In this document: positions 1-64,000 of the stretch, piece after piece | How positions within the stretch are numbered: position 1 is the stretch's first letter | Layout of the letters: each line of letters begins with the position of its first letter | NCBI GenBank assembly: GCA_943846685.1 | Contig: OX044363.1 | Span: forward strand, 496,001-560,000 | DNA: 64,000 bases | Direction: 5' to 3' | Source of the DNA: an uncultured Pseudomonadales bacterium | GTDB lineage: Bacteria > Pseudomonadota > Gammaproteobacteria > Pseudomonadales > Porticoccaceae | Notes under the pieces: generated by a model | Told to the model about the DNA's origin: nothing | Seen by the model: the letters and a program-made list of their open reading frames with translations, nothing else | Database searches by the model: none | Translations under genes and position numbers: made by a program

Positions 1-1
1 G

Positions 2-1039
2 GTTTTAGAGGCCAATATTTCCCTCAGGGCAACGCAGTTCAGTGACTTTGGTTCAGAGGCCAATCCCAAGTTGGCGCTGCGCTACCGACCCAATAACGAT
101 TTAATGTTGCGCGGAAGTATTTCGCAGGGATTTCGCGCACCCTCACTGTTTGAGTTGAATCAAAGCGACAGTATCAGTCAGACGTTTTTGGTCGACCCCT
201 GTTCAGACCCTGACAATGTTGGCCTGCTGCCGGGCTGTGATGTCCAGACAGACCCGCTGCGAGTTCAGTATTTAACCGTAACCGGCGGCAATACCGCGCT
301 GCGCCCGGAACTGTCGAAAAACCTTTCGTTGGGCTTTATTTACACGCCGCCCGGATTGCGCAACTTCACCTTTGGTGTCGATGCCTATCGCATCAAAGTC
401 GATAATATTATTGGTGCCAGCGGGCAGTTTTTCCTCGATCAGAACGCCTCCAACCTGAGTTATAGCGATCGAATTATTCGCGATGAAAATGGCGAAGTGA
501 TTAAAATTGTCGCTAATAATGAAAATCTCGGCACTCGCAAAGTATCAGGTTTGGATGCGGATATTTCCTGGCGTGTGTTTATTGCCAAGTGGGGTAGCCT
601 TGGGGTTGATCTAAGCGGTTCACACATTCATTCATACCAGCTTCAAGCCGCCTCAAGTGCGCGCATACAAGAGTTGGCGGGGAGCTTTGAGGATGAGGCT
701 GCGGAGGGTTCCGGGGCTCTGCCAAAATGGAAAGCCAGGCTCAATTTATTCTGGCAGTTTGGGCGCTGGGAAGTGGCGCTGTCATCATTTCGGGTCAGTA
801 GCCTAACTGAGACGGTCAATGGTTTAGGGGCTCGCCGTGAGTCTGGTGCCTGGTCTCGCGAGGATGCGCAGATGAGCTACCACTTTAACTCTGGTGAATC
901 GCTGATAACCGTTGGGATCGACAATATACTCAACGAAGCGCCACCCTTCCTGGCCTCGGCATTCAATGATAACTTTGATTCAAGAACCTATGAATCCACC
1001 GGCAGATTCTTTTATGCCAGATTCAGCCATCACCTATAA
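2..1039 (+). CDS. TonB-dependent outer-membrane receptor, C-terminal part (partial)
   Basis: The reading frame is open from base 2, so the gene begins upstream of the window; the internal TTG near base 71 is not the true start. The visible ~345 residues have the features of the C-terminal half of a TonB-dependent receptor beta-barrel: a GFRAPSLFEL motif, alternating aromatic strand segments, a LRPELSKNLSLGF segment, and a last strand ending in aromatic residues (YARFSHHL). Such receptors import siderophores, vitamin B12 or glycans using the TonB-ExbB-ExbD motor; the plug and TonB box are off the window, so the substrate cannot be named. An exbD gene lies convergently just downstream, which fits the same energy-transduction system. 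Family certain, ligand unknown. Confidence 0.9.
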   Translation, partial: VLEANISLRATQFSDFGSEANPKLALRYRPNNDLMLRGSISQGFRAPSLFELNQSDSISQTFLVDPCSDPDNVGLLPGCDVQTDPLRVQYLTVTGGNTALRPELSKNLSLGFIYTPPGLRNFTFGVDAYRIKVDNIIGASGQFFLDQNASNLSYSDRIIRDENGEVIKIVANNENLGTRKVSGLDADISWRVFIAKWGSLGVDLSGSHIHSYQLQAASSARIQELAGSFEDEAAEGSGALPKWKARLNLFWQFGRWEVALSSFRVSSLTETVNGLGARRESGAWSREDAQMSYHFNSGESLITVGIDNILNEAPPFLASAFNDNFDSRTYESTGRFFYARFSHHL

Positions 1040-1041
1040 TC

Positions 1042-1069
1042 GCAGGGCGTAAAAAAGCCCTGCAGTTTT
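1042..1069 (+). terminator. Intrinsic terminator of the TonB receptor gene
   Basis: Seven-base-pair perfect stem GCAGGGC/GCCCTGC with an 8-nt A-rich loop begins three bases after the receptor stop codon and is followed by AGTTTTC. The T-run is short, so it may be only moderately efficient. Confidence 0.6.
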
Positions 1070-1105
1070 CACTGCAAGGCTAATTCGATTGTTGCTTTAA
1101 GCTAT

Positions 1106-1513
1106 CTACTCGTCAGTCGATAAGGAGACATCGTAGACACCAGCTTCTCGAGCCTGATCTGAAATCAGCACAAATAATTCTGTCTTCGATTTCGGATGAG
1201 CGCTGACAATAACCTTGGCTTCCGGCTTCTCGGCGTGCATACGTTCAACATTGGCACGAACCGCACGAACATCAATGCGTCGCCCTTCAAGGGTCAGCTC
1301 ATTGCTTTCCGAAACACGGAACACAATATTGGTGTTCTCTGTATCTGGTGGTGGCTCATCTGAGGTGGGTGGGCGGTTAACATCAAGCCCTGATTCGTTT
1401 ACAAATGAAGCTGTAACAATGAAAAAAATCAGCATAATAAATACAACATCCAACATTGGAGTCATATCAATATTTGATTCTTCCTCTTCCTTTCGTCTTT
1501 TACCTAGCGCCAT
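1106..1513 (-). CDS. exbD: ExbD/TolR family biopolymer transport protein
   Basis: 135 residues with the ExbD layout: a charged cytoplasmic N-terminus (KRRKEEEES), one transmembrane helix at about residues 20-38, and a periplasmic domain ending in the typical beta/alpha fold. Asp22, in MLDVVFIMLIFF, is the conserved membrane aspartate that carries protons in ExbD and TolR. ExbD works with ExbB and TonB to energise outer-membrane receptors. The gene stands alone: mutM is divergent upstream, the TonB receptor is convergent downstream, and no exbB is adjacent; the tonB-like gene at 34.7-35.6 kb is also without exbBD. A partner ExbB must be encoded elsewhere. ExbD is favoured over TolR because of the MTPMLDVVF motif and the missing tolQ/tolA neighbours. 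Confidence 0.88.
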   Translation of the reverse strand: MALGKRRKEEEESNIDMTPMLDVVFIMLIFFIVTASFVNESGLDVNRPPTSDEPPPDTENTNIVFRVSESNELTLEGRRIDVRAVRANVERMHAEKPEAKVIVSAHPKSKTELFVLISDQAREAGVYDVSLSTDE

Positions 1514-1687
1514 CGATGGTGCACCTTAAAATCTACCAGATTTTCATTGAGACGCGCATTTTACTTGTTTTTATTGGAAATACCAGTGCGTCCAGTTGCA
1601 TGCAGTATCCCTCAATATTCTGCATGTATACTAAGACGTCCAGTGTGCCAGAAAACAACCCAGTTGGGGAAAAATCATTGAGAAAGT

Positions 1688-2494
1688 ATGCCTGAATTGC
1701 CTGAAGTAGAAACAACGCTAAGGGGCATTGAGCCTCATATAGCCGGTACAGTGATAGAGCAGCTTAGAGTTTATAACGGTTCCCTGCGCTGGCCGGTTAC
1801 CGAAGGCATATCTGAGATTGTTAAAGGCCAGCGACTGCTCTCTCTAACCCGGCGCGCCAAGTATCTACTTTTGCACCTTGAGCAGGGTTCAATGATGGTT
1901 CATCTGGGCATGAGCGGCAGTTTACGTCTGGTAGATCCGGGTTCCGAGCGGCGTAAGCACGACCATATTGAAATGCATATGAGCAATGGAAAATGCCTGC
2001 GATACCACGACCCGCGGCGTTTTGGTGCCTGGCTATGGTCTCAGGACGGGCACCCCCAGCTCGATCATCTCGGACCCGAACCACTGACTGAGGCGTTTAA
2101 TGGCAAGCGACTCTTTGATTTATCTCGCCAGCGCAAAATTGCGGTTAAGCCGTTTATTATGGACAACAAAACGGTAGTCGGTGTGGGTAATATCTACGCC
2201 TCAGAGGCACTTTTTCGCAGCGGCATAAGGCCGGATCGCAGCGCCGGCAGAATCTCTCAGCAGCGCTATAAAGAACTTGCCGGTCACATTAAAGATGTTT
2301 TGCAGGCGGCGATAGAGCAGGGTGGAACAACCTTGCGGGATTTTGTGAATGGCAATGGCGAGCCAGGCTATTTTCAGCAGACACTGATGGTCTATGGGCG
2401 CGGTACTGAGCCCTGCATAAACTGTCAAAAACCACTCAGAGAGATACGACTCGGTCAGCGCAGTTCGGTTTTCTGTGCCCACTGTCAGCGCTAG
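1688..2494 (+). CDS. mutM: Formamidopyrimidine-DNA glycosylase (Fpg/MutM)
   Basis: Base-excision repair enzyme that removes 8-oxoguanine and formamidopyrimidines and nicks the abasic site. The 268-residue length is normal. The protein starts MPELPEVET, where Pro2 (after Met removal) is the Schiff-base nucleophile and Glu3 the catalytic acid; Lys58 in RRAKYLLL is the conserved lysine. The C-terminus carries the zinc finger with Cys243, Cys246, Cys263 and Cys266. The gene is transcribed away from exbD with a 174-bp shared upstream region and is followed by the convergent coaD-rsmD pair. All catalytic residues are present, so it should be functional. Confidence 0.97.
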
Positions 2495-2551
2495 ACAAAA
2501 TAAAACTCAAATAAAGACAACATAAAGCCAACATAAAGAAGAGTCGGCGGG

Positions 2552-3070
<519 letters not shown>

Positions 3071-3643
3071 TTAAGCCTTGGGCTCAATGCGAGAAAAGAG
3101 GTTGTAGTTTACGCCGCTGGTCGCCTTATTGCGCAAAACCTGCCAATTGGCCGGTGGCGCAAAGTTTTTCTGCCCAACAGGCAGCTCACAATAGATAACC
3201 CCGCCGTTTGCGACCCAGCTATTTTCCTCCAAAAGAGAGCACACCTGATTTATTAAATTTAAATCAAAGGGAGGGTCAACAAAGACTATATCGAAGGGCT
3301 TGTCCGGGCTTTGCTGCAAATACTGAAGCGTATCTTTGTGGGCAATAGTCAGCTCCGGTGCATTCAGTAGTGATTTGGTTTCGGTCAGGCAGGCGATGGC
3401 GTTCGGATGTTGTTCAAGTGCCAGACAATAAGCTGCGCCACGGGACAGCGCTTCAAAACACAGAGCGCCGGAGCCGCTAAATAAATCCAGACAGCGCGCA
3501 TCAGAGATACGCGGTGCGAGCCAGTTAAACAGCGTCTCGCGGATACGATCTCCCGTCGGCCGCAATCCCGGAATCTCTGGAAACCGCACCTGACGGCTGC
3601 GCCATTTGCCGGCGATAATTCTAATTTGTTGCTTGGTCGCCAA
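3071..3643 (-). CDS. rsmD: 16S rRNA (guanine966-N2)-methyltransferase
   Basis: 190-residue class I SAM-dependent methyltransferase. RsmD methylates N2 of G966 in 16S rRNA within the 30S subunit. Visible motifs are the N-terminal RIIAGKWRSR start, the SAM-binding CLDLFSGSGALCFEALSRGA segment and the catalytic DPPF motif typical of N2-guanine and adenine methyltransferases. It is the promoter-proximal gene of the rsmD-coaD pair and is divergent from ftsY, separated by about 100 bp. This rsmD/ftsY neighbourhood is common in the class. Confidence 0.95.
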   Translation of the reverse strand: MATKQQIRIIAGKWRSRQVRFPEIPGLRPTGDRIRETLFNWLAPRISDARCLDLFSGSGALCFEALSRGAAYCLALEQHPNAIACLTETKSLLNAPELTIAHKDTLQYLQQSPDKPFDIVFVDPPFDLNLINQVCSLLEENSWVANGGVIYCELPVGQKNFAPPANWQVLRNKATSGVNYNLFSRIEPKA

Positions 3644-3746
3644 AGGGGCGCTCCTTTTTGGTCACTTTTAATCACTTTTTAAGCATTTTAAAAAGTCTAG
3701 ATGGTAGGATACACCAGAATATAACCACATTTGAAAATCAACATTA

Positions 3747-4838
3747 ATGGACTCAAATTCAATCGACAATCAGCCCGCAGAAAAGAAAAAACGCAGCTTT
3801 CTGGATCGCTTTAAACGCGACAAGCCAGTTCAGGCAGAAGTGGAGTCCTCAGGCGAGGCTAAAATTCCCGCAGTCAGTTCATCTCCGGGCAATAGCCTGC
3901 GCGCCAAAATGCAGCGCGCACTGTCGCGAACTAGCAGAGGCCTAGGTGATTTATTTCTCGGCGCCAAAACCATTGATGCAGATATCTTCGACGAGCTTGA
4001 AACACTTTTGCTGATGGCCGATGTAGGTATCGAAGCAACCACCCAGATTATTGATCAGCTCACGGAGCGTTCAAGCCGTTCAGCTCTAAAAGATGGCGCA
4101 GCTCTGCAAGCGGCACTCCATGAAATCCTTTTGGAAAAACTTGCCAGCAGTGAGCAGGTAATGGAACCCGCGACGGACAGTGGACCCTATGTGATTTTAG
4201 TCGTCGGTGTAAATGGCGTCGGCAAGACCACCACCATTGGCAAGCTCGCGCGCCAACTACAGCAGCAGGGCAAGTCAGTGATGCTGGCGGCCGGTGATAC
4301 TTTTAGAGCCGCCGCGGTTGAACAGCTTCAGGTCTGGGGTGAGCGCAATCAGATCCCGGTTATCGCCCAGCATACCGGCGCTGATAGTGCCTCGGTTATT
4401 TTTGATGCGATTGAATCGGCACGGGCAAAAGATATTGATGTGATTCTCGCCGACACCGCCGGCCGACTGCACAATAAAAGCAATTTGATGGAAGAATTGA
4501 AAAAGGTACGCAGGGTTGCCAGCAAGCTTGATGCCTCCGCGCCTCACGAAGTATTGCTAGTGTTGGATGCCGGCACCGGCCAAAATGCTGTAGCACAGAT
4601 GGCCGAGTTCCACGCTACGGCTGGGGTAACCGGCATAGCGTTGACCAAATTGGACGGCACCGCAAAGGGCGGGGTTATTTTCGCACTGGCTGAAAAGTTT
4701 TCTGTCCCCATTCGCTATATTGGCGTGGGTGAGGGGCAAGATGACCTGCAGCCATTTGTGGCCGAGGATTTTGTTTCTGCTCTATTAACTGAAACCCAAA
4801 CCAGTTCATCCGGTGAGGGTGCTAATCAGGGTAACTAA
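3747..4838 (+). CDS. ftsY: Signal recognition particle receptor FtsY
   Basis: SRP-family GTPase at the inner membrane that docks ribosome-SRP complexes at the Sec translocon. It has 363 residues: a short charged A domain (residues 1-55, rich in Lys, Arg and Glu), the N helical bundle, then the G domain. The G1 P-loop GVNGVGKT lies at 154-161; DTAGRLHNKSNLMEELKK is the G3 region, and the family-specific GTAKGG closing motif is near the C-terminus. The A domain is much shorter than in E. coli but similar to many other proteobacteria. ftsE follows after six bases, so ftsY-ftsE-ftsX is one operon. Confidence 0.97.
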   Translation: MDSNSIDNQPAEKKKRSFLDRFKRDKPVQAEVESSGEAKIPAVSSSPGNSLRAKMQRALSRTSRGLGDLFLGAKTIDADIFDELETLLLMADVGIEATTQIIDQLTERSSRSALKDGAALQAALHEILLEKLASSEQVMEPATDSGPYVILVVGVNGVGKTTTIGKLARQLQQQGKSVMLAAGDTFRAAAVEQLQVWGERNQIPVIAQHTGADSASVIFDAIESARAKDIDVILADTAGRLHNKSNLMEELKKVRRVASKLDASAPHEVLLVLDAGTGQNAVAQMAEFHATAGVTGIALTKLDGTAKGGVIFALAEKFSVPIRYIGVGEGQDDLQPFVAEDFVSALLTETQTSSSGEGANQGN

Positions 4839-4844
4839 TCTTTT

Positions 4845-5522
4845 ATGATACGTTTTGATAATCTCAGCAAACGTTACACCGGTGGTTTCGAAGCGCTGCG
4901 CAATGTCAGCTTCGAGATGGACAGCGGTGAAATGGCCTTTCTTACCGGACACTCTGGTGCCGGAAAGAGTACTCTGCTGAAACTGTTAATGCTTATCGAA
5001 CGTCCCACGGCGGGCAATTTGCTGATTAATGGCAAAAACCTCAACCGCTTGGCAAAATCCAGAATTCCCTTTTATCGCCGCCAGCTGGGTGTGGTTTTCC
5101 AGAACCACCAGCTGTTATTTGATCGCTCGGTCTTTGAAAATGTCGCCCTGCCACTGCAGGTGTCGGGTTACTCCCCCGGCGAGATAGGCCGCAGAGTGCG
5201 TGCGGCATTGGATAGTGTCGGCCTGCTCGACAGAGAAAAGCAGAGCCCGATCGAACTCTCTGGCGGTGAACAGCAGCGGGTCGGTATTGCCCGAGCCGTG
5301 GTTCACAAGCCTAAAATACTCTTGGCCGATGAGCCAACCGGTAATCTGGATCCACAACTTTCCGCTGAAATTATGGCGCTGTTTAGGCGTTTTCAGGATG
5401 TTGGTGTAACGGTTTTGGTTGCCACCCACGATATCAGCCTGATTAATAAAATGAATATGCGCATTATGCGTCTCAATCAGGGAGAGTTAGAGCTAGATGG
5501 GGTGGCACATGACATCGACTAA
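4845..5522 (+). CDS. ftsE: Cell division ATP-binding protein FtsE
   Basis: ABC ATPase of the FtsEX complex, which activates periplasmic amidases via EnvC-type proteins during septation. The 225-residue protein has Walker A GHSGAGKST at about 35-43, the ABC signature LSGGEQQR, and Walker B ILLADEPTGNLD followed by the switch histidine in VATHD. It follows ftsY by six bases and its end overlaps the likely ftsX start (ATG at 5509), implying translational coupling. Normal length and complete motifs. Confidence 0.96.
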   Translation: MIRFDNLSKRYTGGFEALRNVSFEMDSGEMAFLTGHSGAGKSTLLKLLMLIERPTAGNLLINGKNLNRLAKSRIPFYRRQLGVVFQNHQLLFDRSVFENVALPLQVSGYSPGEIGRRVRAALDSVGLLDREKQSPIELSGGEQQRVGIARAVVHKPKILLADEPTGNLDPQLSAEIMALFRRFQDVGVTVLVATHDISLINKMNMRIMRLNQGELELDGVAHDID

Positions 5523-6500
5523 GCAAAAATTTCGCGCGCCAGCATCCAACACTCCCAAAGGGGCGCCCGAGGTAGCTCGGTCAGCCGTCTGGATAAGTGG
5601 CGCGGTTACAAACACCACCATCGCACAACGCTGCAGAGTAGTTTTGCAAAAATGTTGCGCGAACCGCTGCAGACCTTATTGACCGTTGTGGTTATAGCCA
5701 TTGCCCTAACCCTGCCTACAGCGCTGTATATCAGCGTGGAGAATATCCGCCAACTAAGTGGTGGAGTTGAATCTTCGGCACAGATAACCGTGTTTGTGAA
5801 AAAAGGCGCGCGACCCGCAGCCATCGAAAAGCTCGGTGAGCAGTTGGGCAAGCTGTCTGGTGTTACCTCGGTCAGCTATATCTCCGCACAAACTGCACTG
5901 GAAGAATTTAATGCCTTGTCTGGGTTTGGTTCGGCACTGCAATATCTCGATGAAAATCCGCTGCCCGAAGCCTTTCTGGTTCAGCCGCTGCTGTTAAATG
6001 ATTCCGCCAAACTGGTTGCGGAGATTCGCCAGATAACCCTGGTGGATGATGTGCAGCTGGATATGGAATGGCTGAGCAGGCTCGATGCGCTGCTGGATAT
6101 GGGCAGAAAGTTAGTGCTCGCTTTAGGCGCAGCGCTCGGTATAGGCGTAATCCTTGTGGTTGGCAACACCATTCGGCTAGCGATCCAAAGCCGTCGAGAT
6201 GAAATTATCATTGTTAAACTGGTCGGCGGCACTGATGCCTATGTGCGCAGGCCATTTCTCTACACCGGCCTGTTATTTGGCTTTTTCGGCGCCATGGTTG
6301 CTGCCCTGATGTTGATTGGTTTGGGGTTCTGGTTAGAGCCCTCGGTCAATGATCTGGCCAGTCTCTACCAGAGCCAGTTTAGACTGTCGGGTCTTGGGGT
6401 CTCTGGATTTATCGCGCTGCTGGCCATCGGCGGCGGCGTCGGTTTAGCTGGCGCCTGGATCTCCGTCAGTCAGCATATGCGCGATATCAAGCCGCGCTAA
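5509..6500 (+). CDS. ftsX: Cell division protein FtsX, with an apparent -1 frameshift near codon 18
   Basis: Membrane partner of FtsE. The continuous part from the ATG at 5652 gives 282 residues with the FtsX layout: transmembrane helix (LLTVVVIAIALTLPTALYI), periplasmic domain, then three more helices with an SRRDEIIIVKLVGGT cytoplasmic segment. Residues expected at the N-terminus (SRLDKWRGYKHHHRTT, from 5583) are encoded in the same frame upstream, but that frame has no start codon after the ftsE stop. The natural start, an ATG at 5509 overlapping ftsE, is in another frame. Adding one G to the GGGG run at 5560-5563 would join the two parts. Either this is a consensus error or translation restarts at 5652, leaving all membrane helices but removing about 48 cytoplasmic residues. 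FtsX identity is secure; the N-terminus is not. Confidence 0.85.
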
Positions 6501-6622
6501 TAAATAGAAAAAAATAGCAAAAAAGCTCAGTAAAGTAGCTCTCCAGAGGGAACTTTTAGGGGCTAGGAACAACCAATCGATTAATGATAGAATTATCGAC
6601 CGACATTCAAAAAGAGCGACCT

Positions 6623-7477
6623 ATGAGCAAAGCCCTTCAAACTATGGAGTGGATGGCACCCGGCGGCAACCTGAATGCGTACATTCAGGGCACTGCGACC
6701 GTGCCCATGCTAACCATCGATGAAGAGCGCGCCCTCGGCGAGTCCCTCTACTATGATGAAGACCTCGACGCCGCGCGTCGTATGGTTATGGCCCACCTTC
6801 GATTTGTCGTGCATATTGCCCGTTCCTACAATGGTTATGGCCTGCCTCTCGCCGATCTTATCCAAGAGGGTAATGTTGGTCTGATGAAAGCGGTGCGACG
6901 CTTTAATCCTGAAAAAGGCGCACGTCTGGTCTCCTTTGCGGTGCACTGGATCAAAGCCGAAATCCACGAGTTTATTCTGCGCAACTGGCGAATTGTTAAA
7001 ATTGCCACCACCAAAGCACAGCGCAAACTGTTCTTTAATCTGCGCAGCGCGAAAAAGCAGCTGCAGTGGCTGACCGCTGATGAAGCTGAGGCCGTCGCTG
7101 AAGATCTCGGTGTTCAGGTCAAAGATGTGATGGATATGGAAATGCGCCTTACCGCGCGTGATTCAGCCTTTGACGCACCCACCGACGATGACGACGATAA
7201 TAGCTCCTATGCGCCGGTCTTCTTCCTTGAAGACAAGAGCGCCGATCCTGCAGAGCTTGCCGAAAATGCTGACTGGGAAGGAGACAACAACGCCCGTCTA
7301 GCGAAAGCGGTGAAGAATCTTGACGATCGCAGTCGCGACATTATTTATCGTCGCTGGTTGAATGATAAGAAGGCAACACTCCACGAATTAGCCGCTGAAT
7401 ACGGTGTTTCCGCCGAGCGCATCCGCCAGCTGGAAAAGAACGCGATGAAAAAAGTACGCGGGTTAATGGAAGCCTAA
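6623..7477 (+). CDS. rpoH: RNA polymerase sigma-32 (heat-shock) factor
   Basis: Alternative sigma factor directing RNA polymerase to heat-shock promoters. The start at 6623 is preferred over the ATG at 6584 because it has a Shine-Dalgarno AAAGAG six bases upstream and gives 284 residues, the same as E. coli RpoH. Region 2 ([29 protein letters not shown]-like, [19 protein letters not shown]), the RpoH box QRKLFFNLR that distinguishes sigma-32 from other group 3 factors, and region 4 helix-turn-helix ([22 protein letters not shown]) are all present. An acidic DDDDD stretch sits between regions 3 and 4. It lies directly after ftsYEX, the standard gammaproteobacterial order. Confidence 0.97.
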
Positions 7478-7523
7478 GGCGTATTGAAAGTAACTATTTA
7501 AAAGTAACGATTTGAACGAGATC

Positions 7524-7548
7524 AAAAGCCGCTCAATGCGGCTTTTTT
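7524..7548 (+). terminator. Intrinsic terminator after rpoH
   Basis: Stem AGCCGC/GCGGCT with a TCAAT loop, flanked by A4 on the left and a run of six T on the right. It ends six bases before the next gene, so rpoH is closed off from the downstream pair. Confidence 0.85.
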
Positions 7549-7554
7549 ATTGCT

Positions 7555-7932
7555 ATGAATAAACTGCTCTGGATTAAAATAACCGCTGTCTGCGGCGCGC
7601 TGGCCGTGGCGCTGGGCGCTTTTGCCGCCCATGGACTAAAGCCGCAGCTGTCCGAAGCTCAGTTGCAGACCTACCAGACAGCCGTTCAATATCATTTTAT
7701 TCATGCCCTGGCACTGCTCGCGATTATCAACTTACCCCTCTGTGAACGCCGTTTGCTGTGGGTCGCGCGCAGCTTTCTGCTCGGTATAATTCTCTTCTCT
7801 GGTTCGCTTTACAGCATTGCCCTCACCGGTATTAGTGCTATCGGATTATTGACCCCATTTGGAGGCAGCGCATTTATTGTCGGCTGGCTACTATTGATCA
7901 CTGCAAAAAGCCCAAAAACTCATGGAAATTAA
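7555..7932 (+). CDS. DUF423 family small membrane protein
   Basis: 125 residues of strongly hydrophobic protein with four predicted membrane helices and the DUF423 start pattern ([16 protein letters not shown], then [16 protein letters not shown]). Members are inner-membrane proteins of unknown function. The last 11 bases overlap trmB, so the two are translationally coupled. The start codon lies only six bases after the rpoH terminator, so the leader must be very short or the promoter overlaps the terminator. Confidence 0.85.
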
Positions 7933-8617
7933 ACCCGAATACCGCAAGAAATCGATCCGCAGCTATGTGGTTCGCGCCGGACGTATGACCGAAGGTCAGC
8001 GCAATGCCTTTGAAACTAGCTGGCCATTTTATGGCTTGAAACTGGATGATGGCTTGATTGATGCCGAGAAAATATTTGGTCGTGTGGCACCCTTAGTTGT
8101 CGAGATAGGCTTTGGTATGGGTGACTCGTTACTGGAGATGGTCAGCGCGGAGCCGGACAAGGATTTTATTGGTATAGAGGTGCACCCTCCAGGTGTTGGC
8201 CGGCTGATTAACAGTGCCAGACTCGAGGCGCTGCCAAACCTGCGAGTCTATCTCGCCGATGCCAATGATGTCCTCAATGAATGTATACCGGCTGACAGCC
8301 TGCACCGGCTCCAACTCTATTTTCCGGATCCCTGGCATAAAAAGAAACACAACAAGCGGCGTATCGTACAGCCAGAATTTATCCAGTTGATTCGCCAGAA
8401 GCTGAAGCCAGAGGGAGTTCTCCATATGGCAACAGACTGGGAGCACTATGCAGAGCAGATGCTTGAGGTTCTTGAAGAGGCACCGGGCTTTAAAAACTCT
8501 ATCGGTAAGCAGCAGTATTCAGAGCGACCGGATTATCGGCCTCTAACTAAGTTTGAAAAACGCGGAGAGCGTCTCGGCCATGGTGTCTGGGATTTACTCT
8601 TCAGCAAAATAGAATAA
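7922..8617 (+). CDS. trmB: tRNA (guanine46-N7)-methyltransferase
   Basis: 231-residue SAM-dependent enzyme that forms m7G46 in the variable loop of tRNAs. The family signature is clear: [15 protein letters not shown] for SAM binding, [15 protein letters not shown], and the substrate-binding [21 protein letters not shown] segment. The start overlaps the DUF423 gene by 11 bases. Normal length. Confidence 0.96.
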
Positions 8618-8637
8618 GTCGACTATAGGTCGACTAT
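8618..8637. repeat. Direct repeat GTCGACTAT x2
   Basis: Two perfect copies of a 9-mer (8618-8626 and 8629-8637) separated by AG, beginning at the trmB stop codon. Too short to assign a role; probably a local duplication. Confidence 0.5.
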
Positions 8638-8741
8638 GCGGATAGAAATGGCTTAAACTTCAGCCATTAATTCACTGATTAATATATTTGGTTTACTAAT
8701 GTCGCGGCTTAGCGGTCGCATTTAATGTTAAGGAAAATAGT

Positions 8742-9485
8742 ATGAAGATCGTAAAAATATTACCCATGGCTATGCTTTTCACATTGGCCGCTTGTGAGCA
8801 ATCAGTTGATCCGGCAACTGAGGCGGCGGCAACAACTGCTGAGCTTAGCACTCTGGAGCAGAGAGTCAGCTATCTGATGGGCATGCAGAGTGCCGCAAGT
8901 ACAGCGGCTATTGAGCTCGACAAAGCCGCCTATGACCTCGGCTTTTCTGATGGCCTGGCCGGCAATGACCCAGCTATTAGTGAAGAAGTGATCGCTGAAA
9001 CAGTGACCGCATTTCAGGCGCAAATGACCGCCAAGCAGGAAGAGCAGCAAAAGCAGGCCGCTGAATCAATGGCAGTGGCTGCCGAAGGCAATCTTAAAGA
9101 AGGTACTGAATTTCTTATCGCCAATGGCGCTAAAGAAGGCGTAGTAACCACTGACAGCGGATTGCAGTACAGAATTCTCACCAGTGGCGAAGGCGCTGTG
9201 CCAACCGCTGAGAGCACCGTAGAAGTGCACTATGCCGGTCGCCTGCTCGACGGTACAGAGTTCGATAGCTCAATCAAGCGCGGCGTACCAGCGCAGTTTG
9301 GCGTTACTCAGGTAATTGCTGGCTGGACTGAAGCACTGCAGCTAATGTCAGAAGGTTCCAAGTGGGAGCTTTATATTCCTGCTGGTCTAGCTTATGGCCC
9401 CGGCGGCACAGGCCCAATAGGTCCTAACCAGACACTGATTTTTGAAGTGGAACTGTTAAAGGCCAATATCAGCACTGAAGGCTAG
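8742..9485 (+). CDS. FKBP-type peptidyl-prolyl isomerase lipoprotein (Mip/FkpA-like)
   Basis: 247 residues. The N-terminus is a lipoprotein signal (MKIVKI, hydrophobic core, LAAC lipobox with Cys18), followed by an alpha-helical dimerisation region (VSYLMGMQSA to KQAAESM) and a C-terminal FKBP domain (VHYAGRLLDGTEFDSS, FGVTQVIAGWTEAL, IPAGLAYGPGG, LIFEVELL). These proteins catalyse prolyl cis-trans isomerisation and act as periplasmic or outer-membrane chaperones. The start at 8742 has AAGGAAAAT upstream. It is a single-gene unit bounded downstream by a strong terminator. I cannot separate FkpA from Mip orthology by eye. Confidence 0.93.
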   Translation: MKIVKILPMAMLFTLAACEQSVDPATEAAATTAELSTLEQRVSYLMGMQSAASTAAIELDKAAYDLGFSDGLAGNDPAISEEVIAETVTAFQAQMTAKQEEQQKQAAESMAVAAEGNLKEGTEFLIANGAKEGVVTTDSGLQYRILTSGEGAVPTAESTVEVHYAGRLLDGTEFDSSIKRGVPAQFGVTQVIAGWTEALQLMSEGSKWELYIPAGLAYGPGGTGPIGPNQTLIFEVELLKANISTEG

Positions 9486-9510
9486 CCGAGAGTTTAATCT
9501 GCCAGACGTA

Positions 9511-9538
9511 AAAAGCCCCGACGAGTCGGGGCTTTTTT
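9511..9538. terminator. Bidirectional intrinsic terminator between fkp and rsd
   Basis: Stem GCCCCGA/TCGGGGC with flanking AAAA on the left and TTTTTT on the right. Read on either strand it is a GC-rich hairpin followed by a T-run, serving the convergent FKBP gene (+) and rsd (-). Confidence 0.9.
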
Positions 9539-9579
9539 GTGTCGGTTTACTGCGTGTTTAATGAGCAGTAAATTGTCAG

Positions 9580-10065
9580 TTAGGCCGTGGCCGCGGACTG
9601 CTCCAACTCAAAGAGGTGGGCACTGTGCAGAACCTCAATCATCTTATCCTCGCACTCAAAGCGCATTTCCAGCGACTCACCGACCGTTGAAAGATCAACC
9701 GACAGGCTGTCGAGATCATCTGTCGCCAGATACTTGTCGTTGAAATCCAGTACCGCTTCGGTTGAAGGTTGAATTTTATCCATCAGGTCGGCACCCACTC
9801 GCAGGCCGTCTTTATCACTAAAAGCCTGAGCCTCTTTAACCAGCTCTTCGTAGACCTCAAAATGCCCAACGGAGACGTAATCTACCATCACCTCGCAAAA
9901 GTCTTTTAGTTTTTCTCCGTGGTTTTTATTAGCACTGTCGAAATCGTGGATTTCAATCAGGTCACAGTACTTAACCAGTAGTTCGCGGCGTTCTTCTAAC
10001 CAGCGGTCAACGATATCGCTGACACCGCCCCAGTGTAACTTCAATGTTTGTAGATCTTTTAGCAT
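9580..10065 (-). CDS. rsd: Rsd/AlgQ family anti-sigma-70 regulator
   Basis: 161 residues matching the Rsd/AlgQ family from its start (an H-WGGV--IVDRWLEER-ELLVKYC pattern) and the DFCEVMVDYVSVGHFEVYEEL segment. Rsd binds region 4 of the housekeeping sigma factor and favours alternative sigma factors in stationary phase; in Pseudomonas AlgQ also influences alginate and siderophore genes. It is a single gene on the minus strand. Whether it behaves like Rsd or AlgQ cannot be told from sequence. Confidence 0.88.
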   Translation of the reverse strand: MLKDLQTLKLHWGGVSDIVDRWLEERRELLVKYCDLIEIHDFDSANKNHGEKLKDFCEVMVDYVSVGHFEVYEELVKEAQAFSDKDGLRVGADLMDKIQPSTEAVLDFNDKYLATDDLDSLSVDLSTVGESLEMRFECEDKMIEVLHSAHLFELEQSAATA

Positions 10066-10210
10066 GCGTTCCTAGCCTCTTCACTCCCTTGTGGACAATC
10101 AGTGTACTTTGTTTTGCCCACAAGAAGAAATAGTCAGGTAAAGAAAAAGCTGACCGGCAAGACTCAAAAAGTAAAAATACAGGCGATATTTTGGCTGAAA
10201 ACAGCCTAAA

Positions 10211-10702
10211 TCACCTGCGCAGGAACTGGAAAACCGCCACAGCAATAAAGCCGATAAAGCTCAACAGAACCCAGCCCGGCATACTCAAACCGAGAAGCTG
10301 CCATTGCACTTCGGCACAGTTGCCATCACCACGCAGTAGCATCGAAATCGCCTCTGAGGCAGAGAAGGCATCGAAGAGATAATCAACCGGCGGCCCACAG
10401 GCGGGAACCTTATCTTCCGGCAAATTTTGCAGCCACAGCTGTTTAATCGAGAAGAAACCACCAATAGCCGCGGTTGCCGCGACTAGCGCCGCATAGATTT
10501 TTCGTCCCTTGGTCGCAGGGTTGTGAAGACCTGCTAACAGGAAGATCACCCCGGCGGCTATCACAAAGACGCGCTGAGTAATGCACAGATAGCAGGGCTC
10601 AAGGCCGAGATGATTCTGGAAGTAAAACACCGCGACGGCGATAAGCCCGGCACAGACGGCGGCCATCAAAAGATTAATAGTTCGATAATCAGGCAGATTC
10701 AC
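10211..10702 (-). CDS. dsbB: Disulfide bond formation protein DsbB
   Basis: Inner-membrane quinone reductase that reoxidises DsbA. 163 residues with four predicted helices. The first periplasmic loop has the CYLC redox pair (Cys37, Cys40) and the second loop the partner pair Cys102 and Cys129. It is the last gene of a minus-strand group (12600 to 10211) after the small unknown gene and gshA, with 21 bases between gshA and dsbB, so thiol and disulfide functions may be co-transcribed. Confidence 0.95.
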   Translation of the reverse strand: MNLPDYRTINLLMAAVCAGLIAVAVFYFQNHLGLEPCYLCITQRVFVIAAGVIFLLAGLHNPATKGRKIYAALVAATAAIGGFFSIKQLWLQNLPEDKVPACGPPVDYLFDAFSASEAISMLLRGDGNCAEVQWQLLGLSMPGWVLLSFIGFIAVAVFQFLRR

Positions 10703-10723
10703 GGTTCACTCCGAAGTTTTAGT

Positions 10724-12304
10724 TTAGGTTACCAGGCTGTCGCGATGGTAGTAGGCGGTCAGAAAGTCATCAAAAGAAACGCTGTCTGAAGCCTCAATTT
10801 GTTGTTGTTCTAATTGTGACTGTTCAGCCAGACGCTGATACTTTTCAATCACCTCTGGCGCAAGGCTTTCACTGCGAAAATATTCGCGGTGCTCAACGGC
10901 TTTGCGCATCGCCATACGGTAGTAAGTTTCGTTATGCTGATTCATCTCATCGAGCAAGACAGCCGCAGGGGTCAGGCTGCTATTCTGCAAACGTTCGCCC
11001 ATGGTGGCAAGCGTGGATTGATATTCAGCGCTATTGTTGGCCTTATCAAGCAGTGTTGCAACCGGCTGCATTTCAGCAACCAGAGCCTGCCCCCAATCAA
11101 CCAGTTTCCGCGATTGCTCCCCGTCGACTAGCTCGACGTCGGGATTGCGACCATCGGCAACCGTACGGCGCTGATTTTCGGTGATCTGCTGATATTCATT
11201 GTTATTGGTTTTCGGGCTATCTTTAAGCAGACAGAAGAGCAAAAAAGTATCCAGAAAATGGATAGTCTGTCTATCGATACCGCAGGCCGCCAGCGGGTTT
11301 AAATCCACACAGCGCACCTCGATATACTCGACGCCCTTGTTGTGCAGCGCCTCAAGAGGGGTCTCGCCAGAAGCCGCCGTTCGCTTTGGGCGAATAGGGC
11401 TGTAAAACTCATTTTCGATCTGCAGCAAATTAGTCGTCAATTGCTGATAATTGCCCTGACTATCCTTTAACCCAAGATGCTCGTAATGCTTATAAGGGGT
11501 CTCAAGCGCACCCTTAAGCGTTCTGGTGTACTGGGCAATATCGTTATAGCAGACAATCAGCGAGCTCTGTGCATCACTCTGATAACCCAGATTGCCCATC
11601 CGCAACGAGGTCGCATTGGGTTTGTAGAGACTGTGGCTATCATTGCCCACCGGCTGTAAATCATGCTCACGGTTGCGCACAAAGCTTTTGCACACCGCGG
11701 GAGCCGCGCCAAACAAGTACAGCAGCAGCCAGAAATAACGGCGAAAATTGCGAATCAGAGCGAAATAGCCCTCAGTTTTATAGTCCTGCAGAGACTGCTG
11801 ATTACCTTCATCAGCCTGCAGTTTCATCCACAGCGAATCGGGCACCGAAAAATTGTAATGAATGCCGGCAATGGTCTGCATCAGGCGGCCGTAGCGATGG
11901 CCGAGGCCAAGCCGATAGACCGTCTTCATACGGCCAATATTGGAGCTGCCGTATTCACCCACCGGAATACTGCTATCTTCACCGAGCTGGCAGGGCATAC
12001 TGTTAACCCAGAGCAGCTCATCATCAATATTTTCATAGGTATAGCGGTGGATCTCTTCCAACTCGCTGAGCACCTGATCGATCGACGCCGAGGGCGCAGT
12101 AATAAATTCTAGCAGTGCCTCAGAGTAATCAGTGGTGATCGACGGATGGGTTAAAGCCGAGCCCAATGCCTTGGGATGGGGTGTTTTCGCCAACTGACCG
12201 TTGGGCTCAACACGCAGGCTTTCTTTTTCGATGCCACGGACAATATTGGCAAGCAGAGATTTGTCTGCATTAGCCAGTAATGCGAGGCGGGATTCAAGAG
12301 ACAA
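10724..12304 (-). CDS. gshA: Glutamate-cysteine ligase
   Basis: First enzyme of glutathione synthesis, joining glutamate and cysteine with ATP in the cytosol. The 526-residue protein aligns by motif with the gammaproteobacterial GshA type (GIEKESLRV near the start, ITTDYSEALLEFITAP, then YIEVRCVDLNPL in the middle). The length equals that of the E. coli/Pseudomonas class. The second enzyme, gshB, is at 35.6-36.6 kb in this window. gshA sits 14 bases downstream of a small unknown gene and 21 bases upstream of dsbB. Confidence 0.96.
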   Translation of the reverse strand: MSLESRLALLANADKSLLANIVRGIEKESLRVEPNGQLAKTPHPKALGSALTHPSITTDYSEALLEFITAPSASIDQVLSELEEIHRYTYENIDDELLWVNSMPCQLGEDSSIPVGEYGSSNIGRMKTVYRLGLGHRYGRLMQTIAGIHYNFSVPDSLWMKLQADEGNQQSLQDYKTEGYFALIRNFRRYFWLLLYLFGAAPAVCKSFVRNREHDLQPVGNDSHSLYKPNATSLRMGNLGYQSDAQSSLIVCYNDIAQYTRTLKGALETPYKHYEHLGLKDSQGNYQQLTTNLLQIENEFYSPIRPKRTAASGETPLEALHNKGVEYIEVRCVDLNPLAACGIDRQTIHFLDTFLLFCLLKDSPKTNNNEYQQITENQRRTVADGRNPDVELVDGEQSRKLVDWGQALVAEMQPVATLLDKANNSAEYQSTLATMGERLQNSSLTPAAVLLDEMNQHNETYYRMAMRKAVEHREYFRSESLAPEVIEKYQRLAEQSQLEQQQIEASDSVSFDDFLTAYYHRDSLVT

Positions 12305-12318
12305 TCGTGCGCTCCCGA

Positions 12319-12600
12319 TCAGGCTGCGTCAGATTGAATGGCATTAGCCGGATCAGAAGGCGCAGAATTTGTTGCTGCTGTAGACTCTAAAAGCATGATT
12401 GGTCGTCCTTTTTTATCGGCTTCGCACTCGACAATTTGAGCGCGCAGATTAATATCTTTTGCGTTTAGTTCTATCAGCTGATTTAGGGCAATATCACGGT
12501 GCGGCGTATTAAAAATCAGGCTCGCAGTAGTGCCATCCAGCCACTCAAAAGCCTTGCCCAAAACGTTCTCATTGTGATTTTTAATAATGTAGATTTTCAT
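12319..12600 (-). CDS. Small protein of unknown function upstream of gshA
   Basis: 93 residues when started at the ATG at 12600, which avoids an upstream extension that would run into the yajL promoter. The predicted fold is mostly beta strands (MKIYIIKN, TASLIFNTP, IELNAKDINLRAQIVECEAD, RPIMLLES) with a low-complexity Ala/Ser/Pro-rich tail. There is no signal peptide or membrane segment. I do not recognise the family. It is the first gene of the group that continues into gshA and dsbB, so a link to thiol metabolism is possible but is only inferred from position. Confidence 0.6.
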   Translation of the reverse strand: MKIYIIKNHNENVLGKAFEWLDGTTASLIFNTPHRDIALNQLIELNAKDINLRAQIVECEADKKGRPIMLLESTAATNSAPSDPANAIQSDAA

Positions 12601-12674
12601 GCCAATCCCGTGACAGTTAGCTATATTTGCGGCACAGTGTAACTTATATCTGTAACTGTTCAAAAGGGAAAAAC

Positions 12675-13259
12675 ATGATTAAAACTGCACTTGTACCCAT
12701 AGCTGAGGGTAGCGAAGAACTTGAAGCGGTGACAATTATTGATGTATTGCGCAGAGCCGGAGTAGAGGTCACTGTAGCAAGCGCCAATGAAGGCGATAAA
12801 TTGCAAATTAGTGGTTCCAATGGCACCCATATTGTCGCCGATAAAATGTTAAATAACTGTGCCGAAAGCACCTATGATCTGATAGCCGTCCCCGGCGGAT
12901 TACCCGGTTCTGAGCATCTTGCCGAACATCAGGTGCTGGATATTTTGCTCCGCCAGCAGGCACAGCAGGGCAAGCTGATCGGTGCAATCTGCGCCGCACC
13001 GGCACTGGTTTTAGCCAGCAAAGGGCTACTGGCCGACAAGATTGCGACCTGTTATCCGAGCTTTCAGCAAAGTCTTGAGGCAAAGGAAGTGGATAGCGAA
13101 GCGAGGGTGGTTGTTGACGGTAACTTTATCACCAGTCAGGGGCCGGGAACGGCACTGGACTTTGCACTTCAGTTGGTTGAGCAGCTCTGCGGTGTAGTTA
13201 AGAGCGAAGAGGTCGGCGCACCTATGGTACTTACCACCTCTGCCACGGCTTACTATTAG
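12675..13259 (+). CDS. yajL: DJ-1/PfpI family protein (YajL-like)
   Basis: 194 residues from the ATG at 12675, which has the Shine-Dalgarno AAAGGGA. The protein matches the YajL/DJ-1 clade: EGSEELEAVT carries the conserved glutamate, the nucleophile-elbow AICAAPA places Cys at residue 106 (the DJ-1 position), and the SQGPGTALDFAL motif follows. YajL proteins protect against oxidative and electrophile stress; reported deglycase activity is debated. The gene is divergent from the gshA group with a short shared control region, a sensible pairing for a redox-stress protein. A longer in-frame start at 12627 lacks a good ribosome site. Confidence 0.9.
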   Translation: MIKTALVPIAEGSEELEAVTIIDVLRRAGVEVTVASANEGDKLQISGSNGTHIVADKMLNNCAESTYDLIAVPGGLPGSEHLAEHQVLDILLRQQAQQGKLIGAICAAPALVLASKGLLADKIATCYPSFQQSLEAKEVDSEARVVVDGNFITSQGPGTALDFALQLVEQLCGVVKSEEVGAPMVLTTSATAYY

Positions 13260-13320
13260 AGTCATTTAGATAATCTCTTAGATAGATAGCCTCCTAGATA
13301 AATAGCCTAGAGAGATAACC

Positions 13321-13350
13321 GCCCTGGCATTAGCCTATGCCAGGGCTTTA
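13321..13350 (+). terminator. Hairpin terminator after yajL
   Basis: Perfect 10-bp stem GCCCTGGCAT/ATGCCAGGGC with a TAGCCT loop, followed by TTTA. It lies between convergent yajL and the dicarboxylate symporter gene. The T-run is short, so efficiency is uncertain. The 60 bases before it contain several TAGATA-type near repeats. Confidence 0.65.
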
Positions 13351-13359
13351 GATTTCCGG

Positions 13360-14640
13360 TTAAACGGGCTTTTCGCTGCTGTACTCATCGCGATCAGAGA
13401 CCTCATAAAACACCGCCTCATCCAACATCCCCTCACTTTTAGCCACCACCGACGTCACCGTGCTATCACCAGTGATATTGACCACCGTACGCATCATATC
13501 CAGCAGGCGATCAACACCAATAATCAGTCCAATACCCTCAACTGGCAGACCCACCTGCTGCAACACCATCGACAGCATAATCAGGCCAACACCGGGCACG
13601 CCCGCGGTGCCAATCGAAGCCAAGGTTGCAGTCGCAATCACCGCCAGATACTCAGTTAAACCCAAATCCAAACCATAGGCCTGTGCAATAAAGACCGTCG
13701 CCACGCCCTGCATAATCGCCGTGCCATCCATATTGATCGTGGCCCCCAGAGGCACAGTAAATGAAGCCACAGAGTTATCCACGCCAACGCGCTTTTCCAT
13801 CACATTCAAGGTTACCGGCATGGTTGCATTGCTCGACGAGGTACTAAAGGCAAATAACATCGCCGGACGTATATTCTTTATCAGCGTCAGCGGATTAAGA
13901 CGGGTAAAGATGCTGAAAATACTGGTATAAACCACGCCTGCATGAAGAGCCAGTACCAGGGTAACAGTCATAAAGTACAGCGCCAGATTATAGATCGCCG
14001 CAAAGCCCTCCTCGGTAAAAAGCTTGGCCAGCAGGCAGAAAACCCCAAAGGGTGCGAGGTGCATAAGAATCGTCACCATACGCATAATCACATCGTTAAA
14101 ATCCTGGAATACCGCAAGAATTCCCTGACCCGCCTTGCCCGCCTGAGTGATCGCAACACCCACCAAAATCGAAAAGACAATAATCTGCAACATATTGCCA
14201 TCCGACATCGCCTTGATTGGGTTGGTCGGGAAAATACCAATGAATACATCCTTAAATGACGGCGGAATAGGCGCGCTAAACGAAGCTACCGCCGCCGTAT
14301 CTATACCCACACCCGGATTGATAATATTGGCAAATGACAGCGCCAGAGTAATCGCGATCGCCGTGGTCAGCAGATACAGCGACAGAGTTTTAAAAGCGAT
14401 ACGTCCCATCTTGATATTTTCACCCATCGCCGACGAACCGCAGACTAGAGAGACAAAGACCAGAGGCACCACCAACAGCTTTAGCGAGGCAATAAAGATA
14501 CGCCCCACCACATCAAAGATATATTCCACCACCCAAGCCGTCAGAGCCCCTGACTCACTGCCTGCATTAATAGCGTTGAGAATCAGGCCGACCACAACCC
14601 CGAGCACCATGCCGAGAATAATTTTTGATGACAGCGTCAT
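13360..14640 (-). CDS. Dicarboxylate/amino acid:cation symporter (DAACS family)
   Basis: 426-residue inner-membrane secondary transporter with the glutamate-transporter (GltPh) fold. Visible signatures are the serine-rich re-entrant loop FAFSTSSSNATMPVTL, the substrate/sodium site TINMDGTAIMQGVATVFIAQ, the second hairpin SIGTAGVPGVGLIMLSMVL and the late GVDRLLDMMRTVVNITGDSTV helix. Members import glutamate, aspartate or C4-dicarboxylates with sodium or protons; the exact substrate cannot be fixed here. The MFS gene upstream is on the same strand with 33 bases between, so they may be co-transcribed. Confidence 0.92.
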   Translation of the reverse strand: MTLSSKIILGMVLGVVVGLILNAINAGSESGALTAWVVEYIFDVVGRIFIASLKLLVVPLVFVSLVCGSSAMGENIKMGRIAFKTLSLYLLTTAIAITLALSFANIINPGVGIDTAAVASFSAPIPPSFKDVFIGIFPTNPIKAMSDGNMLQIIVFSILVGVAITQAGKAGQGILAVFQDFNDVIMRMVTILMHLAPFGVFCLLAKLFTEEGFAAIYNLALYFMTVTLVLALHAGVVYTSIFSIFTRLNPLTLIKNIRPAMLFAFSTSSSNATMPVTLNVMEKRVGVDNSVASFTVPLGATINMDGTAIMQGVATVFIAQAYGLDLGLTEYLAVIATATLASIGTAGVPGVGLIMLSMVLQQVGLPVEGIGLIIGVDRLLDMMRTVVNITGDSTVTSVVAKSEGMLDEAVFYEVSDRDEYSSEKPV

Positions 14641-14673
14641 AATGAAGTCCTTATTTTTATAATTGAGGTATGA

Positions 14674-16017
14674 CTAATCGCGACGATTAGTTACCCAAGC
14701 CCAAAAGCGCAGTTTAAATTCCGGAACCCGCCAAATCAGTAATAGCAGGAATAATAGATTGGCCACAGAAATAGTCAAAAAGAACTGTGGAATACTCATC
14801 TGCACAACACTCAGACAGACAATACCAATAACAGCGCCAGAAACCATAAATAGCGCATTGAAAACATTGTTGGCAGCAATCACCCGCGCGCGTTTATTGC
14901 TCTGCGTCCGCGACTGCACCATGGCATACAGAGGCACAATAAAAATACCCCCGAATAGCCCGATAGCGAGCAGATCGATCAGCACATGAATACCGCCGCC
15001 CATGGTTAAGAATGTTAAAGGTAATATATTCGTCATCCCTTGAGCGGTTTGTTGAAAGCCATTAGATGAGAAAAAGATATCGCAGCTAAAAACCGTCAGG
15101 CCAATAGCACCGAGAGGAATAAGCCCTGGCTCCACCTGCTTACCGGAAACCTTTGCACAGAGAATCGAACCAATCGCCACGCCGATAATAAAGGCCGCCA
15201 GCAGAATAGAAATCAGCGTTGGATGCCCCTGTAGCACGGTCATTGCAAAATTCGGCACCTGGGTTAAAAAACTGCCGCCAAACAACCAAAACCAGGAAAT
15301 ACCCATAATGCAGTAAAACACCGTCATATTTTCCCGGGCAAAACCGAGATTGCGCCAGGCCTCACGAACCGGGTTAAGACTGATTTTAATCTCGCCCTTA
15401 TCCGCCGGCGCATCGGGAATCTGGCAGCTGCCGTACCAGCCGATAAGCGCAACCACAATCGCCAGAGCTCCCACCCAGATAGTGCCCAGAGGAAAAGTAA
15501 CCAACCAACCACCGAGCAGGGTGCCGAGCAAAATCGACACAAAGGTTCCCATCCCCACCTGGGCATTGCCCGCCATCAGTTCTTCCGGGGAAAGGTGCTG
15601 TGGAATAATCGAGTATTTAATCGGACCAAAAAAGGACGACTGCACGCCAAGCAAAAAGAGAATAAACATCATTAGCTCAATATTACTGCGGTACAGGGCA
15701 TAGCAGCCGATCAGCATAATAATAATTTCCGCGAACTTAATTCGCCGAATAAGCCAGGCCTTATCGTACTTATCCGCCAACTGGCCAGCGGTAGTGGAAA
15801 ACAGAAAATAGGGAAGAATAAACAGACCGGCAGCCAGGTTGGTCAGGAAGTTAGTGCTGCTTGCCGCCTCGGAAACCCCCAGGCTAACAATAATAACCAG
15901 CAGGGCATTTTTAAATAGATTGTCGTTGAGCGCGCCCAGAAACTGGGTAATAAAAAACGGCAAAAACCGCCGCTGGGTAAAGAGATGAAACTGCCCTTGC
16001 TGTTTATCCACAGCCAC
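14674..16017 (-). CDS. MFS transporter, LplT-like
   Basis: 447 residues with about 12 predicted membrane helices. The start (FFITQFLGALNDNLFKNALL) and the central SFFGPIKYSIIPQHLSPEELMAGNA segment match the major-facilitator subgroup that includes the lysophospholipid flippase LplT and the N-terminal half of LplT-Aas fusions. There is no acyltransferase (aas) neighbour, so a role in lysophospholipid transport is only a suggestion. The following symporter gene is on the same strand. Confidence 0.82.
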   Translation of the reverse strand: MAVDKQQGQFHLFTQRRFLPFFITQFLGALNDNLFKNALLVIIVSLGVSEAASSTNFLTNLAAGLFILPYFLFSTTAGQLADKYDKAWLIRRIKFAEIIIMLIGCYALYRSNIELMMFILFLLGVQSSFFGPIKYSIIPQHLSPEELMAGNAQVGMGTFVSILLGTLLGGWLVTFPLGTIWVGALAIVVALIGWYGSCQIPDAPADKGEIKISLNPVREAWRNLGFARENMTVFYCIMGISWFWLFGGSFLTQVPNFAMTVLQGHPTLISILLAAFIIGVAIGSILCAKVSGKQVEPGLIPLGAIGLTVFSCDIFFSSNGFQQTAQGMTNILPLTFLTMGGGIHVLIDLLAIGLFGGIFIVPLYAMVQSRTQSNKRARVIAANNVFNALFMVSGAVIGIVCLSVVQMSIPQFFLTISVANLLFLLLLIWRVPEFKLRFWAWVTNRRD

Positions 16018-16072
16018 GCCCCCCAGGTTATTGTTATCTATTATTGGCCAATGTTATGCAGATCATCTTACC

Positions 16073-16471
16073 TTACTCATCGCGAGAAAGGTGTGCCAGC
16101 GAGGCGGCATTTTTTTCCCAGTTTTGGCCATCAAAGATATCGACCTCCAGGAATTCAATATAGGTGCGCTCAACACAGCGCAAGTTAACGCTGAAGCCAT
16201 CTTGATTAGAGCGCGGCGTATAAAAGGGTTTAATACCACAGACCTTACAGAAAGTATGTTTCGCACCGCCAGTATTAAATGTGTAAGTGGTGATTGATTC
16301 GCTGCCGCAGAGTAATCGAAATCGTGAAGCTGGAACAATTATCTGGTCGCCACCGCTCTTGTAGCAGATAGAACAGTTGCAGGCATGGGCATGCAAATGG
16401 CTGGGTGCATCCACTTCAAACTGAATCGCACCGCAGTGACAGGCGCCTTTATGGGTTTTGAGTTCGGACAT
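16073..16471 (-). CDS. GFA/CENP-V family zinc-binding protein
   Basis: 132 residues with the family cysteine pattern: GACHCGAIQFE near the start, ACNCSICYKSGG in the middle and CKVCGI later, matching the zinc sites of glutathione-dependent formaldehyde-activating (Gfa-like) proteins. True Gfa speeds S-hydroxymethylglutathione formation, but most members of this size have no proven activity. The gene stands between an MFS transporter and a GNAT enzyme without obvious coupling. Confidence 0.87.
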   Translation of the reverse strand: MSELKTHKGACHCGAIQFEVDAPSHLHAHACNCSICYKSGGDQIIVPASRFRLLCGSESITTYTFNTGGAKHTFCKVCGIKPFYTPRSNQDGFSVNLRCVERTYIEFLEVDIFDGQNWEKNAASLAHLSRDE

Positions 16472-16571
16472 GGTTTATACCCCGCTATTTATTCTGCTCT
16501 TTATTCCTTTTGGCTGATTATAAGTATTGTTTTGCAAAAGAGGGGGATTTGTTTTGGGCAGGGGGGTAAGG

Positions 16572-17078
16572 CTAGCGACCAATATCAAAACCGAGAACAG
16601 TGGTTTTTCGGCTGCCAGAATGACGGCGATCCAAATCGCTAAGGGTACAGATTTCCACAAAGCCCGCCTTGCGCATCATGCCCGCCGATGCCGCATTTTC
16701 TTCATGGCGATCTAGGAGGATTTTGGTGGCATTAAAGCTGGGCGCTTTGGTAATAATTTCATTGAGTAACTGACTGCCGATACCGCGGCCGGAATAGTCG
16801 TTGTGAACAACGACTTCTGCTATATAAATGGCGGGTTGTGAATGAGCGTATTGCTGAAAGTTTTCCGGCAGGGCAGAGGGGTAAAAGAAAATGGCCAGGC
16901 CGATAATGGTTTCACCATCATAGGCGATTAGAGCTTCGCCTTGCTTATTGGTGATTAGGAAAAAGGTTTTATTAATACCGTCTTCGGGAAGATAGTTCCA
17001 AGGGTTGGGGCCATGCTCAAAAAGAAAATTTTTGAGGAGGTCCAATTCATCGGGGAGTGCCTGTCGAAAATCAATCAT
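16572..17078 (-). CDS. GNAT family N-acetyltransferase
   Basis: 168 residues with a single GNAT domain. The acetyl-CoA-binding motif A reads VVVHNDYSGRGIGSQLLNEI, with R/Q-x-x-G-x-G in GRGIGSQL, followed by the usual alpha/beta segment and AGMMRKAGFVE. The C-terminal tail (DLDRRHSGSRKTTVLGF) resembles diamine/polyamine-type acetyltransferases, but the substrate cannot be assigned. It is a stand-alone gene in a loosely packed region. Confidence 0.85.
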   Translation of the reverse strand: MIDFRQALPDELDLLKNFLFEHGPNPWNYLPEDGINKTFFLITNKQGEALIAYDGETIIGLAIFFYPSALPENFQQYAHSQPAIYIAEVVVHNDYSGRGIGSQLLNEIITKAPSFNATKILLDRHEENAASAGMMRKAGFVEICTLSDLDRRHSGSRKTTVLGFDIGR

Positions 17079-17209
17079 AGACTTATAGCCGGTTTATTTT
17101 TTTTAAATTTTCGATTTTAATTATTTTGAGCCGAAAAAAATGATAGCTTGTTATATGCACTCTTTCCATCTTACGGCAATCGACGTTTTGATACTTTAAA
17201 ATCGAGTCT

Positions 17210-17239
17210 GACCCTAAATTTTTTGACCCTAAATTTTTT
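17210..17239. repeat. Tandem duplicate of a 15-mer
   Basis: GACCCTAAATTTTTT occurs twice in perfect tandem (17210-17224 and 17225-17239), preceded by ATCGAGTCT and followed by AATTCGAGT. It lies just downstream of the VOC gene's stop codon, in a 179-bp AT-rich spacer. No transposase gene is nearby. Confidence 0.7.
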
Positions 17240-17257
17240 AATTCGAGTTGGCTTGTA

Positions 17258-17653
17258 TCAATTTGCCGGCTGATGAAACTCGATTACATTATTATCTGGA
17301 TCTCTGATAAAAAAGAATTTTGCGCCGTTATACTCAACTTCCTCGGTAATAGTTAAGCCTAAATTGATAATTTTATTCGCCACAGATGCCGCGTTGGTAA
17401 CCTCCAGGGCAATATGCGTATAACCCGTATATTTGGTCGGTTCTTCCATAAGCACATTGCCCTTAGGGGCCTTGTCTGAGGCGTTCAGAATAAGATTAAA
17501 ATTAACCCCGCAAGTATGCTCAATTATCGCAACGGGCTCAGGCCCGACTGGGCCGACAATAAATTTAAAGCCCAGTTTTTCATAGAAAATCCGTGAAATA
17601 TCCATATCTCTAACTCGTAAGCCGACATGATTGATACCGGTAATTTCATTCAT
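17258..17653 (-). CDS. VOC (glyoxalase/bleomycin-resistance/dioxygenase) family protein
   Basis: 131 residues made of two beta-alpha-beta-beta-beta modules. The start INHVGLRVRDMDISRIFYEKLGF and the end FFIRDPDNNVIEFHQPAN are typical, with metal-ligand candidates His in INHVG, His in YTHIALEV and Glu in NVIEFHQ. The superfamily includes lactoylglutathione lyase, fosfomycin-resistance enzymes and epimerases; the substrate cannot be assigned. It is in a gene-poor stretch with a 15-bp tandem repeat just behind it. Confidence 0.85.
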   Translation of the reverse strand: MNEITGINHVGLRVRDMDISRIFYEKLGFKFIVGPVGPEPVAIIEHTCGVNFNLILNASDKAPKGNVLMEEPTKYTGYTHIALEVTNAASVANKIINLGLTITEEVEYNGAKFFFIRDPDNNVIEFHQPAN

Positions 17654-17733
17654 TAAAAATTCCTATTGTTGCGCTAACTTAAACTTACGCCGTTATAGCG
17701 AGTGGGAAAAATAACAGAGCCAGACTCGAATAG

Positions 17734-17982
17734 TTACTGGCCGATAATTTTCAAAGCGAGATATGGTGCAACAATAAAAACCAATGTCGCAATTTTGTAA
17801 GAGCTTAAAAAATCAAAATATTTAGAATTTAATTCTTGCTTATCTATAGCAAACATCTTGCCGTGAATTGCAGATATTTTTTCTTTCATAAACATAAGAA
17901 TTAAGGTGGCTAAAATAAGGTAGGCAATATTTATTACTGATGCCCAGCCCAATATTTCCGTTAGTTGTGAAATAGTAATCAT
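17734..17982 (-). CDS. Small membrane protein, DUF6868-like
   Basis: 82 residues with two hydrophobic helices (about residues 15-35 and 63-80) and a charged loop between (FMKEKISAIHGKMFAIDKQEL). The pattern (Q-LTEILGW-SVINI at the start and YK-ATLVF-VAPYLAL at the end) resembles what I remember of the DUF6868 family of marine proteobacteria, whose function is unknown. A good Shine-Dalgarno (AGAGGAAAG on the minus strand) precedes the ATG, supporting a real gene despite its size. Confidence 0.65.
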   Translation of the reverse strand: MITISQLTEILGWASVINIAYLILATLILMFMKEKISAIHGKMFAIDKQELNSKYFDFLSSYKIATLVFIVAPYLALKIIGQ

Positions 17983-18254
17983 GTTTCTTTCCTCTGATTA
18001 TTAAGTGGTTTTTGATAGCACTTTAAACTTAGGTTGAGGAGGTTTTCAGAGTAAGACTGTTTGAAATAAGGCGGCGAGAATTCTGCTGTATTATCAAGCA
18101 GAAAAAATAAAAGGAAGTCTTGCTGAATCTCCATCACCATTCCTTCGGCCATTGCGCGAGCACAGTCCTGTGCTCAAAGATTCTTTAAACTATAGGTGGG
18201 GTTTTAAAGGCTTGCCAGTTTTATACAGAAGTCGATAAGGTAAGTCCTAGAAAC
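17983..18254. other. 272-bp intergenic stretch with one hairpin
   Basis: This spacer between ubiD and the small membrane protein gene has no supported ORF. It contains one strong inverted repeat, GAGCACAG-TC-CTGTGCTC at 18158-18175, without a T-run, about 80 bp downstream of the ubiD stop codon. It may be a Rho-independent-like 3' structure of ubiD or an mRNA-stabilising hairpin. Confidence 0.5.
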
Positions 18255-19727
18255 TTACTTTAGATCAATACCTAACTCACCCCAAAGCTCATCAACCCGA
18301 TGCTTAACCGCATCATCCATCACAATAGGCTCACCCCATTCGCGATTGGTTTCACCGGGTAATTTATTGGTCGCATCTAGCCCCATTTTAGAACCCAACC
18401 CAGAAACCGGTGAGGCAAAATCCAGATAGTCGATGGGCGTATTATCAATCAGAACCGTATCCCGAGTGGGATCCATACGAGTGGTAATCGCCCAGATTAC
18501 ATCGTCCCAGTTGCGCACATCCACATCATCATCGGTAACAATCACAAACTTGGTATACATAAACTGGCGTAGAAATGACCAGACACCCATCATCACGCGC
18601 TTGGCATGGCCGGGATACTGTTTCTTCATGCTGACCACTGCCATACGGTAGGAACAACCTTCCGGCGGCAGATAGAAGTCGACAATTTCCGGAAACTGTT
18701 TTTGCAGTATGGGCACAAAGACTTCATTGAGGGCTACGCCGAGCACAGCGGGCTCATCCGGTGGTCGTCCGGTATAGGTGCTGTGATAGATCGGGTCTTT
18801 ACGATGGGTAATGCGATCGATGGTCATTACCGGGAAGCTTTCAACTTCATTGTAGTAACCGGTGTGATCGCCAAAGGGACCTTCATCGGCTTCTTCGCCG
18901 GGATGCAGATGGCCTTCGAGGATAAATTCTGCGGTGGCGGGAACCTGCAGATCACTGCCAAGGCATTTGGCGACCTGAGTTTTCTCACCGCGCAAAAGTC
19001 CGGCAAAGGCATATTCAGATAGAGTATCCGGAACTGGGGTTACTGCTCCCAGAGTTGTTGCCGGATCGGCGCCCAGGGCAATAGCCACAGGGTAGGGTTT
19101 GCCGGGGTACTTTTTCTGCCAGTCGCGATAATCGAGGGCGCCGCCGCGATGGGCGAGCCAGCGCATAATTAATTTATTTTTGGCGATCTTTTGCATTCGG
19201 TAGATGCCAAGATTCTGGCGCTCTTTTTCCGGTCCGCGGGTAATCGACAGTGCCCAGGTCACCAGTGGTGCGGCATCGCCGGGCCAGCAGGTTTGGATCG
19301 GGAGTTTATCCAGATCAACATCTTCGCCTTCAAGCACAATTTCCTGGCAGGGGGCGTTCTTGATCTGTTTAACAGGCATATTTAATACCTGTTTAAAATC
19401 GTGGCGCTTTTCCCAGAGATCGCGAAGGCCTTTGGGTGGCTCCGGTTCTTTTAGGAAAGCGAGTAAAGTGCCGACATCGCGCAGGGCGCTGACGTTTTCT
19501 TGGCCCATACCCATGGCTACTCTATCGGGGGTGCCGAAGAGATTACAGAGTACTGGGGTATCGAAACCTTTGGGGTTTTCAAACAGTAGCGCGGGACCTT
19601 TGCCGCGCAAGGTGCGGTCGCTGATCTCGGTCATTTCCAGATAGGGATCAACTTCTTGAGAGATGCGCACAAGCTCTCCTCGTTGTTCGAGGAAAGCTAT
19701 AAAGTCGCGTAGGTCAGAATATTTCAT
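18255..19727 (-). CDS. ubiD: 4-hydroxy-3-polyprenylbenzoate decarboxylase
   Basis: Prenylated-FMN-dependent decarboxylase of ubiquinone synthesis. The 490-residue length fits UbiD (E. coli 497). It starts [22 protein letters not shown], contains the catalytic E[10 protein letters not shown] region ([20 protein letters not shown]) and the [24 protein letters not shown] segment. The prenyl-FMN synthase UbiX is not in the window. rho lies upstream on the same strand with a 63-bp gap. Confidence 0.96.
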
Positions 19728-19790
19728 TAGTGTTGGCCATGGTCACTGCATTGTTGCTTATGATACGCAGTAACCACGACATTGGGTGCA

Positions 19791-21050
19791 CTATTTGCGC
19801 TTCATTGCACCAAAGAATTCGGCATTGTTCTTAAAGCCTTTAAGTTTCTCGACCATAAATTCAATGGCTGCAACGTCTTCCATATCATGCAGTAACTTGC
19901 GCAGAATCCATACTCTTTGCAGTTCTGCTTCGTCCATTAGCAAGTCTTCGCGACGAGTGCCGGAGCGACGGATATTAATCGATGGGTAGACACGTTTTTC
20001 AGCAACCTTACGATCAAGGATTAGCTCCATATTACCGGTGCCTTTAAATTCTTCGTAGATAACTTCGTCCATTTTTGAGCCGGTATCAACCAGTGCGGTG
20101 GCGATGATGCTGAGGCTGCCGCCGTGTTCGATATTACGTGCGGCACCGAAGAAGCGCTTGGGCTTTTCGAGGGCGTGTGCGTCGACACCACCAGTGAGTA
20201 CTTTACCGGAGGATGGGATAACGGTGTTGTAGGCGCGAGCTAAACGAGTGATAGAGTCGAGCAGAATCACTACGTCTTTTTTGTGCTCTACAAGACGCTT
20301 GGCCCGCTCGATAACCATTTCGGCAACCTGCACGTGGCGAGTGGGCGGCTCATCAAAGGTCGAGGCGATTACTTCGCCACGTACCGTGCGCTGCATTTCG
20401 GTCACTTCTTCTGGACGCTCATCGATCAACAAGACGATGATGATACATTCAGGGTTATTGCGAATAATCGATTGCGCAATATTCTGCATCATGATGGTTT
20501 TACCGGCTTTCGGAGGTGCAACAATCAATCCGCGCTGTCCTTTACCTATAGGTGAAACCAGATCGATAATACGTCCAGTTAAATCTTCGGTAGAGCCATT
20601 TCCCGCTTCGAGGCCAAGGCGCTGGTCAGGGAATAGGGGGGTAAGGTTTTCAAAGAGAATTTTGTTGCGGGCATTTTCTGGGGCGTCAAGGTTGATTTCG
20701 TTAACTTTGAGCATCGCAAAATAGCGCTCACCATCTTTGGGAGGTCTTATTTTGCCGGAGATGCCATCGCCGGTGCGCAGGTTAAAGCGTCTAATTTGAC
20801 TGGGTGATACATAGATATCATCCGGGCCGGCTAGGTAAGAGGCACCAGCCGAGCGCAAAAACCCAAAGCCATCCGGGAGTATTTCTAAAACCCCGTCGCC
20901 ATAGATATCTTCGCCGCTTTTCGCGTGTTTTTTTAGCAGGGCAAAGATAATGTCTTGTTTACGAGAGCGAGCCAGATTGTCGAGTCCTAGAGACTCAGTC
21001 ATTTCAAGCAGTTCGCCAATGGGTTTTTGTTTTAATTCTGATAGATTCAT
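19791..21050 (-). CDS. rho: Transcription termination factor Rho
   Basis: Hexameric RNA-dependent ATPase/helicase. The 419-residue length equals that of E. coli and Pseudomonas. It has the N-terminal helical Rho_N domain, the RNA-binding cold-shock-like domain ([33 protein letters not shown]), Walker [20 protein letters not shown], Walker [17 protein letters not shown] and the Q/R loops. It lies between trxA and ubiD on the minus strand; the trxA-rho order is the standard one. Confidence 0.98.
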
Positions 21051-21270
21051 AGAAGGGGTTTTTTAGGGTTGCTATAGGTTTTGGAAAAGGGATTTGGCTT
21101 TACGCCGAATTTAGTAATTTTGTGTTAGGTTGGCTCGCTAGTCGCCTGAAATCGCTAGTGTAGAAATAGAGGTGTTGCGATAAAGGGGTCTAAAGATGCT
21201 TTGTGGGGGAGCCTACGTAGTGTAAAAACACGTTGAATTTCGTGAAGTATAGCGTGCATTAACTAAAGAG
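21051..21270 (-). promoter_or_regulatory. Leader/promoter region of rho
   Basis: About 220 bp between the trxA terminator and the rho start, with no ORF. In many proteobacteria rho mRNA has a long leader used for autogenous Rho-dependent attenuation. The length and lack of strong structure are compatible with this, but no rut site can be demonstrated by eye. Confidence 0.35.
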
Positions 21271-21275
21271 CAAGA

Positions 21276-21303
21276 AAATTTTTGCGGCCCGAAAGCCGCA
21301 AAC
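21276..21303 (-). terminator. Intrinsic terminator of trxA
   Basis: On the minus strand GCGGC-TTTCGG-GCCGC is followed by AAAAATTTTC and lies 35 bp past the trxA stop. It is a five-bp GC stem that can be extended by flanking TTT/AAA pairs. It separates trxA from the rho transcription unit. Confidence 0.6.
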
Positions 21304-21337
21304 AAGATATTTATTGCAGATTTTAAACAAAAGCTAT

Positions 21338-21664
21338 TTATAAAAGGCTGTCGACAAATTCAACCAGCTGGGCTTTTGAAAGGGCGCCAACCTTGGTCGC
21401 TTCAACAGAACCGTTCTTAAATACCAACAGTGTTGGAATACCACGAACATTAAATTTAGCTGCAGTTTCTGGATTGCTGTCCACATCGACCTTACAGATT
21501 TTGATACGACCGGCGTATTCATCGGCGAGCTCATCAAGCAGTGGAGCAATCATTTTGCAGGGACCGCACCAGGCTGCCCAAAAATCTACCAGTGCAGGAA
21601 CATCTGACTGTAGTACATCGCTTTCAAAGCTTGTGTCTGTAGTGTGAACGATAGCGTCGCTCAT
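21338..21664 (-). CDS. trxA: Thioredoxin 1
   Basis: 108-residue cytosolic thiol-disulfide oxidoreductase with the classic WCGPCK active site (Cys33, Cys36) and the GIPTLLVF cis-proline loop. It supplies electrons to ribonucleotide reductase, methionine sulfoxide reductase and others. Upstream on the minus strand the leader has GGAGACCAC before the ATG. It has its own terminator downstream, ahead of rho. Confidence 0.97.
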
Positions 21665-21893
21665 AATGTGGTCTCCAGTGTTTGGTTTTTTTGTAAGATG
21701 GTCTTTTAACGGCTCATGTTACCATTCACAGCACCTGAGTCTCAATGAAAAATAGATGATCTGTTCATCTTGATACTAACTACAAAATTGACGGGATATT
21801 GGATCACCCAAAACGGGAACCACCGGGCTTAAACGAGCTCTTTATTTGCGGCGGGTGATTCTGTAATGATAAATATATAGAGGGAAGCATAGA

Positions 21894-24014
21894 TTGATTA
21901 AGAAAATTGCACTGCTGTTGGTAATTGGTTGTTTGCTCTGGGCTTATTTTACATTTGATGGCCAGCGTTATCTGTCGGTAGACTTCTTCCGAGAGTTGTA
22001 TAACCAACAGCCACTGTTGACCGCGGCGGTCTATTTTTGCGCCTATGTTGTGGCTACTGCGCTGTCTATTCCCGGCGCTGCGCTGCTGACCATTATTGGC
22101 GGCATGGTGTTTGGTCTGTGGACAGGAACCCTGCTGGTGTCATTTGCCAGTTCACTGGGGGCTACGCTGGCTTTCCTGGTCTCGCGATTTTTGCTTCGCG
22201 ACTGGGTGCAGGATAAATTTTCCGGTCATCTTAAAACGCTCAATGAAGGCGTAGAGAAACAGGGTGGTTTTTATCTGTTTGGTCTGCGGCTCATACCGCT
22301 GTTTCCTTTCTGGATGATTAATCTGCTGATGGGTCTAACCCCAATCAAAGCCTCGACGTTCTATTGGGTCAGTCAGCTGGGTATGTTAGCCGGCACGCTG
22401 GTCTATGTTAATGCCGGTGCTTCGCTTAGTAATATCGAGGAATTCTCTGCGGCGGGCATACTGACGCCGGCGGTTATCTCTTCGTTTGTGCTGCTGGCGC
22501 TATTTCCCTTTCTTGCCCGCGCCATTATGCGCAAGCTGGAACAGCGCAAACTCTACCGCAGTTACCAAAAGCCGAAGAAATTTGATACCAATCTGATTGT
22601 GATCGGCGCCGGCAGCGCCGGGCTGGTCAGCGCCTATATTGGCGCGACGCTTAAAGCTAAGGTCACACTTATTGAAAAAGCCCAGATGGGCGGTGACTGT
22701 TTAAATACTGGCTGTGTGCCGAGCAAGGCGTTAATTCGCGCCGCGAAATCGATGGCGGAGATTAAAAAGGCATCGCAGTTGGGCATTAATGTTGCTGCGC
22801 CTGAGGTGGATTTCCCCAAGGTCATGGGTCGCGTTCAGGAAGTGATTAAAACCATTGAGCCCCATGATTCTGTCGAGCGTTACACCGGTCTGGGCGTTGA
22901 CTGTGTCTCTGGTCATGCGAAATTAATTTCGCCCTGGGTGGTTGAGGTCGATGGTCAGCAGATCAGTGCTGAAAAAATTATTCTCGCCACTGGAGCAAGA
23001 CCTATAGTGCCGCCAATCCCCGGGCTTGATCAGGTCGATCCTCTGACCTCAGAAAATCTCTGGCAGCTGGATAAGTTGCCGCCACGTCTGTTAATAGTGG
23101 GTGGCGGTGCGATTGGCTGTGAGCTGGCGCAGGCATTCCAGCGTCTCGGCTCGCAGGTAACTCTGGTGGAGATGCAATCGCAGTTGCTGCCCAGAGATGA
23201 TCATCATGTGGCGAGCTTTATGGCCGACTGTTTGAGTGAAGAGGGCGTGCAGGTTTTAACCGGTTATGCGGCGAAAAAGTTTGTTTCTGCTGCCGAAGGC
23301 GGTTCGGTATCGCTCTCGTCTGAGGGCGCTGAGGATCTTGAAATAGCGTTTGATCGAGTGTTGGTGGCTATTGGTCGCGCGGCCAATACCAGCGGTTTTG
23401 GGTTGGAAGATTTAGGTATTCCCTTGCACGCCAATGGCACCGTTGTTACCGACGAATACCTGCGCACCTGTTACCCCAATATTCTCGCCTGTGGCGATCT
23501 GGTTGGGCCCTATCAGTTAACCCATGCGGCCAGTCATCAGGCTTGGTATGCAGTGGTTAATGGCTTGCTCGGCAGCTTTAAAAAATTCCGCGTTGACTAC
23601 CGTGTGATCCCTCAGGTGATCTTTACCGATCCGCAGATAGCTCGGGTGGGTCTCAATGAGCGAGAGGCAGCGGCTCAGGGTATTGATGTTGAGGTGACCC
23701 AGTACGATCTATCCGATCTGGATCGCGCTATTGCGGACAACGACGCCAAGGGGTTTGTAAAGGTGCTTAATGCGCCGGGCAGTGATCGTATTCTGGGAGC
23801 GACGATTGTGGGACCCCAGGCCGGTGAACTGGTCAGTGAGTTTGTGATCGCGATGAAAAATGGTATGGGTCTAAATAAGATGCTCAGTACGATTTATAGC
23901 TATCCAACCCTGAGCGAGGCCAATCGCTTTGTCGCCGGTGAGTGGAAGCGCAAGCACGTGCCGGAGAAGTTGCTGGGGATTTTAAGGCGTTACCTGCATC
24001 GCAATCTGCGCTAG
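21894..24014 (+). CDS. Fused VTT/TVP38-type membrane protein and FAD-dependent pyridine nucleotide-disulfide oxidoreductase
   Basis: 706 residues with two parts. Residues 1-220 form a TVP38/VTT (DedA-related) membrane module with about five helices and the family GLRLIPLFPFWMINLLMG motif. Residues 232-706 form a flavoprotein of the mercuric reductase/dihydrolipoamide dehydrogenase type: FAD motif GAGSAG at 238-243, the redox pair GGDCLNTGCVPSK (Cys269, Cys274), an NAD(P)H motif VGGGAIGCELAQ and the dimer-interface YPTLSEANRF. There is no N-terminal heavy-metal domain and no C-terminal cysteine pair, so mercury reduction is unlikely. The start is a TTG with AGAGGGAAG upstream. The substrate is unknown; coupling of membrane redox chemistry to the VTT domain is inferred. 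The stop overlaps convergent fieF by four bases. Confidence 0.9.
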   Translation: MIKKIALLLVIGCLLWAYFTFDGQRYLSVDFFRELYNQQPLLTAAVYFCAYVVATALSIPGAALLTIIGGMVFGLWTGTLLVSFASSLGATLAFLVSRFLLRDWVQDKFSGHLKTLNEGVEKQGGFYLFGLRLIPLFPFWMINLLMGLTPIKASTFYWVSQLGMLAGTLVYVNAGASLSNIEEFSAAGILTPAVISSFVLLALFPFLARAIMRKLEQRKLYRSYQKPKKFDTNLIVIGAGSAGLVSAYIGATLKAKVTLIEKAQMGGDCLNTGCVPSKALIRAAKSMAEIKKASQLGINVAAPEVDFPKVMGRVQEVIKTIEPHDSVERYTGLGVDCVSGHAKLISPWVVEVDGQQISAEKIILATGARPIVPPIPGLDQVDPLTSENLWQLDKLPPRLLIVGGGAIGCELAQAFQRLGSQVTLVEMQSQLLPRDDHHVASFMADCLSEEGVQVLTGYAAKKFVSAAEGGSVSLSSEGAEDLEIAFDRVLVAIGRAANTSGFGLEDLGIPLHANGTVVTDEYLRTCYPNILACGDLVGPYQLTHAASHQAWYAVVNGLLGSFKKFRVDYRVIPQVIFTDPQIARVGLNEREAAAQGIDVEVTQYDLSDLDRAIADNDAKGFVKVLNAPGSDRILGATIVGPQAGELVSEFVIAMKNGMGLNKMLSTIYSYPTLSEANRFVAGEWKRKHVPEKLLGILRRYLHRNLR

Positions 24015-24958
24015 AGTTTTTCACCGCTTTCAAACTCGGCCACTGCTTCGTGGCCGACCACCGACTGCGGGTCGATATGAATAATCACTTCCGACCCGGG
24101 GAAAGCGCTGTGGATATTGTCTTCCACCTCGTCAGAAATCTTATGGGCTTCCAACAGGCTCAGATCATCGTCCAACTCTAAGTGCAGTTGAATAAAGGTC
24201 ATGGTGCCCGAGTGGCGTGAGCGCAGGTCGTGAAGTCCTCTGGCACTTGGATGTTTTAGGACCAGAGCTTTGATTTTCTCGCGGTCTTCATCGGGCAGTT
24301 CGCGATCCATTAGATGGTCGTAAGAGGTGATAATGATCTCCCGGGCGCTGTAGAGAATATAGAGACCAATCGCCGCCGCAAACAGTCCATCGAAGCCATC
24401 CCAGCCAATAGTGGCCAGCAGCAGTGCGACAATCACGCTGCTATTAACCATTAAGTCGGTGCGGTAGTGCAGGGCATCTGCGCGAATTGCTGTGGAGTTG
24501 GTTTTGCGAATCACATGCTGCTGAAAACCCAGTAATAGCAATGTGGCGACAATTGAAATCACCATCACAACAATGCCCAGCTCGATAGATTCGACTTGGG
24601 CTGGATTGACTATCCGGCGGCCCGCTTCGAGCAATAAAAATCCGGCAGAGCCGGCAATAAACAGCGACTGGCTAAGTCCGGCGAGTGCTTCTGCCTTGCC
24701 GTGACCAAAGCGATGCTCTTTGTCCGCAGGGGTCAGTGCATGGCGCACAGCGACCAGATTAATAATTGAAGCCAGCGCATCGAGCATGGAGTCGATCAAT
24801 GTGGCGAGCAGGCTGACGGAGCCAGAAGCGTTCCAGGCAATCAGCTTGGCGCCAATTAGGAAAATCGCCACCGAGGTCGACGCATAGGTGGCCAGGCGCA
24901 AGAGTCTTGCGGTCTCCTGTTGGCTGAGAGGGCCGGTGCTTTTAATTGCGTCAGACAT
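24011..24958 (-). CDS. Cation diffusion facilitator (FieF-like)
   Basis: 315-residue CDF antiporter exporting divalent metals (iron, zinc or similar) against protons. It has about six helices; transmembrane metal-site motifs are LIDSMLDALASIIN (D-x-x-x-D in helix II) and ALHYRTDLMVN (H-x-x-x-D in helix V), followed by a cytoplasmic domain with HDLRSRHSGTMTFIQLHLELD. That motif set matches the FieF/YiiP clade. It is transcribed alone, convergent with the flavoprotein fusion gene. Confidence 0.92.
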   Translation of the reverse strand: MSDAIKSTGPLSQQETARLLRLATYASTSVAIFLIGAKLIAWNASGSVSLLATLIDSMLDALASIINLVAVRHALTPADKEHRFGHGKAEALAGLSQSLFIAGSAGFLLLEAGRRIVNPAQVESIELGIVVMVISIVATLLLLGFQQHVIRKTNSTAIRADALHYRTDLMVNSSVIVALLLATIGWDGFDGLFAAAIGLYILYSAREIIITSYDHLMDRELPDEDREKIKALVLKHPSARGLHDLRSRHSGTMTFIQLHLELDDDLSLLEAHKISDEVEDNIHSAFPGSEVIIHIDPQSVVGHEAVAEFESGEKL

Positions 24959-25019
24959 AGTTTTGTTCGTGTTGATGAGAGTGCGGGGATTCTAACAAAA
25001 TAATCGTCGGGGAGTCAGC

Positions 25020-26183
25020 TTAGGAAAAGCCCTGTAACAGGCTGTTTAGAAATTGATAGCCGAGGGGCGTGGCGCGATACTGTTGGCTATCAACTTCTAG
25101 CAGGCCCTGAGATTGGAGTTTTTGCACCTGCTGTTCAATAGTTGAAACTGACAGTCCGGTTCTCTCTGAAAAATAGCTGGCTGGCAGACCCTCGCGCAGA
25201 CGCAGACCATTCATCATAAATTCCATTGCCAGCTCTTCGCTGGGAATCGGTTTTATCTGGGCCAGAGTTGCCAACTCTCGTGATAGATAGTTATCCGGCT
25301 GGCGGGTTTTATTGCTGCGAATAATCTGTTGTTGCTGGGGCAGGCTGATCTTGCCATGAGCACCTGCACCAATGCCCAAGTAGTCACCAAACTGCCAGTA
25401 ATTAATATTGTGCTCAGAGCGCTGGCCGGGCTGGGCAAAGGCTGAGACTTCATATTGGCCAAAGCCATGCTCGTCGAGCAGGGCCATACCCATCTGTTGG
25501 ATATCGGCAAGGATGTCATCTTCCGGAAGCTGGGGCGGGCGCGAATAAAATTCCGTATTCGGTTCGATGGTCAGCTGGTACCAGGAGATATGGTTGGCAC
25601 CCAGATCTATCGCCTGCTGGATATCGGCCCTTGCCTCCGCAAGGCTCTGCCCGGAGAGGCCGTGCATTAAATCGAGATTAAAGTTTTCAAAGCCTGCTGT
25701 TCGGGCGGTGTCGATAGCGGACAGCGCCTGATTGCCGCTGTGAATTCGGCCAAGTTTTGTCAGGTGTGCATCGTTAAAGCTCTGAATGCCGATAGACAGT
25801 CGATTGATTCCGGCACTGCGAAAGCCGGAAAACTTTTCCTGCTCAAAGGTGCCGGGGTTGGCTTCAAGGGTAATTTCAATATCCTCGTTAAAGCCGATAA
25901 TTTTCTCCGCAGCGGAGACAATCTGGCCAATTCCTGCGGCGGAAAAAAGGCTGGGGGTGCCACCGCCAAAAAACATTGAAGTCAGTTTGCGGCCCTGGGC
26001 CCAGGGTTGATCTTGCTGCAAGTCGGCAATCAGTCGCTGAATATAGGCCTGCTCGGGAATCTCTGGTCCTGCGGCATGAGAGTTAAAGTCGCAGTAGGGG
26101 CATTTGCGCACGCACCAGGGAATATGCACATAGAGTGACAGGGGTGGCAGCGAAGTGTCCAGTTGCAGTGGGCTGTTGGTCAT
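25020..26183 (-). CDS. hemW: Radical SAM heme chaperone HemW
   Basis: 387 residues with the radical SAM cluster C-x3-C-x2-C (Cys24, Cys28, Cys31 in WCVRKCPYCDFNSH) and the GGGTPSLF motif. The HemW signature of heme-binding relatives of HemN is present; it delivers heme to respiratory proteins and does not act as coproporphyrinogen dehydrogenase. A C-terminal winged-helix (HemN_C) domain ends the protein. It follows rdgB by six bases in a long minus-strand operon-like block running from yggS to hemW. Confidence 0.94.
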   Translation of the reverse strand: MTNSPLQLDTSLPPLSLYVHIPWCVRKCPYCDFNSHAAGPEIPEQAYIQRLIADLQQDQPWAQGRKLTSMFFGGGTPSLFSAAGIGQIVSAAEKIIGFNEDIEITLEANPGTFEQEKFSGFRSAGINRLSIGIQSFNDAHLTKLGRIHSGNQALSAIDTARTAGFENFNLDLMHGLSGQSLAEARADIQQAIDLGANHISWYQLTIEPNTEFYSRPPQLPEDDILADIQQMGMALLDEHGFGQYEVSAFAQPGQRSEHNINYWQFGDYLGIGAGAHGKISLPQQQQIIRSNKTRQPDNYLSRELATLAQIKPIPSEELAMEFMMNGLRLREGLPASYFSERTGLSVSTIEQQVQKLQSQGLLEVDSQQYRATPLGYQFLNSLLQGFS

Positions 26184-26189
26184 TGCCGA

Positions 26190-26783
26190 CTAGATACGCT
26201 GACGAAGCTGTTCGAGCAGCTGCGCTGTCGCTTTGCCGCGGTGGCTGATGCGGTTTTTCTCAACCTTATTCATTTCGGCGGCATGGCAGTTGTGATCGGC
26301 GAGATAGAATAGCGGGTCGTAACCAAAACCTTCGCTGCCACGGGGTTCAAAGGCGATATGCCCCTCCCAGCTGCCCTGACAAATAATTGGGGTTGGGTCG
26401 TTGGCATGACGCATATAGACAATAATGCACTGGTAGCGGGCGCTGCGTTTTTCCAGCGGGCTGTCGCCGAGTTCTTCGAGGAGTTTTTGATTGTTGCTGC
26501 TGTCGGTGGCGTCTTCGCCGCCATAGCGCGCCGAGTAAATCCCTGGGCGGCCATCGAGCAGATCCACTTCAAGACCGGAGTCATCGGCGATGGCCGGTTT
26601 TCCGGAGAGCAGTGCGGCATTTCGGGCTTTGAGTATGGCGTTTTCAACAAAGCACAGGCCGGTCTCTTCGATATCGGGAATAGAGAGTTTCTGTTGGGGG
26701 ATAATTACCACCCCCAAATCCGCCAGCATATCCTGAAGTTCTTTTATCTTTCCGGCATTGCTGCTGGCTAATACAACGTCCAA
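26190..26783 (-). CDS. rdgB: XTP/dITP diphosphatase (RdgB/HAM1)
   Basis: 197-residue house-cleaning pyrophosphatase that hydrolyses ITP, dITP and XTP to keep them out of nucleic acids. It starts (M)DVVLASSNAGKIKELQ, with the S/T-x-N-x-x-K nucleotide loop, then has ADDSGLEVDLLDGRPGIYSARY (catalytic Asp and metal ligands) and SEGFGYDPLFY. The start codon is TTG, with AAGGA seven bases upstream. hemW follows after six bases. Confidence 0.95.
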   Translation of the reverse strand: MDVVLASSNAGKIKELQDMLADLGVVIIPQQKLSIPDIEETGLCFVENAILKARNAALLSGKPAIADDSGLEVDLLDGRPGIYSARYGGEDATDSSNNQKLLEELGDSPLEKRSARYQCIIVYMRHANDPTPIICQGSWEGHIAFEPRGSEGFGYDPLFYLADHNCHAAEMNKVEKNRISHRGKATAQLLEQLRQRI

Positions 26784-26814
26784 AGTAGAATCCTTAGCTT
26801 TAATCGAAAGCCGG

Positions 26815-27240
26815 TTAGTCGTGATACATTTTTTTCTGGAATTTAAGTTTATAAGCGGGCTTGTTGGAATCGCTCTGCACTGAAATTTTAAAGGTTAAAA
26901 AATCTTCGTTTTCAAATTCGAAGGGTGCCAGATAATAGATGGTGTCCTGCTCGCGAATAGCAACAAATTCCAGCTTCTGGCTCATCTGGAAAATATTGTA
27001 TACATTCCCCGAGATAACCGCCGGCAGACCCTTACCTGCCTCTAAAACCACCGCGATATTAACCAGCCCTTTATCCTTGCCGCGAACAATCTGATTGGCG
27101 ACTGCAATATCCGGATCGATAAAAGTGCTGTTAAAGGCGCTGTAAAAAATTTTGTGGTCGCCGTGCTTTTTGTAGTCATGCTGATCCGCCTGAACGGTCA
27201 GGCTAAAGACAGCTGATAAAATAATAATAAGATATTTCAT
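26815..27240 (-). CDS. DUF4426 periplasmic protein
   Basis: 141 residues with a cleavable signal peptide (MKYLIIILSAVFSLTVQA, cleavage probably after Ala18) and a beta-rich domain (IFYSAFNSTFIDPDIA, NIAVVLEAGKGLPAVISGNVYN). DUF4426 proteins sit between metW and rdgB in pseudomonads and relatives, as here. Function unknown. The conserved position in the met/rdgB cluster and the secretion signal are the only functional hints. Confidence 0.85.
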   Translation of the reverse strand: MKYLIIILSAVFSLTVQADQHDYKKHGDHKIFYSAFNSTFIDPDIAVANQIVRGKDKGLVNIAVVLEAGKGLPAVISGNVYNIFQMSQKLEFVAIREQDTIYYLAPFEFENEDFLTFKISVQSDSNKPAYKLKFQKKMYHD

Positions 27241-27294
27241 TGGTCGGTTCCCCTGTCTATTGATGTTTAAGAGCGTTGAAATTTTAGCTCAGCA

Positions 27295-27885
27295 TTATTT
27301 GCTGAGATGATAAACCGCAGTATCAGCAAATAAATTCGGCCATAGGTTTTTGAGTTGTCGATCGGGGAAATGTTCACCGATAAACTTCTTACGCAATACA
27401 GTGATATTTCGCTCACGACAGAGGGCTTCAAAATCGCTGTAGGTAAAGAAGTGAATATTGGGTGTGTCATACCACTGGTAGGCCAGCTGTTTGGTTACCG
27501 GCATACGACCGCGTAGGGTCAGGTAGGCGCGTGCTCGCCAATGGCCAAAATTCGGGAATGTAATCACACACTGGCTGCCAATCCGCAACATTTCATCGAG
27601 TACCAGGTGCGGGTAGCGCATAGCTTGCAGCGCCTGAGTCATAATGACCGTATCAAAGCTGTTGTCGGGAAAATTATGCAGGCTGTTATTGAGATCTTGC
27701 TCTATAACATTGACCCCTTTGGCTACACATTGGCTGATCGACTCGGGATCAATTTCGAGACCATAGCCGCTGATATTTAACTCTTGGGTTAGGGTCGCCA
27801 GCAGGCTGCCATCACCGCAGCCGAGATCGAGAACTCGCGAATCGGGTTTTATCCAGCTGTTAATAAAGCTTATATCCTGATTCAT
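27295..27885 (-). CDS. metW: MetW methionine biosynthesis protein
   Basis: 196-residue class I SAM-methyltransferase-like protein ([15 protein letters not shown] for SAM binding, [24 protein letters not shown]). In Pseudomonas and relatives MetW is needed with MetX for homoserine O-succinylation in methionine synthesis. Its start overlaps the end of metX by four bases (ATGA), so the two proteins are translationally coupled in the order metX-metW. Confidence 0.93.
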
Positions 27886-29054
27886 TTTGCTGCTCCCTTA
27901 GACGCAGCTTCGAACTTATCAGCTACCCTGCTCAGGTAGTTACCAAGCACTTTTTCATAGCGCGGGTTGGGTAATAAGAAGGCATCGTGACCGAGATCAG
28001 ATTCGATTTCAGCGTAGGAGACGTTTTTGCCGGCAGCAATTAAGGCATCGGTAATTTCTCGCGAGCGCTCGGGCGAGAAGCGCCAGTCGCTGCTGAAGGA
28101 AACCACCAGAAAGTCACATTTTGCATGGCTAAAGGCGCCGACGGAGTTGTTTTGATACTCCCGCGAGAGATCAAAATAGTCGAGCATCTTGGTAATCAAA
28201 ATATACGAGTTGGCATCAAAACCACTGGAGAACTTATCACCCTGATAGTTAAGGTAGCTCTCAATCTGAAACTCGATCGGTGCCGCCTCACCCTGCAAGA
28301 AAGTCCCTGAGCGAAGTTCGCGACCAAATTTTTGCCCCATCAGTTCATCCGACAAATAGGTCACATGACCAATCATTCGTGCCAGTGCCAGACCGTGTTT
28401 GGGCAGAGTATTGTGGTGCAGATAATTGCCGTCGTGAAAATCCGGGTCGGATTTTATCGCCCGACGCGCAATTTCATTAAAGGCGATATTCTGCGCCGAC
28501 AGTTTCATCGACGAGGCAATCACAATACTGTTGGCTAGCTTGTCTGGATATTCCAGCGCCCAGCGCATTGCCTGCATACCACCGAGGCTGCCGCCAATCA
28601 CTGCCGCCCAACAGTCTATACCCAGCTGTTCCATTAACAGTTTCTGTGACTCGACCCAGTCTCTGGCACGCAGCGCGGGAAAGTCAGCACCCCAGACTTT
28701 GCCGGTCTCGGGGTTAATCGTGGTTGGGCCGGTGCTGCCAAAACAGCTGCCAATATTGGTTAGCGAAACAATAAAGAAGCGATTGGTATCCATCGGCTTG
28801 CCGGGACCAATATAGCTGTCCCACCAGCCGGGTTTTTCATCGCCTTCGTAGTAGCCCGCTGCGTGATGATTTCCGCTCAGCGCATGGCAGATCAAAATGG
28901 CATTGCTGTTGTCGGCGTTCAGGGTGCCATAGGTCTCAACCATCAGTTCATGACTGGGCAGCACGAAACCGCAAGCCAGTGTTAGTGGTTTGTCGATAAG
29001 AATTTTTTCTGCCGAAACGGTACCGACAGAATTTTCTCTTTTATCTAATGACAT
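27882..29054 (-). CDS. metX: Homoserine O-acyltransferase (probably succinyltransferase) MetX
   Basis: 390-residue alpha/beta-hydrolase that activates homoserine for methionine synthesis. The oxyanion/nucleophile region is [20 protein letters not shown] with Ser156; the late [14 protein letters not shown] and [10 protein letters not shown] segments supply the Asp and His of the triad. The [21 protein letters not shown] start is typical. When paired with metW, gammaproteobacterial MetX enzymes generally use succinyl-CoA; that assignment is by context. It begins a short distance downstream of yggT. Confidence 0.94.
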
Positions 29055-29165
29055 AAATGAGCAGTCCTGAATCTAGCCGTTGAGTCTAAGAGGGTGGTTG
29101 GTTTAACGCAACTTTCTATTACGTTCTATTAAGTGCCTACTAGCTATCTATTAGAAAGCCAGTAG

Positions 29166-29726
29166 TTAAATTACCATCGACTGAATAAACCCGCCGATCA
29201 CCGGCAGCACTTTATTGCGGATGATGATCAAGCTGATAATGGCAACCATTGGCGAGAAATCCATCATTCCCATCGGCGGAATAAATTTACGGAACGGGCG
29301 CAGGTAGGGTTCGACAATTTGCCCAACCAGATTCACCGTCGGGTGGCCGCTAGTGCCAATCCAGCTAGATATGGCGAGGATAAAAATACCCCAGAAATAC
29401 ACTTCGATTAGAAGAAACAACAGATTGAAGGCGGCTACTGGAATATAAGAAAGAATCGTTAAAAATGCCACACCGGTACTTAAGCCAACGACTAAATAGA
29501 TTGACCACTGCACGGCAATGGCCGCGACTAGAGCGGCAGTATTCAGTGAGCCAAGGGTTGGGAAAATTTTATTCAGAGGTTCAACCACTGGTGCACAAAT
29601 CTTGAAGATGGTCTGGGAAATAGGATTGTAGAAATCCGCTTGCACCAGTTGCAACAGCAAGCGAACCAACAATAAAAAGCTGAAGATTTGTATAATCAGA
29701 CTAAAGATGTCGCCAAAAACATTCAT
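29166..29726 (-). CDS. yggT: YggT family membrane protein
   Basis: 186 residues with two tandem YGGT repeats, each about 80 residues with two helices; the repeats begin around LLLVRLLLQLVQADFYNPISQ and ISSWIGTSGHPTVNLVGQIVEPYLRPFRKFIPP. The P-x-x-R/N-P-I/F pattern is conserved. YggT proteins are inner-membrane proteins linked to osmotic stress and cell-envelope assembly, mechanism unknown. It lies between proC and metX, the usual location. Confidence 0.9.
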   Translation of the reverse strand: MNVFGDIFSLIIQIFSFLLLVRLLLQLVQADFYNPISQTIFKICAPVVEPLNKIFPTLGSLNTAALVAAIAVQWSIYLVVGLSTGVAFLTILSYIPVAAFNLLFLLIEVYFWGIFILAISSWIGTSGHPTVNLVGQIVEPYLRPFRKFIPPMGMMDFSPMVAIISLIIIRNKVLPVIGGFIQSMVI

Positions 29727-29794
29727 ATTTGTTCCTTGGATTACTCGTTCTATTATTTAAGCTTTTAAGACAAAAGCTCTTAAGTCAAAAGCGC

Positions 29795-30610
29795 TTAACT
29801 GGAAAACTCTTTCGACATTTCCTCAGCGCGATTTAGTGCTGCGCTCATCGCCTCACGGAAAGTGTTTTCAATACCACCGGCTTTAAAACTTTCAATCGCC
29901 GCATGGGTGGTGCCGCCTGGCGATGTCACCTGCTGGCGCAGTTCAGCGGTGCTGAGGCTTCCGCTGCTGGCCATCTGGGCTGCACCCAGTGCGGTTTGAA
30001 TGGTCAGCTGTTGTGCGGTCTGTGCGGACAGTCCCAACTCTTCAGCCACTTTCTGCATCACTTCCATAACCAAAAAGAAATAGGCGGGGCCGCTGCCGGA
30101 TACCGCAGTTACCGCATCGATCTGTGATTCCTGATCTACCCAGCAGGCAATACCCACGGCATTGAAAATCGCCTGAATCGATTCTTTGTGTTGGCTAGTA
30201 ATAAGAGGATTGGCAAATAATCCGGTCGCGCCCTGACGAACCATCGCCGGAGTGTTGGGCATGGCGCGGACTATTGCCTGACTGTCGCCGAGCCAGTTTT
30301 GCAGATCGCTAATCTGAATGCCCGCGGCAATCGAGACGACTGCGCAGGAACTGTTTAATGAGCTGGCCAGATCGGAGACCACTGGGCCCATAACCTGCGG
30401 TTTAACCGCCAGAATAACAATATCTGCATCGGCTACTGCGCTGTGGTTGTCGCCGGTTGCGACAATGCCATGGGTTGCTTGGATATTGTCTCTCGCCTGC
30501 TCACCGGGATCGCTGACGCGAATCTGTTGCGCGGTAAACCCGTTGGCCAGCATGCCGCCGATAATGCAGGAGGCCATATTGCCGCCGCCGATAAATGCGA
30601 TATTAGTCAT
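29795..30610 (-). CDS. proC: Pyrroline-5-carboxylate reductase
   Basis: Last step of proline synthesis: NAD(P)H reduction of pyrroline-5-carboxylate. 271 residues. The Rossmann motif is IAFIGGGNMASCIIGGM; AVKPQ and the GSGPAYFFLVMEVM segment precede the TSPGGTTHAAIESF signature of the substrate site. It is 37 bases downstream of yggS, a nearly universal pairing. Confidence 0.97.
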   Translation of the reverse strand: MTNIAFIGGGNMASCIIGGMLANGFTAQQIRVSDPGEQARDNIQATHGIVATGDNHSAVADADIVILAVKPQVMGPVVSDLASSLNSSCAVVSIAAGIQISDLQNWLGDSQAIVRAMPNTPAMVRQGATGLFANPLITSQHKESIQAIFNAVGIACWVDQESQIDAVTAVSGSGPAYFFLVMEVMQKVAEELGLSAQTAQQLTIQTALGAAQMASSGSLSTAELRQQVTSPGGTTHAAIESFKAGGIENTFREAMSAALNRAEEMSKEFSS

Positions 30611-30647
30611 CTCTGTTGCTCTCCGTTACCAAACTTTTTATAAACTC

Positions 30648-31376
30648 TCAGCGCTGTTTTGCTGCTCTTTTACCAAATATATCTGTGCCCACTCTAACCA
30701 TGGTCGATCCCTGAGAAATCGCTGCTTCCAGGTCATTGGACATACCCATGGAGAGGGTATCCAGTTTATCTGAATTGTCCAGAGACTGATTGATTAGATC
30801 GCGTAAATTATGCAGGGTAGAAAAAGCGTTTTTTTGTTTTTCCTCGCTCTGCTGGGACTGGGGAATCGCCATCAATCCGCGCAGACGTAGATTGGGCAGT
30901 TTAATAATCGCCAGTGCGGCGGTCAGTGTTTCATCACTGCTAAAGCCGGACTTGCTGGCTTCATTGTCGATATTCACCTGCAGGCAGATATTGAGCGGCC
31001 CCAGTTCTGCGGGGCGCTGCTCACTGAGGCGCTGGGCAATTTTTAGCCGATCAACACTGTGTACCCAGTTAAAATTTTCCGCGACAACACGAGTTTTATT
31101 TGATTGCAGGGGGCCAATAAAATGCCACTGCAGTGGCTCTCTACTTAGTTCTGCACCCGGCTCTTCATTCAAAAGCGCAATTTTTTCCACGGCCTCCTGA
31201 ACATAGTTTTCACCAAAATTTGTCAGCCCAGCATTGATTGCACTGCGGATATCTTCTGTGCTGCGGGTCTTGCTGACCGCCAGTAAAAGAATCTCACTGG
31301 GGTCGCGATTAGCATCTCGAGCGGCCTGTTCTACGCGGTTGGCGACTAGGCTAATGTTATTTTCAATCTTTGGCAT
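30648..31376 (-). CDS. PLP homeostasis protein (YggS/PLPBP)
   Basis: 242 residues with a single TIM-barrel PLP-binding domain. The PLP lysine is in ILLLAVSKT, and the later FIGPLQSNKTR and LSMGMSNDLEAAISQGSTMVRVGTDIFG segments bind the phosphate. This protein has no enzymatic activity but controls pyridoxal phosphate supply and affects amino-acid pools. It is divergent from pilT across 67 bp and leads the proC-yggT-metXW-rdgB-hemW block. Confidence 0.95.
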   Translation of the reverse strand: MPKIENNISLVANRVEQAARDANRDPSEILLLAVSKTRSTEDIRSAINAGLTNFGENYVQEAVEKIALLNEEPGAELSREPLQWHFIGPLQSNKTRVVAENFNWVHSVDRLKIAQRLSEQRPAELGPLNICLQVNIDNEASKSGFSSDETLTAALAIIKLPNLRLRGLMAIPQSQQSEEKQKNAFSTLHNLRDLINQSLDNSDKLDTLSMGMSNDLEAAISQGSTMVRVGTDIFGKRAAKQR

Positions 31377-31443
31377 ATACTTATCAGGTCTTTAGGAGTT
31401 TTACGCAGCTTCACACGCCGAAAAGGAATAAGCGAGATATAGC

Positions 31444-32478
31444 ATGGATATAACGGAGTTATTGGCTTTCAGTGCCAAAGAGGGCGCGTCAGATTTGCAC
31501 ATTTCTGCGGGTCTTCCCCCTATTATTAGAATTGATGGTGATGTGCGGCGAATCAACTTGCCGCCCATGGAGCATCGTCAGGTTCACAGTTTGATCTACG
31601 AAATAATGAATGACAAGCAGAGAAGGGACTTTGAAGAGTTTCTGGAAACGGACTTTTCATTCGATGTTCCAGGCATTGCGCGCTTTCGAGTCAATGTATT
31701 TAACCAAAATCGTGGCGCCGCCGCGGTATTTCGTACTATTCCATCGAAGGTGCTTACCCTTGAGCAGTTGGGTATGGGGGATATTTTCAAAAAGCTCTCA
31801 TTGATGCCCCGCGGTCTGGTGTTGGTTACCGGGCCGACCGGTTCCGGTAAGTCGACAACCCTTGCGGCGATGGTCGATTACGTCAATGAAAATCGCTATG
31901 ACCATATTTTAACCATTGAAGACCCTATCGAATTTGTTCACCAGAGCAAAAAGTGCCTGATCAACCAGAGAGAGGTTCATCGCGATACTCATGGCTTTAC
32001 TGAGGCGCTGCGCTCGGCACTGCGTGAAGATCCGGATGTGGTTTTGGTTGGTGAGCTACGTGATCTCGAGACTATTCGTCTGGCGCTGACGGCAGCGGAA
32101 ACTGGACATCTGGTTTTCGGCACATTGCACACCACCTCGGCAGCCAAAACGATTGACCGGGTTGTCGATGTTTTTCCCGGCGGCGAGAAGCCGATGATTC
32201 GCTCGATGCTCTCGGAGTCACTACAGGCGGTTATTTCCCAGACGCTGTTAAAGAAGATTGGTGGCGGGCGGGTTGCCGCTCACGAGATTATGATCGGTAC
32301 ACCGGCGATTCGAAATCTGATCCGCGAGGATAAGGTGGCGCAGATGTATTCGGCGATTCAGACCGGTGGGGCGCTAGGTATGCAAACGCTAGATCAGTGT
32401 CTGACTGGTCTGGTGGATAAGCGTCTGATCAGTCCGGATGTAGCTCGCGAAAAAGCCAAGATGCCGGACAGTTTTTAA
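31444..32478 (+). CDS. pilT: Type IV pilus retraction ATPase PilT
   Basis: Cytosolic hexameric ATPase that disassembles the type IV pilus for twitching. 344 residues. It has a PAS-like N-terminal domain, Walker A GPTGSGKST at about 130-138, the Asp box EDPIEFVHQS, Walker B ALREDPDVVLVGELRD, the His box, and the retraction-specific AIRNLIRE motif (in TPAIRNLIREDKVAQMYS). It starts a plus-strand pilT-pilU pair that is divergent from yggS, the Pseudomonas arrangement. Confidence 0.98.
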   Translation: MDITELLAFSAKEGASDLHISAGLPPIIRIDGDVRRINLPPMEHRQVHSLIYEIMNDKQRRDFEEFLETDFSFDVPGIARFRVNVFNQNRGAAAVFRTIPSKVLTLEQLGMGDIFKKLSLMPRGLVLVTGPTGSGKSTTLAAMVDYVNENRYDHILTIEDPIEFVHQSKKCLINQREVHRDTHGFTEALRSALREDPDVVLVGELRDLETIRLALTAAETGHLVFGTLHTTSAAKTIDRVVDVFPGGEKPMIRSMLSESLQAVISQTLLKKIGGGRVAAHEIMIGTPAIRNLIREDKVAQMYSAIQTGGALGMQTLDQCLTGLVDKRLISPDVAREKAKMPDSF

Positions 32479-32526
32479 TCGCCTAAATCATCAGTCACAG
32501 AACAATTGTTTTTAAGGAGAAAAGCG

Positions 32527-33675
32527 ATGTTGGACCAGACCCTCGAAAAGCTGGTTAGATATATGGCCGAGAAAAAGGCTTCCGATTTATTTATAACCGT
32601 GGGTCTGCCACCCTGCTTAAAGGTTAATGGGGCGGTGATGCCAATCACCAAAAACAAGCTCTCACAGAAAGAGTGCGAGACGCTGGTTTTAAATACCATG
32701 GATGAAGACCAGCAGCGAGAATTCAAAAAACACAAAGAATTGAATTATGCTCTTGTCAGTGAATCGGCTGGGCGCTTTCGTGCCAGTGCGTTTTATCAGC
32801 GCGGTGAAATTGGCATGGTACTGCGGCGCATAGAGACGATAATTCCAACACCGGAATCACTGCTGTTGCCACCGATTTTGCAGGAACTAGTGATGCACAA
32901 GCGCGGCATTGTGGTTTTTGTCGGCGCCACCGGCACTGGTAAGTCGACATCGCTGGCAGCATTGATTGGCCATCGCAATAAAAATAGTCGTGGCCATATT
33001 GTCTCTATTGAAGACCCGATTGAATTTGTTCACGAGCATATGGGCTGCATCATTACCCAGCGCGAAGTGGGGGTGGATACCGAGTCTTTTGATGTGGCGT
33101 TAAAGAATACTCTGCGTCAGGCACCGGATGTGATTTTGATTGGTGAGATACGCACACCGGAAACTATGCAGCACGCGATTACTTTTGCCGAGACCGGTCA
33201 TCTGGTCTTGGCGACGCTGCACGCCAATAATGCCAATCAGGCGCTCGACCGAATTGCGCACTTTTTCCCCGCAGAGCGTCACGGCCAGTTGTGGATGGAT
33301 CTGTCGCTTAATTTGCGTGGAATCGTCGCTCAGCAATTAGTGCCGACCAAAGATGGCAAGGGCCGACGTGCGGCGATTGAGATTATGCTCAACACGCCTC
33401 TGGTGTCAGACACCATTCGCAAAGGTGAGGTGCACAAGCTTAAAGAAATTATGACCAACTCGACCGAGCACGGTATGCAGACCTTTGATCAGGCGCTCTA
33501 TCAGCTGTATATCGAGGATCAGATTAGTTATGAAAATGCGATTGCTCACGCCGACTCCAAGAACGATCTGCGGCTGATGATCAAGATGCAGTCCGATACC
33601 CATATCCATGAACTGGATGCGGCGGCGGATGATTTAACCATTGAGGAAGATCAGTCGGATAAGTTGCGTTGGTAA
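32527..33675 (+). CDS. pilU: PilT-dependent accessory retraction ATPase PilU
   Basis: 382 residues from the ATG at 32527, with AAGGAGAAAAGCG upstream; an in-frame start 21 bases earlier lacks a ribosome site. Walker A is GATGTGKST, followed by EDPIEFVHEH and QAPDVILIGEIR. PilU helps PilT generate force during retraction and depends on PilT. The C-terminus has a PilU-type acidic tail (LDAAADDLTIEEDQSD). The gene ends four bases from convergent ruvX. Confidence 0.97.
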   Translation: MLDQTLEKLVRYMAEKKASDLFITVGLPPCLKVNGAVMPITKNKLSQKECETLVLNTMDEDQQREFKKHKELNYALVSESAGRFRASAFYQRGEIGMVLRRIETIIPTPESLLLPPILQELVMHKRGIVVFVGATGTGKSTSLAALIGHRNKNSRGHIVSIEDPIEFVHEHMGCIITQREVGVDTESFDVALKNTLRQAPDVILIGEIRTPETMQHAITFAETGHLVLATLHANNANQALDRIAHFFPAERHGQLWMDLSLNLRGIVAQQLVPTKDGKGRRAAIEIMLNTPLVSDTIRKGEVHKLKEIMTNSTEHGMQTFDQALYQLYIEDQISYENAIAHADSKNDLRLMIKMQSDTHIHELDAAADDLTIEEDQSDKLRW

Positions 33676-33679
33676 TTTT

Positions 33680-34117
33680 TTAGGGAGCTTTTCCGATTTC
33701 AGGACAGTCCAGCCAGCTCTGCAGAATCAATGAAGCGGCAATATGATCAATTTTTGTCAGGTCGTAACGGCCCTGTTCGCGGCCGAGCATTTTCGCCTCG
33801 CGGCTAGTGAGTCGCTCGTCGACCATCTCCACCTCAACCGCAAAACGGCCCTGCAGGCGACGGGCAAATTTTCTTGCGCGGCTCGACAGTTCGCTTTCAC
33901 TGTCGTCCATATTTAAAGGTAATCCAACCACCACCAGATCTGGTGCCCATTCGGTTAACAGCTTTTCCACCTCAGCCCAGTTGGGAATGCCATCTACCGC
34001 TTTAAGAATAGTCAGGCCGCTGGCGGAACAGGTCAGCGTCTGGCCATTGGCAACGCCGATCTGTTTTAATCCGTAGTCAAAGCCCAACAAGCTTTTTGGC
34101 TTGCTGGCATCAGGCAT
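33680..34117 (-). CDS. ruvX: Putative pre-16S rRNA nuclease RuvX/YqgF
   Basis: 145 residues with an RNase H-like fold: LLGFDYGLKQIGVANG (first catalytic Asp), LVVGLPLNMDDSESE, VEMVDERLTSREAKML (catalytic Glu) and KIDHIAASLILQSWLD (last Asp). YqgF is needed for final 16S rRNA 5' end processing; earlier work proposed a Holliday-junction role. It overlaps the end of algH by eight bases, giving algH-ruvX coupling. Confidence 0.94.
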   Translation of the reverse strand: MPDASKPKSLLGFDYGLKQIGVANGQTLTCSASGLTILKAVDGIPNWAEVEKLLTEWAPDLVVVGLPLNMDDSESELSSRARKFARRLQGRFAVEVEMVDERLTSREAKMLGREQGRYDLTKIDHIAASLILQSWLDCPEIGKAP

Positions 34118-34688
34118 GGCCGGCCTCGTGGGAAAGCATTCTTAAATCCAGACCTATACTCAGTGCTGCCGCTGAGGCACGCTCAGTACTTTTGGTTTTA
34201 AAGATAATGTCAGCTTCTGCTGGAATCGTCAGCCAGCTATTTCCGCTCAGTTCTTCTTCGAGCTGACCCGCATCCCAACCGGCGTAACCCAAGGTGATCA
34301 GTGAATCTTTTGGACCCGTCCCCAGAGCAATATCGCAGAGAATATCTTTAGAGGCGGTCAAGCTGACCTCATCAGAAATCGCGGTAGTGGATTCCCATTG
34401 CTGGTCGCAGCTGGGATGGAGAATAAATCCGCGGTCGCGCTGAACCGGGCCACCATCAAACAGCAGCGGTCGGGCAAATTCATCCTGATACTCGACATCC
34501 AGCTGATCGAAGATAGCTTTCACCGGAATATTCATCTGATGATTGATAATCAGGCCCATAGCGCCATCGGCATTATGTTCACAAATATAGATAACCGAGT
34601 CAGCGAAATTCGGGTCAGTGAGTGTTGGCATAGCCAACAGAAAGTGATTTTTAAGGCTGCTGATTTTTTTTGGTTTGCTTGGTTCCAT
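34110..34688 (-). CDS. algH: AlgH/YqgE family protein
   Basis: 192 residues from the ATG at 34688 (a TTG three codons upstream is possible). The family signature is SLKNHFLLAMPTLTDPNF near the start, then AMGLIINH and LFDGGPVQRDRGFILH. AlgH was named as an alginate regulator in Pseudomonas, but its biochemical role remains unclear; its fold resembles nucleic-acid binding proteins. The order gshB, tonB, algH, ruvX is conserved in the pseudomonads. Confidence 0.92.
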   Translation of the reverse strand: MEPSKPKKISSLKNHFLLAMPTLTDPNFADSVIYICEHNADGAMGLIINHQMNIPVKAIFDQLDVEYQDEFARPLLFDGGPVQRDRGFILHPSCDQQWESTTAISDEVSLTASKDILCDIALGTGPKDSLITLGYAGWDAGQLEEELSGNSWLTIPAEADIIFKTKSTERASAAALSIGLDLRMLSHEAGHA

Positions 34689-34737
34689 ACTGATCAATAT
34701 GGGGTTTTATAGAGACAAACTCAAGAGATGAATGGGA

Positions 34738-35586
34738 TTAGTTTGTGGTCAGCACATTATTGGATTGATATTGCCAGGTGCGAATAATATGAATCTCGTC
34801 GCGATTGCGAAGTTCGGCGGGGAAGGGTTCGTAGGGGGATGCCAGTCGCACCGAGCGAACGGCCGCCTGATCAAGCAGTCGAGATCCGGAGGTTTTTGAC
34901 ACTTCGATATGTTTGATTCGGCCATTGGCGAGCAGCGCCACTATTAACTGTACATGACCAAAAATACGTCGGGTTCGCGCTTCCTGAGGATAGTTTACAT
35001 TGCCGACCTGCTCTACACGCTTTTCAAAATAGTGCATATAGGCCGCTTCATCAGCAGATTTTGCCGATGCGGAGGTCATTCGCAGCACTCGTGGTAATTT
35101 GCTGTAAGCCCGCTGCAGGCGGTCGAGTTCAGCGCGGATAGCGCCAATATCCCGGTCAGCTATCGGCGGTTGCTGGGTAGATTGATGGTCGGCCAGATCA
35201 TTATTTTCTTGGGGGTTGGCAGTATCCCCAGCGCTGGCAAGAATCGTTGGGCTTTCGGCTTGCAAACGCTCTTGCTCAGGCACCGGCAGCTGTCCCTGAT
35301 CATGACCTTCAAAGGGCGATAGCTGGGCAGTGGTTGGCTGTGAAGCCTGGTCTTGATCGCCACTGCCAAGCTGGTTGGCTTGAGCGACAAAATCTGCCTC
35401 TTCCGGTGCCTCGTCAGTCTTGTAATGAGCCAGTGTGACTTCCATCGACGTGGAGGGGGTAGATCCGGAGGGGAGAGTAAAGCTGACACCTAACAACAGC
35501 ACAACGTGGAAGATCAGAGCCGCCGAAAACGTCTTGCGCAGACGTTCATCGGTGGTATTCCAAGGGCTCTCAATTAGATTTTCCAC
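34738..35586 (-). CDS. TonB-like energy transducer protein
   Basis: 282 residues: a short cytoplasmic start, one transmembrane helix at about 20-38 (TFSAALIFHVVLLLGVSFTLP), a long Gln/Asp/Pro-containing linker (residues 60-150) and a TonB C-terminal domain (VNYPQEARTRRIFGHVQL, GRIKHIEVSKTSGSRLLDQAAVRSV). The linker lacks the Pro-Lys/Pro-Glu repeats of E. coli TonB. The gene starts with GTG preceded by GGAG and lies between gshB and algH, as PA0406 does in P. aeruginosa, where it has been linked to twitching and chemotaxis rather than iron uptake. No exbBD is adjacent. Confidence 0.88.
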   Translation of the reverse strand: MENLIESPWNTTDERLRKTFSAALIFHVVLLLGVSFTLPSGSTPSTSMEVTLAHYKTDEAPEEADFVAQANQLGSGDQDQASQPTTAQLSPFEGHDQGQLPVPEQERLQAESPTILASAGDTANPQENNDLADHQSTQQPPIADRDIGAIRAELDRLQRAYSKLPRVLRMTSASAKSADEAAYMHYFEKRVEQVGNVNYPQEARTRRIFGHVQLIVALLANGRIKHIEVSKTSGSRLLDQAAVRSVRLASPYEPFPAELRNRDEIHIIRTWQYQSNNVLTTN

Positions 35587-35628
35587 TACTGCTCCAGGTT
35601 ATATACGCTGCTTTCCACTTTTTACTGA

Positions 35629-36579
35629 CTATTGAGCCAGTCTATTTTGAATGGCGGCAATTAGGCGATCGCCAATACGAGTATCTTCGGCATTATCAAT
35701 TTCACGAATACAGGTAGGGCTGGTGACGTTTATCTCGGTTAGATAGTCGCCGATAACATCCAGCCCGACAAAAATCAGACCGCGCTCTTTCAATGTGGGT
35801 GCAATCTGCTGAGCAATCCATTGATCCCGTTCGCTCAATGGCTGGACAACCCCGCGACCGCCAGCGGCAAGATTACCCCTAAAGTCACTGTCGGTGGGTA
35901 TCCGCGCCAGACCAAAGGGGATAACTTCACCGTCGACAACCAGAATGCGTTTATCACCCTGAGTGATTTCCGGCAGATACTTCTGCGCCATAATAGTCTG
36001 TTGGCCATAGTCGGTCAGCGTCTCGAGAATAACATTGAGATTTTGATCACCTTCCTTAATCCGAAAAATCGACGTGCCGCCCATACCGTCCAGCGGTTTA
36101 TACACTACATCTTTATGCTCGGCTAAAAACAGCTTTAGTCGTGCCTGGTCGCGACTCACTAAAAGCGGGGGTGTGCACTGGGGAAATTGAGTGGCGAAGA
36201 CTTTCTCGTTGCAGTCACGCAAGCTCTGTGGCTTGTTTACCACCAGTGAACCACGCTGTTCAGCGGCTTCAAGAATATAGGTGGAGTAGATAAATTCACT
36301 GTCAAAGGGCGGATCTTTGCGCATTAGCAAGACATTCATTTCTTCCAGCGCCCCATCCCGAGGCTCGCCCAATTCATACCAGCGATTGGGGTCGTCAAAT
36401 ACTCGCAGCGGCGTAAGCTTGGCGCGGGGATCGCCGTTTTCTAAAAAGAGATCCTGCTGCTGCATATAAAACAGTTCGAAGCCCTGTCGCTGGGCGGCGA
36501 GCAAGATCGCTAGGGTGGAATCCTTTCGAAAAGAGATAGATTGAATCGGGTCCATAATGACCCCAAGAGTTGTGCCCAT
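35629..36579 (-). CDS. gshB: Glutathione synthetase
   Basis: 316 residues, ATP-grasp enzyme adding glycine to gamma-glutamylcysteine; it completes glutathione synthesis with the gshA product encoded at 10.7-12.3 kb. The start GVIMDPIQSISFRKDSTLAILLAAQ and the ATP-grasp segments VYKPLDGMGGTSIFRI, DKRILVVDGEVIPFGLARIP and FVGLDVIGDYLTEINVTSPTC are typical. The first Met (36579) matches the usual length. It is divergent from pilG across about 210 bp. Confidence 0.97.
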   Translation of the reverse strand: MGTTLGVIMDPIQSISFRKDSTLAILLAAQRQGFELFYMQQQDLFLENGDPRAKLTPLRVFDDPNRWYELGEPRDGALEEMNVLLMRKDPPFDSEFIYSTYILEAAEQRGSLVVNKPQSLRDCNEKVFATQFPQCTPPLLVSRDQARLKLFLAEHKDVVYKPLDGMGGTSIFRIKEGDQNLNVILETLTDYGQQTIMAQKYLPEITQGDKRILVVDGEVIPFGLARIPTDSDFRGNLAAGGRGVVQPLSERDQWIAQQIAPTLKERGLIFVGLDVIGDYLTEINVTSPTCIREIDNAEDTRIGDRLIAAIQNRLAQ

Positions 36580-36789
36580 AAATTGATGACCCTGTGCTGA
36601 GTTTTTGCGCTATAACTAAGTGTGGCAACAGCAATGCAGATGCCACAGAAAATTCTGTGACCTATAAATCAATTTTATTATTAAATTTAGAGGCTTGTGG
36701 ATTATATATTACAAGTGTGTTTAAAATTCCACATCTTGAGTGACATTGACGGTGCTTGAGGCGTTAAGTGGTTTTACAATGGTGATAAA
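36580..36789 (+). promoter_or_regulatory. Divergent control region of gshB and the pilGHIJK-chpABC operon
   Basis: A 210-bp AT-rich spacer with no ORF. It must hold the promoter for the large Pil-Chp operon; AT-rich hexamers such as TATATT near 36706 are candidate -10 elements, but I cannot pair any with a convincing -35. No obvious sigma54 -24/-12 motif is visible. Confidence 0.4.
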
Positions 36790-37167
36790 ATGGATGTTCA
36801 GGGCCTTAAAGTGCTCGTCATAGACGACAGTAATACAATAAGACGTACGGCAGAAACCCTTCTGGCTAAAGCGGGGTGTGTCGTTTCTACCGCGTCGGAC
36901 GGTTTTGACTCTCTTGCCAAAATCGTCGATATCAATCCCGACATAATTTTCGTCGACATCATGATGCCTCGACTCGATGGCTATCAAACTTGCGCATTAA
37001 TAAAAAATAATCCCGATTTTAAATCGACACCGGTCATTATGCTTTCGAGCAAAGATGGCCTTTTCGACAAGGCCAAGGGCCGCATTGTTGGCGCGGATGA
37101 CTACCTGACCAAACCCTTTGGTCGGGCCGAGCTTCTCGATGTGTTGGACAAATACATACAAAACTAA
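36790..37167 (+). CDS. pilG: Twitching motility response regulator PilG
   Basis: 125-residue single-domain receiver (REC). The acidic pocket is in KVLVIDDSNTI, the phosphoacceptor is the Asp in IIFVDIMMPRLDGYQTCALIKNN, and the conserved Thr/Lys switch is in IMLSSKDG and YLTKPF. It matches Pseudomonas PilG very closely. Phosphorylated PilG promotes pilus extension and links the Chp system to cAMP production by CyaB. It is the first gene of the pilGHIJK-chpABC operon. Confidence 0.97.
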   Translation: MDVQGLKVLVIDDSNTIRRTAETLLAKAGCVVSTASDGFDSLAKIVDINPDIIFVDIMMPRLDGYQTCALIKNNPDFKSTPVIMLSSKDGLFDKAKGRIVGADDYLTKPFGRAELLDVLDKYIQN

Positions 37168-37188
37168 AAAGGACTTAGAGGTTGGATC

Positions 37189-37551
37189 ATGGCGAAAATA
37201 CTGATTGTGGATGACTCCCCCACAGAAACATACAAATTGACAAATATTCTTGAGCGCAATGGATTTTCCGTTCTCTCTGCCGACTCGGGTGAGCAGGGCG
37301 TTAGTCTGGCAAAAGATGAGCAGCCGGATGTGGTGTTAATGGATATTGTTATGCCGGGGTTGAACGGATTTCAGGCCACTCGCCAACTGAGTCGCAGTAA
37401 AGAGACCAAGCATATTCCAGTGATTATTGTCACCGCGAAAAATCAGCAGGCCGATCAGGTCTGGGGTGAGCGGCAGGGGGCTAAAGCCTATCTGGTAAAG
37501 CCGATTGACGAGAAACAGTTGGTTTCAGCTATCAGCGCTGTACTCAACTAG
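37189..37551 (+). CDS. pilH: Twitching motility response regulator PilH
   Basis: 120-residue CheY-like receiver with the phosphoacceptor Asp in VVLMDIVMPGLNGFQATRQL, the Thr in IIVTAKNQQAD and the Lys in AYLVKPIDE. The QADQVWGERQGA segment is typical of PilH. PilH competes with PilG for phosphate from ChpA and dampens cAMP-dependent output. Upstream sequence AAAGGACTTAGAGG provides a ribosome site; spacing to pilG is 21 bases. Confidence 0.97.
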   Translation: MAKILIVDDSPTETYKLTNILERNGFSVLSADSGEQGVSLAKDEQPDVVLMDIVMPGLNGFQATRQLSRSKETKHIPVIIVTAKNQQADQVWGERQGAKAYLVKPIDEKQLVSAISAVLN

Positions 37552-37562
37552 GGAAGCAGCCT

Positions 37563-38090
37563 GTGGCGAAGGATATATTTTCAGTAATAAGCAACGTTGT
37601 TAGCCGTTTTGGTCAGTCGACCTATGGCTTGCCGGCGCAGAAGGAGATTGTTGAGACCCGCAAGCTGGTGGGTTTCTCTGTGCTTGGCGACAACTATGTG
37701 ATGCCACTTAATGAGCTTAGCGAAGTGTTGGACGTACCCGAATGCACCAAGTTGCCGAGAGTGAAATCATGGGTTCGCGGGCTAGCCAATGTTCGCGGGC
37801 GACTGTTACCTATTATCGACCTTGCTGATTTTCTCGGCGGTTCGCTGGCCGGTTCGGTTCGGGATAGGCGAGTGCTAGTGTTGGATATGGATGGCATCTA
37901 TGTCGGTCTGATTGTCGACGCGGTTCAGGGGATTAAATCTCTGGCGGTAGACAGTTATAGAGAGTCCCGCAATAACGGCCCTCTGGTTCATTTTATCGAC
38001 GGTAGTTTTACCGAAGAAAATCAAGACACACCACTTTTTTGCGCCCATAAGCTGATTGAGGACAGTCAGTTTATGAGTGTTTCGGTCTAG
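37563..38090 (+). CDS. pilI: CheW-like adaptor PilI
   Basis: 175-residue CheW domain protein coupling receptor PilJ to kinase ChpA. The CheW core is visible: [57 protein letters not shown] and [11 protein letters not shown]. It starts with GTG; GGGAAG lies just upstream. It follows pilH by 11 bases. Confidence 0.95.
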
Positions 38091-38151
38091 AGGGATTGAT
38101 TGCCGAAATACTCGACAAATAAAGCAATACAGAATCAATCTGGAGGATTAT

Positions 38152-40521
38152 ATGAAAGGAAACACCGGGAAAGGATCAGCGTTCCGCACATTAATTATTG
38201 TCTTGGGTATAGCCTGCATACTGGTTGGCACCTACAGCGCAATAGAGGTTAGCAGTCAGGTCAAAAATGACCAGAGCAATATTCAAAGTATTGCCAATCT
38301 GCGTGTTAATGCTCTGCGAATTACTCAGTTGGCGGAAGATGCCAGTGCTGCTAATGACGAGGCTTTCGATGCTCTCGGCAGACTTAACAGTCAAATGAAT
38401 GATGCCTGGCGACGGCTGCAAAAGCGTCTTTACGATCAGGGCGAAATCTCACGGCCACAGGTTCAATCGGTGGCCGATAGCTGGAGTACGGTAAGTGATC
38501 GATTAAAGCTCTTGGCTGATAACCGTGAAACGGTACTCTTTGTCTCGCAGGTTGCCATTGAGCTGAATGCGAAATTACCTCTGGTGCAGGATAACTCCGG
38601 TCAGGTGGTTGATGCGTTGATTACCCAGTCGGCGCCCGCCGGACAGATTGCGATTGCTCAGGAACAGCTGTGGCTAATTGAGCGCATCGGTCGAAATATT
38701 GACAAGATGATCTCCGGTAGCGGTGATGCCAATGTGGCTGCTGACCAGTTTAAGAGTGACTCGAATGTATTTCGCGACACCCTGGATTCGATGAAAAATG
38801 GCAACTTTATTCTCGGTATTACCAAGGTTACCGATAAGGAAGCGATCGCCAGCATTGATCAGATTCAGGCATCTTTCGATGTGGTTGCCAATGATATTGA
38901 TCGTATCTATAACTCCGCAGATGACCTCTCAGTTGCACGAATGTCCGCCGCTTCACTATTTGGTGATGTACCGGCGCTGCTGACCAAGTTTGATAAGTTG
39001 GATAACACAGTAGTAGATCTTAATACCGCTGGAAAACGAATATTTAATAACTTCACAACCCTGATGGCGGTGGCTGGATTTTTTGCCGCACTGGTTATGT
39101 TGGGGTTTATTAACTTCCGGGCGACAAGACGCAACCTTATAGAATCAGAGCAGATCAAAGATAAAAACCAGCAGGCTATTTTGCGATTGCTGGATGATAT
39201 TTCTGATCTCGCCGATGGTGATTTAACCGTCGAGGCAACGGTGACCGAAGACTTTACCGGAACCATTGCCGACTCGATTAACTTTGCGATTGCCGAGCTG
39301 AGAAGTCTGGTAGAAAACGTCGCCAGTTCATCCGGCAAGGTAACCAGTTCTGCCGATGCGACAAGGGCAACGTCACTGCAGCTGGCCGAGAGTGCTGAGC
39401 ATCAGGCGCAAGAGATTGCCGGAGCATCAGCGGCGATTAATGAAATGGCTATAACCATTGACCAGGTTTCTTCCAACTCCTCAGAGTCGGCGGCGGTAGC
39501 AGAGCGCTCGGTATCCATTGCAAAAAATGGCGCACAGCTAGTGCGCAATACCATTGAGGGTATGGACACCATTCGCGAGCAGATTCAGGACACAGCAAAG
39601 CGAATTAAACGTCTCGGTGAAAGCTCACAGGAAATTGGCGATATAGTTTCGTTGATTAATGAGATTGCCGACCAGACCAATATTCTCGCACTTAACGCGG
39701 CCATTCAGGCAGCGATGGCCGGTGAAGCCGGACGGGGTTTCGCGGTTGTAGCGGATGAGGTTCAGCGACTTGCGGAACGCTCGGCCACAGCGACTAAACA
39801 GATTGCCGGCCTGGTAAAAACTATTCAAACGGATACCAATGAAGCGGTAAGTTCGATGGAGCAGACAACCGCAGAGGTGGTTAAAGGTGCTGAGCTGGCC
39901 AACAGTGCCGGTACGGCCCTGGAAGAAATTGAAAGTGTATCGACCAACCTGGCAGAGTTGATTCAGGATATTTCTGAGGCGGCAAAACATCAGGCCACCA
40001 CCTCAGCACATATTTCTAACACGATGAATGTTATTCAGGAAATTACCTCACAAACACTTTCAGGAACCAATGACACAGCGAACTCGATTGGTGAGTTGGC
40101 GGGCATGGCTGTTGAGATGAGAGACTCGGTGAGTGGTTTTATTCTGCCCGGCAAAAATACCGATGAAGAATTAAATGGAGAGCTCGATGAAGAGTTCTCC
40201 GATAGCGACGAGCCCGTTGCTATAGATGAATTGGATGATGGTTCACTGGGCGCGTTATTTGCTGTGGCAGAAACATCCGAGATGCCAAACACGCCAGAAA
40301 CTAAGGATGCCAGTGAAGCGGATGACTCGCCTGCAACCGATGAATTTATGGTCGAAGATAGTGAAGAGATGCTCGATATAGGTTTTGTGTCCCCCGCTGA
40401 TGCAGAGCCAGAAGTGGATGAAGAGCTGGAAGTGGATGAGGAAGAAAACCTCGAAGATCTGGAAGAATTTGAGGCAGAGATTGAAGCCATGCTGGCCGAG
40501 GGTGACGACAAGCGCAATTAG
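38152..40521 (+). CDS. pilJ: Methyl-accepting chemotaxis protein PilJ with an acidic C-terminal extension
   Basis: 789 residues from the ATG at 38152, preceded by CTGGAGGATTAT. Two transmembrane helices (about residues 12-32 and 305-325) bracket a periplasmic PilJ/NIT-type domain; a HAMP-like linker and a cytoplasmic signalling domain follow, with the hairpin tip [30 protein letters not shown]. PilJ senses surface contact or pilin and activates ChpA. After the signalling helix ([12 protein letters not shown]) there is a tail of about 120 residues very rich in Asp and Glu, ending before GDDKRN. P. aeruginosa PilJ is 682 residues and lacks this tail, which ends without a CheR-docking pentapeptide. 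Confidence 0.95.
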
Positions 40522-40547
40522 ATAACCGACGAGCATAGGATTGATCT

Positions 40548-41468
40548 GTGGCTAACAGAATGGAGAACGCAATCAGCCAGAAAAGTGATTTCGGTTATTT
40601 CGATGTCTGGAAAGCGACGATCGAAGAGCGCACCGGTGTGCAGATTACGCCGGATCGTGAAAGGGCGCTGGCACTGCTACTCGACCGCAGAATGAAGGAA
40701 CTGGATTCTGAGGATATAGATCAATATATGAGCGATGCTCTGGACGTAGCCAAAGGCGCGCAGGAGTGGAGTGGTCTTATCGACAGTTTGCTGGTTAAAG
40801 AAACCAGCTTTTTTCGCCACCGCCCATCGATGGATTATGTGCGCGCTTGGGTGAAGAGTGCAGTCAGAGATAAATCTTGCAATGAGCCCCTGTGGGTATG
40901 GAGTCTCGGATGCTCGACGGGTGAAGAGGCCTATTCGCTGGCGATAACCGTTGAGCAGGCAATGCAAGCCGAAGGGCTTGAGCCGCGCTATGGAATTATT
41001 GGCACAGATATCAGCCGCGAGGCGATTTTTCAGGCGCGCCGGGGTATCTATCGTGAGAGCAAAATGGCTTCTGTTGATCAGTCGGTTAACCGCGCCTATT
41101 TCGATCCGGTTGGAAAAGGGTTGTGGCGTGTAAAAGCGGATTTACGCCGTCGAGTCTGTTTTTTAACCAGCAATATACTCACGGATAAATCGCCCCTGAT
41201 AAGGCGTAAGATGCATTTGATCTACTGTCAGAATATGTTGGTCTATTTTCGTCGCTGGAAGCGTCGCGAAATTATTGGCCAGCTGACCAATCACTTAGAT
41301 GATCGGGGTTGTCTGATGCTCGGGTTAGGCGAGCTGAGTAACTGGCTGCCGTGCGGATTGACTCGAGTTACACAGCGCAATATTCAGGCCTATATCAAGG
41401 ATGAAAGAGCTGAGCAGAGAGTCGAACTGATAGATGAGCAAAGAGCTGAACAGGGAGAAACTCGATGA
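40548..41468 (+). CDS. pilK: CheR-type protein methyltransferase PilK
   Basis: 306 residues: N-terminal helical CheR_N region and a SAM-binding domain (LWVWSLGCSTGEEAYSLAITVEQ, IIGTDISREAIFQARRGIY, LIYCQNMLVYF). PilK methylates glutamates on PilJ for adaptation. The start is GTG; AGGA lies upstream. Its stop codon overlaps the chpA start (ATGA). Confidence 0.95.
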   Translation: MANRMENAISQKSDFGYFDVWKATIEERTGVQITPDRERALALLLDRRMKELDSEDIDQYMSDALDVAKGAQEWSGLIDSLLVKETSFFRHRPSMDYVRAWVKSAVRDKSCNEPLWVWSLGCSTGEEAYSLAITVEQAMQAEGLEPRYGIIGTDISREAIFQARRGIYRESKMASVDQSVNRAYFDPVGKGLWRVKADLRRRVCFLTSNILTDKSPLIRRKMHLIYCQNMLVYFRRWKRREIIGQLTNHLDDRGCLMLGLGELSNWLPCGLTRVTQRNIQAYIKDERAEQRVELIDEQRAEQGETR

Positions 41469-44400
41469 GCCAGTTTCAGGAACAGGGAATCCAGGAGGAA
41501 GGCGTGGAGGAAAAAGGCGTACAGGTAAAAAGTGTAAAAACTTTTACCGGACTTGAATGGCTGGTTGGCGAAATTGAGAATAGTCTGCAGTCGGCCTTCA
41601 ATGAACTGGAAGCCTTTACCCAAAACAACAGCGACGAAACTAAAATACGTTTCTGTCTGGGGCATCTTCACCAGATTGCCGGATCGTTTAAAATTCTTCA
41701 GTGCGAAGGCTGCACACTGCTTATCGAGGAGATGGAAGCACTCACGCAAAGTATTCTCGATAAGAAGATTTCTAATATCAATGAAGCCTGTGAAATTCTT
41801 GTTCAGGCGATTATCAAACTACCCATCTACCTCAGGCAAATACTCTCCAGCAGAGAGGATCATCCTGAAGCGCTAATTATATTGCTCAACGATTTAAGAG
41901 CCGCTCAGGGTCGAGCACTGGTCTCGGAAGGTGTTTTATTTTCACCGGATATAAGTTCTTTTGAAAATCAATCTCAACAGAGCCGCAACGCTAATCCCGC
42001 CGCCACCGCTGATTTGATAAAGCGCCTGCGTCAGGTTTATCAGCTGTCATTGATCAAACTGATTAAAGGCGAGGAAAAAAATAAAAATTGTGCCAACTTA
42101 ATAAAAGTTCTGCAGCGTATGCAGGAGTTATCAAAAGGCAGTTGGCGTGAAAATTTGTGGCGTATTGCCCGACAGATTTTAGGCTTGGTTTCATCTCGCG
42201 AGATCAACTTTAGTATCGCCCTGAAAAAACTTTTTCGTGCCTTGGATAGCCAGCTAAAAATACAGGCAAAAGAAGCAATCTCCGAAGAATCTGGCTCTGT
42301 AGAAACCAGTGGGGCAGATCTGGGGCTGTTAAAAAATCTGCTCTATTATCTGACCACAGCCGAACCCAATACCGAAGAGCTTAAGGCAATCTGGACTGAC
42401 TTCAATCTTGCCGGCGCTTTTCCTTCCGGTGTAGTCAATCCAGAGGGTGGGCGATTGATGCCGCAGTACGACCCTCAGGTTGTGCGTGCACTGGTTAGCG
42501 CGATCCAAGGGGAGCTTGCCAATGTACGATCAGCACTGGAACGCTTCTCCATCGAGGGCGGTCTCTCGGCGGACGATGTGCGCGACAGCCTGCCAGTATT
42601 GCTCAGTATGGCGGATTCTCTGGCTCTGGTAGGTCAGGGTAAATTACGTGATGCGATCAGTCAGATAGAGCAGAAGTTACGTCAGATTTTTACTGCAGAT
42701 GGTTCCGGAATTAATGATGCAGATGTTATTAATACAGTCCAGAGCCTTACAGAAGTTGAGCTGGCATTAAATGCCTGGGCGGCGCGACCCGATAAATTTT
42801 CCGGAAGTGTCGACCTAGATAGTCAGCAGAATCAATTCGAATTTAACAGTGCTAGCCAGGCGCTTTTAGCTGAATCTAGAACCGGTATTGAACGCATAAA
42901 AGAAGCGGTTGTTGAGTTTATAAACTCACAGTGGGATCTGCAGCTGCTGTCCAATGTGCCGGCAATGTTTCAAGAGCTGCAGGGCGCGCTAGATATTATT
43001 GGGCTGACCCGAGCTGCGTCGGTCATTGAGGGTTGTTCGAAGTATGTACAAGAGGTGCTGATCAATCAGGGTCGCGCCGTAGAGTGGCATGCATTAGATA
43101 CCTTTGCTGATGCGATCACCATTGTTGAATACTATCTTGAACAATTTAATAGCGATGCCGCGGACAAACAGGATGGTGTTTTAGCCGCAGCAGAGGAGAG
43201 TATTCTCGCACTGCTGGAAAGCCGTCCAGCTCAACCAGTAACGCTCGGCGATAAAGATCTCTATGTTGAACCGGAAGAAATTCTCGAAGAGCTTTCCGCG
43301 CTGCAAGACGATCAGGACGCTGATAAAAATAATCTTTCTATAAGTTTGGTAAGTACGGAGGACAGCCTTGAGCCGATAGACAGCCTTGAGCAGGTAGACA
43401 GCCCTGAGCTAATTAACAGCCCTGAACAGGCTGAACAACGGCAGGACCCTGCAGCAACAAGCGAAGAAGAACAGGACTTTGATGATGAAATTATTGAAAT
43501 CTTTATCGAAGAGGCCGAAGAAGTTTTAGAAGGTCTCAATACTCTATTGCCTGAATGGAAAGACCAACCCCAATCAAAAGATCAGCTCGCCGTCGTTCGC
43601 CGTGCCTTCCACACCCTCAAGGGCAGCGGACGTATGGTCGGCGCCGAGGATATTGGTGAGCTAGCATGGTCGATTGAGGATATGCTCAACCGAGTTCTCG
43701 ATGGGCGCATCAACTGCACCACGCCAATGGTCGAGCTGGCGGAGCAGACGATTCAGCGAATGCCATTATTAATTGCCGCCTTTGCTGAAAGGCTTCCAAC
43801 CCCAACGCCGGAAATTAGCCGCACCATTATTGAAAGCGCAGAGCGTCTGGCTAAAGGTGAGGCCTTGGATGAGCAGCCCCAGAAGCAGCAGCTACCTGAC
43901 GAGATTGAACCACTAGAGACTGATCCAGAGTCAGTAGAGATAGCAGAGGCAGAAAGTTCTGAATTAGAGGGTTTTGAATTAGAGAGTTCTGAAGTAGAGA
44001 GTTCTGAAGTAGAGAGTTCTGAAGTAGAGAGTTCTGAAGTAGAAGCTCCTGAACTAGAGTCTCTTGAATTAGGCGCTCCTGAGTTAGAAGCTGCCACAAC
44101 GTCCCCCGAAGAAGAGGCTGGGGAGCGAGAGCCAGAGGCGGAAACTGAAGTTAAAGAGATAGAGAGCCCCGCTGAGAGCCTGGAAATCGCCGAGCCAGAA
44201 ATAGAAGAGGTTGATGATGGGGTGTCTGAAGAGCAGGAACACGAGGCAATCCTGTTAGAAATTTTTGTGAACGAAGCTCAGGGGCATTTAAAAACCATTG
44301 ATGACTTTGTTACGACAACGCGAAGCATGGCGCCACTTTATAAAGCGCCGCCACTATCCCTGCAGAGAGCGCTGCACACCTTAAAGGGCACCGCAGAGAT

Positions 44401-47400
44401 GGCGGACTTCTCCGAGCTCGGCCAGCTGGTCGCGCCCCTAGAAGAATTTATCAAAGAGCTCCATCATCACCAGATTTGTCTCGACGAAGATATTGTTCAT
44501 CTTGTCGAAGATGCAGCCGCGTTTTTCCGTAGCACATTAACTATGATGACCGGCGGCGATGCCGTTCCCCAAGAGGGCTTGCCGATGTTTCGTGCTCGCC
44601 TTGCAGAATTGCGTGAAAAAGCCGTGGGCCACCTGCTTAATCGAGGCGACAGTGAAAGCAGTAGTAAAGATTTCTCTGCAGTCAAAAAGCTTATGGCCGA
44701 GGGCCTGTTATCACTGCAGAACTACCCGCAATTCTATGCTCATCTACAGCATCAAACCGCACCCCCACGAGTAGTTTTTTACGAACTGCTCAGTGACCTC
44801 AACGAGATTGGCAGCAAGTTAAAAGATGCTGATATAGAGCCGATTCTCGAGCTGTCGGAAATAATGGCCGAGATCTATGAGTTACTTCAAAGTATAGGTC
44901 AGGCACCTGCTCAGCAAGTTACTGAGGTAATGCAGGCCAACCATGAAACACTGCTAAATCTATTTGATATGCTCGCCGCGGATCAGGAACTAAATGGTCT
45001 TGAAGAAGCGCAAAAGGCCGACTTATTGGCGGTCAAAGAACAGCTCTCTGAACAGTTGGCAGAAAAGCAGAAACTCGATCTTGAACAGCTTGAGCGTGAT
45101 AAAGAGCTTGAGCGGGAGCGCGTAGCTGAGGAGCAGATCAGAAAGGATCAAGAGGCAGCGGACAAACAGCAACTCATTATTGAAGAGCAGTCGAGCGAAG
45201 ATCAGCCGCCAGAATCTGATCTGACTGAAAAGGATTCTGATGAGCCTGTTATTAATGAAGAGCAAGCTGAAATATCTGAGGCTGACTTAGTCGATAAAGA
45301 GCTAGAAGAAGGCTTGGAAAAAGAGTCGCAACAAGAGCCAGATCAGAAGCCTGCCGAGGAACGTTCAGCGTCGATAATTGATGCTGAGCTGGACCAAGAG
45401 ATTGTCGGCGTCTTTGTTGAAGAGGCCGATGATATTGTTAGTAGTATTGAGGAATCAGTGCTGGCCTGGCAATCTAATCCCGCGCAAGTGGAGCTTGCCG
45501 ACCGCATAAAGCGTGACCTGCACACCTTAAAAGGGGGTGCGCGAATGGCTGGGTTCAATGCCCTCGGTGAGCTAGCTCATGCCATAGAATCCCTGATCGA
45601 CGAGACCAAAAAGCACAATAAAAAATTCTTTAAAGCAATGATATCGCATCAGGAAAGGCTAGTAAGTGCTTACGATATTGTTCGTCAAATCGCTCATGGG
45701 GGTGATATCAATGCCCTTCGTCAGAAGATGGAAGCCCTTGAAACAGAAGTTATACCGCCGGACGCTAAAGAGCAGGAGCCTTCTTCAGGCTCGATCGAAT
45801 CTCCAACTCCAGTTCCGGAAGATACTTCCTTAATAAAGCCACAGCAAGATCAAACTCGAGAGCCCGCCGGACAACAATTTTCGGTTAAGGGCGAGATTAA
45901 GGAAGTTGTTCGAATCGGTGCTGAGGTTCTGGATACTTTAGTCAATCTATCCGGTGAAAATATAATTTTCCGTGGTCGTATCGAAGAGCAAGTCAGTGAG
46001 TTTAATCAGTTCCTCGATGAAATGGATGCCACAGTAGTGCGACTGCAAGAGCAGGTCAGACGTTTAGGCACAGAGACCGAAGCGCAGATCGATTATCGCC
46101 GTGAGCAGATTGAAGCCTCAGGAGAAGCGGACAGTTTTGATCCGCTGGAAATGGATCGCTATTCCCATCTGCAACAATTGACCGGCTCGCTGATGGAGTC
46201 CGCCTCAGATTTACACGATCTTAAAGAAACCCTTAATGAAAGGCTGGTCGGCACCGAAACCCTGCTTTTGCATCAATCGCGAATTAACACCGATCTGCAA
46301 GAGGGGTTGATGAAAACTCGGATGGTGCCATTTGCACGAATTGTTCCCCGCCTGCGAAGAATAGTTCGGCAGGTCGGGCTTGAGTTGGGTAAAAAAGTTG
46401 AACTGCGCATGGACAGTATCCACGGCGAAATGGACAGGTCCGTTCTCGATCGTATGGTGGCGCCCCTCGAGCATATGATTCGCAATGCCGTTGATCATGG
46501 TATTGAATCCGAAGAGCAGCGCAAAGAAGCGGGCAAACCGGCCACCGGCAGTATTGCTATAACCACCTATAGGCAGGGTGGCGATATCGTTATCCATCTG
46601 GCCGACGACGGCCGCGGCCTAGATGTGGAGCGTATCCGTCAAATAGCCCTAGAGAAAGAGTTGATCAGCGCAGATGCTGCGCTGTCGGAACATGAAATTG
46701 CACAGTTTATTTTCCATCCGGGATTCTCGACATCCGACTCGGTTAGCCAGATATCCGGACGTGGTGTCGGCATGGATGTGGTTAACAGTGAAGTGCGCCA
46801 GTGCGGGGGCAGTGTGGAAATTGAGACCTCTGCCGGACAGGGAACTCAGTTCACGATTGTCTTGCCCTTTACCCTGTCGGTTAACCGCGCCCTGATGATC
46901 AATGTTACCGGTGATCACTACGCACTGTCTCTGAACTCAATTGATGGCGTGCATTTTATGTCCTCCAGCGCCATAGATACCGCGCTGGAAAATGGCGGCA
47001 CTATTAGCTATGCCGGCAGTCAGTACGAGCTCTGTTATCTGGGTACGCTGCTCAATCCAGAAGTTACCCGGCGTTCGGATAATCTGGATGTGGATACGGC
47101 ACTGGTTTTATTCCACTCCGACAATCGCCGCTTTGCGGTTCAGGTTGATGAAATTGTTGGCACCAAAGAAATTGTTGTGAAAACCCTTGGCCCGCAGTTC
47201 TCCGGCGTTCCGGGACTCGGGGGTGCGACGATTCTCAGCGATGGTCAGGTGGTGGTGATTATCGATCTCAATGAGTTGGCCAGAGTTGCGATTGTTGACT
47301 TACCCCGTGTCACTCAGGGAGATAAGGCAGCCAGTGAGCTGAACCCGTCCTCCAATTCAGCAGTTTCCATAGATATTGCTCCCTGCGTATTGGTCGTCGA

Positions 47401-47749
47401 TGACTCGGTAACAGTGAGGAAGGTGACCAGTCGTATTCTACGTCGCCAGGGATACCGAGTGCTGACCGCCAAAGACGGTATTGAAGCGCTTAAAAGTATG
47501 CAGGATGAAATACCCGCAGTGATTTTATTGGATATTGAAATGCCGCGGATGGACGGCTTTGAAGTGGCAACACGGGTTAGAGCCAGTCAGAATTTAAAGC
47601 AGATTCCGATAATAATGATTACCTCAAGAACCGGAGATAAGCACCGTCAGCGAGCCATGGAACTGGGCGTCGACCATTATATGGGCAAGCCCTATCAGGA
47701 AGAACATTTGCTGGAGACCCTCAATCAACTGTTAACCGTAGAGAATTGA
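41465..47749 (+). CDS. chpA: Hybrid chemosensory histidine kinase ChpA (CheA-type)
   Basis: 2094 residues. An N-terminal degenerate HPt (His69 in LHQIAG, lacking the usual Lys) is followed by three canonical HPt domains with HTLKG at His716, His971 and His1353, separated by acidic linkers. Next come the CheA dimerisation region (about 1480-1630), the HATPase domain with the N-box LEHMIRNAVDHGIE (Asn1674), the CheW-like domain, and a C-terminal receiver with phosphoacceptor Asp2023 in VILLDIEMPRMDGFEV. It phosphorylates PilG and PilH. P. aeruginosa ChpA is about 2470 residues with eight phosphotransfer domains, so this one has fewer clear sites. Pentapeptide repeats fill the linker near residues 832-876. 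Confidence 0.96.
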   Translation: MSQFQEQGIQEEGVEEKGVQVKSVKTFTGLEWLVGEIENSLQSAFNELEAFTQNNSDETKIRFCLGHLHQIAGSFKILQCEGCTLLIEEMEALTQSILDKKISNINEACEILVQAIIKLPIYLRQILSSREDHPEALIILLNDLRAAQGRALVSEGVLFSPDISSFENQSQQSRNANPAATADLIKRLRQVYQLSLIKLIKGEEKNKNCANLIKVLQRMQELSKGSWRENLWRIARQILGLVSSREINFSIALKKLFRALDSQLKIQAKEAISEESGSVETSGADLGLLKNLLYYLTTAEPNTEELKAIWTDFNLAGAFPSGVVNPEGGRLMPQYDPQVVRALVSAIQGELANVRSALERFSIEGGLSADDVRDSLPVLLSMADSLALVGQGKLRDAISQIEQKLRQIFTADGSGINDADVINTVQSLTEVELALNAWAARPDKFSGSVDLDSQQNQFEFNSASQALLAESRTGIERIKEAVVEFINSQWDLQLLSNVPAMFQELQGALDIIGLTRAASVIEGCSKYVQEVLINQGRAVEWHALDTFADAITIVEYYLEQFNSDAADKQDGVLAAAEESILALLESRPAQPVTLGDKDLYVEPEEILEELSALQDDQDADKNNLSISLVSTEDSLEPIDSLEQVDSPELINSPEQAEQRQDPAATSEEEQDFDDEIIEIFIEEAEEVLEGLNTLLPEWKDQPQSKDQLAVVRRAFHTLKGSGRMVGAEDIGELAWSIEDMLNRVLDGRINCTTPMVELAEQTIQRMPLLIAAFAERLPTPTPEISRTIIESAERLAKGEALDEQPQKQQLPDEIEPLETDPESVEIAEAESSELEGFELESSEVESSEVESSEVESSEVEAPELESLELGAPELEAATTSPEEEAGEREPEAETEVKEIESPAESLEIAEPEIEEVDDGVSEEQEHEAILLEIFVNEAQGHLKTIDDFVTTTRSMAPLYKAPPLSLQRALHTLKGTAEMADFSELGQLVAPLEEFIKELHHHQICLDEDIVHLVEDAAAFFRSTLTMMTGGDAVPQEGLPMFRARLAELREKAVGHLLNRGDSESSSKDFSAVKKLMAEGLLSLQNYPQFYAHLQHQTAPPRVVFYELLSDLNEIGSKLKDADIEPILELSEIMAEIYELLQSIGQAPAQQVTEVMQANHETLLNLFDMLAADQELNGLEEAQKADLLAVKEQLSEQLAEKQKLDLEQLERDKELERERVAEEQIRKDQEAADKQQLIIEEQSSEDQPPESDLTEKDSDEPVINEEQAEISEADLVDKELEEGLEKESQQEPDQKPAEERSASIIDAELDQEIVGVFVEEADDIVSSIEESVLAWQSNPAQVELADRIKRDLHTLKGGARMAGFNALGELAHAIESLIDETKKHNKKFFKAMISHQERLVSAYDIVRQIAHGGDINALRQKMEALETEVIPPDAKEQEPSSGSIESPTPVPEDTSLIKPQQDQTREPAGQQFSVKGEIKEVVRIGAEVLDTLVNLSGENIIFRGRIEEQVSEFNQFLDEMDATVVRLQEQVRRLGTETEAQIDYRREQIEASGEADSFDPLEMDRYSHLQQLTGSLMESASDLHDLKETLNERLVGTETLLLHQSRINTDLQEGLMKTRMVPFARIVPRLRRIVRQVGLELGKKVELRMDSIHGEMDRSVLDRMVAPLEHMIRNAVDHGIESEEQRKEAGKPATGSIAITTYRQGGDIVIHLADDGRGLDVERIRQIALEKELISADAALSEHEIAQFIFHPGFSTSDSVSQISGRGVGMDVVNSEVRQCGGSVEIETSAGQGTQFTIVLPFTLSVNRALMINVTGDHYALSLNSIDGVHFMSSSAIDTALENGGTISYAGSQYELCYLGTLLNPEVTRRSDNLDVDTALVLFHSDNRRFAVQVDEIVGTKEIVVKTLGPQFSGVPGLGGATILSDGQVVVIIDLNELARVAIVDLPRVTQGDKAASELNPSSNSAVSIDIAPCVLVVDDSVTVRKVTSRILRRQGYRVLTAKDGIEALKSMQDEIPAVILLDIEMPRMDGFEVATRVRASQNLKQIPIIMITSRTGDKHRQRAMELGVDHYMGKPYQEEHLLETLNQLLTVEN
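43369..43437 (+). repeat. 18-bp imperfect repeats in chpA
   Basis: About four consecutive six-codon units coding for S-[LP]-E-x-[IVA]-[DNE] (SLEPID, SLEQVD, SPELIN, SPEQAE) in the acidic linker before the first canonical HPt domain. Confidence 0.75.
43958..44092 (+). repeat. 15-bp tandem repeat in chpA coding nine acidic pentapeptides
   Basis: Nine in-frame 15-bp units encode SELEG, FELES, SEVES (three times), SEVEA, PELES, LELGA and PELEA. The four central units are nearly identical at DNA level (TCTGAAGTAGAGAGT), a signature of recent slippage expansion. The repeat is in the linker between HPt domains at His716 and His971. Confidence 0.9.
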
Positions 47750-47758
47750 TTACAAAAT

Positions 47759-48352
47759 ATGCAGCCCCTAAAAGCAAAAAGGATTTGGCTGCTCGGAGCT
47801 TCCACGGGTGGGCTACAGGCCGTCAGGCAATTTTTGTCTAATGTGCCGGTCACCAGTGATTTGGCGTTTGTCTATGCTCAGCATATTGGCGGGCAGCAGA
47901 TGGCAACAGTCTTGAGAATGATTGAAACTCAAGCCGGATGGCCGGCCCGAGAGCCGTCGACGGGGCAATTTATTCGTCCCGGAACGGTGACCCTGATATC
48001 GCCACAATTTGAAACAAGAGTTAGCCGGCAGGGTTGGATTCTGCGTTTTGGCTCATCCTGGCAGGGGCATTACGCACCCTCAATTGATCAGTTGGCCAAT
48101 CGTCTGGCGCAGCTCTACCGCCAGGACTGCGGCGCAATCATTTTTACCGGAATGGGCGACGATGGCGCTAGGGGTTGTTGTGCAATTAAAGAGTACGCCG
48201 GCCAGGTCTGGGTTCAAGATCCACAGGAATGCACAGTGCCGGCCATGCCGCAGGCGGTAATCCAGCGCTGTGAAACTGACTTTATCGGCAGTGTAGACCA
48301 GCTTGCCAGCAGAATAAGTGAAGATGTAAATCAAATGGAGACGTGCAGCTAA
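47759..48352 (+). CDS. chpB: CheB-type methylesterase ChpB, catalytic domain only
   Basis: 197 residues that contain just a CheB methylesterase domain. The catalytic triad candidates are Ser15 in GASTGG, His42 in YAQHIGG and Asp135 in FTGMGDDGARG. It removes methyl groups from PilJ. There is no receiver domain, so it cannot be switched by direct phosphorylation like enteric CheB. It begins nine bases after chpA and its stop overlaps the chpC start. Confidence 0.92.
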   Translation: MQPLKAKRIWLLGASTGGLQAVRQFLSNVPVTSDLAFVYAQHIGGQQMATVLRMIETQAGWPAREPSTGQFIRPGTVTLISPQFETRVSRQGWILRFGSSWQGHYAPSIDQLANRLAQLYRQDCGAIIFTGMGDDGARGCCAIKEYAGQVWVQDPQECTVPAMPQAVIQRCETDFIGSVDQLASRISEDVNQMETCS

Positions 48353-48864
48353 TGAGTTTGTTTTTTCTCGATCAACAGGGGCCAGTCGCCAAGATAGACT
48401 GCCTGTCGGTCAATATAGGTTCTGCTCATACAGACAAGCCCAATATTCTGGTGCCGATGTCTGCAGTGGCAGAAATTATCCTCAATCAGAAAATCACCGT
48501 TGATAAAAAGTCGCCAGCATGGATGTTTGGTTGGATTAACTGGCGTAATCTGGATATCCCATTAATCGATTTTGCTGCCCTGCAAGCCAATCAGCCCGCT
48601 GAAGATTTTGCCGACCGTACCAGAATACTGGTTCTTAACAGTCTGCTTGAAGGGCATGAGCATCGTTATTACGCGATTGTTTCTCAGGGGTTTCCCCATA
48701 CCCTGCGGATTGAGCAGGACTCAGTTTTGGAGCCTCATGACGGAGCCGAGCTGGCCGCCTGTATTAATATCAATCTCGACTGTGAGGGAGAACATTTACA
48801 GCTGCCGGATTTCCAGAAAATCGAAAATCACCTGCAAGAAATCCCCGAAAAACCCCAGGAATAG
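48352..48864 (+). CDS. chpC: CheW-like protein ChpC
   Basis: 170 residues from the ATG at 48352, which overlaps the chpB stop codon (TAATG) and has GGAG upstream; a GTG three codons earlier is too close to that ribosome site. The CheW pattern is weaker than in PilI but visible: ILVPMSAVAEIILNQKI, PAWMFGWINWRNLDIPLIDFAAL, YYAIVSQGFPHTLRIEQD. ChpC is a second adaptor feeding signals to ChpA. chpD and chpE of pseudomonads are not present after it. Confidence 0.88.
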   Translation: MSLFFLDQQGPVAKIDCLSVNIGSAHTDKPNILVPMSAVAEIILNQKITVDKKSPAWMFGWINWRNLDIPLIDFAALQANQPAEDFADRTRILVLNSLLEGHEHRYYAIVSQGFPHTLRIEQDSVLEPHDGAELAACININLDCEGEHLQLPDFQKIENHLQEIPEKPQE

Positions 48865-48984
48865 CAGAGTAAAACCAGAGTGCCTGCATTGTGACCTGCG
48901 GTTCACCTATAAGTTGTTTTACATAGATTGCCTGAGTGTTAGTCTTAGTCTCTAGCGTCTTGAAAATACGGTGAGGAAATAATA

Positions 48985-50607
48985 ATGCACGGCTTAATGA
49001 TGGACTCCCAGCTAACCATAACAACAATAATGAAACATGCTGATCGCATTCATGGTTCCCGCGAAATTGTCTCTGTGACCATGGATAACCCCTGTCACCG
49101 CTATACCTACAAAGATGCCTTCCGGCGGGTTCGACAGCTCGGCAATGCCATGCAAAATATCGGTTTTGAAATGGGTGATCGGATTGCCACGCTGGCATGG
49201 AATGACTATCGCCACTTCGAACTCTATTACGGCATCTCCTGTTCCGGACAAATATGCCACACCATCAATCCAAGGTTATTTCCTGAGCAGATCGAATACA
49301 TCATTAACCACGCAGAAGATAAATGGGTATTTACCGATGTGCTGTTTGTACCACTGCTTGAGCAGTTACAAGACAGGCTGCCAACCGTAGAAGGATTTGT
49401 CGTACTTACCGACAACGCCAATATGCCAGAGACCAGCCTGCGCAACGCGCACTGCTATGAGACCTTTATCGGTTCCCAGAGCGATACTTTTGAATGGCCG
49501 GAGTTCGATGAGAATACCGCCAGCTCAATGTGTTACACCTCGGGCACAACAGGCAATCCCAAAGGGGTTGTCTACAGTCATCGCAGTACGCTGCTGCATT
49601 CAATGATGGGATCACTGCCGGATATTATGAATCTCTCCGGTGAAGATGTGATTATGCCGATTGTTCCAATGTTTCATGTTAACGCTTGGGGTACCGCCTA
49701 CAACGCACCCATGGTTGGTGCAAAGCTGGTTTTTCCCGGCCCGAAAATGGCCGATGGCGAGACCCTGACAAGATTAATTAATAGCGAAAAAATCAACTAC
49801 TCCCTGGGCGTGCCAACGGTCTGGCTGGCTCTTGCAAATTACCTTAATGCCTCGGGGCAGACCGTAGACTCTCTCAAGGAAGTTGTTGTTGGCGGCTCCG
49901 CCTGCCCGCTATCGCTGATGAAAGCGATGGAAAAACATGGCGTGTGGATGCACGCCGGCTGGGGCATGACAGAAATGAGTCCGCTGGGCAGTTACAACAG
50001 ACCCATGGAGTGGATGAAAGGTTGCTCGCAGGGAGAGATTGATGCCTATCGCATTCGTGCCGGCCGGGTCGTCTATGGTGTTGAAATGAAAATTGTCGAT
50101 GCCGACAACAATGAATTGCCCTGGGATGGAATTGCTTCCGGGGTACTGAAAGTCAAAGGCCCCTGGGTTTGCAGCGGCTATTACAAGCTGGATGATAAGC
50201 CTGCACTGGATGATCAGGGCTGGTTTGATACCGGTGATATGGCGGCGATTGATGAGTACGGTTATGTGGTGATTACCGATCGCGTTAAAGACGTTATTAA
50301 ATCCGGTGGTGAATGGATTAGCTCGATCGATGTAGAGAATGCCGCTATGTCTCATGAAGACGTTCAAGAGGCCGCAGTAATTGGCGTGCCTGATCCAAAG
50401 TGGACCGAGAGACCATTGTTAATTGTTGTGCCCGTCGACGGCGTCAGCCCGGATAAGCAGAGTATTCTCGCCTCCCTCGAAGGCAAGGTAGCCAAGTGGT
50501 GGATACCGCAAGACTGTGTTTTTATCGACGAAATTCCCCATACGGCCACCGGCAAAACTAGCAAAAAAGATCTTCGCGATCAGTTTAAAGATTACCAATA
50601 CTCTTGA
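48985..50607 (+). CDS. AMP-binding acyl-CoA ligase, AlkK-like medium/long-chain type
   Basis: 540-residue ANL-superfamily enzyme that makes acyl-AMP then acyl-CoA. Motifs: MCYTSGTTGNPKGVVYSHRS (P-loop), MTEMSPLG, then GWFDTGDMAAIDEYGYVVITDRVKDVIKSGGEWIS (A8 hinge) and the catalytic Lys in PHTATGKTSKKDL. The N-terminus (MMDSQLTITTIMKHADRIHG) resembles AlkK-type fatty acyl-CoA synthetases; similar proteins include DMSP-related acyl-CoA ligases such as DmdB, so the exact acid is unknown. It is a single gene after the chp operon with its own ribosome site (GTGAGGAAATAAT). Confidence 0.9.
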   Translation: MHGLMMDSQLTITTIMKHADRIHGSREIVSVTMDNPCHRYTYKDAFRRVRQLGNAMQNIGFEMGDRIATLAWNDYRHFELYYGISCSGQICHTINPRLFPEQIEYIINHAEDKWVFTDVLFVPLLEQLQDRLPTVEGFVVLTDNANMPETSLRNAHCYETFIGSQSDTFEWPEFDENTASSMCYTSGTTGNPKGVVYSHRSTLLHSMMGSLPDIMNLSGEDVIMPIVPMFHVNAWGTAYNAPMVGAKLVFPGPKMADGETLTRLINSEKINYSLGVPTVWLALANYLNASGQTVDSLKEVVVGGSACPLSLMKAMEKHGVWMHAGWGMTEMSPLGSYNRPMEWMKGCSQGEIDAYRIRAGRVVYGVEMKIVDADNNELPWDGIASGVLKVKGPWVCSGYYKLDDKPALDDQGWFDTGDMAAIDEYGYVVITDRVKDVIKSGGEWISSIDVENAAMSHEDVQEAAVIGVPDPKWTERPLLIVVPVDGVSPDKQSILASLEGKVAKWWIPQDCVFIDEIPHTATGKTSKKDLRDQFKDYQYS

Positions 50608-50730
50608 TATAGAGGCTTGGTCGCCGCCGTTTATTTTTACGCCGCTTTTTATGGCTTATTTTAGGGCAAATTATTTGCACCCAATAACGAAGTCGCGCAT
50701 AGTTACGCCTTAATTGACCGCTGGTGTTTT

Positions 50731-51399
50731 ATGACTGATTTTTTGATTGCCCCATCCATTTTGTCCGCCAATTTTGCCCGTCTTGGAGAAGAGGTTGACG
50801 CGGTGCTTGAAGCCGGAGCCGATGTTGTTCATTTTGATGTGATGGATAATCACTATGTGCCGAATCTCACCATTGGTCCGATGGTCTGTAAAGCCCTGCG
50901 TGATCATGGCGTCACCGCGCCTATTGATGTTCATTTGATGGTACAGCCAGTCGATGATCTTATCCGTATGTTTGCCGATGCCGGCGCAACCTATATTACC
51001 TTTCATCCGGAAGCCTCCAATCATGTGGATCGCTCACTGCAGTTGGTTCGCGATCTCGGTTGCAAGGCGGGGCTGGTACTCAATCCGGCCACAGGTCTGG
51101 ACTCGGTACGCTGGGTAATGGATCGAATGGATATGTTATTGCTGATGTCAGTTAACCCCGGATTTGGTGGCCAGAAATTTATTCCGTCAACGCTCGACAA
51201 GCTGGCTGAAGCGAGAAAGCTGATCGATAGCAGCGGCCATGATATTCGCCTTGAGATCGATGGTGGCGTTACCGTACAAAATATCCGCGAGATTGCCGCC
51301 GCGGGTGCAGATACCTTTGTTGCCGGATCGGCAATCTTTGGCGCCTCGGACTACCCAGAGGTTATCGGCAAAATGCGCGCTGAGCTTGCGCAGGCTTAA
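50731..51399 (+). CDS. rpe: Ribulose-phosphate 3-epimerase
   Basis: 222-residue TIM-barrel enzyme of the pentose phosphate pathway. Visible: [36 protein letters not shown] (metal-binding His and Asp), [15 protein letters not shown] and [10 protein letters not shown]. It precedes the trp operon; the phosphoglycolate phosphatase (gph) that often lies between rpe and trpE in this class is absent. Confidence 0.97.
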
Positions 51400-51420
51400 A
51401 ATTACAATTACCAATCTTTT

Positions 51421-51448
51421 TGCGCAGACAGTTTGTTGAATCTGCGCA
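51421..51448. promoter_or_regulatory. Inverted repeat overlapping the trp promoter -35
   Basis: Perfect 8-bp arms TGCGCAGA (51421-51428) and TCTGCGCA (51441-51448) with a 12-bp spacer. The candidate -35 box lies in the spacer and the right arm sits between -35 and -10, as in a repressor operator. There is no T-run, so it is not a standard terminator for rpe. Confidence 0.55.
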
Positions 51449-51460
51449 ATTGATTACAAT
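51433..51460 (+). promoter_or_regulatory. Candidate sigma70 promoter of the trp operon
   Basis: -35 TTGTTG (51433-51438), 16-bp spacer, -10 TACAAT (51455-51460). Transcription would start near 51467, about 20 nt before the trpL start codon. The -10 is a five-of-six match; the -35 is weak (three of six), typical for a regulated promoter. Confidence 0.55.
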
Positions 51461-51486
51461 AGCGAATCCCCTACTGGAGATGGGTC

Positions 51487-51549
51487 GTGAAATACTTGAG
51501 TTCCAAACAGTTTGACAGTGATTGTCGCGAGTGGCGTTGGCGCATCTAG
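51487..51549 (+). CDS. trpL: Candidate trp leader peptide TrpL
   Basis: A 20-codon ORF, too short for an automated track, starts with GTG at 51487, eight bases after GGAG, and ends TAG at 51547-51549. Its last residues are C-R-E-W-R-W-R-I, so two Trp codons (51532-51534 and 51538-51540) are separated by one Arg codon close to the stop. That arrangement, between the trp promoter and trpE, is the hallmark of a ribosome-mediated attenuation peptide. Chance occurrence of two near-adjacent Trp codons in this position is low, but no expression evidence exists. Confidence 0.7.
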
Positions 51550-51573
51550 TGCCAGACGAGGCGTTTTATCGCC
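51538..51573 (+). promoter_or_regulatory. Candidate trp attenuator structures
   Basis: Hairpin one: TGGCGC (51538-51543) with GTGCCA (51549-51554), loop ATCTA, starting at the second Trp codon. Hairpin two: GGCG (51560-51563) with CGCC (51570-51573). TGGCG at 51532 can instead pair with CGCCA at 51570, so the structures are mutually exclusive. No U-run follows, so the mechanism is not a textbook intrinsic terminator. Confidence 0.4.
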
Positions 51574-51613
51574 AAAACAAAACCACTCTGTTAGAGAACC
51601 AGGAACACCGATT

Positions 51614-53116
51614 ATGACCCCCGAAATATTTGCTGATTTAGCCCGCCAAGACTTTAACCGTATCCCGGTTACTCGCGAAGTCCTCGCCGATCTTGAAACC
51701 CCATTGAGCGTCTATCTAAAACTTGCTCAGGGCCCCAACTCCTATATGTTCGAATCTGTTCAGGGCGGAGAGAAGTGGGGGCGTTACTCGCTGATTGGTC
51801 TGCAGACATCCACCGTGCTCAAGGTTTTTGGCTCGCGACTGGAAATTGTTCGCGACGGCAAACCCATGGTCAATCGCGCTACTACTGACCCCCTGGGTGA
51901 AGTCGAAAAATTCCGCCAGCTATTTAGCATGCCCAACCTTCCGGATCTGCCGCGTTTTACCGGCGGCCTAGTCGGTTACTTTGGTTATGACACCGTGCGC
52001 TTTGTCGAACGCCGTCTGGCCGAGAGCGCACCGCAAGATAAGCTTGGCACCCCGGATATAATGCTGATGGCCTCCGATGAAGTGGCGGTCTTCGATAATC
52101 TGTCGGGAACCATTATGTTGGTGGTGCATGTGGACGCCAAAGATCCCGAGTCACTGCAGAAAGCCGAAGCCCGGCTCGACGAGCTGGAACAGCAAATGGC
52201 CCAGCCAACCCCGGAATTGCCGCCAATGAATTTGAGCGGCGATGGAATCGCGGAAAAAGACTTTGTCTCCAGCTTTGGTGAGCAGGAATTCAAACAGAGC
52301 GTCAATAAAATTAAAGACTATGTGATGGCCGGTGATGTTATGCAGGTGGTTCCGTCGCAGCGACTCTCGGCCCCCTTTGATGCCTCGCCGATAAATCTCT
52401 ATCGCGCACTGCGCAGACTCAATCCATCGCCCTATATGTACTTTCTCGATATGGGCGACTTTCATATTGTCGGCTCGTCTCCAGAAGTGTTGGCCCGTCT
52501 CGAAGATGGCGAAGTCACCGTGCGACCGATCGCCGGCACCCGCAAGCGCGGCGAAACCGCAGAGGAAGATCAGGCGATGGAAGATGAAATGCTCGCCGAT
52601 CCAAAAGAGATTGCCGAACATTTAATGTTGATCGATCTGGGGCGCAACGATGTTGGCCGTATCAGTAAAACTGGCAGCGTCGAAGTCACCGAAAAAATGG
52701 TTGTCGAACGCTATTCCCATGTTATGCATATCACCTCCAATGTGACCGGTCAGGTAGTCGATGGTATGGGCAGCCTGGAAGTCCTTAAAGCCACCTTGCC
52801 CGCGGGCACATTGAGTGGCGCACCAAAAATTCGCGCCATGGAAATTATCGATGAACTCGAACCGGTCAAGCGCAATATTTACGGCGGCGCGGTTGGCTAT
52901 ATCGGCTGGAATGGCAATATGGATACCGCCATTGCCATCCGCACAGCGGTAATCAAAGATGGCATGCTGCATGTTCAGGCCGGCGCCGGCGTGGTTGCAG
53001 ATTCGATTCCTGAATTGGAATGGAAAGAGACAATGAACAAAGCCCGGGCAGTAATGCGCGCGGCGGCAATGGTCTGTGAGAAAGCGGATGGGCAAGTAAA
53101 TGGAGAGTCAAAATGA
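51614..53116 (+). CDS. trpE: Anthranilate synthase component I
   Basis: 500 residues from the ATG at 51614, with AGGAAC upstream; an upstream in-frame start at 51512 would run through the leader region and is rejected. TrpE converts chorismate and glutamine-derived ammonia to anthranilate. The N-terminal regulatory motif LLES-like region is present ([20 protein letters not shown]) and the catalytic domain has FEVxPSQR-type [33 protein letters not shown] and [18 protein letters not shown]. Its stop overlaps the trpG start by four bases (ATGA). Confidence 0.97.
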
Positions 53117-53691
53117 TTTTAATGATCGATAACTACGACTCCTTTACCTACAACATTGTGCAGTACCTCGCCGAGTTAGATGCCGATGTTCAGGTCTACC
53201 GCAATGACGAAATTACTATTGCTGAAATCGAAAAGCTCGCACCGGAGAAAATCGTAATCTCTCCCGGTCCCTGCACGCCCAACGAAGCGGGCGTTTCCGT
53301 CGACGTGATTAAAACCTTTGCTGGGCGCATTCCAATTCTCGGTATCTGTCTTGGACACCAGAGCATCGGCCAAGCATTTGGCGGCGATATTGTTCGCGCC
53401 AAACAGGTTATGCACGGCAAAACGTCGATGATGTATCACAGCGACAGCGGTGTTTTTAAAGGACTGAGCAAGCCCTTTGAAGCCACTCGCTATCACTCAC
53501 TGGTGATAGATCAGACAACTCTGCCCAACTGTCTTGAGATTACCGCCTGGACACAGAACGACGATGGCAGTATCGACGAAATTATGGGTGTGCGACATAA
53601 AGAGCTGGCGATTGAAGGAGTGCAGTTTCACCCAGAATCAATCCTCACCCAGCATGGACATGATCTGTTAAATAATTTCCTCAAGGCTTGA
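53113..53691 (+). CDS. trpG: Anthranilate synthase component II (glutamine amidotransferase)
   Basis: 192-residue class I amidotransferase: nucleophile Cys in [17 protein letters not shown], His and Glu in [10 protein letters not shown]. It provides ammonia to TrpE; a type like PabA could also serve p-aminobenzoate synthesis, and in some bacteria one TrpG serves both. It overlaps trpE by four bases and is followed by trpD. Confidence 0.96.
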
Positions 53692-53705
53692 ACAGGGATA
53701 TAACA

Positions 53706-54743
53706 ATGGATATTAAACAGGCACTGGAAACAGTGGTTAACGGCGAAAACCTTAGCGCCGCAGAAATGCGCGATGTGATGCGCCAGATTATGACCGGCAA
53801 TGCCGGCGATGCCCAGATCGGTGGTTTTCTTATTGCCCTGCGTATGAAAGGCGAAAGCATCGATGAGATTGCCGGCGCCGTCGAAGTGATGCGTGAGCTG
53901 GCAACCGGAGTGAAAGTATCCGGTGATGGTCTAGTGGATATTGTTGGCACCGGTGGCGATGAATCAAATTTATTTAATGTCTCCACCGCCTCGACCTTTG
54001 TTGTCGCAGCGGCCGGCGGCCAGGTTGCCAAGCACGGCAATCGCTCAGTCAGTAGTAACAGTGGCGCCGCAGATCTTCTCGAAGCTGCCGGTGTTAATCT
54101 AAATCTTAGCCCCGAACAGGTTGCACTCTGTGTGCAGGAATTGGGTGTAGGCTTTATGTTTGCCCCGGCCCATCACAGCGCCATGAAGCATGCGATTGGC
54201 CCGCGCCGCGAGCTGAGCCTGCGAACTATCTTTAATATCCTCGGGCCGATGACCAACCCCGCTGGTGTAAAGCGACAGTTGATAGGTGTCTATGACAAAG
54301 CACTCTGTAAGCCAATGGCTGAAGTGTTGGGAAGATTGGGCGCAGAGCATATTATGATCGTCCACTCCGCCGATGGTCTGGATGAAATCAGTATCGCCAC
54401 AGAGACCTATGTTGCCGAATATAAAAATGGCGCAGTCACAGAATATACAATTGCACCAGAAGACTTTTTGCCCGAGCGCCAGAGCCTCGAAGGTCTGGAT
54501 GTCGAAGATGCCAAGCAGTCACTGGCAATGATTACTGATGCGCTGGGTAAACAGCTGGGGCCCAATGCGGGCAAAGCCGCCGATATTATCGCCCTGAATG
54601 CGGGTGCCGCACTCTATGTTGCCGGTTGTGCAGCGGATATAAACGAGGGCGTTGCCATGGCGCAGGACGCTATAGGCTCAGGTCTGGCGCGAGCGAGAAT
54701 AACCGATCTGGCAACCTTTACCCAGGTTCAGCAAGACGGCTAA
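53706..54743 (+). CDS. trpD: Anthranilate phosphoribosyltransferase
   Basis: 345 residues from the ATG at 53706 (CAGGG upstream); a TTG six codons earlier is possible but overlaps trpG. It transfers phosphoribosyl to anthranilate. Motifs: [21 protein letters not shown] (PRPP loop), [41 protein letters not shown]. Typical length. Confidence 0.97.
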
Positions 54744-54764
54744 TAAAAAAATAAGAGATAAAAA

Positions 54765-55565
54765 ATGAGTTCTGATACACCGACCATATTAAAAAAGATC
54801 CTCGCCCGTAAGCATGAGGAAATTGCCGAGCGCAGTGCCCAGGTAAGCATTCCCCAGCTGATTGAAAAAGCCAAAACCGCATCGGCACCCAGAGGTTTTG
54901 CCGCCTCTATTGCCGCGAAAATAGCCGCTGGCCAATCTGGTGTTATCGCCGAGATTAAAAAAGCCTCGCCGAGTAAAGGTGTGATCCGCGAAGACTTTGA
55001 TCCCGCAGCAATTGCCCAGAGCTACGAAAAGGGCGGCGCCTGCTGCCTGTCAGTTCTAACCGATGTGGATTTCTTTCAGGGCGCAGATGAATATTTAAAA
55101 ATGGCCCGCAGCGCCAGCACACTGCCAGTGATTCGCAAAGATTTTATTATCGATGAATATCAAATCTACGAAGCCCGAGCCATGGGTGCAGACTGCATCT
55201 TGTTAATTGTTTCGGCGCTCTCCGAAGAGCAGCTTAACCAGCTCCATGAAGTTGCACGCTCTCTGGGTATGGATGTGCTGATTGAAGTTCACGATGGTGC
55301 GGAACTGGATATAGCATTGAAACTGGATAACCCAATGGTCGGTATCAATAACCGCAACCTGCACAGTTTCGAAGTCTCGCTGGAAAATACCTATCAGCTA
55401 CTGAGCAAAATTCCCGACGACAAAATTGTTATTACCGAGAGTGGTATTCACAGCCCAGCCGATGTTGCCGCAATGCGACAACATAATGTTAATGCCTTTC
55501 TGGTGGGCGAAGCATTTATGCGCAGTGAAGAACCGGGTGAGCGATTGGCGGAGATGTTTAGCTAG
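54765..55565 (+). CDS. trpC: Indole-3-glycerol phosphate synthase
   Basis: 266-residue TIM-barrel enzyme closing the indole ring. Signatures: [72 protein letters not shown] and [12 protein letters not shown]. It is not fused with TrpF, unlike E. coli. It is the last gene of trpEGDC; trpF, trpB and trpA are elsewhere, as in pseudomonads. Convergent vfr starts 14 bases after its stop. Confidence 0.97.
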
Positions 55566-55579
55566 GCGGTTTAGAGAGC

Positions 55580-56215
55580 CTAGCGAGTACCAAACACCAC
55601 CATCGTCTTACCCGCAACCGATACCAGCCCCTGCTCCTCAAGCTCCTTGAGGACGCGACCAACCATCTCCCGGGAACAGCCGACAATTCGGCCAATCTCC
55701 TGGCGAGTGATTTTAATCTGCATACCATCCGGGTGAGTCATAGCATCCGGCTCTTTGCACAGATCCAGCAATGTGCGGGCAACGCGTCCGGTAACATCGA
55801 GGAATGCCAGATCACTGACCTTGCGGGTGGTATCGCGAAGCCGCTGGGCCACCTGCTTACTGATCGCAAATAGAAATGCCGGATGCTTATTGCTGAGTTC
55901 GATAAACTTTGCATAGCTGATTTCACCGACCTCGCACTCGGTTTTAGTGCGAATCCAGGCACTGCGGTGTTCCTGGTCGAAAAGACCCATCTCCCCAAAG
56001 AAATCTCCAGGGTTTAGATAGGCGAGTATTATCTCTTTACCGTCGCTGTCATCTTCAATCATCACCGTAACCGAACCCTTGATAATGTAATAAAGGGTAT
56101 CTCCCTGGTCTCCGGCGTAAATGATTGTGCTTTTCGCCGGGTATCGGCGTCTGTGACAGTGGGATAAGAATTCTTCCACATTCTCAATGTGTGGTGTGAG
56201 GGGTGCAGGCGCCAA
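55580..56215 (-). CDS. vfr: cAMP-activated global regulator Vfr (CRP family)
   Basis: 211 residues: a cAMP-binding beta-barrel ([50 protein letters not shown], containing the FGE and R-S/T-A phosphate-binding cassette) and a DNA-binding winged helix ([30 protein letters not shown]). Highly similar to P. aeruginosa Vfr (214 residues), which controls virulence and type IV pilus genes in response to cAMP made under Pil-Chp control. The trpC-vfr-osmC order is conserved with Pseudomonas. Confidence 0.95.
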
Positions 56216-56369
56216 TTTGTTTCTCCATTTACAAGTTTAGCTATATGCCGCTTTATATAGTGTTTATCCGCGACTCCTAGAAGTAATAGTAGTAAAAAAA
56301 ATCCATTGGCGAGTAAATTTTGCCTACTGCTCTATGGTAATCTTTGCGCTCTTGTAAATGAGGCAAATT

Positions 56370-56789
56370 ATGAAGGCGACAATTAAGTGGGTGGATGGCG
56401 TAATGTTCCTAGGCGAGTCCGGCAGCGGGCACGCGGCGGTAATGGATGGTGCAGAGAGTCAGGGTGGCCGCAATATGGGTATTCGACCCATGGAGATGCT
56501 GTTATTGGGTCTCGGAGGCTGCGCCTCTTTTGATGTGATGAGCATGCTCAAGAAGAGTCGCCAGCAGGTAACAGATTGTCGCACTGAGATTGAAGCTGAG
56601 CGAGTGGATGCGGTTCCCGCCGTATTTAGCAAGATTCATCTGCGCTTTGTGGTCACTGGTACGGGACTGAAAGAGGCACAGGTTAAGCGTGCCGTTGAGC
56701 TGTCCGCCGAAAAGTACTGTTCTGCATCCATTATGATGGCAGCAGCTGGCGTTGAAATGTCTCACAGTTACGAGTTGGTTGAAGCCTAG
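56370..56789 (+). CDS. OsmC/YhfA family protein
   Basis: 139 residues from the ATG at 56370, preceded by TGAGGCAAATT. The OsmC fold is indicated by the central helix with GLGGCASFDVMSMLKKSRQ (peroxidatic-type Cys in GGCA) and the second Cys in AEKYCSASIMM. This is the YhfA-like branch (GIRPMEMLLLGLGGC), of uncertain physiological role, possibly thiol-based hydroperoxide removal. It is divergent from vfr, as in Pseudomonas. Confidence 0.9.
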   Translation: MKATIKWVDGVMFLGESGSGHAAVMDGAESQGGRNMGIRPMEMLLLGLGGCASFDVMSMLKKSRQQVTDCRTEIEAERVDAVPAVFSKIHLRFVVTGTGLKEAQVKRAVELSAEKYCSASIMMAAAGVEMSHSYELVEA

Positions 56790-56837
56790 CTGCTAATTAA
56801 TACGCCGTTCCAGATAGGCCGCTACTAAATCGCAGGC

Positions 56838-56866
56838 AAAAAAAAGGAACCTGAGGAAGGTTCCTT
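56838..56866 (-). terminator. Intrinsic terminator of short minus-strand transcript A
   Basis: On the minus strand a perfect stem AAGGAACC/GGTTCCTT (loop TTCCTCA) is followed by eight T. No annotated gene ends here, so it implies a transcript coming from the right. Confidence 0.85.
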
Positions 56867-56965
56867 AAAAAAATCCTTGGATGAATCACAAGAAAAGGGG
56901 TAGGGGGTAAATCTGTTAAAGAGTTGCTTCTCAGCAGCCCTTAAAAATCTCTGTACAACTTCAAT
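56838..56965 (-). ncRNA. Candidate ~128-nt small RNA
   Basis: The interval runs from a predicted start about seven bases past a -10 TATTAT (minus strand, 56972-56977) to a strong intrinsic terminator at 56838-56866. It contains no ATG-initiated ORF with a ribosome site; the only short frame (from a TTG) stops after seven codons. A C-rich single-stranded stretch, ACCCCCUACCCC, at about 56896-56907 resembles seed regions with which some bacterial sRNAs bind Shine-Dalgarno sequences. Hairpin potential also exists around GTTG...CAAC in the 5' half. I do not recognise a known RNA family. Confidence 0.55.
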
Positions 56966-56971
56966 GCGTGC

Positions 56972-57028
56972 ATAATAAGAATACACAGCCCATACATCAA
57001 ATGCATTGTTTGCATCAGGGTCATGCAT
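56972..57028 (-). promoter_or_regulatory. Promoter A with ATGCAT operator
   Basis: Minus-strand promoter: -35 TTGATG (57000-56995), 17-bp spacer, -10 TATTAT (56977-56972). Directly upstream, touching the -35, is the operator, which on the plus strand reads ATGCATTGTTTGCAT-N7-ATGCAT (57001-57028). The geometry is identical to promoter B at 57361-57417. Confidence 0.65.
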
Positions 57029-57109
57029 TTTGGTAATATCGCTCGAAATAACAGGTATTCTGCGCTCTGGCGTTTGACTGAAGTTTGTATGTATGGTCGA
57101 TTTTTGGGC

Positions 57110-57137
57110 AAAAAAAAGGGGCCCAGTGGTGGGCCCC
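57110..57137 (-). terminator. Intrinsic terminator of the 40-residue peptide gene (transcript B)
   Basis: On the minus strand GGGGCCCA/TGGGCCCC (8 bp, loop CCAC) is followed by eight T. It lies 54 bp past the stop codon of the small gene at 57191-57313. Confidence 0.9.
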
Positions 57138-57190
57138 TATAAAAAATCCTATAGCAAGGATTAAGAGGGGTTTGGTTTCAAAACGCCGAT

Positions 57191-57313
57191 TTACTGTGTC
57201 AGCGTTTTATCTGAATTTTTGAGTTTTGGTGCTTTTACATTGGCGAAGTCATCTTTCGCAATTGCAGCACCCGCTAATCCAGCAAATCCGATTAGTACAT
57301 ATACGAGTGTCAT
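57191..57313 (-). CDS. Putative 40-residue membrane peptide (unrecognised)
   Basis: A short gene missed by a 60-residue cut-off. The ATG (57313-57311) is preceded by the strong ribosome site AAGGAGATAGACC. The peptide has one hydrophobic segment, residues 2-19 (TLVYVLIGFAGLAGAAIA), then a basic hydrophilic tail with KAPKLKNSDK. It could be a single-span membrane peptide or a secreted peptide with signal cleavage after AIA. Promoter B lies 48 bp upstream and a strong terminator lies just downstream, so it is a complete monocistronic unit of about 245 nt. It is divergent from lysR. I do not recognise any family. Confidence 0.7.
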   Translation of the reverse strand: MTLVYVLIGFAGLAGAAIAKDDFANVKAPKLKNSDKTLTQ

Positions 57314-57360
57314 GGTCTATCTCCTTGAGTGTTAACTGGGCCATCTGCCCTATGCGTGTC

Positions 57361-57417
57361 AATATACTCAGAGGTATGTCATAATCCAAATGCATTCTTC
57401 GCATTATTTATATGCAC
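57361..57417 (-). promoter_or_regulatory. Promoter B with ATGCAT operator, shared with lysR upstream region
   Basis: Minus-strand promoter: -35 TTGGAT (57389-57384), 17-bp spacer, -10 TATATT (57366-57361). The operator touching the -35 reads, on the plus strand, ATGCATTCTTCGCAT-N7-ATGCAC (57390-57417) and shares 22 of 33 bases with the site at promoter A in the same register. It is also 25 bp upstream of the lysR start codon, so a bound LysR protein would both activate leftward and repress its own gene, the classic LysR layout. Confidence 0.65.
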
Positions 57418-57442
57418 TCAGGTAATGACCTAGGCTAAGTTT

Positions 57443-58423
57443 ATGAATTTACAAAAGTTATCCCGTCTCGACCTTAATTTGCTGGTCTCTTTACAGGCAC
57501 TTCTTGAAGAAAAAAGTGTGACAAGAGCCGCAGAACGTCTGTTTATTACCCAGCCGGCGATGAGCCGAGTGCTACAACGGTTGCGCGATCAGTTGGATGA
57601 TCCGCTGTTTACGCGCACCGGTAATAAGCTGATCCCGACACCCAAGGCGCGAGATTTACAGCTGCGGCTGCCGAGCATGCTCGAAGATATTCTCGATATG
57701 GTCACCGAGGGTGAGTTTGATCCCGCCGCCTATGTTGGCGAAGTGACTATCGCGATTCCTGAATTTATTGCTATCTCGCTAGCCTCGCAGTTAACCGGCG
57801 TATTAAACAAATATGCCCCGGGCGTGGTGCTGTCGATCTCCAGTGAGACGGATTCTGTGGAAGGTGAATTGGCCGACGGAATTTTGGACTTCGCTATCGA
57901 TATTGAAAAAGATATCACCAGCGATATTACCAAGCGGCACCTGGCTATTTTTAGCCCGACGATCTGGATGCGCGAAGGCCACCCCCTGGCACAAAAATCC
58001 CGAGTAACCCTCAACGAAATTCTTGAGTACCCCTTTGTTCAGTACTATCTACTGATCGCCAAGCGAGTAAGTGCCAGAACTGATGCGCGTTTTGACCGCG
58101 CGTTGCGAGAGTTAGGGCGCAAGCGCAAGAAAGCTATGGTGACCAACCAGTTGATGACGGCCATTGAGACAATCTGCGATACAGATTGCCTGATGGTTGC
58201 AGCAAAGTTTGGTTCAGGAATGGAGCGCGAACTGCACCGGGTTGTCAGTAAGCGCTACCCGGCAGATCTGCCTCACGAGGGCACAGTTCCACTGGTTTTG
58301 CTGCAGCACAAGCGAACTCTGGGCTCACCCATGCATCGCTGGTTATCAGAGATTATTGTCGACTTGGCGACTGGCATGGAAGGTTCAGAGAGCCAACTAT
58401 TGCCACAGGACGAGCCTAGCTAA
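57443..58423 (+). CDS. LysR family transcriptional regulator (LeuO/NahR-like)
   Basis: 326 residues. The N-terminal winged helix is [53 protein letters not shown], which places it in the LeuO/NodD/NahR subgroup; a type-2 periplasmic-binding-like effector domain follows ([31 protein letters not shown]). The effector is unknown. It is divergent from the 40-residue peptide gene with the ATGCAT operator between them. In P. aeruginosa speD lies between osmC and coq7; here lysR and the two short transcripts occupy that place. Its stop overlaps convergent coq7 by four bases. Confidence 0.92.
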
Positions 58424-59064
58424 AGACGGTAGCTGCTTGCGGTCATCGCCGATGAAACCACAGTCATCAGCTTTTTAACCGGACCAGGGAAAGGATAGCC
58501 GCCGGCATCGAGGGCGGTCTCGGCATGATGTTTCTCATCGATCAGCATCTGCTCAACTACGGCACGGCTTTTACTGTCATTGGCAGGCAGTCGATCCAAA
58601 TGCTCTTGCAGGTGATTGCACACCTGATCTTCTGTGGCAGCGACAAATCCAAGGCTGAGCTTATCGCTAATCAATCCAGCTGTGGCACCTAGTCCAAATG
58701 ACGCGGCATACCAGAGCGGGTTTAGCAGACTGGGTTTGCCGTCCAGTTCGTCGATACGCTCCTCGCACCAAGCCAGATGATCAATCTCTTCAGCGGCAGC
58801 TTCGGCCATCTGCTGACCGACTTCCGGTAACTTGGCTGTGAGTGCCTGACCCTGATAGAGCGCCTGGGCACAGACTTCACCGGAATGATTAACGCGCATT
58901 AAACCTGCAGCATGGCGTTTTTCCTGCTCGGATAATTCACCCTCAGGGGCTTTTCTTGCGGGAGACACACGTTGTGGCTGCGGAGCACTTCCTGCCAGCG
59001 TGCGCAGGGCTTGGTCCGCCTGAACCAGAAAATGGTCAATTGCTGAAAGTCTCTGTCTTGACAT
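58420..59064 (-). CDS. coq7: 2-octaprenyl-3-methyl-6-methoxy-1,4-benzoquinol hydroxylase (Coq7/DMQ type)
   Basis: 214 residues from the ATG at 59064. Di-iron carboxylate hydroxylase of ubiquinone synthesis, replacing UbiF. Iron-ligand motifs are in [20 protein letters not shown] (first Glu), [13 protein letters not shown] (E-x-x-H) and the later [14 protein letters not shown] and [11 protein letters not shown] segments. The [19 protein letters not shown] region is typical for the bacterial form. With ubiD it shows an aerobic ubiquinone pathway. Confidence 0.94.
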
Positions 59065-59142
59065 GCGCTGTCTCAAAGTCTGTTTTAGTAGGTCGGTTAA
59101 CTGCTGCTATTGTAGATTAAATTTGCCGAACTTAGGTAACAG

Positions 59143-59865
59143 TTACGCGACAGCCGCCTTGGGAGATTTCTTAACCAGTAAAAACGGCAGGTAAGCAATT
59201 GCAAAAAAGGCCATGGCCACCAGCTCAGCAACAAAGATATACATAGGCCAGGGGCCAAACAGATCAAGTATTGATGCGTTGCCAGGTTTGCTGATCAGGT
59301 AAAAATAGTTGGCACCAATAGCAATATTCAGTGGATAGAGAATAGCGGAATAGATATTAATCCAGCCGAAGGTAACAAATACGCCCTTAAATCGTGGGAA
59401 GAGTTGAAAGGCAAAGATGCTGTGCACCACCAACAGCACCACACCGCCATGCACAATCCAGTATTTAAAAAACTCATTGCTGGGGTAGCCCACATAGAGA
59501 TCCGGTGTCAGCATCGCCTGAAAGGTGCCGACGGTAACCAGAAAATACATAACCTCAAGGCGTCGCTGCTCAGGACGCCAGAATAATAGTGGGGCAAGTA
59601 CCGCAAACAGATTGCACAGCGACAGTGGCAGATCGACCAATAGATTAAAGCGATCGAAATAAATTTTAATTAGCGACCAGACGATCAGGGTTAAAAAGAT
59701 AAAAATCGAAAAGCAGCGGCTGAGCAGCAGATTTTGGGCAGCGTTTAAGTTGCGTACAGACCAGATAGCAGCGGCAGCGAAGAGAGAAAATACCAGCACT
59801 GCGGCCAGATGTTGATCGCCAAAAGCCTGAAAATCATAATCGTTGCGAAGAAAACTCTGCCACAT
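59143..59865 (-). CDS. TIGR02206/YwaF-TMEM164 family membrane protein
   Basis: 240 residues with about seven predicted helices. The start FGDQHLAAVLVFSLFAAAAIWSVRN, the DLPLSLCNLFAVLAPLLFWR segment and MLTPDLYVGYPSNEFFKYWIVHGGVVLLVVHSIF (with conserved Thr-Pro and His) match the YwaF/TIGR02206 family. Function is unknown in bacteria. It lies 20 bases downstream of purD and probably forms an operon with it. Confidence 0.82.
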   Translation of the reverse strand: MWQSFLRNDYDFQAFGDQHLAAVLVFSLFAAAAIWSVRNLNAAQNLLLSRCFSIFIFLTLIVWSLIKIYFDRFNLLVDLPLSLCNLFAVLAPLLFWRPEQRRLEVMYFLVTVGTFQAMLTPDLYVGYPSNEFFKYWIVHGGVVLLVVHSIFAFQLFPRFKGVFVTFGWINIYSAILYPLNIAIGANYFYLISKPGNASILDLFGPWPMYIFVAELVAMAFFAIAYLPFLLVKKSPKAAVA

Positions 59866-59885
59866 GGATACTTTGCTCCCAGATA

Positions 59886-61175
59886 TTAGATTTTTTGTTC
59901 GCGCTCTATGGCGCGCCAGGCAATATCCGTACGCTTATAAACATCCTTAAAATTAACTGTTGCTGCCAACTTGTAGGCAGCCTGTTGCGCCTCGGCGACG
60001 CTATTTCCCAGAGCCGTGGCGCAGAGTACACGACCACCGTTGGTCACCACCTGATTATCAACCATCGCGGTGCCAGCGTGGAAAACCTTTTCGCCAGCAA
60101 TATTCTCTGCTGACAGACCGTTGATAACTTCGCCTTTGGCATAGCTTCCGGGATAGCCACCGGCCGCCATCACAATGCCTACTGCGGGACGCGAATCCCA
60201 GTCAGCCTGCTCTGAATCCAGTTTTCCATCCAGTGCCGCCAGACAGTGAGCGACTAAATCTGATTTTAAGCGCAGCAGAATTGGCTGGGTTTCCGGATCG
60301 CCAAAGCGACAGTTGTATTCAATAACCTTAGGCGTGCCATCAGCCATAATCATCAGACCGGCATATAAAAACCCAGTGTAATCATTACCCTCAGCCGCCA
60401 TACCTTCAACAGTCGGAGTGATAACCTCATCCATCACGCGCTGGAAAATAGTCTGATCAACCACAGGCGCGGGAGAATATGCCCCCATACCACCGGTATT
60501 AACCCCGGTATCGCCATCACCCACTCGCTTGTGATCCTGGCTGGTGGCCATTGGCAGAACATTTTTGCCATCGACCATCACAATAAAGCTCGCCTCTTCA
60601 CCATCGAGAAACTCTTCGATAACCACGCGGTGACCGGCCTCGCCAAAGGCATTGCCAGCCAGCATATCGCGCACTGCAGCCTCGGCTTCCTCAAGAGTCA
60701 TGGCAACAATTACACCCTTACCCGCAGCCAAACCATCAGCCTTGATAACAATCGGCGCGCCCACCTGATTTAGGTAAGCCAGTGCCTCGTCGATGTCGGT
60801 AAAATTTTGATAGCTACCGGTGGGAATATTGTGGCGCAGTAAAAAGTCTTTGGTAAATGCTTTTGAACCCTCTAACTGTGCCGCGCCTTTTGATGGGCCA
60901 AATACAGGCAGTCCACGCTGGTTAAAGAAGTCGACAACGCCGTCTACCAGAGGTTGCTCAGGTCCGATAATTGTCAGGCCAACATTGTTCGCCTCGGCAA
61001 AGTCTGCCAGTGCTGCAAAGTCATCAATAGCGATAGCAACATTTTGCAGGTTTGCTTCTATAGCAGTACCTGCATTGCCCGGTGCTACAAAGACAGTTTC
61101 AACCTCAGCACTCTGCGCAGCTTTCCATGCAAGAGCATGTTCGCGACCACCTGAACCGACAACCAATACATTCAT
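59886..61175 (-). CDS. purD: Phosphoribosylamine-glycine ligase
   Basis: 429 residues from the ATG at 61175, where the standard MNVLVVGSGGREHALAWKAA start begins; the upstream extension of the frame is non-coding. ATP-grasp enzyme of purine synthesis, making glycinamide ribonucleotide. Signatures: IKADGLAAGKGVIVAM, FLDGEEASFIVMVDG, NTGGMGAYSPAPV and VIEYNCRFGDPETQPILLRL. purH, its usual partner, is not in the window. It is divergent from the photolyase gene across 144 bp. Confidence 0.97.
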   Translation of the reverse strand: MNVLVVGSGGREHALAWKAAQSAEVETVFVAPGNAGTAIEANLQNVAIAIDDFAALADFAEANNVGLTIIGPEQPLVDGVVDFFNQRGLPVFGPSKGAAQLEGSKAFTKDFLLRHNIPTGSYQNFTDIDEALAYLNQVGAPIVIKADGLAAGKGVIVAMTLEEAEAAVRDMLAGNAFGEAGHRVVIEEFLDGEEASFIVMVDGKNVLPMATSQDHKRVGDGDTGVNTGGMGAYSPAPVVDQTIFQRVMDEVITPTVEGMAAEGNDYTGFLYAGLMIMADGTPKVIEYNCRFGDPETQPILLRLKSDLVAHCLAALDGKLDSEQADWDSRPAVGIVMAAGGYPGSYAKGEVINGLSAENIAGEKVFHAGTAMVDNQVVTNGGRVLCATALGNSVAEAQQAAYKLAATVNFKDVYKRTDIAWRAIEREQKI

Positions 61176-61319
61176 CACTATAAATCCACAGTCAAAATTA
61201 AAGGCGAAGATTGTACCAGAGTAAAACGACAAATATGCTCAAATGCTAAATCCCTTGGCGACCAATCCATTAACCCCTGTGCCTGCGTAAAATAGCCATA
61301 ATAATAAAAGGAAAGCGCT

Positions 61320-62752
61320 ATCTCACAGCCCACTATTTTCTGGTTCCGGCAGGACCTTCGTCTCACTGATAATCCCGCTCTGGTCGCCGCCTGCGAAGCC
61401 GGTACTGTTATTCCTGTGTATATTCATGAGGATGAGACTGATCAGCAGTGGCCGCTCGGTGGTGCCAGTCGCTGGTGGCTGCACCATGCGCTGGAATCAT
61501 TGAGTACACCAGTTTGCACGGCAAGCTCAATATTTTTCAGGGCGAGCCTCAGGCCATACTCGCAAAGCTAGCGGCGGAGAATAATGCCAGCCGGGTATAT
61601 TGGAACCGCTGCTATGAGCCCCAGAGTATTGAACGAGATGGACTGATTAAATCCAGTCTTAAAGAGGCTGGATTGGACGTGCAAAGTTTTAATGGTTCGC
61701 TGCTCTGGGAACCCTGGCAGGTTCTAAAGAAAGATGGCACCCCTTACAAAGTTTTTACCCCCTATTACCGCCGAGGCTGTCTGCAAAAGCCGGCACCAAG
61801 AAAGCCTCTGGCCGTGCCAGCCAAAATGCAGCTGCACAAACTTGAGCATAATTTAAGCGTCGCAGACTTGTCTCTACTGCCGGAAATAGGCTGGGATAAA
61901 AAGATGCACGAGCACTGGGATATTAGTGAAGAGGGTGCGAAAGATCGTTTGGATGAGTTTGTCTTTAACGGTATTCAGGATTACCGCGAAGGTCGTAACT
62001 TTCCCAATAAGAAAAATGTCTCGCGACTCTCACCTTATTTTCACTTTGGTCAGATTTCAGTCAACAGCGCCTGGTATGCCGCTAATGATGCGGCAGCGTT
62101 AATCGATAATGAAACCAATCTGGATACCTTTTTAAGTGAGTTAGGTTGGCGCGAGTTCTCCTATTATTTGCTCTACCATTTCCCGGCGCTGCCAACAAAA
62201 AATCTTCAGCCAAGGTTTGATGTTTTCCCTTGGGCGCAAGACACAGACGCAGAGTTACACGCCTGGCAAAAGGGTAAGACCGGCTATCCACTGGTCGATG
62301 CAGGAATGCGCGAGCTCTGGGAGACCGGCTATATGCACAACCGTGTGCGCATGGTGGTCGGTTCTTTTATGGTTAAGAATTTATTGATCCACTGGCACCA
62401 TGGTGAACAGTGGTTCTGGGATTGCCTGGTTGATGCAGATCTGGCCAGCAATAGCGCCAGTTGGCAGTGGGTAGCCGGCTGTGGTGCAGATGCAGCACCA
62501 TTCTTTCGCATCTTTAACCCGATTACCCAGAGCGAAAAGTTCGATAAACAGGGCGACTATATTCGCCGCTTTGTTCCTGAGTTGGCCAATATGCCTGCCA
62601 AGTATATCCATGCACCCTGGTTGGCGCCGGCGGAGATTCTCGCCGCAGCTGGTGTAGAAATTGATGTTGATTATCCAGCGCCAATTGTTGATATCAAAGA
62701 GTCGCGAGAAAGAGCCCTGGCCGCCTTTGCTTTTACAAAGAACAATCCTTAA
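61320..62752 (+). pseudogene. phrB: Deoxyribodipyrimidine photolyase, with ATC at the start position and a -1 frameshift
   Basis: Class I CPD photolyase using FADH and an antenna cofactor to repair UV dimers. The C-terminal 434 codons are open and complete, with the FAD-binding WQWVAGCGADAAPFFRIFNP, GYPLVDAGMRELWETGYMHNRVRM and INPITQSEKFD-like signatures. The first ~65 residues (SQPTIFWFRQDLRLTDNPAL to WWLHHALESLST) lie in another frame, from 61323. Going from that frame to the main one needs one extra base near 61500-61512. The expected start codon, 61320-61322, reads ATC, correctly spaced from AAGGA (61308-61312). Two defects suggest a decaying gene, or one poorly assembled. The GTG at 61448 only opens the downstream frame and would lack the antenna domain start. 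Confidence 0.8.
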
Positions 62753-63107
62753 TCAGCAGTAGTTATGGGCAATAACTACTGCGTCTACAATGTATCAATC
62801 TGGTGCGCTGGTAATTTCTACCTATTTTTTATAGTGCAAAAATAAAAAAACTAACAGTCTTAGTTATAAATTCCTTTTTAGAAAAATATAATTTCTTTTT
62901 CAAACCCACCTGATTCCTAGCAGTCTCCCGGTCTAAAGCATTAGCTTTACCGCTGGATAATTATTCCTTTCCTAATTGTTGGCACAGTTGTTGCTAAACC
63001 TGTCTCGTAATGTAAAAAATTATGCGCAGGCATTTAGTTAGCAGCAAAGATTTATTCTTTTAAATGCCTATTTTGTAAAGTCATCAAAAACACCTGGGAA
63101 GAGTTTT
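62753..63107. other. 355-bp intergenic region upstream of cynS
   Basis: AT-rich, no supported ORF. It contains, in order: an 11-bp-stem hairpin GCAGTAGTTAT/ATAACTACTGC at 62756-62782 just after the photolyase stop (no T-run), a TGGTGCG half-site at about 62801-62807, the 16-bp palindrome TAAAGC-ATTA-GCTTTA at 62934-62949, and a sigma54 promoter at 62979-62995. I see no full NtrC palindrome. Confidence 0.6.
62979..62995 (+). promoter_or_regulatory. Sigma54 (RpoN) promoter of cynS
   Basis: TTGGCAC-AGTTG-TTGCT matches the -24/-12 consensus YTGGCAC-N5-TTGCW in every core position, with the correct 5-bp spacer. Transcription would start near 63006, giving a leader of about 100 nt before the cynS ATG at 63108. 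Sigma54 dependence fits nitrogen-limitation control. Confidence 0.75.
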
Positions 63108-63548
63108 ATGCAAAAAATAGATTTAACAGAAATTATTTTTTCGATTAAAAAAGAAAAAGATTTAACTTGGCAGGCGATTGCCGATGCCATTGGAATGTCA
63201 GTGGTTTGGACGACCTCAGCTTGTTTGGGTATGAACAGCTGTAAACCAGAGGTTGCGGAAAAGCTTGTTGAATTCTTAGGGCTACCAGAAGAAGCCAAGT
63301 CAGTACTAATGGAATATCCGACCAAAGAATGGGATAAGGATGTGCCGCAGGATCCGTTGGTTTATCGACTCTACGAAGTTGTTGGTGTATATGGCGATAC
63401 CTTAAAAGAAGTTATTCAAGAAAAATTCGGCGATGGAATTATGAGTGCAATCGACTTCTCTATGGAAGTTGATAAAGAGGAAAATCCAAAAGGTGACCGT
63501 GTTATTTTGACGTTAAATGGTAAATTCTTACCTTACGCATCCTGGTAA
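63108..63548 (+). CDS. cynS: Cyanate hydratase (cyanase)
   Basis: 146-residue enzyme that converts cyanate and bicarbonate to ammonia and two CO2. The catalytic triad is intact: Arg87 and Glu90 in VYRLYEVV and Ser113 in MSAIDFSME, each nine residues before the E. coli positions 96, 99 and 122. The C-terminal domain GDGIMSAIDFSMEV and NGKFLPYASW are typical. Its upstream region has a sigma54 promoter; an FNT-family transporter gene follows after 83 bp. Cyanate use as a nitrogen source in marine bacteria fits this setting. Confidence 0.96.
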   Translation: MQKIDLTEIIFSIKKEKDLTWQAIADAIGMSVVWTTSACLGMNSCKPEVAEKLVEFLGLPEEAKSVLMEYPTKEWDKDVPQDPLVYRLYEVVGVYGDTLKEVIQEKFGDGIMSAIDFSMEVDKEENPKGDRVILTLNGKFLPYASW

Positions 63549-63631
63549 TCAATTGAAAGAAACAGGCAATCTAGCTATAGGGTTTAGATTGTTTTACAAA
63601 ATAATTTAATTTTAAAAAGTGAGAAAGTTTA

Positions 63632-64000
63632 ATGGCTTATATCGAACCAAGTGAATTCGTCACAAAGATGGTTGATTCAGGTGAACAAAAAGTATTTATG
63701 TCGACTAAAGATACTTTTATCAGAGCATATATGGCGGGTGCTATTTTAGGTCTAGCGGCTGTTTTTGCGATTACTGTCGCAGTTAAAACAGGTAGCTTAC
63801 TGGTCGGGTCCATACTTTTCCCGGTTGGCTTTATTATGTTGTACCTGATGAAATTCGACTTGCTGACCGGCGTGTTTACACTTGTACCCCTGGCATTTCT
63901 CGATAAGCGCCCAGGTGTTACCGGTAAAAGTGTTCTGCGAAATTGGGGACTGGTGTTTTTGGGTAATTTTGCTGGTGCCCTGACAACCGCTTTTATGGTC
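63632..64000 (+). CDS. Formate/nitrite transporter (FNT) family protein, N-terminal part
   Basis: The ATG at 63632 has AGTGAGAAAG upstream; the frame stays open for 123 codons to the window edge. At least three membrane helices are seen. FNT signatures: FIRAYMAGAILGLAAVFAI (first helix), LMKFDLLTGVFTLVPLAF (omega-loop L-x-G-x-x-x-x-x-P region) and NWGLVFLGNFAGALTTAF. FNT channels carry small monovalent anions such as formate, nitrite, hydrosulfide or bicarbonate. Next to cynS it could import cyanate or move bicarbonate, which is a co-substrate; this is inference. The remainder is off the window. Confidence 0.88.
   Translation, partial: MAYIEPSEFVTKMVDSGEQKVFMSTKDTFIRAYMAGAILGLAAVFAITVAVKTGSLLVGSILFPVGFIMLYLMKFDLLTGVFTLVPLAFLDKRPGVTGKSVLRNWGLVFLGNFAGALTTAFMV

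Follow-up and report, generated by a model that had tools for sequence, protein, structure and literature searches.

In Escherichia coli, the cynTSX operon is controlled by the LysR-type sensor CynR. A different arrangement has been described for the cynFABDS operon of Pseudomonas pseudoalcaligenes CECT5344, which is preceded by a putative sigma54 promoter, includes an ABC-type transporter, is induced by cyanate and repressed by ammonium, and depends on CynF, an essential, divergently encoded sigma54 activator of the Fis type (PMC6627978). The main text of that paper, supplements aside, mentions no palindrome, operator or inverted repeat (PMC6627978). In Nitrospira and Nitrososphaera, a channel gene of the formate/nitrite family (FNT) or nirC lies beside cynS, and the FNT protein has been proposed as a cyanate importer; the available portions of these papers treat neither sigma54 control nor a kinase neighbor (PMC10753782; PMC12342949).

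The locus considered here lies near the end of a 64-kb stretch of Porticoccaceae DNA (the window), part of a genome of 2.21 Mb (G000). It has the cyanase gene in common with E. coli cynTSX, whereas no CynR over the curated cut-off is encoded in its genome. As in cynFABDS, a sigma54-type promoter stands ahead of the cyanase operon, but no CynF is found and an FNT channel is encoded in place of the ABC-type transporter; with the Nitrospira and Nitrososphaera pairs it shares the FNT gene next to cynS (PMC6627978; PMC10753782; PMC12342949). Sigma54-driven cyanase operons being already known in Pseudomonas (PMC6627978), the window presents a new variant.

The cynS-FNT operon and its sigma54 core

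Table 1. Coordinates of features at the cyanase locus, numbered from the first base of the window.
Feature	Position	Strand	Basis
Weak NtrC-like box TGTATCAATCTGGTGCG, candidate enhancer only	62791..62807	+	Matrix scan
Sigma54 (-24/-12) promoter core TTGGCAC-N5-TTGCT, TTGGCACAGTTGTTGCT	62979..62995	+	Pattern scan and conservation in relatives
Predicted 5' leader of cynS mRNA	63006..63107	+	Inferred from core
cynS, cyanase, 146 aa	63108..63548	+	NCBIfam PRK02866 and TIGR00673 over cut-off
FNT channel gene (start)	63632..64000	+	PF01226

Cyanate_lyase matches cynS and nothing else in the genome. The cynS gene is followed after 83 bp by the gene of the 271-aa FNT protein, which ends 447 bases past the window, and both genes are intact. 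Directly 3' of the FNT gene is a terminator-like hairpin of 15 pairs with a T-run (L033:8469-8502), the one hairpin returned by a scan in which shuffled sequences gave 2.4 on average, weaker or stronger. It is likely to act as a terminator between cynS-FNT and the next gene, a PP2C/Ser-Thr kinase fusion (L033:8572-10287, past the window), and hence the transcript is most likely cynS-FNT. The kinase gene accompanies this FNT subfamily with or without cynS: among the best 80 loci of an FNT-protein search, FNT and kinase occur together in 72 and cynS in 39. Nothing on this pair was found in the literature, under search terms that were perhaps too narrow. In the related genome G059, the kinase gene (L034:8546-10259) is read in two overlapping frames, which reflects a frameshift or an assembly error. 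Within the genus of the window, the seven genomes with the FNT gene are the same seven that have cynS. Given that a NirB/NirD-type nitrite reductase, a molybdopterin nitrate-reductase-type protein and an ABC transporter are clustered elsewhere in the genome, the FNT channel may serve cyanate.

The core consensus of sigma54 promoters is TGGCAC-N5-TTGCW, with GG and GC elements at a fixed spacing. The sequence TTGGCACAGTTGTTGCT agrees with it at 11 of 11 positions and in spacing, with a gap of 112 bases to the cynS ATG; both the fit and the distance claimed in the initial annotation were reproduced. Exact TGGCAC-N5-TTGC occurs once in the 64-kb window, both strands scanned, against a mean of 0.08 exact matches per window for scrambled cores (n = 60 scrambles), and the number of one-mismatch cores is that of chance (6 observed vs. 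6.3 expected). Taken without its context, the core sequence is modest evidence; the evidence is strong because a core is conserved at the heads of related operons, as detailed below, and because it falls within the longest identical run in the alignment of the intergenic region with that of G059 (27 bp, positions 62976-63002, at an overall identity of 78.7%). RpoN control of cynS is well supported, and the motif is confirmed, at the level of sequence, as a genuine sigma54-type promoter. By the usual -12 numbering of the core, transcription would presumably start at about 63006, the value given earlier in the initial annotation. An attenuator or riboswitch in the predicted leader was considered and rejected; 62700-64000 gave no Rfam hit above the gathering score, and the predicted fold was no better than those of shuffled sequences (z 0.18).

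Conservation of the core and the sigma54 machinery

Cyanase is present in 17 of the 112 Porticoccaceae genomes, and four gene orders were found at these loci: cynS-FNT-kinase (G000, G059 and G064), FNT-cynS-kinase (five loci), FNT-kinase-cynS (G079), and ABC transporter-cynS (six loci, and also G086, whose contig ends inside the ABC genes); in G042, cynS sits at a contig end. An apparently poor conservation of the core, with three of the 17 loci at 10/11 or better within 600 bp directly 5' of cynS, was dismissed as the result of scanning the wrong position, since most of the other loci begin with a different gene of the cluster and have the core ahead of that gene. Ahead of the first gene of the operon, a core of at least 10/11 was found in 14 of the 15 testable loci, the window's included, and one of at least 9/11 in all 15, compared with shuffle means of 0.07 and 0.53, respectively, and none on the opposite strand; these 15 loci are not independent, G000 and G059 being near-identical, as are five of the six ABC loci, and the operon heads were assigned by gene order at a time when the core sites had already been seen. 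The two untestable heads are those of G086 and of G024, which lies at a contig edge and in which no core was found in the 223 bp present upstream.

Of the best 80 named loci of the FNT-protein search, 76 include 450 bp of upstream sequence, and a core of at least 10/11 was found in 20 of the 36 that have cynS and in 21 of the 40 that lack it (shuffle means, 0.22 and 0.15, respectively). Three of these loci repeat genomes of the family. Of them, L084 and L100 were retained in this count and excluded from the counts of ACGA boxes and enhancer classes given below, while L098, too short for the core count, was retained for the ACGA boxes and excluded from the enhancer classes.

Six perfect cores were found in the whole genome, compared with one for a reversed-pattern control. 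Four precede glnA (C1:289129-289144, minus strand), a type IV pilin gene, rpoN and cynS. The one just 5' of rpoN (C1:63511-63526) hints at autoregulation of rpoN. Another lies where the gene of a hybrid histidine kinase (at most 1148 aa) begins (C1:174568-174583), and the sixth, within an open frame of 265 aa, is probably a chance match. The presence of rpoN, on which the initial annotation had made its proposal depend, was established by an NCBIfam match over the cut-off. Eight matches to the sigma54-activator domain were obtained. The five weaker ones are AAA+ proteins of other types, including ComM/Mg-chelatase, Clp and MoxR. Enhancer-binding proteins account for the remaining three, namely NtrC, a protein of the PilR type and, as the third, another response regulator. 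All three have a receiver domain, and a domain search detected a PAS domain in none of them.

NtrC was identified with 729 bits against a curated cut-off of 620, and its gene, together with that of an NtrB-type kinase (PAS-HisKA-HATPase), lies beside glnA. Two NtrC-like boxes, with one mismatch each, are located at -123 and -153 from the glnA core, and another lies at -105 from a 9/11 core at the NtrB-type kinase gene. Based on this cluster and on the boxes at glnA and the kinase gene, the NtrC circuit of the organism looks complete. The cynS gene resembles glnA in having a perfect -24/-12 core with the same NtrC available, but differs in its upstream region, where glnA has its two one-mismatch boxes and cynS a single weak one at -189.

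Candidate boxes for CynF and NtrC

Some relatives, among them the closest to the window's operon, encode a divergent CynF-like activator that combines PAS and sigma54-interaction domains with an HTH domain of the Fis type; it was identified with Pfam in two relatives and by tblastn in the others. Thirteen such CynF-linked loci were collected (L085, L088, L110, L116, L117, L128, L133, L037, L038, L039, L047, L048 and L049), among them those of Alteromonadales and relatives, namely an Alteromonadaceae MAG, Catenovulum, Colwellia, Psychrosphaera and Psychromonas (L085, L088, L110, L116, L128 and L133). The operons of the Alteromonadales type are like that of the window in their order, cynS and then FNT, and their CynS and FNT proteins group with those of the window in trees; however, they have the divergent cynF and the ACGA boxes that the window does not, and a head core of 9 or 10 of 11. 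The seven CynF-linked named relatives score 9 or 10 in this respect, compared with 11/11 in the window.

A palindrome defined in this analysis, ACGA-N4-TCGT, was found near -120, -98 and -81 from the sigma54 core at all 13 CynF-linked loci; nine have three exact boxes, three have two exact and one mismatched, and the remaining one has one exact and two mismatched. By comparison, an exact box was found in one of 79 loci without a detected CynF, that one being L118, a short contig covering 256 bp upstream of cynS. The palindrome is a likely operator of CynF. A CynF-like protein is encoded in 27 of 369 sampled genomes of the class. Thirty such loci were read, of which nine are flanked by cynS, FNT or a cyanate-type ABC binding-protein gene; an exact box was found at seven of these nine and none at the other two. 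ACGA-N4-TCGT was also found somewhere at seven of the 21 loci without a cyn-type flanking gene, so its occurrence may extend beyond cyanate genes.

None of these elements was detected at the window's locus. No CynF match at E <= 1e-100 was obtained from a search of the genome in which three of eight candidates were scored, no divergent cynF lies beside the operon, and the 450 bp upstream contain no ACGA-N4-TCGT box with one mismatch allowed. The genes upstream of cynS are, we presume, a photolyase-type gene and purD. Nor was a CynR found over the curated cut-off anywhere in the genome, the CynR model matching six LysR-type proteins with at best 147 bits against 277; no control genome exceeded the cut-off either, which makes the absence less certain. 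The LysR gene at 57443, about 5 kb upstream, was rejected as CynR at 51.6 bits. The lack of a CynR-type sensor asserted in the initial annotation thus holds as far as these searches reach.

NtrC-like boxes were defined as TGCAC-N7-GTGCA with at least 8 of the 10 outer bases, located 60-200 bp 5' of the core. The count by enhancer class comprised 91 rows, of which 17 without a core of 9/11 were set aside (12 without and five with cynS). NtrC-like boxes were found at 42 of 61 loci without CynF vs. one of 13 with CynF (Fisher p 6e-5), and ACGA boxes, at the same loci, at one of 61 vs. 13 of 13 (p 1e-13); these p values are optimistic, related loci not being independent, and the CynF state changes at least four times on the CynS tree. 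With regard to position, the interval from -130 to -75 relative to the core contains an NtrC-like box in 31 of 56 loci without CynF; control windows of equal width gave 0/52, 2/55, 10/55 (the adjacent -200 to -145) and 2/55. Three loci from the window's own genus (L040, L041 and L043) have all ten outer palindrome bases at -109 to -111.

At the threshold of 8 of 10, the locus of the window counts as box-less. A weight-matrix search for NtrC sites, as had been suggested in the initial annotation, did yield a candidate at 62791, the top match in the 600 bp 5' of cynS (10.6 bits with a matrix built from the boxes of relatives and three boxes of this genome itself), but it has 7 of 10 bases and lies 189 bp 5' of the core, compared with about -110 for the boxes of relatives, and 4-8% of stretches of this genome score as well. 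When the matrix was built from relatives only and applied to null windows drawn from 12 other stretches of the genome, the box was equaled or exceeded in 21 of 513 (4.1%) at a width of 300 bp and in 21 of 253 (8.3%) at 600 bp, so that it does not stand out clearly from chance. In G059, 16 of its 17 bases are kept, a conservation that does not exceed chance either (P 0.087), and it scores 8/10 there.

Activator and origin of the operon

The initial annotation had proposed that cyanate use is switched on by nitrogen shortage, through RpoN and an enhancer-binding protein, rather than by a cyanate sensor. The involvement of RpoN is supported, but a sigma54 promoter alone does not imply nitrogen control, because 13 related loci pair such a promoter with a CynF-type activator, and because the CynF operon of Pseudomonas is both induced by cyanate and repressed by ammonium (PMC6627978). 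The reading that we hold to be rather probable is that the sigma54 promoter drives cynS and FNT, with phosphorylated NtrC switching the operon on. Sigma54-RNA polymerase would bind at the core and require an enhancer-binding protein, a role most likely taken at the three ACGA-N4-TCGT boxes by CynF in the nearest relatives of the operon, and in the window by NtrC, the general nitrogen-shortage activator, which may act at the weak box at 62791. Elimination and comparison make NtrC the most likely activator, since CynF and its boxes are absent, the genome has just three enhancer-binding proteins, and relatives without CynF mostly have NtrC-like boxes. The start site, NtrC binding and the nitrogen response of cynS are predictions read from DNA.

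Another enhancer-binding protein, either the third response regulator (C1:1671971) or the PilR-type protein, could act at a genuine sigma54 promoter in place of NtrC; both have the receiver, AAA+ and Fis-type HTH domains, and the NtrC-like box of the window is weak. This is nonetheless unlikely, with the gene of the PilR-type protein adjoining that of a PilS-type kinase and the type IV pilin gene having a perfect core of its own, the third protein being encoded next to a UDP-sugar dehydrogenase gene, and the relatives without CynF having NtrC-type boxes as frequently as noted above. It is less probable still that the core is a relic, the operon being read from an unrecognized sigma70 promoter or hardly at all. 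The missing CynF and boxes and the weakness of the substitute enhancer would fit such decay; however, the core is better matched to consensus than those of the seven CynF-linked named relatives and is embedded in the longest run shared with G059, cynS and FNT are intact, and a simple scan of 62700-63700 found no sigma70-like site. Slightly less credible than a relic is a regulator that responds to cyanate but resembles neither CynF nor CynR, such as a distant LysR protein, acting alone or with sigma54. The six LysR-type matches leave some room for one, but none reaches the CynR cut-off, the one encoded near cynS is at about 50 bits, and LysR proteins are not known to activate the sigma54 holoenzyme.

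The question of origin was approached through trees. In the best tree of CynS and FNT combined, the operon of the window is nested among CynF-linked Alteromonadales loci on two starred branches, and the best CynS tree has the same nesting among CynF-linked loci on an unstarred branch; this nesting suggests that the operon was transferred and that CynF was lost in the lineage of the window. However, a separate clade of CynF-linked loci was not rejected by the AU test (p 0.077 for CynS and 0.4 for CynS with FNT), the group tested having been named only after the tree was seen. A wider reading, which we consider possible but less likely than not, is that in marine gammaproteobacteria cyanase operons are served by two interchangeable sigma54 circuits. 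One would be dedicated to cyanase, with CynF acting at three phased ACGA-N4-TCGT boxes at about -120, -98 and -81; the other would be the general nitrogen circuit, marked by an NtrC box about 110 bp ahead of the core. The operon of the window would have arrived as a CynF type and lost its activator and all boxes, with the core retained and NtrC taking control.

The presence of CynF or NtrC boxes 5' of the sigma54 core could serve as a simple rule for predicting the control of many cyanase operons from DNA alone, and the window may offer a natural case in which an activator was exchanged and the promoter kept. If NtrC control is true, this marine bacterium would degrade cyanate as part of the general response to nitrogen hunger and not upon the appearance of cyanate, which would bear on the timing of cyanate consumption in the sea.
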